NCBI GenBank assembly: GCA_024330215.1
Contig: JANDLU010000021.1
Span: forward strand, 1 to 47,056
Source of the DNA: Candidatus Gaiellasilicea maunaloa
Lineage (GTDB): Bacteria; Actinomycetota; Thermoleophilia; Gaiellales; Gaiellaceae
Reading direction: 5' to 3'
Length of the DNA stretch: 47,056 nucleotides
The number at the start of each line of letters is the position of its first letter. Position 1 is the stretch's first letter. The position numbers and the translations under genes are program-made. Below are positions 1 to 47,056 of this stretch, piece by piece. Below the pieces are notes generated by a model, which made no database searches, had not been told where the DNA came from, and saw nothing but the letters and a program-made list of their open reading frames with translations.

Positions 1-775
1 GCACGCGCTTGCCGTGCTTCGTGCCCGTCTCGTAGATGTAGCGCGCGATCGGGGTCGAGCCGACGAAGCTGACCGCGGCGATGTCCGGGTGCTCGAGGAT
101 CCGATCGACCGCGACCTTGTCGCCGTGGACGACGTTGAAGACGCCGTCCGGCACGCCCGCCTCCTCGAGCAGCTCCGCCATGAAGACCGACGCGGACGGA
201 TCCTTCTCGGACGGCTTCAGGACGAAGGTGTTCCCGCACGCGAGCGCGGGACCCCACATCCACATGGGCACCATCGCCGGGAAGTTGAAAGGGGTGATCC
301 CGGCAACGACGCCGAGCGGCTGCCGGATCGAGTAGACGTCGATCCCGGTCGAGGCCTGCTCCGAGAAGCTGCCCTTGAGCAGGTGCGGGATCCCGCAGGC
401 GAACTCGATCACCTCGAGCCCGCGCGCGACCTCGCCGAGCGCGTCGGAGAGCACCTTGCCGTGCTCGGTCGTGAGCAGCCGCGCGATGTCCTCGCGGTGC
501 TCGTCGAGCAGCTTGCGAATGCGGAAGTAGATGTCGGACCTGCGCGAGAGCGAGGTCGCGCGCCAGGCGGGGAACGCCGCCTTGGCGGCCGCTACCGCGC
601 GGTCGATCTCCTCGACCGAGGCGAAGTCGACGGCGCCGGACTGCTCGCCCGTCGCGGGGTTGTACACGGGTCCGCTGCGACCGGACCCGCCGGCGACGGC
701 CGTACCGCCGATCCAGTGGTTGATGCGCGCGACCCTGGCGCTGCGGGTGTCGGGTGCGGTGGCGAGCTCGGTCAT
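1..775 (-). CDS. mmsA: Methylmalonate-semialdehyde dehydrogenase (CoA-acylating), N-terminal part
   Basis: The minus strand is open from an ATG at 775 to the left edge of the window, giving the first 258 residues of a protein whose family is usually about 490 residues. The start reads [10 protein letters not shown] and is followed by HWIGG, the N-terminal signature of aldehyde dehydrogenases, then by [26 protein letters not shown] and [17 protein letters not shown], which match the MmsA/IolA branch that converts (methyl)malonate semialdehyde to acyl-CoA. The catalytic cysteine would lie beyond the edge. A strong GGAGG stands upstream of the ATG. The gene lies downstream of an MDR oxidoreductase and an ABC transporter on the same strand, which suggests a catabolic operon. 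The family call is firm; the exact substrate is inference. Confidence 0.9.
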
Positions 776-813
776 GGGAATCCTCCTCGAAGGTCGTCCC
801 AAGCGTACTGATC

Positions 814-1680
814 CTAGGGACAAACGACGAGCTTCCCGCGACGGCCCCAGGCCTCCCCTACCTCTTCGAGGCCGATCCGCTCGGGGTCGACCTGGATCGC
901 GCCCCCGAGCGCGTGCTCGACCAACCGGCGGTAGTGCTCGGCGAGCAGGTAGGCAGGGACGGCGAAACTCGAGTAGCCGAGCAGCTCGAGCTGCTTCCCG
1001 CGCACGGCCGCCGAGGGAATCGTCGCCGTCGGCCCGGCCGACTGGCCGAGCTGGACGATCCGCGCGCCCGACGCGGCGCTCGCGATCGCGCGCTCGAGCG
1101 GTTCTCCGCAGAGGGGGTCGAAGACGTATGTCGGCTCGCCGAAGTCGCCGTCGAGCGGGACCGCCTCGTCGGCGCCGAGCTCGAGTGCACGCGCGAGACC
1201 GTTCGCGTCTCGACCGGCCGCGATGATGTGCTCGGCGCCGAAAAGCCGAGCTGCCTGGAGCGCGACCTGCCCTGCGGCCCCGGTCGCGCCGAGCACGAGC
1301 ACGCGATCGCCTTCCCGAACGGGAGCGCGCCACGCGAGCGGCATCCAACCCGCGAGTCCGGCTATCCCGAGCGCCGCGGCGAGTGCGGGATCGGCGCCGG
1401 CCGGCACCTCGGCGACGACCGATCCGAGCTCCGCCCGCTCGGCCATGGCGCCGTTACGGGCGAGGCCGAGCCCGCCGCCGAAGGTCCAGACGACGCGACC
1501 GCCCGTCTCCCGCCCGACGCACTCGCACCCGGGCACGAAGGGCAGTGGAGGATGCCCGCCGTAGAACTGCCCGGCCGCCACCGCACGGTCGATCGGGTTC
1601 ACCGCCGCGGCGAGTACCTCCAGGCTCGCGTTGGCCGGCTCGGACGCCTCGCCGGCCTGCGGCGGGCGCCCGAGCTCCAT
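814..1680 (-). CDS. MDR-family zinc-type alcohol dehydrogenase / quinone oxidoreductase
   Basis: A 288-residue medium-chain dehydrogenase/reductase. The N-terminal GroES-like part has [15 protein letters not shown] and [10 protein letters not shown], and the Rossmann part has the nucleotide-binding loop [18 protein letters not shown] at about residues 127-144. No structural zinc Cys cluster is visible, so a quinone-oxidoreductase-like NADPH enzyme fits better than a zinc alcohol dehydrogenase. The ATG at 1680 is the conservative start. Homology expects a few more residues ([10 protein letters not shown]): in frame these begin at a CTG at 1698 whose bases overlap the TGA stop of the binding-protein gene upstream, and a GTG lies at 1683. 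Substrate unknown. Confidence 0.85.
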
Positions 1681-1694
1681 CACGAGTGCGGCTC

Positions 1695-3095
1695 TCAGAT
1701 CTTCCCCAGGTTCCGCCACTTCTGGAAGATCCCGCGGAAGGAGCGGTCGTAGATCTTGGCCGCCTCCTCCGGCGTGCGCCGGCCCTGTGCCACCTCCGCG
1801 AACATCTGCGGGATCAGGAACTTGTTGAAGATCTCGTCGATCGCGGCGTTGGTGTTGCCCGGCCAGCCGGGATTGAGCGTGTACTTGTCCGCGATCTCGG
1901 CGAGGATCTTGTACTTCCCGCTCGGCTTCGCCACCGGGTCGCGCTCGACCCGGCGAGCGATGTTCGGCACCGACGCCGGCCAGGACGGGAAGTTGTAGAA
2001 CTTCGAGTTCTCGAACGCGCCGATGTACTTGATCTCGAGGTCGGCGAGGAACTTCTGGGCCATCGGCTTGTTCTTGGCGAACTTCCAGATGACGTAAGCC
2101 CCCATCACGTGCTCGAGCCCGAGCCGGCCGTTCGGGCCCCTCGGGATCGGCAGCAGCTCGATCTTGGCTGCGAGATCGGGGTTGATCAGCTCTGCCGAGC
2201 GGGTGATCGAGATCGCGTTCAGCGCCATCGACAGCCGCCCCGCCAGCATCGCCTGATTGTTCGAGGCGGCAGTCCAGGCGAAGATCTCGTTCGACATTCC
2301 CTGTCGGTAGAGCTCTCGCGCGAACTTGAGGACGTTGACGGTTGCCTTCGAGTTGAGAACGACCCGCTGTTCCTTGTTCTGGATGAAGGAGCCGAAGCAC
2401 ATCATCATGGCGCTGAGGGCCACGTTCGAGTCGATCTCGTTCGACATGCCGATCCCGATCGGATTCCCCATCGCGCGCAGCTTCGGCGCCGCTTTCAATA
2501 CGTTGTCCCAGCTCGTCGGCTTGAGTCCCACCTCGCCCCAGAGATCGGTCCGGTAGTTGCACGGATCGGGGGCGTAGTTGTCCGAGAAGGCGAAGTACTT
2601 CTTCGTCTTCTGGTTGTAGGTGGACTTGAATGCCACGGGCTTGATCTTGCCGCGCTTCTTCGTGACCTCCTGGACGATCTCCGCGTGGTTGATCACCTGG
2701 TCCTCGTACGCGGCCGGCGGCGTGAGGAAGAAGAAGATGTCGTGGCCGCTCTGGGCCGCGACCTCGGCGGCCGCGCGCGCCGGGATGTCGGCCTGGTTGA
2801 TGTGGTCGACGGTCACCTCGGTGTCGTTCGCCTGGCCCCAGCGCTTGACGTAGACGTTGTCGAACCACTTGTCGTATGCGGGGACGAAGTGGCTCCACTG
2901 GATGATCTTGAGCGTCCCCGCGAGCTCCCTCGCGCGGTACTTCGGCACTCCCGCGGCCGCTGTCTTCGTCGCTGCGCCGCCGTAGACGACGAGGAGCGTG
3001 CCGGCGGCCGCTTTCGTGATGATCTCGCGCCTTGTCGTGTGCCCGCCAGCCACCTCCTCCTCGGCTCCGTCACTGTGGGTGTTGCCGTCCGCCAT
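1695..3095 (-). CDS. ABC transporter extracellular solute-binding protein (family 1), Tat-exported
   Basis: A 466-residue binding protein for an ABC importer. The start chosen is the ATG at 3095, preceded by an AAGGAG six bases upstream; a start further upstream is open but lacks this ribosome site. The N-terminus carries a twin-arginine motif (TRREIITKAA, arginines 22-23) followed by a short hydrophobic stretch, so export by the Tat pathway is likely. The mature part has family 1 features (LKIIQWSHFVPAYDKWFDN, VINHAEIVQEV). It is followed on the same strand by the MDR gene and preceded by two permease genes. The ligand cannot be read from sequence; family 1 proteins usually bind sugars or other small polar solutes. 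Confidence 0.9.
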   Translation of the reverse strand: MADGNTHSDGAEEEVAGGHTTRREIITKAAAGTLLVVYGGAATKTAAAGVPKYRARELAGTLKIIQWSHFVPAYDKWFDNVYVKRWGQANDTEVTVDHINQADIPARAAAEVAAQSGHDIFFFLTPPAAYEDQVINHAEIVQEVTKKRGKIKPVAFKSTYNQKTKKYFAFSDNYAPDPCNYRTDLWGEVGLKPTSWDNVLKAAPKLRAMGNPIGIGMSNEIDSNVALSAMMMCFGSFIQNKEQRVVLNSKATVNVLKFARELYRQGMSNEIFAWTAASNNQAMLAGRLSMALNAISITRSAELINPDLAAKIELLPIPRGPNGRLGLEHVMGAYVIWKFAKNKPMAQKFLADLEIKYIGAFENSKFYNFPSWPASVPNIARRVERDPVAKPSGKYKILAEIADKYTLNPGWPGNTNAAIDEIFNKFLIPQMFAEVAQGRRTPEEAAKIYDRSFRGIFQKWRNLGKI

Positions 3096-3127
3096 CTGAA
3101 GCTCCTTTCCTCGCTGTGGACTGTGGG

Positions 3128-3967
3128 TCAACGGAAAGCTCCGCCGGTGAATCCGGCGATGAAGCGGTCGAGGAACGTGTTGTAAAGCAGCGCAAGCGGA
3201 ACTGCGGGAATCAGGGTCGCGGCCATCAGCGCGCCCCAGTAGAAGACGTCTCCCCGGATCAGCTCGGTGTAGATACCGGTCGAGACCACCTTGCTATCCG
3301 AGCTCGTGATGAACGCGATCGCGTAGATGAACTCGTTCACGCAGAGCGAGAACGTGAAGATGACGACGGTCAGGATCCCCGGAAGCGAGATCGGGAAGAC
3401 GATCCAGACGAGGGTCCGCAGGCGCGAGGCGCCGTCGACGACGGCTGCGTCCTCGAGCTCGCGCGGGATCGACTTGAAGAAGCCCATCAAGAGCCAGGTC
3501 GCAAACGGGATCGTGAAGCCGGGGTAGACGAGGATCAGCGCTGCGAGCCGGTCCTGGAGGCCGACCTCGGCCACGACCCGCGAGAGGGGCAGGAAGAGCA
3601 GCGTCGGTGGCACGAGGTATACCAGGAAGAGGCCCACGCCGAGTGTTTGCCCCCAGCGTCCGGAGAGCCGGGCGAGCGCGTAGCCGGCCGGTAGCGAGAC
3701 GGCAAGCGTGATCGCGACGACGGCGAGGCCGACGAGTACCGTGTTCAGGAGCCAGTGCGCGTACTGGGTGTCGCTGAAGAGGAAGCGGTAGTTGTCGAGC
3801 GTCGGCGAGCCCTCGCCGAAGGCGAACGGATTGTTCTCGGTGTTGTACAGGTCGAGCTCCGACTTGAGCGAGGTCTGGAGCATCCAGTAGAACGGAAACG
3901 CGAGCACGATCGCGAACGGCCCGACGACGAGCCAGGTGAGCATGTTGTCGCGCCGGCGCAAAGGCAT
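3128..3967 (-). CDS. Carbohydrate-type ABC transporter permease (MalG-like)
   Basis: A 279-residue inner-membrane permease with about six hydrophobic segments. The N-terminus MPLRRRDNMLTWLVVGPFAIVLAFPFYWML and the EAA-type loop (ELEDAAVVDGASRLRTLVWIVFPISLPG) mark it as the MalG/CUT1 second permease. The C-terminal GGAFR resembles the usual GATKG end of this family. The start ATG at 3967 lies 11 nt downstream of the partner permease stop. It would pair with the permease at 3979-4899, the binding protein at 1695-3095 and the ATPase at 4944-6107. Confidence 0.9.
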   Translation of the reverse strand: MPLRRRDNMLTWLVVGPFAIVLAFPFYWMLQTSLKSELDLYNTENNPFAFGEGSPTLDNYRFLFSDTQYAHWLLNTVLVGLAVVAITLAVSLPAGYALARLSGRWGQTLGVGLFLVYLVPPTLLFLPLSRVVAEVGLQDRLAALILVYPGFTIPFATWLLMGFFKSIPRELEDAAVVDGASRLRTLVWIVFPISLPGILTVVIFTFSLCVNEFIYAIAFITSSDSKVVSTGIYTELIRGDVFYWGALMAATLIPAVPLALLYNTFLDRFIAGFTGGAFR

Positions 3968-3978
3968 CAGCGGCCCAC

Positions 3979-4899
3979 CTAGGTGACCTCGACCCTGCGC
4001 GCAAAGAGGAGCATCAGCACCGTTACGATCGCCAGCACGGGCAGAAGGAACAGGGCGACCGCCGCACCCTCGCCGAGCGAGCCGCCTTGAATCCCGGTCT
4101 GGAAGGCCCACATCGGCAGCATCTGCGTCGAGTTGAACGGGCCGCCGCGGGTGAGGATGTAGACGACGGCCATGTCGGTCGCCGTGAAGACGATGCCGAA
4201 CAGGACGGCGATCGTCGCGATCGGAAGCTGGAGCGGCAGCGTCACGAACCAGAGCTTTTTGAGGCCCGTGGCCCCGTCCACCTTCGCCGCGTCGTTCACT
4301 TCCTTCGGGATCGAGGCGAGCCCGGCGATCATGATCACGGTCGCAAACGGGAGCAGCCGCCACGCGTGCACGGTCGTGATCGCCGCGAGTGCCTTGTTCG
4401 GCTCACCCAGCCACTGGGGCGGGTTGAAGCGGTCGACCAGCGAGAGCTCCTTCAGGGTCCAGTTCACGACCGAGAACAGCGAGTCGAAGATCCAGAGGAA
4501 GCCGATCGTCGAGAGCGCGACCGGGGCTGCCCACGGCAGCAAGACCAGGAACCGCATGAGCCACCTGCCCCGAAACTCGCGGATGAGGAAGTGCGCGAGC
4601 ACGGAGGCGCCGAGCACGACGATCGCGTTCGCGACCAGCGTGAAGACGATCGTGTTCCTGAAGGCGGTGCGGAAGTTCGGGTCCGACCACTGGGAGGTGT
4701 AGTTGTCGAAGCCGACGAAGCCGCCGGTCAGCGAGCCGGCGGTCGCATTCGTCAACGAGAGGTACACGGACAGGATCAGCGGCGCCCCTACGAGCAGCCC
4801 GACGAAGACCACCGCGGGCGCGATGAGCGCCGGCGCGAGAAAACGGCGCTGCTCGAGGAGATCACGTCTCCTGCGCCGCGGCACTGCGGCTGCCTCCAC
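3979..4899 (-). CDS. Carbohydrate-type ABC transporter permease (MalF-like)
   Basis: A 306-residue permease with a basic N-terminal tail and about six membrane segments. The EAA loop is visible near residue 200 (EVNDAAKVDGATGLKKLWFVTLPLQLP), as in the MalF-type first permease of CUT1 importers. The start is GTG at 4899. A TAGGAT hexamer lies six bases upstream, so the gene is a candidate for leaderless transcription. It is the first gene of the minus-strand transporter operon and is divergent from the ATPase gene only 44 bases away. Confidence 0.9.
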   Translation of the reverse strand: MEAAAVPRRRRRDLLEQRRFLAPALIAPAVVFVGLLVGAPLILSVYLSLTNATAGSLTGGFVGFDNYTSQWSDPNFRTAFRNTIVFTLVANAIVVLGASVLAHFLIREFRGRWLMRFLVLLPWAAPVALSTIGFLWIFDSLFSVVNWTLKELSLVDRFNPPQWLGEPNKALAAITTVHAWRLLPFATVIMIAGLASIPKEVNDAAKVDGATGLKKLWFVTLPLQLPIATIAVLFGIVFTATDMAVVYILTRGGPFNSTQMLPMWAFQTGIQGGSLGEGAAVALFLLPVLAIVTVLMLLFARRVEVT

Positions 4900-4905
4900 C
4901 CGACG

Positions 4906-4911
4906 ATCCTA
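4906..4911 (-). promoter_or_regulatory. Putative -10 hexamer TAGGAT for the MalF-like permease operon
   Basis: The minus strand reads TAGGAT, then six bases, then the GTG start of the permease gene. This matches the TANNNT actinobacterial -10 with transcription starting at or next to the start codon. No convincing -35 was found. Confidence 0.5.
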
Positions 4912-4943
4912 ACCAAGTCATCGTGCTTTATGTTTCGAGGGTC

Positions 4944-6107
4944 GTGGCGAATATTGCCCTCGAGAGCGTCTCGAAGGTCTATCCGGACGGGACGCGCGCC
5001 GTCCACGACCTGGACCTCGAGATCGAGGACGGCGAGCTCGCAGTCTTCGTCGGCCCCTCCGGCTGCGGGAAGACGTCGGCGCTGCGGATGATCGCAGGGC
5101 TCGAGGAGATCACGGACGGGACGATCAAGGTCGGCGACCGCGTCGTCAACGACCTACCGCCGAAGGACCGCGACATCGCGATGATCTTCCAGAACTACGC
5201 GCTCTACCCGCACATGAGCTCGTTCGACAACATGGCCTTCGCGCTGAAGATGCGCGGGCACGACAGGTCCGAGATCAAGCGCCGGGTGGACGACGCGGCT
5301 CGAGTCCTCGGGCTCGTGGACGTGCTCAAGAAGAAGCCGCGGACGCTCTCGGGAGGGCAACGGCAGCGCGTCGCGATGGGGCGCGCGATCGTCCGCGAGC
5401 CGCAGGCGTTCCTGATGGACGAGCCGCTTTCGAACCTGGACGCCAAGCTGCGGGTGCAGATGCGCGCCGAGATCGCACGGATCCAGCGCGATCTGAGCGT
5501 GACGACGATCTACGTCACCCACGACCAGTCCGAGGCGATGACGCTCGGCGACCGGGTGGCGGTCATGCGCAAAGGCGAACTCCAGCAGCTCGCCTCGCCG
5601 CAAGAGCTCTATCGTGAGCCGGCCAACCTCTTCGTCGCCGAGTTCATCGGCTCGCCGGCGATGAACCTCGTCGAGGCCACGATCGAGGGCGGGCTGGCGC
5701 GGTTCGGCGAGTACAGCCTCCCCGTGGACGGCCGGGCCGGGCTCGGTAGCTACGAGGGACGGAAGGTCGCGCTCGGGATCAGGCCGGAGGATTTCGAGGA
5801 CGCGGCGCTCTCAGACGCGCCCGCAGGGAGCCGCCTCCCGGTCACCGTCGATCTGCGCGAGGACATGGGCTCGGAGATCTTCCTCCACTTCTCGGTCTCC
5901 GCTCCGCATGTGGCGACGGAGGAGGTGAGGGACGCCGTCGAGACCGAGGAGGCGCTCGCAGCGCTCGAGAACCCGGCCGGGACGCCGTTCGTCGGGCGGG
6001 TCGGCCGCGAGTCACGCGCCCGGGAGGGCGACCGGATCGAGGTTGCGGTGGACACCCGCATGCTCCACTTCTTCGACCTCGAGACCAGCGCGTCAATCTC
6101 GAAGTAG
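4944..6107 (+). CDS. ABC transporter ATP-binding protein (MalK/UgpC/MsmK type)
   Basis: A 387-residue ATPase of the sugar-importer type. Walker A GPSGCGKT is at residues 37-44, the Q-loop follows at IFQNYALYPH, the signature LSGGQ is at 135-139, Walker B FLMDE at 156-160 and the switch histidine in VTHDQ at about 193. The C-terminal part after residue 240 is the regulatory OB/TOBE region. The GTG at 4944 (MANIALESVSKVYPDG) fits family N-termini; a GTG at 4923 would add seven residues without an evident ribosome site. It is divergent from the permease and binding-protein genes and followed by an aminotransferase. Confidence 0.92.
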   Translation: MANIALESVSKVYPDGTRAVHDLDLEIEDGELAVFVGPSGCGKTSALRMIAGLEEITDGTIKVGDRVVNDLPPKDRDIAMIFQNYALYPHMSSFDNMAFALKMRGHDRSEIKRRVDDAARVLGLVDVLKKKPRTLSGGQRQRVAMGRAIVREPQAFLMDEPLSNLDAKLRVQMRAEIARIQRDLSVTTIYVTHDQSEAMTLGDRVAVMRKGELQQLASPQELYREPANLFVAEFIGSPAMNLVEATIEGGLARFGEYSLPVDGRAGLGSYEGRKVALGIRPEDFEDAALSDAPAGSRLPVTVDLREDMGSEIFLHFSVSAPHVATEEVRDAVETEEALAALENPAGTPFVGRVGRESRAREGDRIEVAVDTRMLHFFDLETSASISK

Positions 6108-6110
6108 GCT
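6105..6110 (+). promoter_or_regulatory. Putative -10 hexamer TAGGCT overlapping the ATPase stop codon
   Basis: The hexamer begins with the TAG stop of the ATP-binding protein and is followed by six bases and the ATG of the aminotransferase gene. The aminotransferase could therefore be transcribed on its own as a leaderless message as well as with the ATPase. Confidence 0.45.
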
Positions 6111-6116
6111 GTTCGG

Positions 6117-7469
6117 ATGGCGACGATCGAGACGAACCACGAGCTCGGCGAGCAGGTTCGGGCGGACGCGAAAGAGTTCGTCCTCCACTCCTGGTCGGTG
6201 CAGGATGTGATCGACCCGATTCCGGTCGCGGGCGCCGAGGGGCGCTACTTCTGGGACTACGACGGCAAGCGCTACCTCGACTTCGCCTCGCAGCTCGTCA
6301 ACGTCTCGATCGGCTACGGGCATCCGAAGCTGATCGCGGCGATCAAGGAGCAGGCCGAGCGTCTCTGCACGATCGGGCCGCCGATGGCGACGGAGCCGCG
6401 CTCCCAGCTCGGACGCCTGCTCGCCGAGGTGACGCCCGGCGACCTGAAGATGTCCTTCTTCACGAACGGCGGCGCCGAGGCGAACGAGAACGCGATCAAG
6501 CTCGCCCGCTGGTACACGGGGCGGCACAAGATCGTCGCGCGCTACCGCTCCTACCACGGGGCCACCGCCGGCGCGATCACGCTCACCGGCGACCCGCGCC
6601 GCTGGCACGCAGAGCCGGGGCTCCCAGGCGTCGTTCGGATGCTCGACCCGTACACCTACCGCTGCCCCGCCGGCCATCCCGATCCGTGCCCCGTCTGCAC
6701 GGGAGCGCCGCACCTCGAGGAGATCCTTCAGTACGAGGGCCCGCATACCGTGGCGGCGGTGATCCTCGAGACGGTGACCGGCACGAACGGCGTGATCCCG
6801 CCGCCCGACGGCTACCTCCGCTCGATCCGCGAGACCTGCGATCGATACGGGATCCTGCTGATCCTCGACGAGGTGATGGCCGGCTTCGGCCGCACCGGGC
6901 GCTGGTTCGCCTGCGACAACTGGGACGTCGTCCCAGACATCCTGACGCTGGCGAAGGGAATCAACTCGGGCTATGTCCCGCTCGGCGCGATGACCGTCTC
7001 CGAGCCGATCTCCGAGTGGATCCGCGACAAGTTCCTGGCGGGCGGGCTGACGTACTCCGGTCATCCGCTCGCCTGCGCCTCGGCGGTCGCGTCGATCGAG
7101 GCCTTCCGCGAGGAGGGGATCGTCGAGAACGCGGCCGAGCACGGTGAGTACCTGGCAACGGCGCTCCCTGCGCTCGCTGCGAAGCACCCCTCGATCGGCG
7201 ACGTGCGCGGGCTCGGCCTCTTCTGGGGTCTCGAGCTCGTCAAGAGCCGGGAGACGCGGGAGCCGCTCGTGCCCTTCAACGCCGGCGGCGAGGCCGCCGT
7301 CCCCGTAGCGCGGATGGCGAAGACCGCGCTCGAGAAGGGCCTCTACTTGATGACCCACTGGAACGTCGTCATGATCTGCCCACCGCTGACGATCACGCGC
7401 GAGGAGCTCGACGAGGGCCTCGCCACCCTTGACGCGGTCTTGTCGATCGCGGACGAATACATCGACTGA
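6117..7469 (+). CDS. Class III (omega) aminotransferase, PLP-dependent
   Basis: A 450-residue fold-type I aminotransferase. The PLP-binding aspartate is in ILDEVMAGFGRTG (D251), the Schiff-base lysine is K280 in LTLAKGINSGYVPLG, and the phosphate loop is FFTNGGAEANENAIKLAR. A cysteine-rich insert (C183, C191, C194: RCPAGHPDPCPVC) resembles the branch containing taurine-pyruvate and other omega-amino acid transaminases. The neighbouring semialdehyde dehydrogenase could oxidise the aldehyde that such an enzyme makes (for example malonate semialdehyde from beta-alanine). That pathway reading is inference. Confidence 0.88.
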   Translation: MATIETNHELGEQVRADAKEFVLHSWSVQDVIDPIPVAGAEGRYFWDYDGKRYLDFASQLVNVSIGYGHPKLIAAIKEQAERLCTIGPPMATEPRSQLGRLLAEVTPGDLKMSFFTNGGAEANENAIKLARWYTGRHKIVARYRSYHGATAGAITLTGDPRRWHAEPGLPGVVRMLDPYTYRCPAGHPDPCPVCTGAPHLEEILQYEGPHTVAAVILETVTGTNGVIPPPDGYLRSIRETCDRYGILLILDEVMAGFGRTGRWFACDNWDVVPDILTLAKGINSGYVPLGAMTVSEPISEWIRDKFLAGGLTYSGHPLACASAVASIEAFREEGIVENAAEHGEYLATALPALAAKHPSIGDVRGLGLFWGLELVKSRETREPLVPFNAGGEAAVPVARMAKTALEKGLYLMTHWNVVMICPPLTITREELDEGLATLDAVLSIADEYID

Positions 7470-7874
7470 TCAGCCCAACAGGCGAAAGCTCGCTCGCAGG
7501 CGGTCGTAGGTCGTTGCGGCACGACGGTCGCAAGTGACGAGCGTCGCACCGGCCTCCCGGGCAGTCGCGCAGATCAGGCCGTCATACACAGCGCCACCGG
7601 CGATCCCGAGCGAGACGAACTCGTCGACGAGCAGCTTATGGGCTCCGGAGTCGAGAAGGAGCAGCGGCGCCGAGAATCGATCCGCGAGGAATGAGCGCAC
7701 AAGCTCTGGCTGCGCGCGATGCGGCGACGGCAGACGCGTGAGAACCGAGTACGACTCGAGCGCAGCGTGGGCCGGCAGGCGCACCTCTCCATCGAGTGCC
7801 CGGCTTGCCATCTCGTGGAATTCATGCCAGCTCGCAAACGCGGCGACGACCACGCTCGAATCGGCAGCGATCAA
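7470..7874 (-). CDS. vapC: PIN-domain toxin, VapC family
   Basis: A 134-residue PIN-domain protein. The N-terminal IAADSSVVVAAF carries the first acidic residue, with a middle glutamate in AALESYSVLTRL and later aspartates in VYDGLICATARE and TCDRRA, the expected metal-binding set of a VapC ribonuclease. The start is TTG at 7874, overlapping the TGA of the AbrB-type gene by four bases (TTGA), so the pair is translationally coupled. Its stop abuts the stop of the convergent aminotransferase with no gap. Confidence 0.88.
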   Translation of the reverse strand: MIAADSSVVVAAFASWHEFHEMASRALDGEVRLPAHAALESYSVLTRLPSPHRAQPELVRSFLADRFSAPLLLLDSGAHKLLVDEFVSLGIAGGAVYDGLICATAREAGATLVTCDRRAATTYDRLRASFRLLG

Positions 7875-8116
7875 CGGCGAAGCTGCTCGAGCGTCTCGCG
7901 CACCTCGTTTGCGGTGAGCACCGGTAGCGGCTCATCGGGGACGGCCACGAGACTCCCCTCGCGTCGCACGAGCTGCATCGGCGTCGCCCGTGGCTCGATC
8001 TCGAGGCGACCATCGCGGGCCGCGATCTCGAGCGCCTGGCCGGCCTCCAGTCGCAACTCGTCCCGCAGCCGTTTTGGGACGACGATTCGGCCGGCCGCGT
8101 CTATGGTTGTTTTCAT
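7871..8116 (-). CDS. AbrB/MazE/SpoVT-type antitoxin
   Basis: An 81-residue swapped-hairpin DNA-binding protein: MKTTIDAAGRIVVPKRLRDELRLEAGQ is the classic AbrB-like fold, followed by a C-terminal tail that would neutralise the PIN toxin encoded next. The ATG is preceded six bases upstream by TAGGAT, and it overlaps the stop of a truncated marR reading frame by four bases. AbrB plus VapC pairs normally repress their own promoter. Confidence 0.88.
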   Translation of the reverse strand: MKTTIDAAGRIVVPKRLRDELRLEAGQALEIAARDGRLEIEPRATPMQLVRREGSLVAVPDEPLPVLTANEVRETLEQLRR

Positions 8117-8340
8117 GGCATCATCCTACCGTCGAGATTGGCAAAAAGCGGGCCAGCCGGCGCAGGAGCCGGGCCCGACGCGCCCGGGAGCCGGCCGAGC
8201 AGCTCCGAGAGCTGCGCGACATCGTCCTCGCTGAGCGTCTCGCGGAAGGCCGAGCGGAGCCGCTCGGTGTGGTTGACGCCGACGCACTCGAGCGTCTCGG
8301 CGCGCGCCGGAGTCAGCTTCGCCCAGGTCACGCGTGCGTC
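8113..8340 (-). pseudogene. MarR-family regulator, C-terminal remnant
   Basis: About 75 codons in one minus-strand frame read ARVTWAKLTPARAETLE...HTERLRSAF...LSEDDVAQLSELLGRL, which matches the wing and C-terminal dimerisation helices of MarR regulators. The DNA-recognition helix and N-terminal helices (about 70-80 residues) are missing. Upstream of codon 8340 the frame is no longer MarR-like, and the opposite strand becomes an FMN-reductase fragment. The stop overlaps the antitoxin ATG. The remnant should not be functional. Confidence 0.65.
8123..8128 (-). promoter_or_regulatory. Putative -10 hexamer TAGGAT for the AbrB/VapC pair
   Basis: TAGGAT lies six bases before the antitoxin ATG on the minus strand, inside the tail of the truncated marR frame. 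This suggests the pair keeps its own leaderless promoter. Confidence 0.5.
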
Positions 8341-8542
8341 GTCGTCGCAGTCCTCTCCTCGAGCACGGGGATGTTCGGCGGCGTCTGGGCGGCTGCGGAG
8401 CCGCACAAGGTGATCGGCGCGCTCGGCGCGCGCACCCTGGAGGAGACCGTGGCCGTCCCGAAGGCGCACGTCCGGCTTGCGAACGGCATCGACGCGGAGC
8501 TCCTCGCCGAGCTTCGCGGAGTCGTGGACGCGCTCGCCCGCT
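8338..8542 (+). pseudogene. NADPH-dependent FMN reductase, C-terminal remnant
   Basis: The plus strand reads VVVAVLSSSTGMFGGVWAAAEPHKVIGALGARTLEETVAVPKAHVRL...ELLAELRGVVDALARC. This matches the second half of flavodoxin-like NADPH-dependent FMN reductases (family pattern S.S.G.FGG.WA...LRKVL...GA.V). The flavin-phosphate loop and the whole N-terminal half are absent, and there is no start codon in a sensible place. The fragment begins within a few bases of where the marR remnant stops. Confidence 0.55.
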
Positions 8543-8568
8543 GTGGAGCAGCGTGCGGCTCTGGCCGC

Positions 8569-9348
8569 CTAGAGAGAGCGTTCGATCGCCGTGGCCGTCT
8601 CCTCGAACGCGTCCCAGAGCACCGTGTGCCCGCCGGGAACGCCCACGACCTCGAGCTCGTCGCCGAGGACCGCTGTATGCGCCTCGAGCAGGTGCTCGTA
8701 CGGGATGTAGGAGTCCTCGCCGAGGACGACCAGCGTCGGCACTCGAGCCAGCTCGAACGGGGGCGGCTCGCGGCTCATCTCGCCGTATGCTGCAACGACG
8801 GCGCTCTGGAGGTAGCGGTAGCGCCAGCGGCTGTCGCCGTGCTGGACGAGATGAGCGCGCAGCTCGCCTGCGACGAGCTCGCGCGGCGCCCGCGAGAGTC
8901 GGCTCTCCTCGAAGCGCCGGTCGATCGCCTCGTCGAAGCTCGCGTAGGAGCGGTCCAGGCGGGCGCCTTCGGCGCCGTTCAACGCGGCATTACCCGAGAT
9001 CAGGAGCGCCGGGTCGAGCAGTACCAGCCGCTCGACGGCCTCCGGCGCCGCCGCCGCGACCTCGAAGGCGATCCGGCCCCCGAACGAGTGCCCGATCCAG
9101 CGAACGGGTTGCTCGACGAGTCCGTGCTCCTGGAGCGTGTCGAGCGCGTCCTCGACGTGCTGCTCGAGGTGCCAGGGCGGTTCGTAGTCCGAGCCGCCGT
9201 GCCCGCGCAGGTCGAGCGCGACGACGTGGAAGCGGGCGGCGAGCCGTTCCGCGAGCTTCGCGAAGTGGCGCCCGTGACTCGTGATTCCGTGCAGGCAGAC
9301 GACGACCGGCGAACCCCGCTCGCCCCACTCATGGGTGTGGAGCGTCAC
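8569..9348 (-). CDS. Alpha/beta hydrolase
   Basis: A 259-residue alpha/beta-hydrolase. The oxyanion-hole motif is LHGITSHGR near residue 19, the nucleophile elbow is GHSFGG, and the acid and histidine are expected in VVLGEDSYIP and GGHTVLWD near the C-terminus. No signal peptide is visible, so it is cytoplasmic. It starts at GTG 9348, ten bases after the peroxiredoxin stop, and likely belongs to one operon with peroxiredoxin and rarA. Substrate cannot be told; the family includes esterases, lipases and C-C hydrolases. Confidence 0.85.
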   Translation of the reverse strand: MTLHTHEWGERGSPVVVCLHGITSHGRHFAKLAERLAARFHVVALDLRGHGGSDYEPPWHLEQHVEDALDTLQEHGLVEQPVRWIGHSFGGRIAFEVAAAAPEAVERLVLLDPALLISGNAALNGAEGARLDRSYASFDEAIDRRFEESRLSRAPRELVAGELRAHLVQHGDSRWRYRYLQSAVVAAYGEMSREPPPFELARVPTLVVLGEDSYIPYEHLLEAHTAVLGDELEVVGVPGGHTVLWDAFEETATAIERSL

Positions 9349-9358
9349 GCCCAGCCGT

Positions 9359-9817
9359 TCACATCAGAGCCGCGCTGAGCGGCCCGGAGGCGATCTCGGT
9401 GCGGCGGTTCTCGGCCTCCTGCACGAGCGACCAGACGACGACTCCGTCCTTGCCGATCAGGAACGTGCCCCGGGTGGGGGCGCCGCTCGTCTCGTCGAAG
9501 ACTCCGTAGGCCTTCGCTGCGGCGCCGTGCGGCCAGAAGTCGGCGGCGAGCGTGTAGCTGAGCCCGAGCTTCTCCTTCCAGGCCCGGCGGGCTGGAGCCG
9601 AGTCGCACGAGACGAGCACGACATCGGTCTCGGCAGCGGCGAACGACGCCTGGTTCTCCTCCAGGTCGCGCGCCTCGTCCTCGCAGACCGGCGTGAACGC
9701 GAAGGGGTGGAAGACGAGCAGCACGTTGCGGCGGTCGCGGAAGTCGGCGAGCCGGACGCGCGTCGTGCGGTCGACCTCCAGGTCGAAATCAGGCGCCCTG
9801 CTCCCGTTCTCGATCAC
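9359..9817 (-). CDS. Peroxiredoxin, AhpC/TSA family (AhpE-like)
   Basis: A 152-residue thioredoxin-fold peroxidase. The peroxidatic cysteine is C45 in FAFTPVCEDE, the usual P-x3-T-x2-C context. The only other cysteine (C71) is not in the position of a typical resolving cysteine, so a one-cysteine AhpE-like mechanism is likely. It would reduce hydrogen peroxide or organic hydroperoxides in the cytoplasm. Its first 29 bases overlap the 3-prime end of rarA in another frame, so the two are co-transcribed. Confidence 0.88.
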   Translation of the reverse strand: MIENGSRAPDFDLEVDRTTRVRLADFRDRRNVLLVFHPFAFTPVCEDEARDLEENQASFAAAETDVVLVSCDSAPARRAWKEKLGLSYTLAADFWPHGAAAKAYGVFDETSGAPTRGTFLIGKDGVVVWSLVQEAENRRTEIASGPLSAALM

Positions 9818-11093
9818 GCTCGTCGCCTTCCTCCCCGTTCCCCTCGGCCTCGCCGCCGTCGCTCGGGCGATAGTACCGCCGCCCGCGCAGCTCCTCGGGG
9901 AGGTAGTCGAGCTCGAAGCCGCGCGGATCGGTGTGCGGATCGAGATAGCCCGCGCCGTGACCCAGCTTCTTCGCCCCGGCGTAGTGCGCGTCGCGCAGCA
10001 TCGCGGGCGGTCGCAGGTTTCCGCCCTCGCGCACGTCCTGGCGCGCCTCCCAGATCGCGAGCGCGCAAGCCTTCGACTTTGGCGCCCGCGCGAGATAGAT
10101 CGCCGCCTGCGAGAGGTTGAGCTGCGCCTCGGGCAGACCGACGTGCTCGAGCGCGTGGGCCGCCGCGACGGCGACCTGGAGCGCGCGCGGATCGGCGTTC
10201 CCGATGTCCTCGGAGGCGAAGATCACCATCCGCCGCACGATGAAGCGCGGGTCCTCGCCGCCCTCGAGCATCGCCGCGAGGTAGTAGACGGCGGCGTCGG
10301 GATCGGAGCCGCGCATCGACTTGATGAAGGCCGAGACGAAGTCGTAGTGCTGGTCGGCGCCCTTGTCGTAGCGGAGCGGCCGTTTCCGAGCCGCATCGTC
10401 GACGTGGCGCTCCTCGAGTGGACCGCCCTCGGCATGCGCGGTCTCCCACGCGAGCTCGACCGTGTTCAGCGCGGTGCGTGCGTCGCCTCCCGCGCGGCGT
10501 GCGATCGTCAACGCCACGTCGTCCGGGACCTCGGCGCCGATCGCCTCGGCCCCTCGCCGAACGACCTCGAGCAGCTCCTCCTCGCCGAGCGCCTCCAGCT
10601 CGACCACCTGGCAGCGGGAGAGGAGCGCCGAGTTGACCTCGAAGTAGGGATTCTCGGTCGTGGCTCCGATCAGGATCAGCAAGCCGTTTTCCACCGAGGG
10701 GAGCAGCGCGTCCTGCTGGGCTTTGTTGAAGCGGTGGATCTCGTCGAGGAAGAGGATCGTCCGCTGCCCGTTCCCGCCGAGTCGATCGCGCGCGCCTTGG
10801 AGGACACGGCGGACGTCGTCCACCCGGGCGGAGACCGCGGAGAGCTCCTCGAAGCCCGCGCCCGTCGTCTCGGCGACGATCCGTGCCAGCGTCGTCTTCC
10901 CCACTCCCGGCGGGCCGTAGAGGATCAGCGAGCGAAGGCGGTCCTCCTCGATCGAGCGGCGTAGCGCCGAGCCGGGCCCGAGCACGTGCCGCTGGCCGAC
11001 GAGCTCGTCGAGCGTGCGCGGGCGCACGCGCTGTGCGAGCGGCGCGTAGGCCGCAGAACGCTCGCGCGCGGCATCCGCAAAGAGGTCCGACAT
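9789..11093 (-). CDS. rarA: Replication-associated recombination protein A (AAA+ ATPase)
   Basis: A 434-residue clamp-loader-like AAA+ ATPase of the RarA/MgsA/WRNIP1 family, which acts at stalled replication forks. The N-terminus has [17 protein letters not shown], Walker A is [12 protein letters not shown], Walker B is [19 protein letters not shown], sensor 1 is [12 protein letters not shown], and the C-terminal tetramerisation part carries [16 protein letters not shown]. The C-terminus is a charged acidic/basic tail that overlaps the peroxiredoxin gene. The start is ATG 11093. A CATACT hexamer six bases upstream is a weak -10 candidate overlapping that of the divergent gene. Confidence 0.95.
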
Positions 11094-11101
11094 AGGCGAA
11101 G

Positions 11102-11107
11102 TATGCT
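11102..11107 (+). promoter_or_regulatory. Putative -10 hexamer TATGCT for the dioxygenase-like gene
   Basis: TATGCT, six bases, then GTG 11114. On the other strand the overlapping CATACT (11100-11105) lies six bases before the rarA ATG, so one AT-rich spot in a 20-bp gap may serve both genes. Confidence 0.5.
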
Positions 11108-11113
11108 CCGCCC

Positions 11114-11827
11114 GTGGCGACCCACGAGGCCGAGGACTTCTCCCAGCCCGTCCTCCCCGGCGATGCGGGGAGCGACTACGAGCGCTACCTGAACACGGTC
11201 GGTCTGCTCGCGCTCCAGAAGGGCCCGGACGAGTGGGTGCATCGCGATGAGCTCCTCTTCCAGGTCGTCCACCAGTCCTCCGAGCTCTGGTTGAAGCTCG
11301 CCTGGAACGACGTCGAGGAGGCCGTGGCCCACATCGGCCGCGACGAGGGCGCCGCCGCCCTCCGACTCGTGCGCCGCGCCGCGCTCTGCCTCGTCTACGC
11401 GACGACCCAACTCGACATGCTTGAGCAGATGTCGCCGTGGGAGTACCAGGAGATCCGCAAGGTGCTCGGTCACGGCAGCGGCTTCGACTCGCCGGGGTGG
11501 CGTGAGATCCGGCGCGTCACTCCCGCGCTCGGGCAGGCCTTCCACGCGCTCCGCGAGCGGGAGGGTCTGAGCGTCGTCGACGTCTACGTACGCGGGCGGG
11601 AGCACGAGCAGCTCTACCAGCTCGCGGAGGCGCTGATGGAGTGGGACGAGCGGATCTCGATGTGGCGCGTCCGCCACTACAAGGTCGTCGCCCGCGTGAT
11701 CGGCGACGCGGTCGTTGGGACGCAGGGGACGCCGGTCGAGGTGCTCGGACGGCTGATCCATCACACGTTCTTCCCTGAGCTCTGGCGTGCGCGGAACGAC
11801 CTGACCGCGCTCTCCAACCAGTCATGA
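11114..11827 (+). CDS. Tryptophan 2,3-dioxygenase family protein
   Basis: A 237-residue heme dioxygenase. The active-site helix VVHQSSELWLK (H53), the SGFDSPGWREI segment (R130 at the position of the substrate-binding arginine) and RVRHYKVVARVIG (H188 as the expected heme ligand) follow the family order. The usual GTGGSSG substrate loop reads VGTQGTPV here, and the protein is about 40 residues shorter than typical bacterial KynA. It probably opens the indole ring of tryptophan to N-formylkynurenine, but the changed loop leaves room for another substrate. No other kynurenine-pathway gene is adjacent. Confidence 0.75.
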   Translation: MATHEAEDFSQPVLPGDAGSDYERYLNTVGLLALQKGPDEWVHRDELLFQVVHQSSELWLKLAWNDVEEAVAHIGRDEGAAALRLVRRAALCLVYATTQLDMLEQMSPWEYQEIRKVLGHGSGFDSPGWREIRRVTPALGQAFHALREREGLSVVDVYVRGREHEQLYQLAEALMEWDERISMWRVRHYKVVARVIGDAVVGTQGTPVEVLGRLIHHTFFPELWRARNDLTALSNQS

Positions 11828-11872
11828 GACTTCTTGGATCAACCGCCAACGCCCGCGCGTTCCTCGGGCGTT

Positions 11873-11939
11873 GCTCGCAGTGCCCGGCCGGAGGGGACAG
11901 TACGCGAGGTACGGCCCCGGAGAGCCGGGTGCTGCGAGC
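11873..11939 (+). repeat. Nested stem-loop between the dioxygenase and methyltransferase genes
   Basis: Arms GCTCGCAG/CTGCGAGC enclose CCCGGC/GCCGGG and, further in, GGGG/CCCC and GTAC/GTAC. The structure lies downstream of the dioxygenase stop and upstream of the methyltransferase start, so it could be a terminator-like or leader structure. Confidence 0.45.
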
Positions 11940-11958
11940 GGCGCCAGGCGCCGGCGGA

Positions 11959-11975
11959 GCCTGGCTCTGCCAGGC
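11959..11975 (+). repeat. Hairpin GCCTGGC-TCT-GCCAGGC
   Basis: A perfect 7-bp stem with a TCT loop. The same element with a compensatory pair change is at 25262-25278, and flanking bases (GGAG before, GGGAG after) are shared. Confidence 0.6.
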
Positions 11976-12002
11976 GGGAGCCGGTGCCGCCGAGGGGCGC
12001 GC

Positions 12003-12755
12003 GTGAGCGACGCCGCCGTCTGGTGGGGGGAGGGCACGTACGAACGTCTCGCCGAGCTCCTCTCGCCGGTTCACGACGTGCTGCTCGAGCGGCTGGCGCT
12101 GAGCGCGGGAGAGCGGTTTCTCGACGTGGCGACCGGCACCGGCGCAGTAGCGATCCGCGCAGCCCACGCCGGCGCAGACGTGACCGCGTGCGACCTGGCG
12201 CCGGGAATGATCGCGAAGGCACGCGCGGAGGCGGGAGTCGCCGAGATCGCGTTCGACGTTGCGGACGCTCGCTCGCTGCCCTACGGCGATTCCTCGTTCG
12301 ATGTCGTCGCCTCCGCGTTCGGGGTCGTCTTTGCGCCGCAGCCGGAGACCGCCGCGGCGCAGCTCGCCCGCGTCTGCAGGCCGGGGGGACGGCTCGGGCT
12401 GACGACGTGGGTGCCCGACGAGGAGGTCGCCGCGGCCTACGAGCCCTTCACGGGCGGGCGAGAGCCTTCGACCGACGCGTGGGGCGACCCGAACAGCCTC
12501 GAGCGACTCCTCGGCGACTCCTTCGGGCTCGAGGTCGAGCGCCGCACCTGGTGGGCGACGGGCCGCAACGGCGCCGAGGTCTGGCGTCTCTTCTCGACGT
12601 CCGCGCCGCCGCTCAAGGCTCTCCTCGAGTCGCTGCCCGAGGAGCGCCGGCCCGCGCTCCGCAACGCCTTCGTCGACATCTACGAGCGCTATCGGGACTC
12701 GGACGGGGTGCGCTACCCGAACGACTACCTGCTCGTCGCCGGGACGCGCCGATGA
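12003..12755 (+). CDS. Class I SAM-dependent methyltransferase
   Basis: A 250-residue methyltransferase. SAM motif I is FLDVATGTGAVAIRAA near residue 40, followed by DVTACDLAPGMIAKA (the acidic ribose-binding loop), DARSLPYGDSSFDVVASAFGVVF and the post-motif RVCRPGGRLGLTTW. It resembles the UbiE-like small-molecule methyltransferases; the acceptor cannot be told. The start is GTG 12003, and the stop overlaps the next ATG (ATGA). Confidence 0.87.
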   Translation: MSDAAVWWGEGTYERLAELLSPVHDVLLERLALSAGERFLDVATGTGAVAIRAAHAGADVTACDLAPGMIAKARAEAGVAEIAFDVADARSLPYGDSSFDVVASAFGVVFAPQPETAAAQLARVCRPGGRLGLTTWVPDEEVAAAYEPFTGGREPSTDAWGDPNSLERLLGDSFGLEVERRTWWATGRNGAEVWRLFSTSAPPLKALLESLPEERRPALRNAFVDIYERYRDSDGVRYPNDYLLVAGTRR

Positions 12756-14038
12756 GCAACCTGCGCGACGAAGCCGTCGGCCTGCTCCAGCAGCTGCTCC
12801 GACTGAACACGGTCAATCCGCCGGGCAACGAGACGATCGCGGCTCACGCGCTGCGCGACTACCTCGCCTCTCACGGCGTCGAGTGCGAGCTCTACGCGCG
12901 TACGCCGGAACGAGCCAATCTGGTCGCGCGGCTCCCGGGCGGCGACGGGCCGAGCCTCGCGTTCATGAGTCACACGGACACCGTCGTCGCCGATGCGGCC
13001 GACTGGTCGCGCGACCCGTGGTCGGGCGACCTCGCCGACGAGCATGTCTGGGGGCGGGGTGCGCTCGACATGAAGAACCAGGCGGCGGCGGGTGCCGTTG
13101 CGTTCGCGTCGCTCGCGCGGGAGGGGTTCCGCCCGGCCGGCGACCTCGTCTTCATCGCGGCCGCCGACGAGGAGGTCGGCAAGGCGTTCGGGCTCGAATG
13201 GCTCTGCGAGGAGCATCCCGAGACGGTGCGCGTCGACTACGCCGTCAACGAGGGCGGCGGCGAGCGCGTCGAGCTCGGCGGCTCGACCTACTACCTCTGT
13301 GCCAGCGCCGAGAAGATGTCGGCGCCGTTCCGGCTGCGCGTCCACGGCCGCAGCGGTCATGCATCGATGCCCGGAATCGCCGACAATGCGCTCGTCAGGG
13401 CAGCGCCGCTGATCGAGGCGCTCGGCGCGTACAGGCCGGAGCCGGAGGTAGGCCCGGAGGTCGAGGCGTTCCTCACGACGGTGCTCGGCGAGACGCCGCG
13501 CGCGGAGCAGGTGCTCGCGCGGCTCGGGGAGCTCGATCCGCTCGCCGTCGAGCTGATCGAGCCGCTGCTCTCGCTGACGCTCTCGCCGACGGTCATCTCC
13601 GCGTCGGAGCAGCGCAACGTGATCCCCGCTACCTGCGATGTCACCGTCGACTGCCGCCTGCTTGCGGGGAAGACGCCGGAGGACGTCGAGCCCATCATCC
13701 GCGAAGTGCTGGGGGAAGGCGACTACGAGCTCGAGTTCCTGGAGCGCTCGGGCGGCACGCGCTCGTCGCTGGAGACGCCGCTCTGGCGCGCGATCGAGGA
13801 CTGGGTCGGCGCTACCGAGCCTGGCGCGAAGGTGGCGCCGGTCTGCTGCGCCGGCTTCACGGACTCGCACTGGCTCCGCGACGCGTTCGGCACCGTTGCC
13901 TACGGCTTCTTCCCGATGCGGACGATGGATCCGGAGCTCGCGGCACGGCTGATCCACTCGGCCGACGAGCGCGTCCACGTCGACGACCTCGAGCTCGGTG
14001 TCGAGTTCCTCCGCGAGCTCGCGCGCTCGTTCGCCTGA
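12752..14038 (+). CDS. M20/M25/M40 family metallopeptidase
   Basis: A 428-residue zinc amidohydrolase. Metal ligands are visible in AFMSHTDTVV (H, D), GRGALDMKNQ (bridging D), AAADEEVGK (general-base EE) and the C-terminal region CCAGFTDSHWLRD (H). The lid/dimerisation insert contains GRSGHASMPG. It is related to ArgE/DapE deacylases and to carboxypeptidases of the M20 family. The ATG overlaps the methyltransferase stop by four bases. The exact substrate (N-acyl amino acid or dipeptide) is open. Confidence 0.88.
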   Translation: MSNLRDEAVGLLQQLLRLNTVNPPGNETIAAHALRDYLASHGVECELYARTPERANLVARLPGGDGPSLAFMSHTDTVVADAADWSRDPWSGDLADEHVWGRGALDMKNQAAAGAVAFASLAREGFRPAGDLVFIAAADEEVGKAFGLEWLCEEHPETVRVDYAVNEGGGERVELGGSTYYLCASAEKMSAPFRLRVHGRSGHASMPGIADNALVRAAPLIEALGAYRPEPEVGPEVEAFLTTVLGETPRAEQVLARLGELDPLAVELIEPLLSLTLSPTVISASEQRNVIPATCDVTVDCRLLAGKTPEDVEPIIREVLGEGDYELEFLERSGGTRSSLETPLWRAIEDWVGATEPGAKVAPVCCAGFTDSHWLRDAFGTVAYGFFPMRTMDPELAARLIHSADERVHVDDLELGVEFLRELARSFA

Positions 14039-14041
14039 GCC

Positions 14042-15091
14042 GTGCTCGAGCTTTGGTCGCCCGATGAGGCCTTCGAGCGGATCGAGGCATACCTGCGCGA
14101 GCGCGGCTTCTTCCGGCTGGGAGGCGAGCAACTCGTTGCGAACGTCTATCTCGGCTACGGGCTCTCGGAGACGTTGCGGCGGTCGGCCGTGCCGTCGCCG
14201 TCCGAGCCCTGCCAGCTGCCCCTCGCGGCCGTGTCCATTCGAGACACGTCCGAGGGTCTGTCCCTGTTGACGGCGGCTGACGCGTTCCGGGTCGGAAGCT
14301 GGCGGCGGAGCTGGGGCGGCGAGGAGTACGCCGCCGCCGTAGAGGAGGTGCGCGCCGCGATCGAGCGTGGCGACGTCTACCAGGTCAACCTCGTCCAGCA
14401 CCTCTCCGCGAGCTTCGAAGGCGAGCCGGCGGCGCTGGCGGTAGCGCTCGCCGGCTTCAGACCGCTCGCCCCCTACCTCGCCGGAGAGAGCTGGGCGATC
14501 GTCTCGGCCTCGCCGGAGCTCTTCCTCGCCCGCCGCGGGCGGCGCGTCTTGACGATGCCGATCAAGGGGACGAGGCCGCTCGGCGAGCACGTCGAGGGGG
14601 CGAAGGACGAGGCCGAGCACGTGATGATCGTCGACCTCGAGCGCAACGACCTCTCCCGCGTCTGCGAGCCCGGCTCGGTGCGCTGGCCCGAGCTGATGGT
14701 CGAGCGCGAGCTGGCGGGCGTGACGCACCTCGTCTCGCGGGTCGAGGGTCGGCTGCGCGAGGACGTCTCGCTCGCCGAGCTCCTCGCGGCGACCTTCCCC
14801 GGCGGCTCGGTCACGGGTGCCCCGAAGCTCGCCGCGCTCGACGAGATCGCGCGGCTCGAGCCCGTCGGCCGCGGCGCCTCGATGGGCGCGCTCGGCACTG
14901 TCCGTGGAAACGGCGACCTCGAGCTCGCGCTGACGATTCGCACTTTCGCGATCGCCGACGGGAGAATCCATCTCTGGGTCGGCGGCGGGATCGTCTGGGA
15001 CTCGGATCCGTACGAGGAGATCGAGGAGTCGTGGACGAAGGCGCGGCCGCTGCTGATGGCGGTCGGAGCGCCGCTCGAGGTGTCCGCATGA
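14042..15091 (+). CDS. pabB: Aminodeoxychorismate synthase component I
   Basis: A 349-residue chorismate-utilising enzyme. Conserved signatures are PIKGTRPL (the lysine/threonine seen in PabB-type enzymes), DLERNDLSRVC, TFPGGSVTGAPK and the C-terminal GGGIVWDSDPYEE. It converts chorismate plus ammonia to 4-amino-4-deoxychorismate for folate. It is shorter than E. coli PabB because the N-terminal domain is reduced. The glutaminase partner PabA is not in the window. The next gene is the matching lyase, with a four-base overlap, which argues for PabB rather than anthranilate synthase TrpE. Confidence 0.9.
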   Translation: MLELWSPDEAFERIEAYLRERGFFRLGGEQLVANVYLGYGLSETLRRSAVPSPSEPCQLPLAAVSIRDTSEGLSLLTAADAFRVGSWRRSWGGEEYAAAVEEVRAAIERGDVYQVNLVQHLSASFEGEPAALAVALAGFRPLAPYLAGESWAIVSASPELFLARRGRRVLTMPIKGTRPLGEHVEGAKDEAEHVMIVDLERNDLSRVCEPGSVRWPELMVERELAGVTHLVSRVEGRLREDVSLAELLAATFPGGSVTGAPKLAALDEIARLEPVGRGASMGALGTVRGNGDLELALTIRTFAIADGRIHLWVGGGIVWDSDPYEEIEESWTKARPLLMAVGAPLEVSA

Positions 15092-15921
15092 CCCTCCTCG
15101 CGGTCGCGGTAGGCGGGCGCGGGCTCGTCGATCCGCAGGAGCCCGTGCTGCGTGCCGACGACGAGGCGTTGCTGCGCGGCCGGGCGGCGTTCGAGACGGT
15201 GCGCGTCTACCGCGGGGAGCCGTACCGGCTCATCGAGCATCTCGACCGGCTGGCGCAGTCGGCCGAGCGCATGGGTCTACCTTCGGTGAACGTGCTCGAG
15301 CTCGGCGGGCTAGCCGAGCAGGCTGTCGAGGCAGCAGGCGTTGGCGACGCCGTGCTCCGACTCTATTGGACGCCCGGGAACGGGGAGGGAGCGCCGACCT
15401 CGCTGGCGCTCGTCAGCGAGCTCTCGACGCACTACGACGCGCTCCGCGAGCGCGGTCAGCGCCTGATCGCGCTCCGGGGGGTCCGCGCCGAGGAGCCCTG
15501 GCTCCTGCCAGGCGTCAAGTCGACGAGCTATGCCGTGAACATGGCCGCGGAGGCCGAGGCGAAGCGACGTGGCGCCGACGACGCCGTCTTCGTCGACCGC
15601 GACCGGATCGTGCTCGAGGGGCCGACGACGAACATCTGGTGGCGTCGCGAGCGGACGCTCTTCACGCCGGCGCTCGAGCTCGGCATCCTCGCAGGCGTCA
15701 CGCGTGCCGCGGTGCTCGAGCTGGCCGGTGGCCTCGGCTACGAGGTGGTCGAGGGCGCCTTCCCGCTCGCCGATCTGGCGGGCGCAGACGAGGCGTTCAC
15801 GTCATCCTCGATCCGCGAGGCGATGCCCGTCACGGAGCTCGACGAACGATCGCTCGGCCGCGGCCCCGCGGCGGACGAGCTCCAGGCCGCGCTGCGCGCA
15901 GAGGCTACGCTGGATCCATGA
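15088..15921 (+). CDS. pabC: Aminodeoxychorismate lyase (class IV aminotransferase fold)
   Basis: A 277-residue PLP enzyme of fold type IV. The PLP lysine is in LPGVKSTSYAVNM, the conserved glutamate in IVLEGPTTNIWW, and the phosphate-binding loop is GILAGVTRAAVLEL. The 3-prime region reads EAFTSSSIREAMPV, as in PabC and branched-chain transaminases. Placed directly after pabB with an ATGA overlap, it most likely releases pyruvate from aminodeoxychorismate to give p-aminobenzoate. Family certain, reaction by context. Confidence 0.85.
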   Translation: MTLLAVAVGGRGLVDPQEPVLRADDEALLRGRAAFETVRVYRGEPYRLIEHLDRLAQSAERMGLPSVNVLELGGLAEQAVEAAGVGDAVLRLYWTPGNGEGAPTSLALVSELSTHYDALRERGQRLIALRGVRAEEPWLLPGVKSTSYAVNMAAEAEAKRRGADDAVFVDRDRIVLEGPTTNIWWRRERTLFTPALELGILAGVTRAAVLELAGGLGYEVVEGAFPLADLAGADEAFTSSSIREAMPVTELDERSLGRGPAADELQAALRAEATLDP

Positions 15922-16685
15922 GCAAGGTTCGTCTCGGTGGGATGGCGCTTGCGAACGGCGTGCTCGTCCACGGCCCCACCGCGTGGGCGTGCGCGATTCG
16001 CACCGGCGACGGGGCGATCAAGATCGCCTCCGCGCGGAAGCGGATGCTCGCGCCGAAGCTGCAGCAGCCGTTCCTGCGCGGCCCGATCCGGCTGATCGAG
16101 TCGTTCGCGTTCATCCCGGAATTGCGGCGCAAGCTGCCCGAGGCCCGCCTCCCCTTCGAGCGGCCGGGAGTGCTTGCGGCGACGCTCGCGAGCGCGGCCA
16201 CCGTTCAGGCCGTCCGCCGCTCGGACCGGCTCGGGGACACAGCGCGCGAGCTCCTCTCCGGTGCGCTTTCGCTCGCCCCCGCTCTGCTCGCCCTGCGCGG
16301 CGGCGAGCTCGCGGCGTACCACGGCGCCGAGCACGTGTCGATCGGTACCTACGAGCACGGCGAGAAGCGGGCGAAGGAGCACGAGCGTTGCGGCTCGCAC
16401 CTGATCGGGCCGCTCCTCGCGGCCTCGGCCGTCGGCAACGTCCTCGCGGCGCGCGCACCGAAGCGGCTGCGGGGCACAGCTCGAATGGGGAGCTCGATCG
16501 GCGCCGTCGGGATCGCGGTCGAGGTCTTCGCCTGGATGACCAAGCATCCGCAGCACCCGCTCTCGAAGGCGCTCGCGCGCCCGGGCCACGAGCTCCAGCA
16601 CCGGATCGCGACGGCCGAGCCATCCGCGGCGCAGCTCGAGGTCGCGGAGGCCGCCCTTGCCGCCTGCCTGGAGCTCGAGGGCTGA
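15918..16685 (+). CDS. DUF1385 membrane protein (YqhQ-like)
   Basis: A 255-residue protein with the DUF1385 hallmarks: GGMALANGVLVHGP at the N-terminus, FLRGPIRLIES, the core AAYHGAEHVSIGTYEHGE and RCGSHLIGPL, and the C-terminal PGHELQHRIATAEPSAAQLEVAEAAL. Two or more hydrophobic stretches suggest membrane association. The family has no agreed biochemical role. The ATG overlaps the pabC stop, and its own stop overlaps the next ATG by one base. Confidence 0.82.
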   Translation: MSKVRLGGMALANGVLVHGPTAWACAIRTGDGAIKIASARKRMLAPKLQQPFLRGPIRLIESFAFIPELRRKLPEARLPFERPGVLAATLASAATVQAVRRSDRLGDTARELLSGALSLAPALLALRGGELAAYHGAEHVSIGTYEHGEKRAKEHERCGSHLIGPLLAASAVGNVLAARAPKRLRGTARMGSSIGAVGIAVEVFAWMTKHPQHPLSKALARPGHELQHRIATAEPSAAQLEVAEAALAACLELEG

Positions 16686-17764
16686 TGGCCACGCGGGAGC
16701 GGACTGAGCGGCTTCCGCCTGAGATCTTCGATCTCCCCGTCGAGAAGATGCGGGAGGGCTATTACACCGACGCCTACTTCAACCACACACGCGAGACGCT
16801 CCTCGCCGACGGCCGGCACCCACGGGTCGTGATGCAGGTCTTCCAGCGCAACACGGCGATGCTCGGCGGGATCGACGAGGCGATCGCGATCCTCAAGCTC
16901 TGCTCGCACGATTGGGAGGCGCTGACCGTGCACGCGCTCCGTGACGGCGACCGGATCGAGCCGTGGGAGAGCGTGCTCACGGTCGAGGGCGACTACACGC
17001 TCTTCGCCCACCTGGAGACGCTCTACCTCGGGGTGCTGACCCGGCGGACGCTGATCACGACGAACGTCGCGCGCGTCGTCGAGGCGGCGAATGGCAAGCC
17101 GATCATCTTCATGCCGGCGCGGCACGACCACCATCGCGTCCAGACCGGCGACGGCTACGCGGCGTACGTCGCCGGGGCGATGATCGGCGCCCCGATCGGC
17201 GTCACGTCCGACGCGCAGGCCTCCTGGTGGGGCGGTCGCGGAGTCGGCACCGTCCCGCACGCGCTGATCGCGGCCTACGGCGGCAACACCGTGCTCGCAG
17301 CGACGAAGTTCGCAGAGTGGGCAGGCGACCTGAACATCGTCGTCCTGGTCGACTTCGAGAACGACTCGGTGCGGACGTCGCTCGAGGTCGCGCGGGCGCT
17401 CGGGCCGCGCCTCTGGGGCGTCCGGCTCGACACCTCGGGCCAGCTCGTCGACCGCTCGCTCTGGGACGAGATGGGCGACTTCGACCCCCGCGGTGTCAAC
17501 GAGCGGCTCGTGCGCAAGGTGCGCGACGCGCTCGACGCGGACGGCTTCGAGCGGGTCAAGATCGTCGCCTCCGGCGGCTTCACGGTCGACAAGATCGAGC
17601 AGTTCGAGGCGAAGAAAGTCCCGGTCGATGCCTACGGGGTCGGCTCCTCCCTGATCCGCGGCCAGAACGACTTCACCGGCGACATCGTGCTGACCGACGG
17701 CCGCCCGTCGGCGAAGGTGGGCCGCCGCTTCCGCCCGAACGAGCGCCTCGAGCTCGTTTCCTAG
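16685..17764 (+). CDS. pncB: Nicotinate phosphoribosyltransferase
   Basis: A 359-residue type II phosphoribosyltransferase. Signatures are MREGYYTDAYF at the N-terminus (phosphoribosyl-pyrophosphate site region), VMQVFQRNTAMLGG, EGDYTLFAHLETLYLGVLTRRT, FMPARHDHHRVQTGDGYAAYVAG and the C-terminal IVASGGFTVDKI and DAYGVGSSL. It makes nicotinate mononucleotide from nicotinate in NAD salvage. A nicotinamidase-like gene lies 400 bases beyond on the other strand, which fits this route. It ends the plus-strand run of five overlapping genes that began at 12003. Confidence 0.9.
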   Translation: MATRERTERLPPEIFDLPVEKMREGYYTDAYFNHTRETLLADGRHPRVVMQVFQRNTAMLGGIDEAIAILKLCSHDWEALTVHALRDGDRIEPWESVLTVEGDYTLFAHLETLYLGVLTRRTLITTNVARVVEAANGKPIIFMPARHDHHRVQTGDGYAAYVAGAMIGAPIGVTSDAQASWWGGRGVGTVPHALIAAYGGNTVLAATKFAEWAGDLNIVVLVDFENDSVRTSLEVARALGPRLWGVRLDTSGQLVDRSLWDEMGDFDPRGVNERLVRKVRDALDADGFERVKIVASGGFTVDKIEQFEAKKVPVDAYGVGSSLIRGQNDFTGDIVLTDGRPSAKVGRRFRPNERLELVS

Positions 17765-17794
17765 CAGTCGCAGAGCCGTGAGCGACGGCTCCAG

Positions 17795-18003
17795 TTGACG
17801 ATCACGTTCGACGAACCCGACGAAGCGGGGTGGGTCGTTGCTCGTGTGATCGGGTTCCGGGTGCGATCAATCAGGGTCGAAGCCGAGCGGAGGCGCGCGA
17901 GAACCTCATCGACGCGGTTCGCTTGATGCTGTCGCCCGACAACGACGACCAACGGCTTGTCGAAGGACGCAGCGAACCGCTCGAGCTCACGCTGACGGGT
18001 TGA
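17795..18003 (+). pseudogene. HicB-like antitoxin, frameshifted
   Basis: From a TTG at 17795 the frame reads TITFDEPDEAGWVVARVIGF and then, after a shift near 17860, GAINQGRSRAEARENLIDAVRLMLSP and a tail ending LELTLTG at a TGA (18001-18003). Both parts match HicB antitoxins in order; the family expects PGAI at the break. Restoring one lost base in GGGTTCC rejoins the two frames. In the unshifted frame a stop follows soon after, so a full protein is not made. Confidence 0.7.
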
Positions 18004-18128
18004 AGCTCCGAGACCTCGAACGTCACCTCCGGCACAGGGTGCTCGGAAGGTCGCCGAGGACGCCAGGCACACGAAGTGGCGTAGCGAGGACGGAGCGCGG
18101 GCATCGGGTCGAACACTGGGCACCCTAA
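18000..18128 (+). pseudogene. HicA-like toxin, frameshifted and truncated
   Basis: A TTG at 18000 overlaps the HicB stop (TTGA) and reads MKLRDLERHLR, the usual HicA N-terminus. The continuation GARKVAEDARHTKWRSEDGARAS, including the catalytic-type histidine, is in another frame, so at least one indel lies near 18036. The family C-terminus (a VPRH-like segment) was not found before the palindrome at 18147. Confidence 0.6.
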
Positions 18129-18146
18129 CGCCGGCGCCAAGCGGGA

Positions 18147-18171
18147 GCCAAGTACCAGACTGTTACTTGGC
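18147..18171. repeat. Palindrome with arms GCCAAGTA(C/A)C and GTTACTTGGC
   Basis: A 25-bp near-perfect palindrome (10-bp arms, central AGACT, one mismatch). The minus strand supplies the last codons Ala-Lys and the TAA stop of the nicotinamidase-like gene. A second copy is at 33289-33313. It may act as a bidirectional terminator. Confidence 0.7.
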
Positions 18172-19215
18172 CTCTCCCAGGGCGTCGCCGACGCAGCCCG
18201 GCCACTCCGCCAGCGGCTCCGTCGAGCGGACGAGGTGTGCCCCCGCCGCCGCGAAGCGTGCGAAGGCCCCGTCCGCGTCGTCGGTGTGGTCGACCAGCTC
18301 AGGGACGACAACCGACGAGGTGCAGTCCTCGAGCAGGTAGATCTTCTCCTCGAGGTGGCGGCCCTGGACGGTCGGATCGTCGAGCAGGTCCTGGATCGTC
18401 CAGGCGACACAGTGGCTCTTCGCCTGGCCGGCGATCACGACCGCGTCGTAGCGCAGGAGCTCTTCGATCAGCGGCTGGTTGCGTCGGCCCAGCGGCTCGC
18501 CCTCGCGGTCGAGCTCGACCTCGGGCCCGAGCATCGAGTAGTGCTCCGTGAGCGGGTTGTCGCCCTTTGGCTCGTAGCCGGCCGGCGTGTAGCGCGCGAT
18601 CGTGTGGAAGAAGAGGGCCTCCTCGATCGCCGAGACGAGTGCGTACCCGATTCCCCCGCGCATGGCATGAAACGGCCAGACGGTGAGGCTGTACTTGTTG
18701 CTCTCCTCGAGCGCGGCGGTGTAGTAGCGCAGGTGCTCCTCGGCGTAGTCTGCGTCGAGGCCGAGCCCGTCCGCCGCGGCCGGGTTGATCCGCCAGCGGC
18801 CGGCGGCCACGTCGTCGGCGGTGACCTGAGTGAACGGCTCGGGATGGCGGCCCTGCTCGTCCACGAGCAGGACGCGGTGGAAGATCTGCAGCGCCTGATG
18901 CGTGTCGAGGGTGGGAAAGATCTGCGTGATCGCGCCGAGGTTGCGGTAGACGAACTCGCAAAGGCGGCGCGTGTCGTCGAGCGCTCCCGTGCCCGAGCGG
19001 CCACCGACGAAGAGCTCGAAGCCCGGGGTGCAGAACGTGTTCTGGACGTCGACGACGACGAGCGCGATCCGGAAGCGATCCGCGGCGGCGCCGGCGAGCC
19101 CATGCTGCTCGCGCCAGCGGCCCGCGTCCTCGAAGCGGGCGGCGTAGTCGACGCGCCAGACCTCACCGACGCGGTCGGGCGCCCAGTGGGGCGGCAGCGG
19201 GACCGGGTCGGCCAC
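18163..19215 (-). CDS. Nicotinamidase-related isochorismatase-fold hydrolase
   Basis: A 350-residue cysteine hydrolase, longer than the usual 180-220. The catalytic aspartate is in [17 protein letters not shown], the zinc region would be around THQALQIF, and the nucleophile cysteine lies in [19 protein letters not shown], followed by [10 protein letters not shown]. The extra length is an N-terminal segment plus an insertion between residues 110 and 200. Next to nicotinate phosphoribosyltransferase it could deamidate nicotinamide; that is context, not proof. The GTG start has a TAGACT hexamer six bases upstream. Confidence 0.8.
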
Positions 19216-19220
19216 CCGGC

Positions 19221-19226
19221 TAGTCT
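19221..19226 (+). promoter_or_regulatory. Putative -10 hexamer TAGTCT for the O-methyltransferase gene
   Basis: TAGTCT, six bases, GTG 19233. It overlaps the opposite-strand hexamer almost entirely. Confidence 0.55.
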
Positions 19227-19227
19227 A
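19222..19227 (-). promoter_or_regulatory. Putative -10 hexamer TAGACT for the nicotinamidase-like gene
   Basis: On the minus strand TAGACT, six bases, GTG 19215. With the plus-strand hexamer it forms the 7-bp core TAGTCTA in a 17-bp divergent gap. Confidence 0.55.
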
Positions 19228-19232
19228 GGCGG

Positions 19233-19769
19233 GTGCTGCCACCGCTCGTCCTGCGCGCCGAGGCCCTCGCCGCGGAGCGCGGCTTCGCCAGGTCGTGCAC
19301 GCGGGAGGTCGGCCGCCTGCTGCACCTGCTCGCCGCCTCGCGCGGGCGCGAGCGCGTCGCCGAGCTCGGCACGGGGTACGGCGTCGGCTCGGCGTGGATC
19401 GTCTCGGCCCTCCGCCCGCAGACGCCGTTCTTCACCGCCGAGCTCGATCCAGAGCTCGGCGCAGCGGCCTCCGAGCTCTTCCGCGACGATCCGAACGTGC
19501 ACGTGCTCGTCGGGGACTGGCGCGACACGCTTCCGCTCGAGGCGCCGTTCGACCTGCTCTTCTTCGACGCCGCGAAACAGGAGCCGGAGAACGCCGAGCT
19601 CGCGCTGGGTTTGCTCGCGCCGGGCGGGATCGCTTTACTCGACGACCTCACACCCGGCCGCACGGGATCCGACCCGGTGCGCGAGTTCTGGCTCGCCGAC
19701 GAGCGCGTAGCCGCGGTCGAGCTGCTGACGGCTCCCTCCGAGGCGGCGATCCTGGCCGTCAGGCTCTAG
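19233..19769 (+). CDS. Class I SAM-dependent O-methyltransferase
   Basis: A 178-residue compact methyltransferase. Motif I is VAELGTGYGVGSAWIVSAL, followed by FFTAELDPELGAAASELF, then LLFFDAAKQEPE (the metal/substrate aspartate position of COMT-like enzymes) and LLAPGGIALLDDLTPG. This matches the small O-methyltransferase family of the catechol/caffeoyl type. GTG 19233 leaves a 17-bp gap to the divergent gene. The acceptor is unknown. Confidence 0.82.
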   Translation: MLPPLVLRAEALAAERGFARSCTREVGRLLHLLAASRGRERVAELGTGYGVGSAWIVSALRPQTPFFTAELDPELGAAASELFRDDPNVHVLVGDWRDTLPLEAPFDLLFFDAAKQEPENAELALGLLAPGGIALLDDLTPGRTGSDPVREFWLADERVAAVELLTAPSEAAILAVRL

Positions 19770-19808
19770 GCTTCAGGTCGGTCGAACATGAGCCGATAGG
19801 GGATCTGG

Positions 19809-21314
19809 ATGCCGGACATCGGAAACTTCCTCGACCAGGTCGGCGACTATGCGCTGACCTGGCTGCCGCTGATCTTCTTCGGACTCATCATCTATCTGCT
19901 CTGGCGGACGCTCCAATACATGCCGCGGGTGAAGACGCAGGCGATCGAATCCGACTCGAGCTCGGCAGTGACCTGGGCCGATGTCGCCGGCGTCGAGGAG
20001 GCGAAGGCGGAGCTGCAGGAGGTCGTCGACTTCCTCCGTTACCCGAAGCGCTTTCAACGGCTCGGCGCGCGCGTCCCGAAGGGAATGCTGCTCTACGGGC
20101 CTCCCGGGACCGGAAAGACGCTCCTCGCGAAGGCTGTGGCGCACGAGTCCGGCGCCAAGTTCTACTCCCAGAGCGCCTCCGCGTTCGTCGAGATGTTCGC
20201 CGGTCTCGGCGCCTCGCGGATCCGGAAGCTCTTCCAGGAGGCGCGCAAGAACGCGCCCGCGATCATCTTCATCGACGAGCTCGACGCCGTCGGCACTGCC
20301 CGCGGAGGCAGCGGATTCAACCGCGAGCACGATCAGACCCTGAACCAGCTGCTCGTCGAGCTCGACGGCTTCGACGAGGCAGCTCAGGTTGTCGTCATGG
20401 GGGCGTCGAATCGGCTGCAGGATCTGGATCCGGCGCTGCTGCGCCCCGGCCGCTTCGACCGTCAGGTGCTCGTCTCCCCGCCCGATCTCGCCGGGCGCCA
20501 GGAGATCCTGCGCGTCCACACGCGAGGCAAGCCGCTCGCGGAGGGAGTCGACCTCGCGGTCGTTGCGCGGCAGACCGCGGGTCTAACGGGGGCCGAGCTC
20601 GCGAACATCTGCAACGAGGCAGCCATCTTCGCCGGCCGGCGGGAGGCCGACACGATCGAGCTCGAGGACTTCGAGGATGCGCTCGAGCGGGTCGTCGCGG
20701 GGCTTCAGCAGCGGCGCGTCGTCTCCGACAAGGAGAAGCGGATCCTCGCCTTCCACGAGGCGGGTCACGTGCTGCTCGCCCATCTCATGGGCGATCTCCT
20801 CCCGATCCAGAAGGTGACGATCGTCGCTCGCGGCGACGCGCTCGGCTATGCCTACTACGTGCCGATCGAGGATCGCTATCTCCGCACGAAGGAGGAGCTG
20901 CTCGACGTGATGAAGGTTGCGCTTGGCGGCCGGGCGGCGGAGCAACTCGTGTTCGGCCGGGTCACGAACGGGGCCGCGTCCGACCTCGAGAAGGTGACGG
21001 AGATCGCCCGCGCGATGGTGTTCGACTACGGGATGTCCGAGATCGCATCGGCGCGGACGATGCGTGCCGACAACTACGCGCTCTCGGAGGAAACCAAGCG
21101 GATGCGCGACTCCGAGCAGGCCCGGCTGACCGACGAGGCCTACGAGGAGACGCAGCGCCTGCTCGCCAAGCATCGCCTCATGCTCGACCGGCTTGCGATG
21201 GCGCTCCTCGAGAAGGAGACGCTCGACCGTCACGAGCTGCGCGAGTTCCTGCACGAGCTCGAGCCCGAGTCGCGCGCGTCCGAGACGATGGGCACCGTCC
21301 GGGTTCTCCCTTAA
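19809..21314 (+). CDS. FtsH-like AAA+ membrane zinc protease, compact form
   Basis: A 501-residue ATP-dependent protease. It has one N-terminal membrane helix (about 16-36), Walker A GPPGTGKT at 97-104, Walker B FIDELDA at 154-160, an arginine-finger segment RPGRFDRQV near 212-220, and the zinc motif HEAGH at 316-320 with the third-ligand region ASDLEKVTEIARAMV. FtsH normally has two membrane helices around a periplasmic domain and is 600-700 residues; here that domain is absent. An AGGGGA precedes the ATG. It is a probable paralogue that degrades membrane or cytosolic proteins. The canonical ftsH is expected elsewhere. Confidence 0.9.
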   Translation: MPDIGNFLDQVGDYALTWLPLIFFGLIIYLLWRTLQYMPRVKTQAIESDSSSAVTWADVAGVEEAKAELQEVVDFLRYPKRFQRLGARVPKGMLLYGPPGTGKTLLAKAVAHESGAKFYSQSASAFVEMFAGLGASRIRKLFQEARKNAPAIIFIDELDAVGTARGGSGFNREHDQTLNQLLVELDGFDEAAQVVVMGASNRLQDLDPALLRPGRFDRQVLVSPPDLAGRQEILRVHTRGKPLAEGVDLAVVARQTAGLTGAELANICNEAAIFAGRREADTIELEDFEDALERVVAGLQQRRVVSDKEKRILAFHEAGHVLLAHLMGDLLPIQKVTIVARGDALGYAYYVPIEDRYLRTKEELLDVMKVALGGRAAEQLVFGRVTNGAASDLEKVTEIARAMVFDYGMSEIASARTMRADNYALSEETKRMRDSEQARLTDEAYEETQRLLAKHRLMLDRLAMALLEKETLDRHELREFLHELEPESRASETMGTVRVLP

Positions 21315-21339
21315 GGACAGGCCCCTAAACGGCCTCGTC

Positions 21340-21345
21340 TAGGAT
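21340..21345 (+). promoter_or_regulatory. Putative -10 hexamer TAGGAT for the epimerase gene
   Basis: TAGGAT, seven bases, GTG 21353. Confidence 0.45.
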
Positions 21346-21352
21346 CGGGCAA

Positions 21353-21766
21353 GTGCGTGCCCGCGGCATCCATCATCTCGGCGTGGCCGTGGCCGATCTC
21401 GAAGAGGCGCTTGCGACGTACCTGGAGCTCTTCGGCGGCGAGCTCGAGCATCGGGACACCGTCGCCGAGCAGGGAGTCGAGGCGGCTGCGGTGCTGATCG
21501 GATCGGGGCGGGTCGAGCTGCTGGCGCCGCTCGGCGACGACACTCCGATCGGGAGATTCCTCGCAAAGCGCGGTCCCGGCATGCACCACGTCGCGTACGA
21601 GGTCGACGACGTGCGCGCGGCGCTCGGCGAGCTCGAGGTCGCGGGAGCCGAGCTGATCGACCGCGAGCCGCACCTGGGACTCTTCGGACTTCAGGTCGCA
21701 TTCGTCCATCCCGACGCCATTCACGGCGTCCTCTCGGAGGTGGTTTCCCTTGACGAGCTCGCCTAG
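21353..21766 (+). CDS. mce: Methylmalonyl-CoA epimerase (VOC fold)
   Basis: A 137-residue vicinal-oxygen-chelate protein. Metal ligands are expected at IHHLGVAVADLEEAL (H), GPGMHHVAYEVDD (H) and the C-terminal glutamate in GVLSEVVSL. The length and motif order (VELLAPLGDDTPIGRFLAKRG) are those of methylmalonyl-CoA epimerase, which interconverts the (R)- and (S)-epimers before the mutase. The mutase is not in the window. The 3-prime end overlaps the next small gene by 17 bases. Confidence 0.88.
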   Translation: MRARGIHHLGVAVADLEEALATYLELFGGELEHRDTVAEQGVEAAAVLIGSGRVELLAPLGDDTPIGRFLAKRGPGMHHVAYEVDDVRAALGELEVAGAELIDREPHLGLFGLQVAFVHPDAIHGVLSEVVSLDELA

Positions 21767-21998
21767 CCCGTCCCGTCCGCCCGACTCCATCCGCGTCGAG
21801 ATCGCCTTCGACGGCGGTCAGATCATGGGTGCGATCGTCACCGTGGCCGGCGCCGACGAGCTCGAGCGCGTGCTCGCTGCGGCGAGCGACGGCACCCACG
21901 TTCTCGACGCGAGCGACGGCCGCTACACGATCCCACTGCGCCGGATCGTCTACGTCAAGCGCTTCGCGCGCGAGTCCCGGGTCGGATTCGGGATCTAG
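21750..21998 (+). CDS. Small conserved-looking protein of unknown function
   Basis: An 82-residue protein beginning at a TTG preceded nine bases upstream by GGAGG, inside the end of the epimerase gene. After a proline-rich lead it reads VEIAFDGGQIMGAIVTVAG, HVLDASDGRYTIPLRRIVYVKRF, which looks like a small beta-rich domain. No cysteine, no membrane helix and no signal peptide. I do not recognise the family. It is 21 bases upstream of an ECF sigma factor, so it could be part of that regulatory unit. Confidence 0.65.
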   Translation: MTSSPSPSRPPDSIRVEIAFDGGQIMGAIVTVAGADELERVLAAASDGTHVLDASDGRYTIPLRRIVYVKRFARESRVGFGI

Positions 21999-22019
21999 CA
22001 CGCCGGAAAGACGAGGTAC

Positions 22020-22595
22020 GTGGCGGAGATCGCGCAGCAGAATCCCTCCGGAGCCGAGGTTCGCAAGCTGGTCGAGCGCGCGCAGCGCGGCGAGCGCACG
22101 GCGCTCGAGGAGCTCTACCTGATCCACTTCGATCGGATCTACAGCTACCTCCACTTGACCGTCGGCAACCGGCACGACGCCGAGGATCTGACGACGCAGA
22201 CCTTCCTGCGGATGCTGGAGTCGATCGGCAAGTTCCGGTTTCAGACGGCGCCGTTCTCGGCCTGGCTCTTCCGGATCGCGCACAACCTCTCGATGGATCA
22301 CTTCCGTGCGAACCGCCGCTGGCAGCCCGAGGAGGACGTCCCCGAGCCTCACGACTCGGAGGAGCGCTCGGCCGAGGACGAGGCGTTCCAGTCGATCGGC
22401 CGCCAGTCGATGCTCGACCTGATCGAGTCGCTCTCGCACGAGCAGCAACAGGTGCTGACGCTCAAGTTCGTCTTCAACTTCTCGAACGGCGAGGCGGCGA
22501 CGATCCTCGACAAGACGGAGGGTGCGGTGAAGAGCCTCCAGCACCGGGCGCTCGGGTCGCTGCAGCGGCAGCTCGCCTCCTCGGCCGAGAGCTAG
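22020..22595 (+). CDS. RNA polymerase sigma factor, ECF type
   Basis: A 191-residue sigma-70 family protein with region 2 (ALEELYLIHFDRIYSYL, DAEDLTTQTFLRMLE, FSAWLFRIAHNLSMDHFR) and region 4 (LSHEQQQVLTLKFVFNFSNGEAATILDKTEGAVKSLQHRAL), separated by an acidic linker. No anti-sigma factor gene is adjacent. It starts at GTG 22020, and its stop abuts the YchF-like GTG at 22596. Confidence 0.92.
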   Translation: MAEIAQQNPSGAEVRKLVERAQRGERTALEELYLIHFDRIYSYLHLTVGNRHDAEDLTTQTFLRMLESIGKFRFQTAPFSAWLFRIAHNLSMDHFRANRRWQPEEDVPEPHDSEERSAEDEAFQSIGRQSMLDLIESLSHEQQQVLTLKFVFNFSNGEAATILDKTEGAVKSLQHRALGSLQRQLASSAES

Positions 22596-23516
22596 GTGGC
22601 GCTCGAGGTTGGCATCGTCGGGCTTCCCAGAAGCGGTAAGACGACGCTCTTCACCGCGCTTACCAAGACCGGCGGTGCCGGCTTCGCCAAGGAGAACGTC
22701 GGGATGGCGACGATCGCGGACGACCGGCTCGGGCGGCTCGCGGCGCTCGTCGGCGCGCGCAAGATCACGCCCGCGACGATCCGCGTGGTGGACGTTCCCG
22801 GGACGGGGCCGGCGCTCCTCGGCGGGCTGCGGCAGGTGGATGCTGTCCTCGCCGTGGCGGACGGATTCACTGCCGGCGGGGATCCGGCGTCCGATCTCGA
22901 GACGCTCGAGCTCGAGCTGCTGGTCGCAGATCGCGATCACGTCGAGCGCCGGCTCGAGCGCGTCGAGAAGCAGGCGAAATCGGGGGATGCTCCGTTGCAG
23001 AAGGAGCTGGAGGTGCTGACGGCGTTGCTCGCGCACCTCGATGCCGGGAGCACGCTGCGGGACTTTCCGGGCGAGCTCCCGGGCGAGCTCGAGCCGCTGA
23101 CGACGAAGCCGCTGATCTCAATCGTGAACGGGCCGAGCGGGATCGACCTCCAGCTCGAGGCCGAGCTCGCGGAGCTGCCCGAGGAGGAGGCGGCCGCGTA
23201 TCGGGAAGGGTCCTCGGCGCTCGACGAGATCGTGCGGCGGCTCTCCGAGGCGCTCGGCTTGATCACGTTCTTCACGGCCGGCGAGCAGGAGACGCGCGCC
23301 TGGACGCTGCGGCGCGGCGAGTCCGCGCTCGACGCTGCTGCGACGATCCATTCGGATCTCGCACGGGGGTTCATCCGGGCGGAGACGATCACCTGCGGCG
23401 ATCTGCTCGAGGCCGGCTCGCACGCCGAGGCCGCCCGTCGCGGGACGCAGCGGCTCGAGGGGAAGACCTACGAGGTCCGCGACGGCGACGTGCTGAACAT
23501 CCGCTTCAACATCTAG
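22596..23516 (+). CDS. YchF/OLA1-like P-loop GTPase/ATPase, short form
   Basis: A 306-residue P-loop NTPase. G1 is GLPRSGKTTLF, followed by the family ENVGMATIADDRL, G3-like DVPGTG, and a C-terminal TGS domain (LITFFTAGEQETRAWTLRRGESALDAAATIHSDLARGFIRAE). YchF is normally about 363 residues; this protein lacks parts of the coiled-coil and G-domain and its G4 motif is not the usual NxxE. It probably binds ribosomes or translation factors, as YchF does. The TAG stop is the first base triplet of a long hairpin. Confidence 0.82.
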   Translation: MALEVGIVGLPRSGKTTLFTALTKTGGAGFAKENVGMATIADDRLGRLAALVGARKITPATIRVVDVPGTGPALLGGLRQVDAVLAVADGFTAGGDPASDLETLELELLVADRDHVERRLERVEKQAKSGDAPLQKELEVLTALLAHLDAGSTLRDFPGELPGELEPLTTKPLISIVNGPSGIDLQLEAELAELPEEEAAAYREGSSALDEIVRRLSEALGLITFFTAGEQETRAWTLRRGESALDAAATIHSDLARGFIRAETITCGDLLEAGSHAEAARRGTQRLEGKTYEVRDGDVLNIRFNI

Positions 23517-23548
23517 GCCGAAGTTCCCCTTCGGGAAACTTCGGCCTA
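23514..23548. terminator. Bidirectional hairpin terminator
   Basis: Arms TAGGCCGAAGTTCCC and its complement, with one bulged A, around a CTTC loop. It sits between two convergent genes and includes the stop codon of the YchF-like gene. No T-run follows on either strand. Confidence 0.7.
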
Positions 23549-23549
23549 G

Positions 23550-24383
23550 TCAACCAGCCGCGAGCAAAGCGGCGCCGGCGAGGACGGCCGCGGCGCCGAC
23601 GAGCTGGACGCGGCCGAGGCGCTCGCGCAGGAGGAGAGCGGCGAGGGCGACCGTGATCGCGGGATAGAGCGAGGTGAGGACGGAGACGACGCTGACGAGG
23701 CCACGCGTCGTCGCGAGCGCGAACAGCACATTGGCTCCGACGTCGCAGGCGCCGACGGCAAGCACGGCGAACAGGAGGCGGCGTGGTAACGCGAGCGAGA
23801 CACCGGCCGCGAGCACGGTGAAGAGCGCAAGCGTCGTCGAGGCGAGTCGGGCGACGAGCACCGCCCACGGCGCGCTGTCGTCGGCGGCGATGTCGAGGAA
23901 GACGAAGTAGAGCCCGAAGCCGAGTGCCGCGACGAGCGCGAGGCCGACGCCCGACGCTACGCGCGCACCGAGCTCGCCGGTGCTACGCGAGACGAGAGCA
24001 AGTCCGGCCAGCGCGACGAGCGCGCCGATCACCTGGAGCGGAGAGGGCCGCTCTCCGCGCGCGATCCCGACGGTGAACGGGATCGCTGCCGAGACGGCCG
24101 AGATCGGCGCGACGACGCCCATCGCTCCGATCGCCATCCCACGATAGAGGCCGGCGAGGCCGAGCACCCCACAGAGCCCCGCCGCGACCGCTGCCAGCGC
24201 TGCTCCGGCGCCGAGAAACGGCTCGTCCGCCACCACGACCCACACGGCGACGGCGACTGCGCCTGCGGCCTGCGAGATGAGCAGCACAACCAGGACGTGC
24301 GCGCGCCTTGAGGTCAGCCCGCCCAGGAAGTCGCCGACGCCGTAGGACAGGCTCGCGCCGAGGGCGAGGACGATTGCGGCCAC
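23550..24383 (-). CDS. EamA/DMT-superfamily transporter
   Basis: A 277-residue protein made of two EamA repeats with about ten membrane helices; it begins MAAIVLALGASLSYGVGDFLGG and has SLYPAITVALAALLLRERLGRVQLVG near the end of the second repeat. Members export small metabolites or amino acids. The start is GTG 24383, nine bases after the YhaM-like stop, so the two form an operon. Substrate unknown. Confidence 0.85.
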   Translation of the reverse strand: MAAIVLALGASLSYGVGDFLGGLTSRRAHVLVVLLISQAAGAVAVAVWVVVADEPFLGAGAALAAVAAGLCGVLGLAGLYRGMAIGAMGVVAPISAVSAAIPFTVGIARGERPSPLQVIGALVALAGLALVSRSTGELGARVASGVGLALVAALGFGLYFVFLDIAADDSAPWAVLVARLASTTLALFTVLAAGVSLALPRRLLFAVLAVGACDVGANVLFALATTRGLVSVVSVLTSLYPAITVALAALLLRERLGRVQLVGAAAVLAGAALLAAG

Positions 24384-24392
24384 GTCGTGAGG

Positions 24393-25220
24393 TCAGTCGC
24401 CGACGGGCCGCGTGGCGGCGACTGCGTCGAGCTGATTCGCGTGGTAGAGCACGGAAGCCTCCGCGGTGCGGGTCGCGCCGCGGTCGTGATGGCAGGCGAC
24501 CGCATGGAGCAGCTCGGCTCGCACTCCCGCGTCGAGCGCCTCGGCCCGCTCCTCGATCAGGCGGAGGCCGAGGTGGACATGACCGAGCAGCCGTCCCTCG
24601 TCGGTCTGTCGGAACGCAGGCGCCCGCCCGAGCTCGCGCACGCGACCGACGTCGTGCAGGAGCGCGGCGGCAAGGAGCAGCTCGGCTCGCAGGCGAGGAT
24701 GGAGCTGTGCCGTCTCGCGCGCGAGCGTCGCGACGCCGACCGTGTGCTCCAGTAGGCCGCCGGCGTAGGAATGGTGCGTCTCGGCAGCCGGCAGCGTCCG
24801 GAGCGAGGCCCGGAGCCCCTCGTCGCTCGTGAAGCGCCGAACGAGCGTCGCAAGCCCCGCGTGCGTGATCTCCGCTGCCAGGAACTCGAGGAAGCCGTCG
24901 AGCTCGTCGGCGTCCCGGCGGAGCGCCGGCGTCAGCTCGACGGGATCCGCTTCGGCCGCCTCGACCGAGCGAACCTCGAGCTGGAGGCGCTCACCGAACT
25001 TCGAGACCCGACCCAGCACGCGCACCGCGTCCCCCTCGGCGAAGCGCCCGTCGAGCAGCTCGACGTCGTTCCAGACCCGCGCCTCGATCCGTCCGGTCCG
25101 GTCGACGAGCTCGAGCGCGAGATAGGAAGCGCCCTTCCTCGTCCGCAGCCGCTGCTTGCGCGCGACCGCATAGACGCCCTCGACGACGCGATCCTCCGCC
25201 AGCTCGTTGATCGCGCTCAA
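24393..25220 (-). CDS. YhaM-like 3'-5' exoribonuclease (OB fold plus HD domain)
   Basis: A 275-residue protein. The N-terminal OB fold (YLALELVDRTGRIEARVWND) is followed by an HD domain with ETHHSYAGGLLEHTVGV, LLHDVGRVRELG and AVACHHD, the metal ligands of the family. Start: a TTG at 25220 with GGAAGG four bases upstream gives the family N-terminus (SAINELAEDRVVEG); the frame stays open further back, but that extra part is hairpin-repeat DNA. It likely degrades RNA or single-stranded DNA. Confidence 0.87.
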   Translation of the reverse strand: MSAINELAEDRVVEGVYAVARKQRLRTRKGASYLALELVDRTGRIEARVWNDVELLDGRFAEGDAVRVLGRVSKFGERLQLEVRSVEAAEADPVELTPALRRDADELDGFLEFLAAEITHAGLATLVRRFTSDEGLRASLRTLPAAETHHSYAGGLLEHTVGVATLARETAQLHPRLRAELLLAAALLHDVGRVRELGRAPAFRQTDEGRLLGHVHLGLRLIEERAEALDAGVRAELLHAVACHHDRGATRTAEASVLYHANQLDAVAATRPVGD

Positions 25221-25261
25221 GGTTCCTTCCGTTCGGGACTCAAAGCACGTTTGCCGCCGGA

Positions 25262-25278
25262 GCCGGGCTCTGCCCGGC
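25262..25278 (+). repeat. Hairpin GCCGGGC-TCT-GCCCGGC
   Basis: A 7-bp stem with a TCT loop, the second copy of the element at 11959-11975. The fourth stem pair is G-C here and T-A there. Confidence 0.6.
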
Positions 25279-25327
25279 GGGAGGCGCATTCAGGTTGACG
25301 TGTGGGCCAACGCGAAGGAGGGGGCCC

Positions 25328-25352
25328 GTGGGGGAACCATGGGTTCCCCCAC
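25328..25352. repeat. Perfect hairpin with 11-bp stem and ATG loop
   Basis: Arms GTGGGGGAACC and GGTTCCCCCAC around ATG. It lies in the 178-bp divergent gap between the YhaM-like and DUF1015 genes. Confidence 0.6.
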
Positions 25353-25386
25353 GTTCAATGCTCATGGGCTGAGTCTAGGCCGTTGG

Positions 25387-25392
25387 TAGGCT
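25387..25392 (+). promoter_or_regulatory. Putative -10 hexamer TAGGCT for the DUF1015 gene
   Basis: TAGGCT, six bases, GTG 25399. Confidence 0.5.
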
Positions 25393-25398
25393 CGTCCA

Positions 25399-26478
25399 GT
25401 GGCCGTCGTCAAGCCCTTTCGCGCCCTCCGCTACGACGAGGCGAAGGCGGGGGCGCTGGAGTTGCTCGTCGCTCCGCCCTACGACGTGATCTCGTCCGAG
25501 CAGCGGTCGACGTACCTCGCGCAGCCGCACAACGTCGTCCACCTGACCCTGCCCGACTCCGAGGAGGAGGCCGCGCGTACGCTCGAGCGCTGGCGGGCCG
25601 ACGGAGTGCTCGTGGAGAAGCCGCCTGCCGTCTGGTTTCTCGTCCAGGACTACGTCGGGCCGGATGGGGTCGCTCGGCGACGGAGCGGAATCGTGGCATC
25701 GCTCAAGGTGGAGCCGTACCGGACGCGAACCGTCCTACCCCACGAGCGAACGCACGCCGGCCCGAAGGAGGGGCGGCTGCGGCTTCTGCGCGCGACCGGC
25801 GTTCAGCTCGAGCCGATCTTCCTCCTCTACGACGGGCGTGCGCCGGTCGCGGCGCCGGAGCGGGAGCCAGACCTCGCGGTCGAAGGCGCAAGCCTCTGGC
25901 GGCTCGACGACTCGACCATCGTGCGCGCGTTCGACGACAAGCAGCTCCTGATCGCCGACGGCCACCATCGCTACGAGACCGCTCTCGCGTATCACGAGGA
26001 GGAGGGAACGTCCGCGAGCGCACAGCTGCTCGTCGTGCTGGTCTCGACCGAGGACCCCGGCCTCGAGATCTTTGCCACCCACCGCGTCTTCGCCGACGCG
26101 CAGCGACTCGAGGGCGAACGCGAGCCGGCCGCCGATCCCAAGGCCGCGCTCGAGAGACTTAGTGTTGGAACAACACAAGCTCCTCGGCCGGCCGTCGTCG
26201 AGGTGACGCGCGAGGGTGCCGCGATCGTCCGCGGCGAGCCCGGCCTGCTCGACGTCCAGCTCGTCGACACGCTCGGCCACGAAGGGATCGCCTATACGCC
26301 CAACGCGGGCGAGGCGCTCCGCCGCGTCCAAGAGGCCGAGGCCGCGGTCGCGTATCTGATGCGGCCGACGCGCATCGAGGACGTCTTCGCATTCGCGCGC
26401 CGCGGCGAGGTGCTTCCCCAGAAGACGACCTACTTCTTCCCCAAGCTCGTCTCCGGGCTGCTCTTCCAGCCGCTATGA
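25399..26478 (+). CDS. DUF1015 family protein
   Basis: A 359-residue protein with the DUF1015 signatures: FRALRYDEAKAG...APPYDVIS at the N-terminus, LPHERTHAGPKEGRL, the core LLIADGHHRYETALAYHEE near residue 190, and the C-terminal FPKLVSGLLF. Several family members are annotated as SerB-associated proteins, but no reaction is established. Codons 254-260 (LSVGTTQ) are encoded by a palindromic repeat, within a stretch where the family is variable. It starts at GTG 25399, and its stop overlaps the next ATG by four bases. Confidence 0.88.
   Translation: MAVVKPFRALRYDEAKAGALELLVAPPYDVISSEQRSTYLAQPHNVVHLTLPDSEEEAARTLERWRADGVLVEKPPAVWFLVQDYVGPDGVARRRSGIVASLKVEPYRTRTVLPHERTHAGPKEGRLRLLRATGVQLEPIFLLYDGRAPVAAPEREPDLAVEGASLWRLDDSTIVRAFDDKQLLIADGHHRYETALAYHEEEGTSASAQLLVVLVSTEDPGLEIFATHRVFADAQRLEGEREPAADPKAALERLSVGTTQAPRPAVVEVTREGAAIVRGEPGLLDVQLVDTLGHEGIAYTPNAGEALRRVQEAEAAVAYLMRPTRIEDVFAFARRGEVLPQKTTYFFPKLVSGLLFQPL
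26158..26179 (+). repeat. Copy of the CTTGTGTTG/CAACACAAG palindrome inside a coding sequence
   Basis: Arms CTT-GTGTTG and CAACACAAG with a GAA loop and one bulged A. The 3-prime part is identical over about 20 bases to 31879-31900. It is read in frame by the DUF1015 gene. Confidence 0.75.
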
Positions 26479-27272
26479 GCCCGTGGCTCGAAGCCTGCCG
26501 CGATTCCGTCGCGGACATCCGCGGCGTGCTCGCCGACCTCCCCACGCGGGTCGAGCGCGAGCCGGTGGCGAAGACGGGCGAGGGTGGAGACGACACCACC
26601 GCGATCGACGCGGCGGCCGAGGCCGCAGTGGTCGCGCGACTCGCGCAGCTCGACGAGGGCTTCACGCTCGTCTCGGAGGAGCTCGGCGAGGCGAGCTTCG
26701 GCTCCGGCGGGCCCTGGCGCGTCGTCGTCGACCCGATCGACGGCTCGCTGAACGCGAAACGCGACATCCCGTTCTTCTCGCTCTCGGTCGCCGTTGCCGA
26801 CGGGCGAACGATGGCCGATGTCGTGTTCGGCTACGTCTACGACTTCGGCTCGGGCGAGGAGTGGACGGCCACGCGCGGCGGCGGCGCTCAGCGGAACGGC
26901 AGCGCCCTCGGGGCCGTCCGGCCGAAGGACGAGATCGAGATCCTCTCCTTCGAGGCGACCACCACGGCGGAGGTAGCCGACAAGGCGGCGGCCGTCGCAG
27001 GCATCGCCTACCGGCTGCGGATCATGGGCTCGCTCGCGATCTCGCTCTGCCATCTCGCCGCCGGCCGCGTCGACGGCGTCTGCTCGCTGAAGCCCGCGCG
27101 CTCGGTCGACATCGCCGCCGGTCAGCTCCTCGTGCGCGAGGTTGGCCTCGCGATCGACCTCTTCGAGGCGCCCCCGTTCGAGACGGCGCCGCTCGATCTC
27201 GTCGGCCGTTCGAGGGTCGTTGCGGCAGGAACGCCCGAGCTCTGTGCTCGCCTCGCCGACGCCCTCGCGTAA
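26475..27272 (+). CDS. Inositol monophosphatase family protein
   Basis: A 265-residue lithium-sensitive-type phosphatase fold. Metal ligands are in LVSEELGE, VVDPIDGSLNAKRDIPFFSLSVAV and the C-terminal RSVDIAAGQLLVREVG. Relatives act on myo-inositol phosphate, fructose bisphosphate or PAP; the change of the C-terminal W[DE] motif to SVD makes the specificity uncertain. It overlaps the DUF1015 stop (ATGA). Confidence 0.87.
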   Translation: MSPWLEACRDSVADIRGVLADLPTRVEREPVAKTGEGGDDTTAIDAAAEAAVVARLAQLDEGFTLVSEELGEASFGSGGPWRVVVDPIDGSLNAKRDIPFFSLSVAVADGRTMADVVFGYVYDFGSGEEWTATRGGGAQRNGSALGAVRPKDEIEILSFEATTTAEVADKAAAVAGIAYRLRIMGSLAISLCHLAAGRVDGVCSLKPARSVDIAAGQLLVREVGLAIDLFEAPPFETAPLDLVGRSRVVAAGTPELCARLADALA

Positions 27273-27275
27273 GCC

Positions 27276-27626
27276 TCAGTCGTCCCGAACGTCCATCGCC
27301 GCGACGATGCGCTTCGGCGCCACGAGCCGGTAGCTCTCCTCGATCCAGTCGCGAAGCACGTCGACCGGCAGTTCCACCACGGGCACCGTCACCCAGCCGG
27401 CCTTGCCGAGCCCGTAGCCGGTCGGCGCTGCGCCGTCGATCGAGAGCGCGTGGTCGTGCGCCTCGTCGAGCTTGATCGCGATCGTGCCGGTGTCGACGGG
27501 CGCGTCGCCGAGGAAGACGAAGATCTTGCCGCGCACCTTCGCGACCCGATCGCCCCACGGAAACTCCTCCGTCGTCTCGGGAAGGCCGAGCGCGAACGCG
27601 CGCAGCTCAGTGCGGAGGTCGGCCAT
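27276..27626 (-). CDS. MmcQ/YjbR family protein
   Basis: A 116-residue protein with YjbR features: LGLPETTEEFPWGDRVAKVRGKIFVFLG, then KLDEAHDHALSIDG, and GKAGWVTVPVVELPVDVLRDWIEESYRLVAPKR. The family has a double-wing fold with possible DNA binding. It is convergent with the phosphatase (3-base gap) and divergent from mrp. A TAGCTT lies eight bases before the ATG. Confidence 0.85.
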   Translation of the reverse strand: MADLRTELRAFALGLPETTEEFPWGDRVAKVRGKIFVFLGDAPVDTGTIAIKLDEAHDHALSIDGAAPTGYGLGKAGWVTVPVVELPVDVLRDWIEESYRLVAPKRIVAAMDVRDD

Positions 27627-27634
27627 GCGCGGCC

Positions 27635-27640
27635 AAGCTA
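27635..27640 (-). promoter_or_regulatory. Putative -10 hexamer TAGCTT for the YjbR gene
   Basis: TAGCTT, eight bases, ATG 27626, sharing two bases with the opposite-strand hexamer for mrp. Confidence 0.4.
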
Positions 27641-27644
27641 CCCT
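27639..27644 (+). promoter_or_regulatory. Putative -10 hexamer TACCCT for mrp
   Basis: TACCCT, six bases, GTG 27651. Confidence 0.45.
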
Positions 27645-27650
27645 CTGAGC

Positions 27651-28715
27651 GTGGCCATCGACCGAGACGAGATCGTCCGCGCGCTCGAGCGGGTGATCGA
27701 CCCCGAGATCCAGAAGCCGGTCACCGAGCTCGAGATGGTGCGCGAGGTCGCGATCGACGGTCCGGACGTGACGGTGACGATCGCGCTGACCGTGGCCGGC
27801 TGTCCGCTTCGCAACTCCTTCCAGGAGCAGGTCGCCGAGCACGTCGGCACGCTCGAGGGAGTCCGGCGTGTGGAGCTCCGCTTCGATGTGATGAGCCCCG
27901 AGGAGAAGGCCGCGCTCTCGACGCGACTGCGCGGCGGCCGGCCCGAGAAGTCGATCTCGCTCGATCCGCGGACGCGCGTGATCGCGGTCGCGAGCGGCAA
28001 GGGCGGGGTCGGCAAGTCCTCGCTCACCGTCAACCTCGCCGCCGCCCTCGACGCGCAGGGCAAGAGCGTCGGCCTGATCGACGCCGACATCTACGGCCAC
28101 TCGATCCCGCACCTGCTCGGGATCAACCAGCGGCCGATCGTCGTCGACAAGATGATCGTGCCGCCCGTGCGCGGCCGGCTCAAGTTCATCTCGATCGGCA
28201 ACTTCCTCGACGAGAACGGCCCCGTGATGTGGCGCGGGCCGATGCTGCACCGCGCGCTCGAGCAGTTCCTCTCGGACGTCCACTGGGGCGAGCTCGACGT
28301 GATCGTGATCGACATGCCGCCCGGCACCGGCGACATGGCGATCTCGCTCGGGCAACTCCTGCCGCGGGCCGAGGTCTTGGTTGTGACAACGCCGCAGCCG
28401 CTCGCCCAGGAGGTCGCCTCGCGCGCCGCCGTGATGGCGCAGCGCACCGGCCAGCGTCTCGTCGGCGTCGCCGAGAACATGACCGGCGAGACCTTCGGTG
28501 CCGGCGGCGGCGAGCTGCTCGCGCACGAGCTCGAGACGCCCTTCCTCGGCTCGGTGCCGCTCGACATCGAGCTCCGCGAGGCTGGCGACCGGGGCGAGCC
28601 GGTCGTCGAGTCGCGGCCCGAATCGGCCTCGGCGCAGGCGATCGTGGCGATCGCGGAGCTCGTTGCCGTGCCGCGTCCGGGCGCGATCCAGAAGCCGCTC
28701 ACCCTGCTCACGTGA
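27651..28715 (+). CDS. mrp: Mrp/NBP35-family P-loop ATPase (iron-sulfur carrier family)
   Basis: A 354-residue protein. The N-terminal MIP18/DUF59 domain has LERVIDPEIQKPVTELEMV and TVAGCPLRNSF; the ATPase has the deviant Walker A ASGKGGVGKSSLTVNLA, LIDADIYGHSIPHLLG and VIDMPPGTGDMAISLGQ. The family normally carries a C-x2-C pair near ENM; here that region reads VAENMTGETFGAGGG without cysteines. The GTG at 27651 was chosen because it opens the DUF59 domain, and its stop overlaps the HAD start (GTGA). Confidence 0.9.
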   Translation: MAIDRDEIVRALERVIDPEIQKPVTELEMVREVAIDGPDVTVTIALTVAGCPLRNSFQEQVAEHVGTLEGVRRVELRFDVMSPEEKAALSTRLRGGRPEKSISLDPRTRVIAVASGKGGVGKSSLTVNLAAALDAQGKSVGLIDADIYGHSIPHLLGINQRPIVVDKMIVPPVRGRLKFISIGNFLDENGPVMWRGPMLHRALEQFLSDVHWGELDVIVIDMPPGTGDMAISLGQLLPRAEVLVVTTPQPLAQEVASRAAVMAQRTGQRLVGVAENMTGETFGAGGGELLAHELETPFLGSVPLDIELREAGDRGEPVVESRPESASAQAIVAIAELVAVPRPGAIQKPLTLLT

Positions 28716-29509
28716 GCGCGAGTAGCGGATTGCGCGCCGCCGCTTTCTTCGACCTCGACCGGACGCTCCTGCGGCGCTCGAGCGCGCTCGCGCTCGCCGG
28801 CTCCTTCCGTGAGTACGGCGTGATCGGCCGCAGCCAGCTCGCGAAGGCGGCGGCCTGGCAGCTCCTCTTCGCCGCTCGCGGCGTCGGAGCGGAGGCCGTG
28901 CGCAAGGCCGCCGAGGACGGGATGATGTTCCTGAAGGGCTTCCGGGTGGATGAGCTGCGGACGATGGTCGCGGGCGCGATGGAAACCGTCCTGAGGCCGC
29001 TCGTCTACTCCGATCCGCTCGAGCTCGTCCGGCGCCACCGGGAGCGTGGCGAGCCCGTGTACATCGTCTCGGCGACGCTGCAGGAGATCGTCGAGGAGCT
29101 GGCGCGGGAGCTCGGCTTCGACGGGGCTCTCGGCTCGACCTGCGAGATCGAAGACGGGGTCTACACCGGCGTCTCGCTGCGCGCCTGCCACGGGGAGGGC
29201 AAGGCGGCCGCCGTGCGGGAGGTCGCCGCGGTGGAGGGAATCGACCTCGCCGCGTCGACCGCGTATTCGGACAGCCATACCGATCTCCCCTTCCTCGAGG
29301 CCATCGGCAACCCGGTCGCGGTCAATCCCGACCGGAGGCTCCGTGTGATCGCCGAGGAGCGTGGCTGGCCCGTGCTCGAGTTCAGCGACCTCGCCTTCCC
29401 CGTCGTTCGACGCCCCGCCTCTGTCGGGCTGCGCCCCGTGCTCGTCGGGATCCCGTTCGCACTCGGCGCGGGAGCGGCCGTGTGGGCTGCCCGCCGCCGT
29501 GCAGCCTGA
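28712..29509 (+). CDS. HAD-IB family hydrolase (SerB-like) with C-terminal membrane helix
   Basis: A 265-residue haloacid-dehalogenase-like phosphatase. Motif I is AAFFDLDRTLL, motif II is VYIVSATLQEIV, and motifs III/IV are GEGKAAAVRE and TAYSDSHTDLPFLEAIG. The last 30 residues contain a hydrophobic segment (VLVGIPFALGAGAAVWAA), so the protein is probably anchored to the membrane, as in relatives that handle lipid phosphates. The start is GTG 28712, overlapping the mrp stop. Confidence 0.85.
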   Translation: MSASSGLRAAAFFDLDRTLLRRSSALALAGSFREYGVIGRSQLAKAAAWQLLFAARGVGAEAVRKAAEDGMMFLKGFRVDELRTMVAGAMETVLRPLVYSDPLELVRRHRERGEPVYIVSATLQEIVEELARELGFDGALGSTCEIEDGVYTGVSLRACHGEGKAAAVREVAAVEGIDLAASTAYSDSHTDLPFLEAIGNPVAVNPDRRLRVIAEERGWPVLEFSDLAFPVVRRPASVGLRPVLVGIPFALGAGAAVWAARRRAA

Positions 29510-30233
29510 GGAAGCGTGGAGCCGGCTCGCGGCGCTCGGCTTCGGCGGCGACGACGTCGAGACGCTCTTCGCTCATTTCGACGACGCCGAGCGACGCGGC
29601 AAGCTCGGCCACGGCCACGCGCGGATCGAGTGGCTGGAGACGCAGGAGCTCGATCCGGTGGCGACACCGGTCAAGGCGAGTGCACTTCCGGGCTTCGACT
29701 TCTGGAAGTCGCGTGGCTCGCTGGGCTATCTCGTGCTCGCGGAGATTTGCGCCGAGCTAGCAGAGGCCGAGCCGTGGCCGGTGCGAGTGGTCGCGGCGGA
29801 TGCCTTTCCGACCGGCCACCTCGGCTACTGGGTCCGGTGGCTGGCGGACGCCGGGCTTGTCGCTGCGCTGACCGCGTCCTCGCCTGCCCGGTTGCCTCAT
29901 CCGGACGGTGGCGAGCCGCTCGTCGGCACCACCCCGCTCGCGATCGGGCTCCCGAACCCGGCAGGCGAGCCGATCGTCGTCGACGTCTCGATGGGCGCTG
30001 TGACGTACGGCGACGTGATCCGCGGCGCGGCGCGGCCCGAGGAGCTCGTCCCGTTCGGTGGCGAGCAGGCGTACAAGGCGTTTGCGCTCGCAGTCGGCCT
30101 GGAAGGGCTGATCTCCTCGTTCGTCGGCGACGGGTACGGGATCGTCCTCGTGGCGGCGAAGCCCGAGTTCGACGGTTTCGCCGCGGAGCTGCGCGAGCGC
30201 GCGGCCGGGCTTCGGCTTCCCGGCGACTCCTAG
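29499..30233 (+). CDS. Ldh2-family oxidoreductase, compact form
   Basis: A 244-residue protein with the signature elements of malate/lactate/ureidoglycolate dehydrogenases of the Ldh2 family: GHGHARIEW at the N-terminus, PTGHLGYWVRWL (the conserved active-site histidine region), VGTTPLAIGLPNPAGEPIVVDVSMGAVTYGDV and PFGGEQAYKAFALAVGLEGLISS. The family is usually 330-360 residues, so this one lacks about 90. The start GTG 29499 overlaps the HAD gene by 11 bases. The 3-prime end overlaps a convergent small frame by four bases. Substrate unknown. Confidence 0.7.
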   Translation: MQPEEAWSRLAALGFGGDDVETLFAHFDDAERRGKLGHGHARIEWLETQELDPVATPVKASALPGFDFWKSRGSLGYLVLAEICAELAEAEPWPVRVVAADAFPTGHLGYWVRWLADAGLVAALTASSPARLPHPDGGEPLVGTTPLAIGLPNPAGEPIVVDVSMGAVTYGDVIRGAARPEELVPFGGEQAYKAFALAVGLEGLISSFVGDGYGIVLVAAKPEFDGFAAELRERAAGLRLPGDS

Positions 30234-30349
30234 GCGTTGACGCCGAAGGCGCGGATGTCGAAGCGGCGACGGACCGGCGTCCAGCGCAGCGTTCCGGGTC
30301 CGGGAAGCACATCGATCTCGTCCAAGCGTGCAACCTCATACCGGCTCAT
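30230..30349 (-). pseudogene. Truncated second copy of the cupin gene (39 codons)
   Basis: The ATG overlaps the stop of the cupin/TPR gene by four bases. The ORF reads MSRYEVARLDEIDVLPGPG, then VRRRFDIRAFGVNA and stops. RRRFDIRAFGVNA closely matches IRRYFDIGAFGVNA at the same place in the upstream cupin protein, after which the whole cupin barrel is missing. It may be a decayed tandem duplicate; a functional micro-protein is not excluded. Confidence 0.6.
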
Positions 30350-30969
30350 CCGGCGCCTCCTGGGAACGAAGGATCGTCACGAATCGTCGCGAGGTCGTCG
30401 TCGCTCTGGGCGTACTCGGCGAAGCGGGCGTCAAGCGCGGCCGCGCGGACGAGGTGGGCGACCGCGTCGTGCCTCTCGCCTAGCCGCGCCTCCGCGCACG
30501 CGAGGTTGTAGAGCATGAGCGGCGACTCGGGGAACTCGTTCAGTCCAGCCGTGAGAAGCGCCTTTGCGCCGGCGTAGTCGCCTGCGGTGAAGAGCGGGAG
30601 AGCGGGTGCTCCGATCTCCCAGCCGGTTGGTTGATAGACGACATCCCGTGTCGCCCCGACCGCCAGCACGGTCGTTCCGGCGGTACCCGTAGCGCTGCGT
30701 CGTACCTCTGGCGGAACGAAGACGAGCGTTCCCGGCGACGCTTCGAGCTTCTCGTCGCCGAGCACGAAGGTGGCGGTCCCAGAGAGCACCACGTACAGCT
30801 CCTCCTGGTCCAGGCCATCCGATTCCGTGTGCTCTTGGACAAGTACCGCTCCCGCTTCGCCGGCGGTCCAGGCGTTGACGCCGAAGGCGCCGATGTCGAA
30901 GTAGCGCCGGATCTGAGCCATACCTGCCGCGTCTGTGATCGCTTCGATACTCGCCGTCTTCCAGGTCAC
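30346..30969 (-). CDS. Cupin-domain protein with C-terminal TPR-like region
   Basis: A 207-residue protein. The N-terminal half is a small cupin (EHTESDGLDQEELYVVLSGTATFVLGDEKLEASPGTLVFVPPEVRRSATG); the metal motif is degenerate, with H, E and E visible. The C-terminal half is helical and TPR-like (GDYAGAKALLTAGLNEFPESPLMLYNLACAEARLGERHDAVAHLVRAAALD). The function is unknown. Its ATG overlaps the DUF1028 stop by four bases, so both are translated together. Confidence 0.8.
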   Translation of the reverse strand: MTWKTASIEAITDAAGMAQIRRYFDIGAFGVNAWTAGEAGAVLVQEHTESDGLDQEELYVVLSGTATFVLGDEKLEASPGTLVFVPPEVRRSATGTAGTTVLAVGATRDVVYQPTGWEIGAPALPLFTAGDYAGAKALLTAGLNEFPESPLMLYNLACAEARLGERHDAVAHLVRAAALDARFAEYAQSDDDLATIRDDPSFPGGAG

Positions 30970-31811
30970 GATCTCCTCCTCAGCTCGCCCAGCACGACGG
31001 GGTCGATCGTCGCCTCACCGTCGACGCGCTCCTCCAGGTTCTCGACGCCGGCCCAGTCGGCGAGGCGCTCGTAACCGAGCTTGCCGAGCCGCTCCTGCAG
31101 CTCCGCGCGCAGCTCGTCGTCCACCGGTAGCCAGTCCGAGCGCGGCGTCTTGCCGAACAGGGCCTGGTGGATGCCGTAGATTCGGCGCAGCTCCTCGATC
31201 GGGCGCTCGTGGTCGTCGACGCGAAGGTCGACGACGACGTCGGAGAGGCCCGCGTAGCCGCCGTCGCGCTCGACGGCGAGCAGCGAGGCCGACTGCTGGC
31301 CGCGCCGGTCGCCGCCGGCAGCCTGCGCCGCGGCGAGGCACGCGAGCAGACGCTGCGCAAGGGGGCCGGACGACGCTTCGAACGTCTCGGCGAGCGCGTC
31401 GACCGTCTCGGCCGAGACGAGGATGTTCCCCTGCGCCGCGTAGCCTGGGCCGGTCCGGCCGCCGGCCCAGTCGTGGCACTCCGTGCCGGTGAAGCTCGCG
31501 CTGCGGCCCTCGGCGTCGACGATCCCGAGCTGGCGGCTCTCGCGTTCGTCGTCCGCCTCGGTCAACCGGCGCACGACCTCGGTGGCGGCGAGACCCTGCC
31601 GGAGTAGCGCGAGCCCGTTCGGGCCGTAACGCGGGTTCGCGTACGACTGAGTCGCGACCGCGCCGACGTGCGGCTCGGCCCAGGGCACCACGGAGCCGAC
31701 GGCGAGGAACTTCGACTGCACGGCGACGCCCCACTGGCCGGCATCGAGGTCGCAGGCGACGATCGAGAACGTGCTGACGAGCGGTGCGAAGGGCTTGTGT
31801 TGTTTCAACAC
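30966..31811 (-). CDS. DUF1028 family protein
   Basis: A 281-residue protein with the DUF1028 (Ntn-hydrolase-like) pattern: STFSIVACDLDAGQWGVAVQSKFLAVGSVVPWAEPHVGAVATQSYANPRYGPNGL, GIVDAEGRSASFTGTECHDWAG and GYAAQGNILV. A C-terminal part after residue 220 is a peptidoglycan-binding-like extension. Family proteins normally begin right at STFSIVA; here the only start codons are GTG 31811 and TTG 31808, inside a palindromic repeat, which adds MLKQHKPFAPLV. The role is unknown; relatives occur in amino acid catabolic clusters. Confidence 0.85.
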   Translation of the reverse strand: MLKQHKPFAPLVSTFSIVACDLDAGQWGVAVQSKFLAVGSVVPWAEPHVGAVATQSYANPRYGPNGLALLRQGLAATEVVRRLTEADDERESRQLGIVDAEGRSASFTGTECHDWAGGRTGPGYAAQGNILVSAETVDALAETFEASSGPLAQRLLACLAAAQAAGGDRRGQQSASLLAVERDGGYAGLSDVVVDLRVDDHERPIEELRRIYGIHQALFGKTPRSDWLPVDDELRAELQERLGKLGYERLADWAGVENLEERVDGEATIDPVVLGELRRRS

Positions 31812-31897
31812 AAGCGTCTCTCGAGCCGCGGAGCGGCTCCCGGAGCGGGAATGCGGCCGGCGAGAGTCGGAATGACCTTGTGTTGGAACAACACAAG
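31794..31897. repeat. Composite element with a CTTGTGTTG/CAACACAAG palindrome at each end
   Basis: A palindrome with TTT loop (31794-31814) and one with GAA loop (31877-31897) enclose about 62 bases that hold a 7-bp hairpin (GAGCCGC-GGA-GCGGCTC, 31823-31839) and CTCTCG/CGAGAG arms. The left palindrome supplies the start and first six codons of the DUF1028 gene. A third, solitary palindrome is at 26158-26179. Confidence 0.7.
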
Positions 31898-31898
31898 C

Positions 31899-32174
31899 TC
31901 AGCTCGGCCCGTAGGTCAACTCGGTCAGATCGAGCGCCAAGAGCTCCGCCCTCGGGACGAGCACCGTTGCGACCTCCGGCCGGGCGAGCGCTGCCTGCAC
32001 CCGCTCGGCGGAGTCCGCTCGGACGACGACCGGCGTGCCCCGCTCGTGGGCCGCACGCAGCGCCGGCAGATCCGAGACGTCGTCGAGGACGAGCGCGTCC
32101 GCTACGTCCAGCGAGCCCTCGAGGGCGAGCTCGGGCACCCGCCTGCCGGTCCGCCCGTACCAGCGCTCCCTCAC
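31899..32174 (-). CDS. Small hypothetical protein
   Basis: A 91-residue frame whose GTG overlaps the stop of the metallo-hydrolase gene by four bases (GTGA). It reads ADALVLDDVSDLPALRAAHERGTPVVVRADSAERVQAALARPEVATVLVPRAELL, an alternating beta-alpha pattern like part of a TIM barrel or receiver-like fold. I do not recognise the family. Codon use and the overlap support a real gene. Confidence 0.6.
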   Translation of the reverse strand: MRERWYGRTGRRVPELALEGSLDVADALVLDDVSDLPALRAAHERGTPVVVRADSAERVQAALARPEVATVLVPRAELLALDLTELTYGPS

Positions 32175-32863
32175 AGCTCGATCGACCCTCCGGGCTCGGG
32201 CGCCTCGATCGTCACGTCCGGCGCCAACTCGCGCAGCTGCTCGGGCGTGCCGGTGAGAACCGGGAAGGTGCCGTAGTGGCACGGGACGCAGCGCTTCACG
32301 CCCAGGAGCTCGAGCGCGACCGCCGCCTCCTTCGGATCCATCGTGTAGTGGCCGCCGATCGGGAGCACGGCCACATCGGGTGCGTAGAGGCGCGCGATCA
32401 GCGCCATGTCGCCGAACACGTTCGTGTCGCCCGCGACATAGAGCGTGAAGCCGTTCTCGAGCTCGATCATGAGCCCGCACGCCTCGCCCGCATACGTCCC
32501 GTCGTTCGTGCTGGAGGAGTGCTGGGCGTGCGTGAGGGTCACCTTGACCCCGTCGAGGTCGACCGTGCCGCCTTTGTTCGGGTCGTGAACCGACTCGACG
32601 CCCTGCGTCGCCAGCCAGTCGGCGAGCTCGACCGGCGCAACGACGGCGCACTCGAACCTCTTCGCGAGCTCGAGCGTGTCGCCGTAGTGGTCGCCGTGTC
32701 CGTGCGTGAGGAAGATCGCGTCGACCCGCTCGGGCTCCTGCTCGCCCGCGGGGCACTTCGGGTTGCCCGTCAGGAACGGGTCGACATAGATCCGCTTGCC
32801 GCCCGGGGTATCGATGCGGAAGGCCGCGTGCCCGAGCCAGGTGAGAGTTCCATTGGTTGCCAT
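32171..32863 (-). CDS. UPF0173-type metal-dependent hydrolase (metallo-beta-lactamase fold)
   Basis: A 230-residue MBL-fold protein. It has LTWLGHAAFRI at the N-terminus, the metal motif THGHGDHYGDT, further ligands in VTLTHAQHSS, YVAGDTNVFGDM and LPIGGHYTMDPKEA, and C-terminal HYGTFPVL. This is the UPF0173/YtkL group whose substrate is not settled. A TAGGCT seven bases before the ATG is a leaderless -10 candidate. Confidence 0.9.
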   Translation of the reverse strand: MATNGTLTWLGHAAFRIDTPGGKRIYVDPFLTGNPKCPAGEQEPERVDAIFLTHGHGDHYGDTLELAKRFECAVVAPVELADWLATQGVESVHDPNKGGTVDLDGVKVTLTHAQHSSSTNDGTYAGEACGLMIELENGFTLYVAGDTNVFGDMALIARLYAPDVAVLPIGGHYTMDPKEAAVALELLGVKRCVPCHYGTFPVLTGTPEQLRELAPDVTIEAPEPGGSIEL

Positions 32864-32870
32864 GCTTCGG

Positions 32871-32876
32871 AGCCTA
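32871..32876 (-). promoter_or_regulatory. Putative -10 hexamer TAGGCT for the metallo-hydrolase gene
   Basis: TAGGCT, seven bases, ATG 32863 on the minus strand. Confidence 0.45.
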
Positions 32877-32904
32877 CAAAGGACCGTCCGACCCGGTGGC
32901 GAAC

Positions 32905-33297
32905 ATGCGCGCAGTGCGGATTCGCCTCCTCACGATCGGCCTCGTGCTCTCCGCCGCGCTCGCCGATGCCGCGGGCGCGCACGAGCTCGCGTACTACGCG
33001 CTCGTTGCGGCCGTCCCGCTCGGCTCGCTCGCCGCCCTCGGTGCGCTGGGCTCGGTCCTCGACGGCAGCGCAGTGGAGCCGCTCGATCGGGTCCTCGCCG
33101 CGCTTTCGTGCGTCGCGGTGCCCTTCATCCTGCTCGGCGCGGCCGTGCGAGCGCCGCTCCTCGACAACAACCCGCCGCCGACGATCGGCGCCACCTGCGT
33201 TCTCGTCTGCCTGGCGCTCTTCGCGCTTCACGCGCTGCTCTCCGCCACGGCCTCCGCACCGCGCACCCTTCGGGCCGCAGCGCGCGCAGCCAAGTAA
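32905..33297 (+). CDS. Small membrane protein of unknown function
   Basis: A 130-residue protein with about four hydrophobic segments (LLTIGLVLSAALADAAG, YYALVAAVPLGSLAALGALG, ALSCVAVPFILLGAAV, TCVLVCLALFALHALLS). No motif recognised. ATG 32905 was chosen; a GTG at 32896 would add three residues. Its last codons and TAA stop are part of a 25-bp palindrome, and it is convergent with nuoN. Confidence 0.65.
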   Translation: MRAVRIRLLTIGLVLSAALADAAGAHELAYYALVAAVPLGSLAALGALGSVLDGSAVEPLDRVLAALSCVAVPFILLGAAVRAPLLDNNPPPTIGATCVLVCLALFALHALLSATASAPRTLRAAARAAK

Positions 33298-33313
33298 CAG
33301 ACTGTTACTTGGC
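33289..33313. repeat. Palindrome with arms GCCAAGTAAC and GTTACTTGGC, second copy
   Basis: Differs at one base from 18147-18171. It supplies Ala-Lys-stop for the membrane-protein gene and touches the nuoN stop at its other end, so it may terminate both convergent transcripts. Confidence 0.75.
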
Positions 33314-34779
33314 TAGAAGGGCAACGAGTCGGCTGCGTCGCGCGCCAGGTCGATCAGCGGCTGGACGAAGAAGAACGAGCCGATCGTGACGGCGAACGAC
33401 GCGAAGACGGCGCTCGCGAGCAGCGGATCGCGCGGCGGCGAGCCGCCTGCAACGACCGGACGCAACGCCGTCGGCTCGGGCCGCGTCCACATCGCGAGCA
33501 GGACGCGGAGGTAGTAGTAGAGTGAGATCGCCGTCCCGATCACCCCGGCGACGACGAGCCACCACCAGCCCGACTCGTACGCGGCCGAGAAGACGTAGAA
33601 CTTGCCGACGAGCCCGCCGGTCAGCGGCATCCCCATCAGGCCGAGCAGGAAGACCCACATCGAGGCGCCGAGGAATGGGCGCTCCCAGAGAAAGCCGCCG
33701 AGGTTGTCGAGCGTCACCGGGGCTCCGAGCTCGCGCTCGCGTGCGGCGACGACGGCAAACGAGCCGATCGACATCGCGCTGTAGGGGATCAGGTAGTAGA
33801 GCAGCGCCCGGCCTCCGAGCGGGCTGTTCGCGGCGACCGCGATCAGCATGAAGCCCGCGTGCGAGACGGACGAGTAGGCGAGGAGCCGCTTGACGTCGCG
33901 CTGGACGAGCGCGGCGATGTTGCCGACGGCGAGCGAGACGATCGCGATCACCGCGACCGCGACCGTCCAGAGATGCTCCTGCTCGGGGAACGCGACCGTG
34001 AGCACGCGCAGCGTCAGGACGAGCGCCGCCACCTTCGTCGCCGCCGACATGAACGCGGTCACCGAGGTGGGCGCGCCCTGGTAGACGTCGGGCGTCCACA
34101 TGTGGAACGGCGCGGCGGAGGCCTTGAACCCGAGCCCGGCGACGATCATCGCGAGCCCTGCGAGCAGGAGCGAGTCGTCCGTGACGCCCGCGGCTGCGAT
34201 CTCCGCAAAGCCGAGCTCACCGGTGGCGCCGTAGACGAGCGCGGAGCCGAAGAGCAGGATCCCGGAGCCGAAGCTGCCCACGATCAGGTACTTCAGCCCC
34301 GCCTCCAGCGACGTCGCACGGTGGGTGTCGAGCGCGCAGAGGATGTAGAGGGCGAGCGAGAACCACTCGAGCCCGAGGAAGAGCGTCATCAGGTTCGAGG
34401 CGCCGACGAAGAAGACCATCCCCGCGCCGGCCGCGGCGAGGAGGGCGTAGTACTCGCCCGCGTGGTCGCGCCGCGTCTCGCCCCAGGAGACGAGCACCGA
34501 GAGCGCGCCCGCTCCCGCCAGGACGATCGCGGCGAGCGCGGCCCAGCGGTCGCGTGTCATCGACTCGTTCAGGAGCGGCTGAGCGTCGGGGCTGCGATCG
34601 AAGAGGAAGCCCGCGAGCACGCCCGCGGTGACGAAGCCGCCGAAGGTGACGAAGGCGGCGAAGCCGCGCCGGAACCAGGCCGGCCCGATCACGGACGCGA
34701 GTAGCGCGACCCCCGCCGCCGCAAGCAGCGCGAGCGTCGGCGACAGCGCGAGCCAGTCGACCTTCGGTGCGTCGATCAT
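33313..34779 (-). CDS. nuoN: NADH-quinone oxidoreductase subunit N
   Basis: A 488-residue antiporter-like membrane subunit of complex I with about 14 helices. The conserved proton-pumping core is visible in SLEAGLKYLIVGSFGSGILLFG, FKASAAPFHMWTPDVYQGAPT and RDVKRLLAYSSVSHAGFMLIA. It is the last gene of the nuo operon; its ATG overlaps the nuoM stop by four bases. It ends at the bidirectional palindrome. Confidence 0.96.
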   Translation of the reverse strand: MIDAPKVDWLALSPTLALLAAAGVALLASVIGPAWFRRGFAAFVTFGGFVTAGVLAGFLFDRSPDAQPLLNESMTRDRWAALAAIVLAGAGALSVLVSWGETRRDHAGEYYALLAAAGAGMVFFVGASNLMTLFLGLEWFSLALYILCALDTHRATSLEAGLKYLIVGSFGSGILLFGSALVYGATGELGFAEIAAAGVTDDSLLLAGLAMIVAGLGFKASAAPFHMWTPDVYQGAPTSVTAFMSAATKVAALVLTLRVLTVAFPEQEHLWTVAVAVIAIVSLAVGNIAALVQRDVKRLLAYSSVSHAGFMLIAVAANSPLGGRALLYYLIPYSAMSIGSFAVVAARERELGAPVTLDNLGGFLWERPFLGASMWVFLLGLMGMPLTGGLVGKFYVFSAAYESGWWWLVVAGVIGTAISLYYYLRVLLAMWTRPEPTALRPVVAGGSPPRDPLLASAVFASFAVTIGSFFFVQPLIDLARDAADSLPF

Positions 34780-36206
34780 CGAGCAGCCTCGGAGACGTCG
34801 CTGCCAGGGATCGGGAAGTTGCGCTCGGTGATCGAGTTGGGCGAAGCGGAGAGAAAGAGCAATGCCGCGAGTAGCGGGAGCACGACCGCGAGCTCGGCGG
34901 GACGCAGGTCGAGCGCCTCGTCGCGCACGGCCTCCCCACGCGAGCGGTGCAGCACCGCCGAGATCAGCCGCAGCATGTACATCGCGGCGAGCACGATCGC
35001 GCCGGCGCCGATCGCGGCCCACGCCCAACCCTCGGCGTAGATCCCGGCGAGGATCAGGAACTCGCCCGCGAAGGAGACCGAGCCGGGAACGGCGAGCGCG
35101 ATGATCCCGACGACGAGCAGCACCGTCGCGAGCTCGGGCCGTCCGCGCGCCAGCCCGCCGAGCCGCGCGAAGGCGCTCGTGCCGGTTCGCGTCTCGAGCA
35201 TCCCGGCGAGCAGGAAGAGCGTCGCCGAGACGAGCCCGTGCGCGACCGACTGGAGGATCGCGCCGTTGATCCCGAGCTCGTTCAGCGAGAAGAGACCCAT
35301 GACGATCAGCCCCATCTGCGCCATCGACGAGTACGCCGTCACCGAGCGGACGTCGCGCGCGCGAAACGCGAGCAGCGAGCCGTAGACGAGCCCGATCGTC
35401 GCGGCCACGAGGATCGGCACCTGGAATTCCTGTACCGGCTCGGGGAACTTGGCGATCGCGATCCGGAAGAGCCCATAGACGGCAGCCTTCGAGACGACGC
35501 CTGAGAGGATCGCCGCGACCTCCGGCGGCGACTCGCGATACGCGTCGACGAGCCAGCCGTGGAAGGGGAAGAGCGGCGCCTTCACCGCGAACGCGGCCAG
35601 GAAGCCGAGGAAGACCCAGTCGTTCGAGGAGACGCCCGAATCGACGAGGTCGAATGTGCCCTGCGAGAGGCCGAACACGATGATCGAGGCGAGCATCAGG
35701 AGCGAGCCGGCCATCGTGTAGACGACGAACTTGACCGTCGCGAACGCTCGCCGCTCGCCGCCCCAGACGCCGATCAGCACGTAGAGCGGGATCAGCATCG
35801 CCTCGAAGAAGACGTAGAAGACGAGCAAGTCCTGAGCGGCGAAGACGCCGACGATCGAGCCGGTCAGGAAGAGCAGCAACCCCTGGTAGGCGCGCGCCCG
35901 CTCCGGGTTCGCCCAGGTCGCGTAGCCGATCCCGGCGGCGCAGACGACCACCGTCAGGCCCGCCAGCCAGAGCGAGAAGCCGAAGAAGCCCACGTGGTAG
36001 GAGACACCGAGGTCGTCGAACCAGCTCTGCCGATCCTCGAGCTGGAGGTTCTGCGCGAAGTCGAACTGCCGCACCGCGACGGCCCAGAGCGCGACCTCCG
36101 CGAGCCCGATCAGCGTTGCGAGCACGCCCGAGGCACGACCGGGGAGCGGCAGGAGCCAGACGAGCAGCGCACCGGCGAGCGGGAGGAAGATCAGCGCGGT
36201 CGTCAT
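34776..36206 (-). CDS. nuoM: NADH-quinone oxidoreductase subunit M
   Basis: A 476-residue antiporter-like subunit. Landmarks are VFYVFFEAMLIPLYVLIG (essential glutamate), FLAAFAVKAPLFPFHGWLVDAYRESPPEVAA, VRSVTAYSSMAQMGLIVMG and HGLVSATLFLLAG. It pumps protons in the membrane arm between NuoL and NuoN. It overlaps nuoL upstream and nuoN downstream by four bases each. Confidence 0.96.
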   Translation of the reverse strand: MTTALIFLPLAGALLVWLLPLPGRASGVLATLIGLAEVALWAVAVRQFDFAQNLQLEDRQSWFDDLGVSYHVGFFGFSLWLAGLTVVVCAAGIGYATWANPERARAYQGLLLFLTGSIVGVFAAQDLLVFYVFFEAMLIPLYVLIGVWGGERRAFATVKFVVYTMAGSLLMLASIIVFGLSQGTFDLVDSGVSSNDWVFLGFLAAFAVKAPLFPFHGWLVDAYRESPPEVAAILSGVVSKAAVYGLFRIAIAKFPEPVQEFQVPILVAATIGLVYGSLLAFRARDVRSVTAYSSMAQMGLIVMGLFSLNELGINGAILQSVAHGLVSATLFLLAGMLETRTGTSAFARLGGLARGRPELATVLLVVGIIALAVPGSVSFAGEFLILAGIYAEGWAWAAIGAGAIVLAAMYMLRLISAVLHRSRGEAVRDEALDLRPAELAVVLPLLAALLFLSASPNSITERNFPIPGSDVSEAAR

Positions 36207-38101
36207 TGAACGGCCACGAAGACGACGACGAGGACGGCGACGGCGGCTGCGATCGCGAGCGCGTAGCTACGGAGATAGCCGCTCTGCGCCTCTCCGAGGG
36301 CGCCGCCTGCGCGGCGGGCGCCGAGCGTGACACCTGAGATCGAGCCGCCGATCAGCGGCTCCTCGATCCAGCGCCGCCAGATCCCGGCGATCCACACCGC
36401 CGGCCGGTAGAAGATCGCGTCGTAGAGCTCGTCGAAGTACAGCTTGTGCTCGAGCACGTCGCGGACGGCCGCCGTGCGCGGAAGCTCCCGCTTCCGCGCC
36501 GCGTAGACGAGCCACGCGATCCCCATCCCGAGCAGCCCGAGCCCGACGGCCAACACGCTCGCAACGTAGTCCTGCGTCACGCTCGGCTCGACGAGCGGCT
36601 CCGCGACGACCTCGAGCCAGTCCCCGAACGGATGCCAGACGCCCGCGATCTGGACCCAGCCGCCGACGACCGCGAGCACGGTGAGCACCGCGACGGGGAC
36701 GGTCATCGTCCACGGCCCCTCGCCGTGGCCGTGTCCGCTGCCATCCCCTTGGGCGTGCTGCTCGACGAGCGGCGAGGGCGCGCCGAGGAAGACGACGAAG
36801 AAGAGCCGGAAGGTGTAGACGCCCGTGAGCAGAGCGCCGACCAGTCCCGCCGCAAACAAGACTTGCCCATAACCGCCGCTCGCCAGAGCGGCGGCGAGGA
36901 TCGAGTCCTTCGAGAAGAAGCCCGAGAGCGGCGGGATCCCGACGAGAGCGAGCGAGCCGACGAGGAAGGCGACGGTCGTTCTCGGCATCACGCTGCGCAC
37001 GCCGCCCATCCGGCGGATGTCCTGCTCGCCGGCGAGGTGGTGGATCACGAGCCCGGCCGCCATGAAGAGCAGCGCCTTGAAGAAAGCGTGGGTCAGCAGG
37101 TGGAACATCCCGCTCCCGTAGGCGCCGAGCCCGACGCCGACGAACATGTAGCCGATCTGGGACATCGTCGAGTAGGCGATCACGCGCTTGATGTCCGTCT
37201 GGACGAGCGCGACGAGGCCCGCGACGAGGAGCGTGACCGCTCCGAGCCCCGCAGCGAGATCCTGGATCGAGGGCGCCAGCTCGAAGAGCGGATGCGCCCG
37301 CACGATCAGGTAGACGCCCGCGGTGACCATCGTCGCCGCGTGGATCAGTGCGGAGACGGGGGTCGGTCCCTCCATCGCATCCGGGAGCCAGGTGTGAAGC
37401 GGGATCTGCGCCGACTTCGCGACCGCGCCGCCGAGCAGGCCGAGCGCAACGAGGTTCAGCGCGGTCGAGGACATGAGCTCCGCGCCCTCGAAAGCACCGG
37501 CGAGTTCGAGCGTCCCGGTCTGCCAGATCAGGACGAAGAAGGCGAGCGCCATCGTCGCGTCGCCGAAGGCGTTCATGATGAACGCCTTCTTGGCCGCCGC
37601 GACCGCCTCGCGTCGCTCGTGCCAGAAGCCGATCAGCAGGTAGGAGGCGAGGCCGACGAGGCCCCAGCCGACGAGCAGGATCAGGAAGTTCCCCGCCTGC
37701 ACGAGCAGCAGCATCGAAAAGACGAAGAACGACATGTAGGCGAAGTAGCGCCGTTCCTCCGGATCGCCGTCCATGTAACCGACCGAGTAGAGGACGATCA
37801 GGCCGCCGACGCCGGAGACGATCAGCATCATCGTCGCCGCGAGCGGATCGACGAGTAGCGTCAGCCCGACCTCGAAGTTCCCGGTCGAGAGCCACGTCCA
37901 GGCCGTCGTCAGGGCGGCGCGCTCCTCCTCGCCGCGGCGGAGCAGCCCGACGAACGTCGCGAGGGCCCCGCCGAAGGCGACGAAGACGGAGAGAGTCGAG
38001 ATCCAGGCCGCCGCGCGACGCGAGATCGTGTCGCCCATCACGGTGATCGTCCAGGCGCCCGCGAGCGGCGCGAGCAGGCAGATCCACGCGCCCGCAGTCA
38101 T
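36203..38101 (-). CDS. nuoL: NADH-quinone oxidoreductase subunit L
   Basis: A 632-residue distal antiporter-like subunit with a long C-terminal lateral helix region. Landmarks are LLVGWGLVGLASYLLIGFW, AQIPLHTWLPDAMEGPTPVSALIHAATMV, IKRVIAYSTMSQIGYMFVG and HAFFKALLFMAAGLVIHH. A His/Gly-rich cytoplasmic or periplasmic loop (HAQGDGSGHGHGEG) is seen before the C-terminal helices. ATG 38101 overlaps the stop of the arginase-like gene, an unusual upstream neighbour for nuoL. Confidence 0.96.
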   Translation of the reverse strand: MTAGAWICLLAPLAGAWTITVMGDTISRRAAAWISTLSVFVAFGGALATFVGLLRRGEEERAALTTAWTWLSTGNFEVGLTLLVDPLAATMMLIVSGVGGLIVLYSVGYMDGDPEERRYFAYMSFFVFSMLLLVQAGNFLILLVGWGLVGLASYLLIGFWHERREAVAAAKKAFIMNAFGDATMALAFFVLIWQTGTLELAGAFEGAELMSSTALNLVALGLLGGAVAKSAQIPLHTWLPDAMEGPTPVSALIHAATMVTAGVYLIVRAHPLFELAPSIQDLAAGLGAVTLLVAGLVALVQTDIKRVIAYSTMSQIGYMFVGVGLGAYGSGMFHLLTHAFFKALLFMAAGLVIHHLAGEQDIRRMGGVRSVMPRTTVAFLVGSLALVGIPPLSGFFSKDSILAAALASGGYGQVLFAAGLVGALLTGVYTFRLFFVVFLGAPSPLVEQHAQGDGSGHGHGEGPWTMTVPVAVLTVLAVVGGWVQIAGVWHPFGDWLEVVAEPLVEPSVTQDYVASVLAVGLGLLGMGIAWLVYAARKRELPRTAAVRDVLEHKLYFDELYDAIFYRPAVWIAGIWRRWIEEPLIGGSISGVTLGARRAGGALGEAQSGYLRSYALAIAAAVAVLVVVFVAVQ

Positions 38102-38922
38102 GCCAGCGCCCTCGCGGCGAGCAGGCGCAGGACGATCGCCCGAGCCGCCGGCGGGATCGCGCCGTCCGGATCCTCGTCGGGGTCGTAGGCCGTAACCGCG
38201 GCGGCGCAAACGGTGAAGCGGGCCTGCACCGCGTCAACGGCTAGCTCGAGTTCCTCCAGCGTGAAGCCGCCGTCGCAGGCGAATCGATTCGCCCGGCCGA
38301 CCGAGGGATCGAGGACGTCGAGATCGACGTGGAGATAGACGTCGCTGACACGCTCACGCAGCGTGTCCAGCGCCTCGTTGAGGTCGGCTGCTTGTGCGCG
38401 CAGAACCGGCGCCGATGTGAGCCGCTGCTCCTCTGCCGAGTCCAGGTCGCGCGCTCCAGCGAGGACGACGTGCCTCACGGGTACGGGCACGTGACCCGCG
38501 ATCGTCGCGCGGAGCGCCGCCCAGCCGGACCCTGTGAGCAGTGCGAGCGCCATCCCGTCGAGAAAGCCGCTGCTCGTCGTCTCGGGCGTGTTGAAGTCCG
38601 CGTGCGCGTCGAGCCAGACGACGCCGACAGGAATCCCGAGACCCGCGACCGTGCCCAGCGAGCTGTGGCAGTTACCTGCGAGCACGAGGGGGAAGCGATC
38701 CGCTGCGCCGACGTCGCGCACCTGCTCCCGGACTCCGCGAACGATCTCGAGGCAAGCCGCCGTCTCGTTCAGAGAAGCATCCGCGGGTGCGACCACCACC
38801 GTGTCGTCCGCCAGGTCGGCCAGCGTCTCGGCCAACACGGGCACGCCCGCGCCCATCCCGCCGTCGCGACCGAGGTCGTAGGGCACCTGGATCAGTGTCG
38901 TTGGCACGAGCGTCGTTCTCAT
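38098..38922 (-). CDS. Arginase/agmatinase-family protein embedded in the nuo operon
   Basis: A 274-residue ureohydrolase-fold protein. All six expected manganese ligands are present: H86 in GNCHSS, D105/H107/D109 in WLDAHADF and D200/D202 in VDLDVLDP. The first motif is GNCHS rather than the usual GGDHS. The substrate-binding loops are not those of a typical arginase or agmatinase, so the substrate is open. ATG 38922 was chosen; a GTG at 38940 would overlap nuoK by eight bases. Its stop overlaps the nuoL start (ATGA), so it is translated with the complex I genes. Confidence 0.85.
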   Translation of the reverse strand: MRTTLVPTTLIQVPYDLGRDGGMGAGVPVLAETLADLADDTVVVAPADASLNETAACLEIVRGVREQVRDVGAADRFPLVLAGNCHSSLGTVAGLGIPVGVVWLDAHADFNTPETTSSGFLDGMALALLTGSGWAALRATIAGHVPVPVRHVVLAGARDLDSAEEQRLTSAPVLRAQAADLNEALDTLRERVSDVYLHVDLDVLDPSVGRANRFACDGGFTLEELELAVDAVQARFTVCAAAVTAYDPDEDPDGAIPPAARAIVLRLLAARALA

Positions 38923-38932
38923 CCGTCCGAGC

Positions 38933-39238
38933 TCAGCCACGGAGCACCCGGAAGCGGTCGACGTCGAGGACGAGCTTGCGTCGCGCGACCGCCACGATCA
39001 GGCCGAGGCCGACGACGACCTCGGAGGCGGCGACGGCCATCACGGCGAGCGCGAAGATCTGACCGTCGTGGTCGCCGTGCAACCGCGAGAAGGAGATCAG
39101 GGCGAGGTTGGCGGAGTTGAGCATGATCTCGAGCGAGAGCAGCACGATCAACGGGCTGCGGCGCAGCAGGACCCCGAGCGTGCCGATCGAGAAGAGGAGC
39201 GCCGCCACCACGAGGTACCAGGTGACGTCAGGCCCCAT
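38933..39238 (-). CDS. nuoK: NADH-quinone oxidoreductase subunit K
   Basis: A 101-residue three-helix subunit. The conserved glutamates in LLSLEIMLNSANLALISF and ASEVVVGLGL mark NuoK, part of the membrane proton path. The start overlaps the nuoJ stop by one base (TGATG). Confidence 0.95.
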   Translation of the reverse strand: MGPDVTWYLVVAALLFSIGTLGVLLRRSPLIVLLSLEIMLNSANLALISFSRLHGDHDGQIFALAVMAVAASEVVVGLGLIVAVARRKLVLDVDRFRVLRG

Positions 39239-39792
39239 CAAGGCGCAGCCTTGTCGAGACGATCGAGCTGCTCCTCGGCGCGGGTCTTCGTGCCCAGGAT
39301 GACGCCGCCGACCGCGGCGATCAGGAGCACGATCGAGGTGATCTCGAACGCGAGCAGGTGGTCGGTCAGGAAGAAGCGCCCGATCTCGGCAGGACTCCCG
39401 AAGGCGGCCCCGACCTCGGCCTCGTCCGCGAGCAGGTCGCCGGCCTTGAGCCCGATCGCGACGACTATCTCCACGAGGAGCGCGGTCGCGGCGAGAACGG
39501 CGCCGAACGAAACCCACGACGGACCCCCTTCGAACGGCGTGTCGGCGCGCCCGCCGAGATAGGCGATCACAAAGAGGAACATCACCATCACGGCGCCCGC
39601 GTAGACGAGCACCTGCGCTGCGGCTACGAACTCTGCGGAGGCGAGCAGGAAGAGGACGGCGAGCGAGGCGAGGTTGCCGATCAGCGCGAGCGCCGAGAAG
39701 AACGGGTTCGCGAACGAGACGACCGCGATCCCCGAGCCGAGGCAGGCCGCGGCGGCGCCGATCCAGATCGCCCAGACGAGCACGTTGCCCAT
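39238..39792 (-). CDS. nuoJ: NADH-quinone oxidoreductase subunit J
   Basis: A 184-residue membrane subunit of five helices. QVLVYAGAVMVMFLFVIAYLG is the conserved pi-bulge helix of NuoJ. A GGGAGAG lies just upstream of the ATG. It follows nuoI after a 163-bp gap filled by a nested inverted repeat. Confidence 0.95.
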   Translation of the reverse strand: MGNVLVWAIWIGAAAACLGSGIAVVSFANPFFSALALIGNLASLAVLFLLASAEFVAAAQVLVYAGAVMVMFLFVIAYLGGRADTPFEGGPSWVSFGAVLAATALLVEIVVAIGLKAGDLLADEAEVGAAFGSPAEIGRFFLTDHLLAFEITSIVLLIAAVGGVILGTKTRAEEQLDRLDKAAP

Positions 39793-39817
39793 CAGTGGCT
39801 CTCCCGGTGACCGTTTC

Positions 39818-39931
39818 GCATTCCAGCCGCGCGAGCTGCAAGCGATGCAAGGACGCAGGGAGCGTCCAGGCTGGTTTGCCTGGACGCGACTGAGGACGCG
39901 GCAGCGCGCCGCACATCGCGCGGCTGGGATG
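39818..39931. repeat. Nested inverted repeat between nuoI and nuoJ
   Basis: Outer arms of about 17 bp (CCAGCCGCGCGA/TCGCGCGGCTGG plus flank, one wobble) enclose a perfect 10-bp hairpin (GCGTCCAGGC/GCCTGGACGC, 39862-39887) and further GGACGC repeats. The whole is about 114 bp and fills the nuoI-nuoJ gap. No open reading frame is seen in it. Confidence 0.75.
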
Positions 39932-39955
39932 CCCTAACTGTTGCCGGGAGGGCCA

Positions 39956-40450
39956 CTAAGAACTGGACCTGTAGACGGGAATCGGGGTGTCGTAGAGGTC
40001 GCGGTCCGCGACCGGCACCGTCTTCATCGGCGGCGCCAGCAGCATGTCCTTCGTGTAGATCAGGTCGTCGCGCGAGTACTCGGAGATCTCGTACTCGTTG
40101 CCGAGCGTGATCGCGTCGAACGGGCAGGCGAGCTCGCAGTACCCGCAGAAGATGCAGCGGCTGAGGTTGATCTCGTAGATCCGCGCGTAGCGCTCCCCGG
40201 CCGAGACGCGATTCTCGGCGGTGTTCTCCGCCGGCACGACCCGGATGCAGTCGGCCGGGCAGGCGGCGGCGCAGAGCGAGCAGCCGACGCATTTCTCGAG
40301 CCCGTTCTCGTGCACCTGGAGCCGGTGCCGCCCGCGGAAGCGCGGGTAGACGGGCCGCTTGTACTCCGGGTACTGCTGCGTGATCGGCTTCCTGAAGATC
40401 TGCCGGAAGGTGACGGCGAAGCCCTTCGGGGTTCCCCAGCCGCTGCTCAC
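39956..40450 (-). CDS. nuoI: NADH-quinone oxidoreductase subunit I
   Basis: A 164-residue ferredoxin-like subunit of the peripheral arm. The two tetranuclear cluster motifs are CVGCSLCAAACP and CIFCGYCELACP. It passes electrons from NuoG to NuoB. The start is GTG 40450, with GGAGG ten bases upstream; that GGAGG is base-paired within a 13-bp hairpin. The gap to nuoH is 55 bases. Confidence 0.96.
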   Translation of the reverse strand: MSSGWGTPKGFAVTFRQIFRKPITQQYPEYKRPVYPRFRGRHRLQVHENGLEKCVGCSLCAAACPADCIRVVPAENTAENRVSAGERYARIYEINLSRCIFCGYCELACPFDAITLGNEYEISEYSRDDLIYTKDMLLAPPMKTVPVADRDLYDTPIPVYRSSS

Positions 40451-40451
40451 G

Positions 40452-40480
40452 CCGAATCGCCTCCTTCGGAGGCGATTCGG
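40452..40480 (-). promoter_or_regulatory. Hairpin enclosing the nuoI Shine-Dalgarno sequence
   Basis: Arms CCGAATCGCCTCC and GGAGGCGATTCGG (13 bp, perfect) with a 3-nt loop; the downstream arm contains the GGAGG used by nuoI. Confidence 0.7.
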
Positions 40481-40505
40481 TTGGGAAAGGCGATGTTGCG
40501 GCGGC

Positions 40506-41495
40506 TCACAGCGCTACCACCAGAATGGCCGTCACCACTGCGTTCAGGGTGGCGACCGGAAGCAACACTTTCCAGCCGAAGCGCATGAGCTGGTCGTAGC
40601 GGAGGCGCGGCAGCGTCGTCCGGATCCAGATGAAGAGGAAGAGCAGAGCGAGCAGCTTGACCAGGAACCAGATCGGGCCGAGCCCGTCCAGGAAGAAGAA
40701 GTGCCAGCCGCCGAGAAAGAGCGTCACGGCGAGGCCGGAGAGCGTGATCAGGTTGATGTACTCGCTCATCGTGAAGAGGCCGAAGCGCATCCCGCCGTAC
40801 TCGGTGTGGTACCCGGCGACGAGCTCCTGCTCGGCCTCGGGCAGGTCGAACGGCGCCCGCGCGGTCTCCGCGGTCCCGGCGAGGAGGAAGACGACGAAGC
40901 CGACGAACTGCGGCACGACATACCACCACGTTCCGTCCTGCCCGGCCACGATCTCGGTCAGCGAGAGGGACTGCGCCATCAGGACGACGCCGAGGACGCT
41001 GAGCGCGAGCGAGACCTCGTAGGAGACGAGCTGCGCGCACGTGCGCATTGCGCCGAGGAGCGCGAACTTCGAGTCGGAGGCCCAGCCGGCGACGATGAAG
41101 CCGAATGTGCCGATCGACCCGATCGCGAAGATCAGGATCAGCGAGATCGGGACGTCCACGACCTGGCCGTCCACCTGGTAGCCGAAAATCTCCCAGCCCG
41201 GCCCGAACGGGATCACCGAGAACGTCGAGAGCGCCGTGAAGGCGGCGACGAACGGGGAGGCGATGTAGAGGACGTCGACCGCAGAGGCGGGGAAGAAGCT
41301 CTCCTTCCGGATCAGCTTCATCAGGTCTGCGGCCGGTTGCAGGAGCCCGAACGGGCCTGCACGGTTCGGCCCATAGCGGAGCTGCATCCGTCCCATCACC
41401 TTCCGCTCGGCGAGCGTCAGGTAGGCGAAGCCGACGAGGACGAGGTTGATGATGATCAGGGCCTTGATCACGCTGATCCACCACGGCTCGGTCAT
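40506..41495 (-). CDS. nuoH: NADH-quinone oxidoreductase subunit H
   Basis: A 329-residue membrane subunit with about eight helices that forms the quinone chamber with NuoB and NuoD. Landmarks are AERKVMGRMQLRYGPNRAGPFGLLQPAADLMKLIRKE, AETARAPFDLPEAEQELVAGYHTEYGGMRFGLF and IRTTLPRLRYDQLM. ATG 41495 overlaps the nuoG stop by four bases, and its ribosome site lies inside the nuoG coding end, within a hairpin. Confidence 0.96.
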   Translation of the reverse strand: MTEPWWISVIKALIIINLVLVGFAYLTLAERKVMGRMQLRYGPNRAGPFGLLQPAADLMKLIRKESFFPASAVDVLYIASPFVAAFTALSTFSVIPFGPGWEIFGYQVDGQVVDVPISLILIFAIGSIGTFGFIVAGWASDSKFALLGAMRTCAQLVSYEVSLALSVLGVVLMAQSLSLTEIVAGQDGTWWYVVPQFVGFVVFLLAGTAETARAPFDLPEAEQELVAGYHTEYGGMRFGLFTMSEYINLITLSGLAVTLFLGGWHFFFLDGLGPIWFLVKLLALLFLFIWIRTTLPRLRYDQLMRFGWKVLLPVATLNAVVTAILVVAL

Positions 41496-43717
41496 GCCCT
41501 TTCACCTCCTGCGGAGGTGAAAGGGTTAGAAGATCTCGAGACCTCGACGGTCGTTCCGAGGTCGCGGGCGTGTTCCTCTGCGATTCGCGCGACGCCCGGC
41601 GGCAGGCGTCTATCGATTCTCGCGCGCAGCGTGAGAATCGACTCGGAGCGGACCGTCACTGAATCGCCGTTCCGGATCTGGCGCCGCTCCGCATCGGCGG
41701 CGGCGAGCTCGACCTCGGCAGCCGGCCGCTGGAACCGGAGCTCGGGGACGCGCTCGACCGTCGGGCCGGAGAAGAGCGGCCGGTAGCGGAGCAGGCGGAG
41801 CGTGCCGAGGAAGTGCTCGGCAGGTGCGGCCGCCGGGGGCGGGATCGGGGCGACGGGACGCGGCTCCGGCGGCTCATAGGCCGCGCGCGCCGGCAGCGGC
41901 GCCCGCTCACCGACGTCGCCGAAGCTCGCCTCGCCGCCGTAGACCGTCTCGGCCAGCTCGGCGAAGACGAGCGAGGCGTGCGGCGAGATCTCGACGCCGA
42001 AGCGGGCGGCGAGCTTCGAGATCCAGCCGAGCTCGTCGGGAACGGGCGGGATCACGCTTCGGCGCAGGCGCTGGACGCGGCCCTCGAGGTTGACGAACGA
42101 GCCGTCGCGCTCCAGGTAGCTCGTGGCCGGCAGGACGAGGTCGGCCCAGCCCACGGCGAGTCCGTGGTACATCGTGATCGCAAGCACGTGCTCCGCCTTC
42201 TCCGCGAGCGCGCGCACCGCCGGATCGGCCGCGGCCTCGTCCCCCGAGACGATCAAGAGGCCGATCGGCTCGGGGTTCGCCTCGTCGCGGTCGGCCGCTG
42301 CGGCCCAGGCCTCGGCGACTCCGCGACCATTGGGCGTTGCCGGTAGGTGGAAGGCCGAGCAGCCGGGCTTGCCGTCGAAGCCGAGCGAGTGTGCAAGCTC
42401 CGCGAGCCGGGCACCGCCCCCGCCGGCGCGGCCGGACCAGATCAGGACGGCGCGGTCGGAGGAGCGCAGCCGCTGCTCGAGCTCGGCATCGAGCTTCGGC
42501 TCCGCCAGCTCGACCACGTCGCCGCCGTTTCGGCGAGCCTGCTTGATCCAGAGCCCGACGATCGGGGCGCGGTCGGCGACGCGCTCCTCGCCGATCACGA
42601 CGACGACCTCCGCGTGCCCGATCGAGGAGAGCGGCGCCCGGAAGGCGTCGAGCGCCGACGAGGTCGCCTCGGGCAGGACAGCGGAGTGGGCGCCGAGCCC
42701 GACGCGCAGCAGCCGGCCGAGTGCGTAGGCCTCCTCGATCGTCTCCGACCCCGAGAGCGCGGTCACGATCCGGCCGCCCGCTCCGCGCAGGAGCGCCTCC
42801 GCGCGGTCGAGCCCGTCGTCCCAGGAGATCTCGCCGAAACCGCGCCGGCGCACGCGCTCGAGCGGGGTCGCGATCCGATCCTCGGCGTACAGGTGCGGGT
42901 AGGCGAAGCGCCCCTTGTCGCAGAGCCAGCCCTGGTCGACCTCGGGATGGTTGCGGGAGAGGATCCGCTTGACCTTGCCCTCGCGCGTCGTCGCGCTGAT
43001 GTTGCAGCCGACGGGACAGAGCCCACAGATCGTCGGCACGTTCTGGATTTCCCACGGCCGCGCCTCGAAGCGGTACTGGGTGGAGGTGAGCGCGCCGACG
43101 GGACAGAGCTCGATCACGTTGCCGCTGAACAGGTCGCGGTACGGCTCGTCCTCGAAGGTCGCGATCATCGACATCGAGCCGCGATTACGCGCGACGAGCT
43201 GGCCGTCCTCGGCGACGCTCTCCGAGAAGCGCGTGCAGCGGTAGCAGAGGATGCAACGCTCGCGGTCGAGCGCGATCGTGGGCGAGATCGGGATCGGCTT
43301 GTCGAGCGTGCGCTTCGGAAAGGTCATCCGCGTCTGGCCCGGCCCGTAGCGAAAGGTCAGGTCCTGGAGCGGGCACTCGCCGCCCTTGTCGCAGACCGGG
43401 CAGTCGAGTGGGTGGTTGACGAGGATGAACTCAAGCGTCGCGTTCTGCCCCTCGGCGGCCTTCTCCGACGTCGCGCCGGTACCGACGACCATCCCCTCCT
43501 GCGCCGTTAGCGTGCAGCCGGCCTGCAGCTTCGGGATCCCCTCGACCTCGACGAGGCACATCCGACAGGCTCCGACGGGCGGCCCGAGCCGCGGCTCGTA
43601 GCAGAAGACCGGGATCTCGATCCCCGCGACGGCGGCCGTCTCCACGAGCCCGGTGCCCTTCGGCACCTCGACCACGCGCCCGTCGATCGTCAACGTCACG
43701 TTCTCGGGGGCACTCAC
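41492..43717 (-). CDS. nuoG: NADH-quinone oxidoreductase subunit G
   Basis: A 741-residue molybdopterin-oxidoreductase-like subunit. The N-terminal ferredoxin domain holds the 2Fe-2S ligands (CYEPRLGPPVGACRMC...C), then the HPLDCPVCDKGGECPLQD segment, the CILCYRC and C..CPVGAL ligands and the MopB-like CGLCPVGCN. The C-terminal half is a catalytically empty MopB fold. GTG 43717 is preceded by AAGGGGA. The last codons form a hairpin over the nuoH ribosome site. The 160-bp gap upstream to nuoF holds two inverted hairpins. Confidence 0.95.
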   Translation of the reverse strand: MSAPENVTLTIDGRVVEVPKGTGLVETAAVAGIEIPVFCYEPRLGPPVGACRMCLVEVEGIPKLQAGCTLTAQEGMVVGTGATSEKAAEGQNATLEFILVNHPLDCPVCDKGGECPLQDLTFRYGPGQTRMTFPKRTLDKPIPISPTIALDRERCILCYRCTRFSESVAEDGQLVARNRGSMSMIATFEDEPYRDLFSGNVIELCPVGALTSTQYRFEARPWEIQNVPTICGLCPVGCNISATTREGKVKRILSRNHPEVDQGWLCDKGRFAYPHLYAEDRIATPLERVRRRGFGEISWDDGLDRAEALLRGAGGRIVTALSGSETIEEAYALGRLLRVGLGAHSAVLPEATSSALDAFRAPLSSIGHAEVVVVIGEERVADRAPIVGLWIKQARRNGGDVVELAEPKLDAELEQRLRSSDRAVLIWSGRAGGGGARLAELAHSLGFDGKPGCSAFHLPATPNGRGVAEAWAAAADRDEANPEPIGLLIVSGDEAAADPAVRALAEKAEHVLAITMYHGLAVGWADLVLPATSYLERDGSFVNLEGRVQRLRRSVIPPVPDELGWISKLAARFGVEISPHASLVFAELAETVYGGEASFGDVGERAPLPARAAYEPPEPRPVAPIPPPAAAPAEHFLGTLRLLRYRPLFSGPTVERVPELRFQRPAAEVELAAADAERRQIRNGDSVTVRSESILTLRARIDRRLPPGVARIAEEHARDLGTTVEVSRSSNPFTSAGGERA
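41497..41525 (-). promoter_or_regulatory. Hairpin enclosing the nuoH Shine-Dalgarno sequence
   Basis: Arms CCCTTTCACCTCC and GGAGGTGAAAGGG (13 bp, perfect) with a 3-nt loop; the whole hairpin is also the last nuoG codons. Confidence 0.75.
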
Positions 43718-43736
43718 GAACCGTCCCCTTGGGCCG

Positions 43737-43860
43737 TGTCCGGGGTCAAAGCCCGGACATGTCCCTCGCCGACGCTGACGTGCGCCGCATCCCGCACAAC
43801 GCGACCGGTTGCCAGATCGGTCATGTCCTGCGGAGCCGCGTCCGGGCTTTGACCCCGGGC
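43737..43860. repeat. Inverted pair of GTCCGGG hairpins between nuoF and nuoG
   Basis: One hairpin (43737-43759: TGTCCGGG-GTCAAAG-CCCGGACA) and its inverted copy (43840-43860: GTCCGGG-CTTTGAC-CCCGGGC) stand about 80 bases apart, with CATGTCC flanks. They can each fold alone or pair with one another. Confidence 0.75.
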
Positions 43861-43877
43861 ATGTCCGCAAACGACGG

Positions 43878-45203
43878 TCATGCCGGCACCTCTGCAACGG
43901 GGCTCTGCGTGTGCTGGTTGACCGGCGCGACGACTCCATCCAGTGGGGACTGGCTTCCGAACGGGCAGCCGCCGTCGAGATGCGCGAGAAACTCGTCGCG
44001 GAACTTGAGCACGTAGCTCGCCACCGCCATCGCGGCCGTCTCACCGAGCGGGCAGAGGCACTTGCCGTTGATCCGGTCGCACACGTCGAGCAGGAGATCG
44101 AGCTCCGAATCGCTCGCCTCGCCCGCCTCCAGCTTGCGCAGGATCGCGGTCATCCAGCGCGTACCTTCGCGGCACGGCGTGCACTTGCCGCAGGACTCGT
44201 GCTCGTAGAACTCGGACACGCGGATCCCGAGCTGCACCATGCAGCAGCGATCGTCGATCGCGATCACTCCGGCCGAGCCCATCGCCGTCCCGACCTCGGC
44301 GAGGGCGTCGTAGTCGTAGGGGACGTCGATCTCCTCCGCCGTCAGGATCACGGTCGAGGAGCCGCCGGGAATCACGGCCTTGAGCTCGCGCCCGTCCGGG
44401 ACGCCGCCGCCGAGGTCATAGATCAGCTCCCGCAAGGTGATCCCGTGCGCGACCTCGTAGTTGCCGCCGCGGACGAGGTTGCCCGAGAGCGAGACGACGC
44501 GCGTTCCCGTGGAGCTCTCGACCCCGAGCTTGGCGTAGGCCGCGCCGCCCATCGCGACGATCGGCGGCACCGTCGCCAGCGTCTCCACGTTGTTGACGAC
44601 GGTCGGCGAGGCGTAGAGACCCGAGATCGCCGGGAAGGGCGGCTTCGAGCGTGGCTGACCGCGCTTGCCTTCGAGCGACTCGAGCAGCGCCGTCTCCTCG
44701 CCGCAGATGTACGCGCCCGCGCCGCGATGGACGACGATCGTGACCCCGCCGAGGAGCTGGTCATCCTCGCGGATCTCCTCCAGCGCGTCGCGCACCGCCT
44801 CGAACGGACCGAGGTACTCGCCCCGGATGTAGACGAAGACGTGCTTCGACTCGACCGCGTGCGCCGTGATCAGGCAACCCTCGATGAAGCGGTGCGGCAC
44901 GCGCGAGAGGATCTCGTTGTCCTTGAAGCTGCCCGGCTCGGACTCGTCGGCATTCACGACGAGGTAGTGCGGGTTCGGGTTCTGATCGGGCTTCGGGATG
45001 AAGCTCCACTTGCGCCCGGTCGCAAAGAACGCGCCGCCGCGGCCGCGCAGGTTCGAGGCGAGCAACTCGTCGATGACCGCCTGTGGCGTCAGCGCGCGCG
45101 CCTTCGCGAGAGCGTCGTAGCCGCCGATCGCTCGATACTCGGCGAGCTTCGTCAGGTCACGCTCGTCGGCGCCTTGGAGAACGACCAGGCGTTGCTCAGC
45201 CAT
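43878..45203 (-). CDS. nuoF: NADH-quinone oxidoreductase subunit F
   Basis: A 441-residue flavoprotein subunit, the NADH entry site. NADH/FMN-binding segments are LRGRGGAFFATGRKW and VHRGAGAYICGEETALLES; the 4Fe-4S ligands are ESCGKCTPCREG plus the later cysteine in CDRINGKCLCPLGE. The start ATG 45203 overlaps the nuoE stop by eight bases. Confidence 0.96.
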   Translation of the reverse strand: MAEQRLVVLQGADERDLTKLAEYRAIGGYDALAKARALTPQAVIDELLASNLRGRGGAFFATGRKWSFIPKPDQNPNPHYLVVNADESEPGSFKDNEILSRVPHRFIEGCLITAHAVESKHVFVYIRGEYLGPFEAVRDALEEIREDDQLLGGVTIVVHRGAGAYICGEETALLESLEGKRGQPRSKPPFPAISGLYASPTVVNNVETLATVPPIVAMGGAAYAKLGVESSTGTRVVSLSGNLVRGGNYEVAHGITLRELIYDLGGGVPDGRELKAVIPGGSSTVILTAEEIDVPYDYDALAEVGTAMGSAGVIAIDDRCCMVQLGIRVSEFYEHESCGKCTPCREGTRWMTAILRKLEAGEASDSELDLLLDVCDRINGKCLCPLGETAAMAVASYVLKFRDEFLAHLDGGCPFGSQSPLDGVVAPVNQHTQSPVAEVPA

Positions 45204-45663
45204 CGGCCCGCAGCTCCTCGACGATCGCGCCAACGTCGGCGGGCTGGACATGCGTGCGGTAGCGATGATCGAGCGCCACGATCGTCGCCCACCCGCAGCC
45301 GCCCAGACACTCGACGGTGCGGAGCGTCACCTCGCCGTCGGCGGTCGTCTCACCCGGGCGGACGCCGAGCTCGCGCTCGAATGCCTCCAACACCTGCTGC
45401 GCCCCAACGAGTGCGCAGGAGACGTTCGTGCAGACCTCGACGAGGTGCCGCCCGACCGGCGCAAGGTGGAACATGTCGTAGAAGGAGGCGACGGCCATGC
45501 AGTAGGCGGGCGTCTCGCCGAGTCCCTCGGCCGCCTCGCGGAGCGCCTCGGGCGAGAGCCAGCCGTGCTTCTCCTGCGCGAGCCGGAGCGCGGGCAGCGT
45601 CGCCGAGCGCGGCTCGGGGTAGACCGCCATCAACTCGCGGATCTCCTCGTACAACGTGCTCAC
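45196..45663 (-). CDS. nuoE: NADH-quinone oxidoreductase subunit E
   Basis: A 155-residue thioredoxin-like 2Fe-2S subunit. Cluster ligands are in VEVCTNVSCAL and VECLGGCGWAT. The N-terminus SRSATLPALRLAQEKHGWLSPEALREAAEGL is typical. GTG 45663 overlaps the nuoD stop (GTGA). Confidence 0.94.
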   Translation of the reverse strand: MSTLYEEIRELMAVYPEPRSATLPALRLAQEKHGWLSPEALREAAEGLGETPAYCMAVASFYDMFHLAPVGRHLVEVCTNVSCALVGAQQVLEAFERELGVRPGETTADGEVTLRTVECLGGCGWATIVALDHRYRTHVQPADVGAIVEELRADG

Positions 45664-46928
45664 CTGTCCGTATCCCCCATGACCGCGTCCAGAGATCCGA
45701 CGACCGCGATCAGATCCGCGATCGCCACGTCCTTCATGCAGGACGCGGTCGCCTCGAGCGCGACGAACGACGGCGCCCGGAACTTGACGCGCCACGGCTT
45801 CGGGCCGCCGTCGGAGACGACGTAGACGCCCGACTCGCCGCGCGGCGACTCGACGGCGACGTAGACCTCGCCCTCGGGGACGCGGTAGCCCTCGGTCACG
45901 ATCTTGAAGTGGTGGATCAGGGACTCCATCGAGGTGTGCAGCTCCTCGCGCGGCGGCAGCACGACCTTGCGATCGTCACTGGTCCAGGGCTCGCCCTGCA
46001 GCTCCCGGAGCCGGTCGACGCACTGGGAGATGATCCGCGTCGACTCTCGCATCTCGTCCATCCGGACGCGATAGCGGTCGTAGACGTCGCCGCCCGAGTA
46101 GACCGGCACCTCGAAGTCCACCCGGTCGTAGGCGAGGTACGGCTCGCGCTTGCGCAGATCCCAGTCGACCCCGGATGCCCGCAGCACGGGGCCGCTCTGC
46201 CCGAGCGCGATCGCGTCGTCGGCCGAGAGCAGCCCGACGCCGCGCGTGCGCTCGAGCCAGATCTTGTTGTCGTCGAGGATCGCCGCGTACTCGTCGATCG
46301 CCTTCGGCATCCGCGTGCAGAAGTCCCGCGCCTGTGCGTAGAAGCCCATCGGGATGTCCTCGGCGAGCCCGCCAGCCTGGAAGTAACGCGTGTGCATCCG
46401 CACTCCGGTGACCATCTCGAAGAGGTCGAGAATCAGGTCGCGCTCGCGGAACGTGTACCAGAACATCGAGATCGCGCCGAGCTCGAGCGCGGAGGTGCCG
46501 AGGTAGACGAGGTGGGAGTGGATCCGGACGAGCTCGCAGAGCGCCATCCGCATCCAGGTCGCCTTCCGCGGCACCTCGAGCTCGAGCAGCTTCTCGATCG
46601 CCAGCACGAAGACGAGCTCGTTGTACTGGAAGGAGACGTAGTCGACCCGGGCGGGATAGGTGACGCCCTTCCACCACGTCTTCTGCTCCATCGTCTTCTC
46701 GAAGCCGGTATGCAGGTAGCCGATCACCGCCGAGATCCCCACGACCTGCTCGCCGTTCAGGTCGACGACGAGCCGGAGGACGCCGTGCGTGGACGGGTGG
46801 TTGGGGCCGAAGTTGACGGTGAGGACGTCCTCGAGCGGCACCTCGTCCGGGTTCGGCGTCAGCACCGTCGGGATCGGTGAGGGGATCCGCGAGCCCGCGT
46901 AGATCGGCGTGCCGCGCTCCACGACCAC
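45660..46928 (-). CDS. nuoD: NADH-quinone oxidoreductase subunit D
   Basis: A 422-residue subunit that shapes the quinone site, with NFGPNHPSTHGVLRL, YLHTGFEKTMEQKTW and the C-terminal RAPSFVALEA and DLIAVVGSLDAVMGDTDR. The first 25 residues are a variable lead. The start GTG 46928 follows the nuoC stop after two bases. Confidence 0.95.
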   Translation of the reverse strand: MVVERGTPIYAGSRIPSPIPTVLTPNPDEVPLEDVLTVNFGPNHPSTHGVLRLVVDLNGEQVVGISAVIGYLHTGFEKTMEQKTWWKGVTYPARVDYVSFQYNELVFVLAIEKLLELEVPRKATWMRMALCELVRIHSHLVYLGTSALELGAISMFWYTFRERDLILDLFEMVTGVRMHTRYFQAGGLAEDIPMGFYAQARDFCTRMPKAIDEYAAILDDNKIWLERTRGVGLLSADDAIALGQSGPVLRASGVDWDLRKREPYLAYDRVDFEVPVYSGGDVYDRYRVRMDEMRESTRIISQCVDRLRELQGEPWTSDDRKVVLPPREELHTSMESLIHHFKIVTEGYRVPEGEVYVAVESPRGESGVYVVSDGGPKPWRVKFRAPSFVALEATASCMKDVAIADLIAVVGSLDAVMGDTDR

Positions 46929-46930
46929 TA

Positions 46931-47056
46931 TTACTTCTCCCCTGAAAAGCGGACGGGCTCGCCGCCGAGCGGGTAGTCCTTGCGCAGCGGATGGCCTTCC
47001 CAGTCGTCCTCCATTAGGATCCGGCGCAGGTTCGGATGACCGTCGAAGGCGATGCC
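46931..47056 (-). CDS. nuoC: NADH-quinone oxidoreductase subunit C, C-terminal end
   Basis: The window edge cuts this gene; 41 codons remain and read [36 protein letters not shown] then TAA. This is the conserved C-terminus of the 30-kDa subunit. nuoA and nuoB would lie to the right, outside the window. Confidence 0.9.

Follow-up and report, generated by a model that had tools for sequence, protein, structure and literature searches.

Tagged palindromic hairpins at nuoG/nuoH and other gene junctions in a Gaiellaceae genome

Hairpins in the nuo operon

Open reading frames in the window (the whole 47,056-nt stretch of DNA analysed) carry NCBIfam assignments as NuoF, NuoG, NuoH and NuoI (Table 1). 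The NuoG family match starts at residue 111 of the longest open reading frame, therefore the true nuoG start is situated further in, at ~43.7 kb. At the nuoG/nuoH junction the minus-strand order is GAGATCTTCTAA – CCCTTTCACCTCC – GCA – GGAGGTGAAAGGG – C – ATGACCGAG. The stem is exactly as the initial annotation had described it: all 13 pairs are Watson-Crick with no mismatch, and the loop is 3 nt. Two other parts of that description also hold, i.e. that the nuoH Shine-Dalgarno (SD) sequence is within the stem (GGAGG in the 3′ arm, 9 nt before the nuoH ATG) and that nuoG translation passes through it. The stem lies entirely inside the last nuoG codons (...SRSSNPFTSAGGERA, then stop), and the nuoG stop overlaps the nuoH start as ATGA. 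In many relatives NuoG ends with VEV and a few residues before the stop; here ~12 extra codons (SSNPFTSAGGER) are attributed to an insert with presumed exact ends.

The 121-nt region around the stem folds better than 200/200 shuffles (z = −3.7), and the stem by itself gives −22.9 kcal/mol. The nuoH start region (−40 to +20) gives −27.5, a value equalled or bettered by 10% of random 60-mers of the window; at the genome's 69% G+C this total is unexceptional. The unusual feature at the nuoH start is the perfect local palindrome, not the total folding energy.

A twin hairpin that the initial annotation does not mention is found before nuoI, with C and then the nuoI GTG directly after the stem. The nuoH and nuoI hairpins are ~1 kb apart and display a common layout (CTAA/CCAA flank, 13-3-13, GGAGG-N9-start), with different stem sequences. 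No Rfam match at gathering score is found anywhere in the window.

Table 1. Positions of genes, hairpins and related features in the nuo region of the window
Feature	Position	Strand	Basis or remark
Longest ORF containing nuoG	41492..44044	−	NCBIfam; ORF list
TTCTAA tag, common to hairpin family	41526..41531	−	adjoins 5′ foot of nuoG/nuoH stem
nuoG/nuoH hairpin CCCTTTCACCTCC-GCA-GGAGGTGAAAGGG	41497..41525	−	13 bp, 3-nt loop; within nuoG coding end; GGAGG 41505-41509
~12 extra NuoG codons attributed to insert	41498..41533	−	presumed exact ends
ATGA, nuoH start overlapping nuoG stop	41492..41495	−	sequence reading
nuoH	40506..41495	−	NCBIfam
20-codon mini-ORF VSRRNIAFPNRIASEGGDSA, then stop	40447..40509	−	GTG in nuoH stop, TGA on nuoI GTG; GTGAGC at both ends
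Twin hairpin CCGAATCGCCTCC-GAA-GGAGGCGATTCGG before nuoI	40452..40480	−	inverted-repeat scan; GGAGG 40460-40464
nuoI	39956..40450	−	NCBIfam
Family-like hairpin CCCTTCT-AGCCAAGTAACA-GTC-TGTTACTTGGCT at nuoN stop codon	33288..33314	−	hairpin scan

The operon shows two further features. An arginase/agmatinase-family open reading frame (38098-38940, minus strand; TIGR01229, E-value = 4e-26, below cut-off) is situated between the nuoK and nuoL positions. The nuoI/nuoJ junction (~39804-39957) carries another dispersed repeat of ~150 bp, GCGTCCTCAGTCGCG...GCTCCCTGCGTCCTTGC, with further copies at ribosomal-protein junctions in L062 and at many sites in genome G001.

A dispersed hairpin family with a CTAR tag

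The host genome (G000; Gaiellaceae, Thermoleophilia) was sampled by stretches, ~1.09 Mb, and scanned for hairpins over 387 kb and then 1.07 Mb. There are 103 perfect hairpins (at least 10 bp, loop 3-5) in the 1.07 Mb, with about one tenth as many in a Markov control; those of at least 13 bp reach 44 per Mb in the first 387 kb versus 0 in a Markov shuffle. A count of 4-mers, made with no preset motif, shows CTAA at the 5′ hairpin foot 71-fold enriched (16 seen versus 0.23 expected), with TAAC 38-fold and CTAG 11-fold enriched at hairpin feet. The 24 CTAR-class hairpins in the 1.07 Mb have unrelated stems, most of which open with CC and finish in GG, frequently with C as the next base; the loops read on the CTA strand are mostly GNA or GTCA. 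The family layout consists of a (Y)TTCTAR-CC tag, an arbitrary perfectly pairing stem, a GNA/GNNA loop and GG-C. Only ~8-10 nt are common to the copies, and a copy-and-paste element is therefore not proven. Genome-wide, the sequence CCTCCNNNGGAGG is found at 12 sites, with stems of 5-6 bp at 9 and of 11-13 bp at 3, the latter being nuoG/nuoH, nuoH/nuoI and ispD.

Members at gene starts are found at nuoH, rplF, rpsH, tuf, cmk, dnaX, rpsP and ispD. Members in mirror orientation are found at the ends of rpsH, fusA, rpoB and rplO, and another after the nuoN stop; many copies lie at operon junctions. Outside nuo, genes were named by reading their translated N- or C-terminal ends rather than by family search. 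GTGAGCAG flanks the rpsH/rplF spacer on either side, as GTGAGC does at nuoH/nuoI; these resemble short target duplications but could be coincidental. Y1_Tnp, scored per genome, shows 4 copies in G000 and none in G087, which also bears hairpins. The open-licence literature yielded no description of such a hairpin family in Thermoleophilia.

Other hairpins were also encountered. A minus-strand rpsQ (S17) at L062:12400-13260 carries a very long acidic N-terminal extension holding two in-frame CTAR-class hairpins. What appears to be the rpoB/rpoC junction (L063:9797-9834, minus strand) carries a perfect palindrome of 17 bp, with the stop codon of the upstream gene in its loop. A second hairpin family, (GA)GCTTGTGTTG-NNN-CAACACAAGC(TC), has a stem that is conserved between copies and is found at 31793-31815 of the window and in L063, L065, L066, L071, L144 and L150. 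A third, CGTGGGGGAACC-NNN-GGTTCCCCCACG, is found at 25327-25353 of the window and at L069:4559-4631, L150:158 and L164:8344. An integron attC site, suggested by TCTAAC, was ruled out by inspection, since the opposite side of that stem has no GTTRRRY.

Distribution, upstream frames and paired stems

The in-frame RTGA overlap is present in 22 of the 61 distinct nuoG/nuoH junctions read in relatives, and none has a perfect 9-bp stem with a short loop. One of the 22, G009 from another genus, displays an imperfect CTAACC hairpin with the 13-3-13 layout in the same phase. The nuoG/nuoH stem is not a conserved nuo device: 21 relatives share the overlap without a comparable stem, a situation that the initial annotation had itself named as speaking against its proposal. 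G087 (L238; another genus) has a different, perfect hairpin at nuoG/nuoH, read in nuoH's own frame; it is outside the 61-junction count because its NuoH is without the anchor motif. G001 is of the same genus as G000, with 98% identity over its partial NuoH; the nuoH/nuoI hairpin is not present there (CTCTATGAGCAGCGG), and its contig does not reach the nuoG/nuoH junction. Among the relatives that were readable, only this genus has the dnaX hairpin. Hairpins of this kind are far scarcer in the relatives G031 and G019. A search of 103 family genomes with the pattern CTAACCN{12,40}GGCRTG gave, among the matches listed, true hairpins only in G000, G001, G087 and G089; the others look like chance. 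Upstream of dnaX in G008 (L214), a differently flanked hairpin, GGTAGAGCTTTCGC-GCCAG-GCGAAAGCTCC-ATG, adjoins the start.

The overlap without a stem in 21 relatives, the like hairpins elsewhere and the lack of one at G001 nuoH/nuoI indicate that overlap coupling was probably there first. The hairpin was most likely added to the nuoG/nuoH overlap later, in this lineage.

The upstream frame through the hairpin ends on the downstream RTGA start at nuoH, nuoI, rplF, cmk, dnaX and G009 nuoH. This frame is nuoG itself at nuoH and the mini-ORF, from the nuoH stop to the nuoI start, at nuoI. A leader ORF of 15-36 codons takes this role at rplF, cmk and dnaX, again ending on the downstream start, and the dnaX and cmk leader ORFs are open in G001 as well. 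The rpsH and rpsP leader ORFs end just past the downstream start. An RTGA-ending upstream frame is thus present at 5 of the 6 GG-C-RTG starts examined in G000 (nuoH, nuoI, rplF, tuf, cmk, dnaX); tuf has the hairpin, but no leader ORF crosses it. A mini-ORF of 30 codons links rpsJ and rplC in G087 and overlaps both genes. As looked for in translational coupling, the downstream SD is paired, the upstream ORF reads through, and there is an overlap or a short distance. The phased frames at nuoH, nuoI, rplF, cmk and dnaX thus make the combination of hairpin and predicted coupling a recurrent one here.

Stem sequences change while pairing is kept. Between G000 and G001 the cmk hairpin keeps its stem and changes its loop. 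The dnaX stems are CCGCGTTTCGCCC/GGGCGAAAGGCGG in G000 (one mismatch) and CCGATTTCCGCCC/GGGCGGAAATCGG in G001, i.e. two full double base-pair changes in 13 bp between two species of one genus; this pair was picked up by a pattern blind to the stem. Across eight aligned 13-3-13 members 96% of cells are paired, both-sided change occurs at 9/13 pairs, and the covariation score is 0.80 versus 0.04-0.18 with slid partners, figures that lean upward because most members were picked for near-perfect stems. One-sided pair changes number 0 among 104 aligned cells, and G-U pairs are present in some copies (rpsP). As judged from these alignments, pairing rather than sequence is maintained across the family.

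Origin and predicted role of the hairpins

Rickettsia palindromic elements are palindromes that protein genes tolerate within their reading frame. The present hairpins share the in-frame location within protein genes, but are much shorter (~30-60 nt), are situated at operon junctions and have unshared stems (the Rickettsia elements are mentioned in PMC10969869). REP sequences tagged GTAG or CGTC are dispersed 20-40 bp palindromes with short loops (PMC3733652). The present hairpins resemble them in having a tetranucleotide tag left unpaired at one end, short loops, pairs in opposite orientation and some copies inside genes. However, the tag here is CTAA/CTAG, the copies are without a common stem sequence, and they are found at gene starts with an SD and start codon. 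Ribosomes opening a stem over a downstream ribosome site are established in other operons, e.g. f1 VII/IX and rpmI-rplT (review PMC12548453). The structure over the downstream site and the −4 nt overlap are alike, the opening here being presumed, but in this case the structure belongs to a putative insert that recurs across the genome and is specific to the lineage. Bicistronic designs and leader-ORF reinitiation (PMC10367133, PMC4833913) also have a short leader ORF that crosses the second cistron's SD and ends at or near its start; here, however, the arrangement is natural, in multiple copies and with a perfect hairpin in each. Tagged palindromic repeats are here joined to predicted leader-ORF coupling.

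The initial annotation proposed translational coupling that sets the NuoG:NuoH ratio and joins the arms of complex I. The coupling part is retained as a prediction, given the SD in the stem, the overlapping upstream ORF and the recurrence in phase elsewhere; the nuo-specific part is not supported. Although the SD inside the stem, the ATGA overlap and the different-stem hairpins at nuoG/nuoH of G009 and G087 would suit a dedicated, selected nuo device, it is improbable: all other relatives read are without the hairpin, including the 21 with the same in-frame overlap, the G087 copy is read in nuoH's own frame, G001 has none at nuoH/nuoI, and like hairpins occur at rplF, rpsH, tuf, cmk, dnaX, rpsP, ispD and gene ends. 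Hairpins that process or stabilise mRNA by flanking AU-rich spacers between cistrons would account for the hairpin pairs on either side of AT-rich spacers, as at rpsH/rplF and fusA/tuf; many copies have no spacer or partner, and nuoG/nuoH has none, so that this explanation is very improbable. An intrinsic terminator or attenuator, which the strong stem and short loop might suggest, is hardly to be entertained. A T run is missing after the nuoG/nuoH stem on either strand, the mRNA strand having C and the start codon next, and there is no Rfam match; the terminator was rejected on the missing T run.

The palindromes could also be neutral and kept up at the DNA level: template switching within a strand, or copying directed by hairpins in single-stranded DNA, would keep the two arms matched, and effects on translation would be incidental. 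The lack of one-sided changes in 104 cells favours such copying of arms, and arms copy neighbouring gene ends at rpsH and rpoB. The loop types cGNAg and cGNNAg are extra-stable in DNA, and the one-strand loops match them. However, the CTAR tag is left unexplained, as are the phase and the RTGA endings at five of the six starts examined. The phasing of the hairpins and their location speak for selection acting on translation, and some copies do have G-U pairs; this origin is rather unlikely.

The better explanation, and probably the right one, is that recent, lineage-specific short palindromic inserts, whose phase would let an older overlap coupling persist, account for the nuoG/nuoH hairpin. 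It takes in the observed family and tag, the presence and absence at orthologous sites, the covarying stems and the phased frames. The inserts are most likely CTAR-tagged and REP/RPE-like. Hairpin pieces would have arrived as insertions that, at gene starts, carry or cover the SD. Each insert would be open in the traversing frame, and the upstream gene or an insert-made mini-ORF would end on the downstream RTGA. Ribosomes finishing the upstream frame may then open the stem and re-initiate, from nuoG to nuoH and from nuoH through the mini-ORF to nuoI, and coupling older than the insert would survive. For cmk, dnaX and rpsP this explanation needs translation of the predicted leader ORFs.

More tentatively, the hairpins may represent an undescribed class of mobile or self-renewing CTAR-tagged palindromes, with stems free in sequence yet always fully paired, that invades overlapping gene junctions, each copy building a phased mini-ORF and SD hairpin and turning essential operons into natural bicistronic designs. 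If this holds, either a mutational process or a small parasite of the genome would have rewired the translation starts of ribosomal protein, EF-Tu, dnaX and complex I genes with operons unbroken, and there would be many natural replicates in which to ask whether coupling works by unfolding or re-initiation. Stems that change within a genus yet remain paired offer a test of RNA selection versus DNA-level arm copying.
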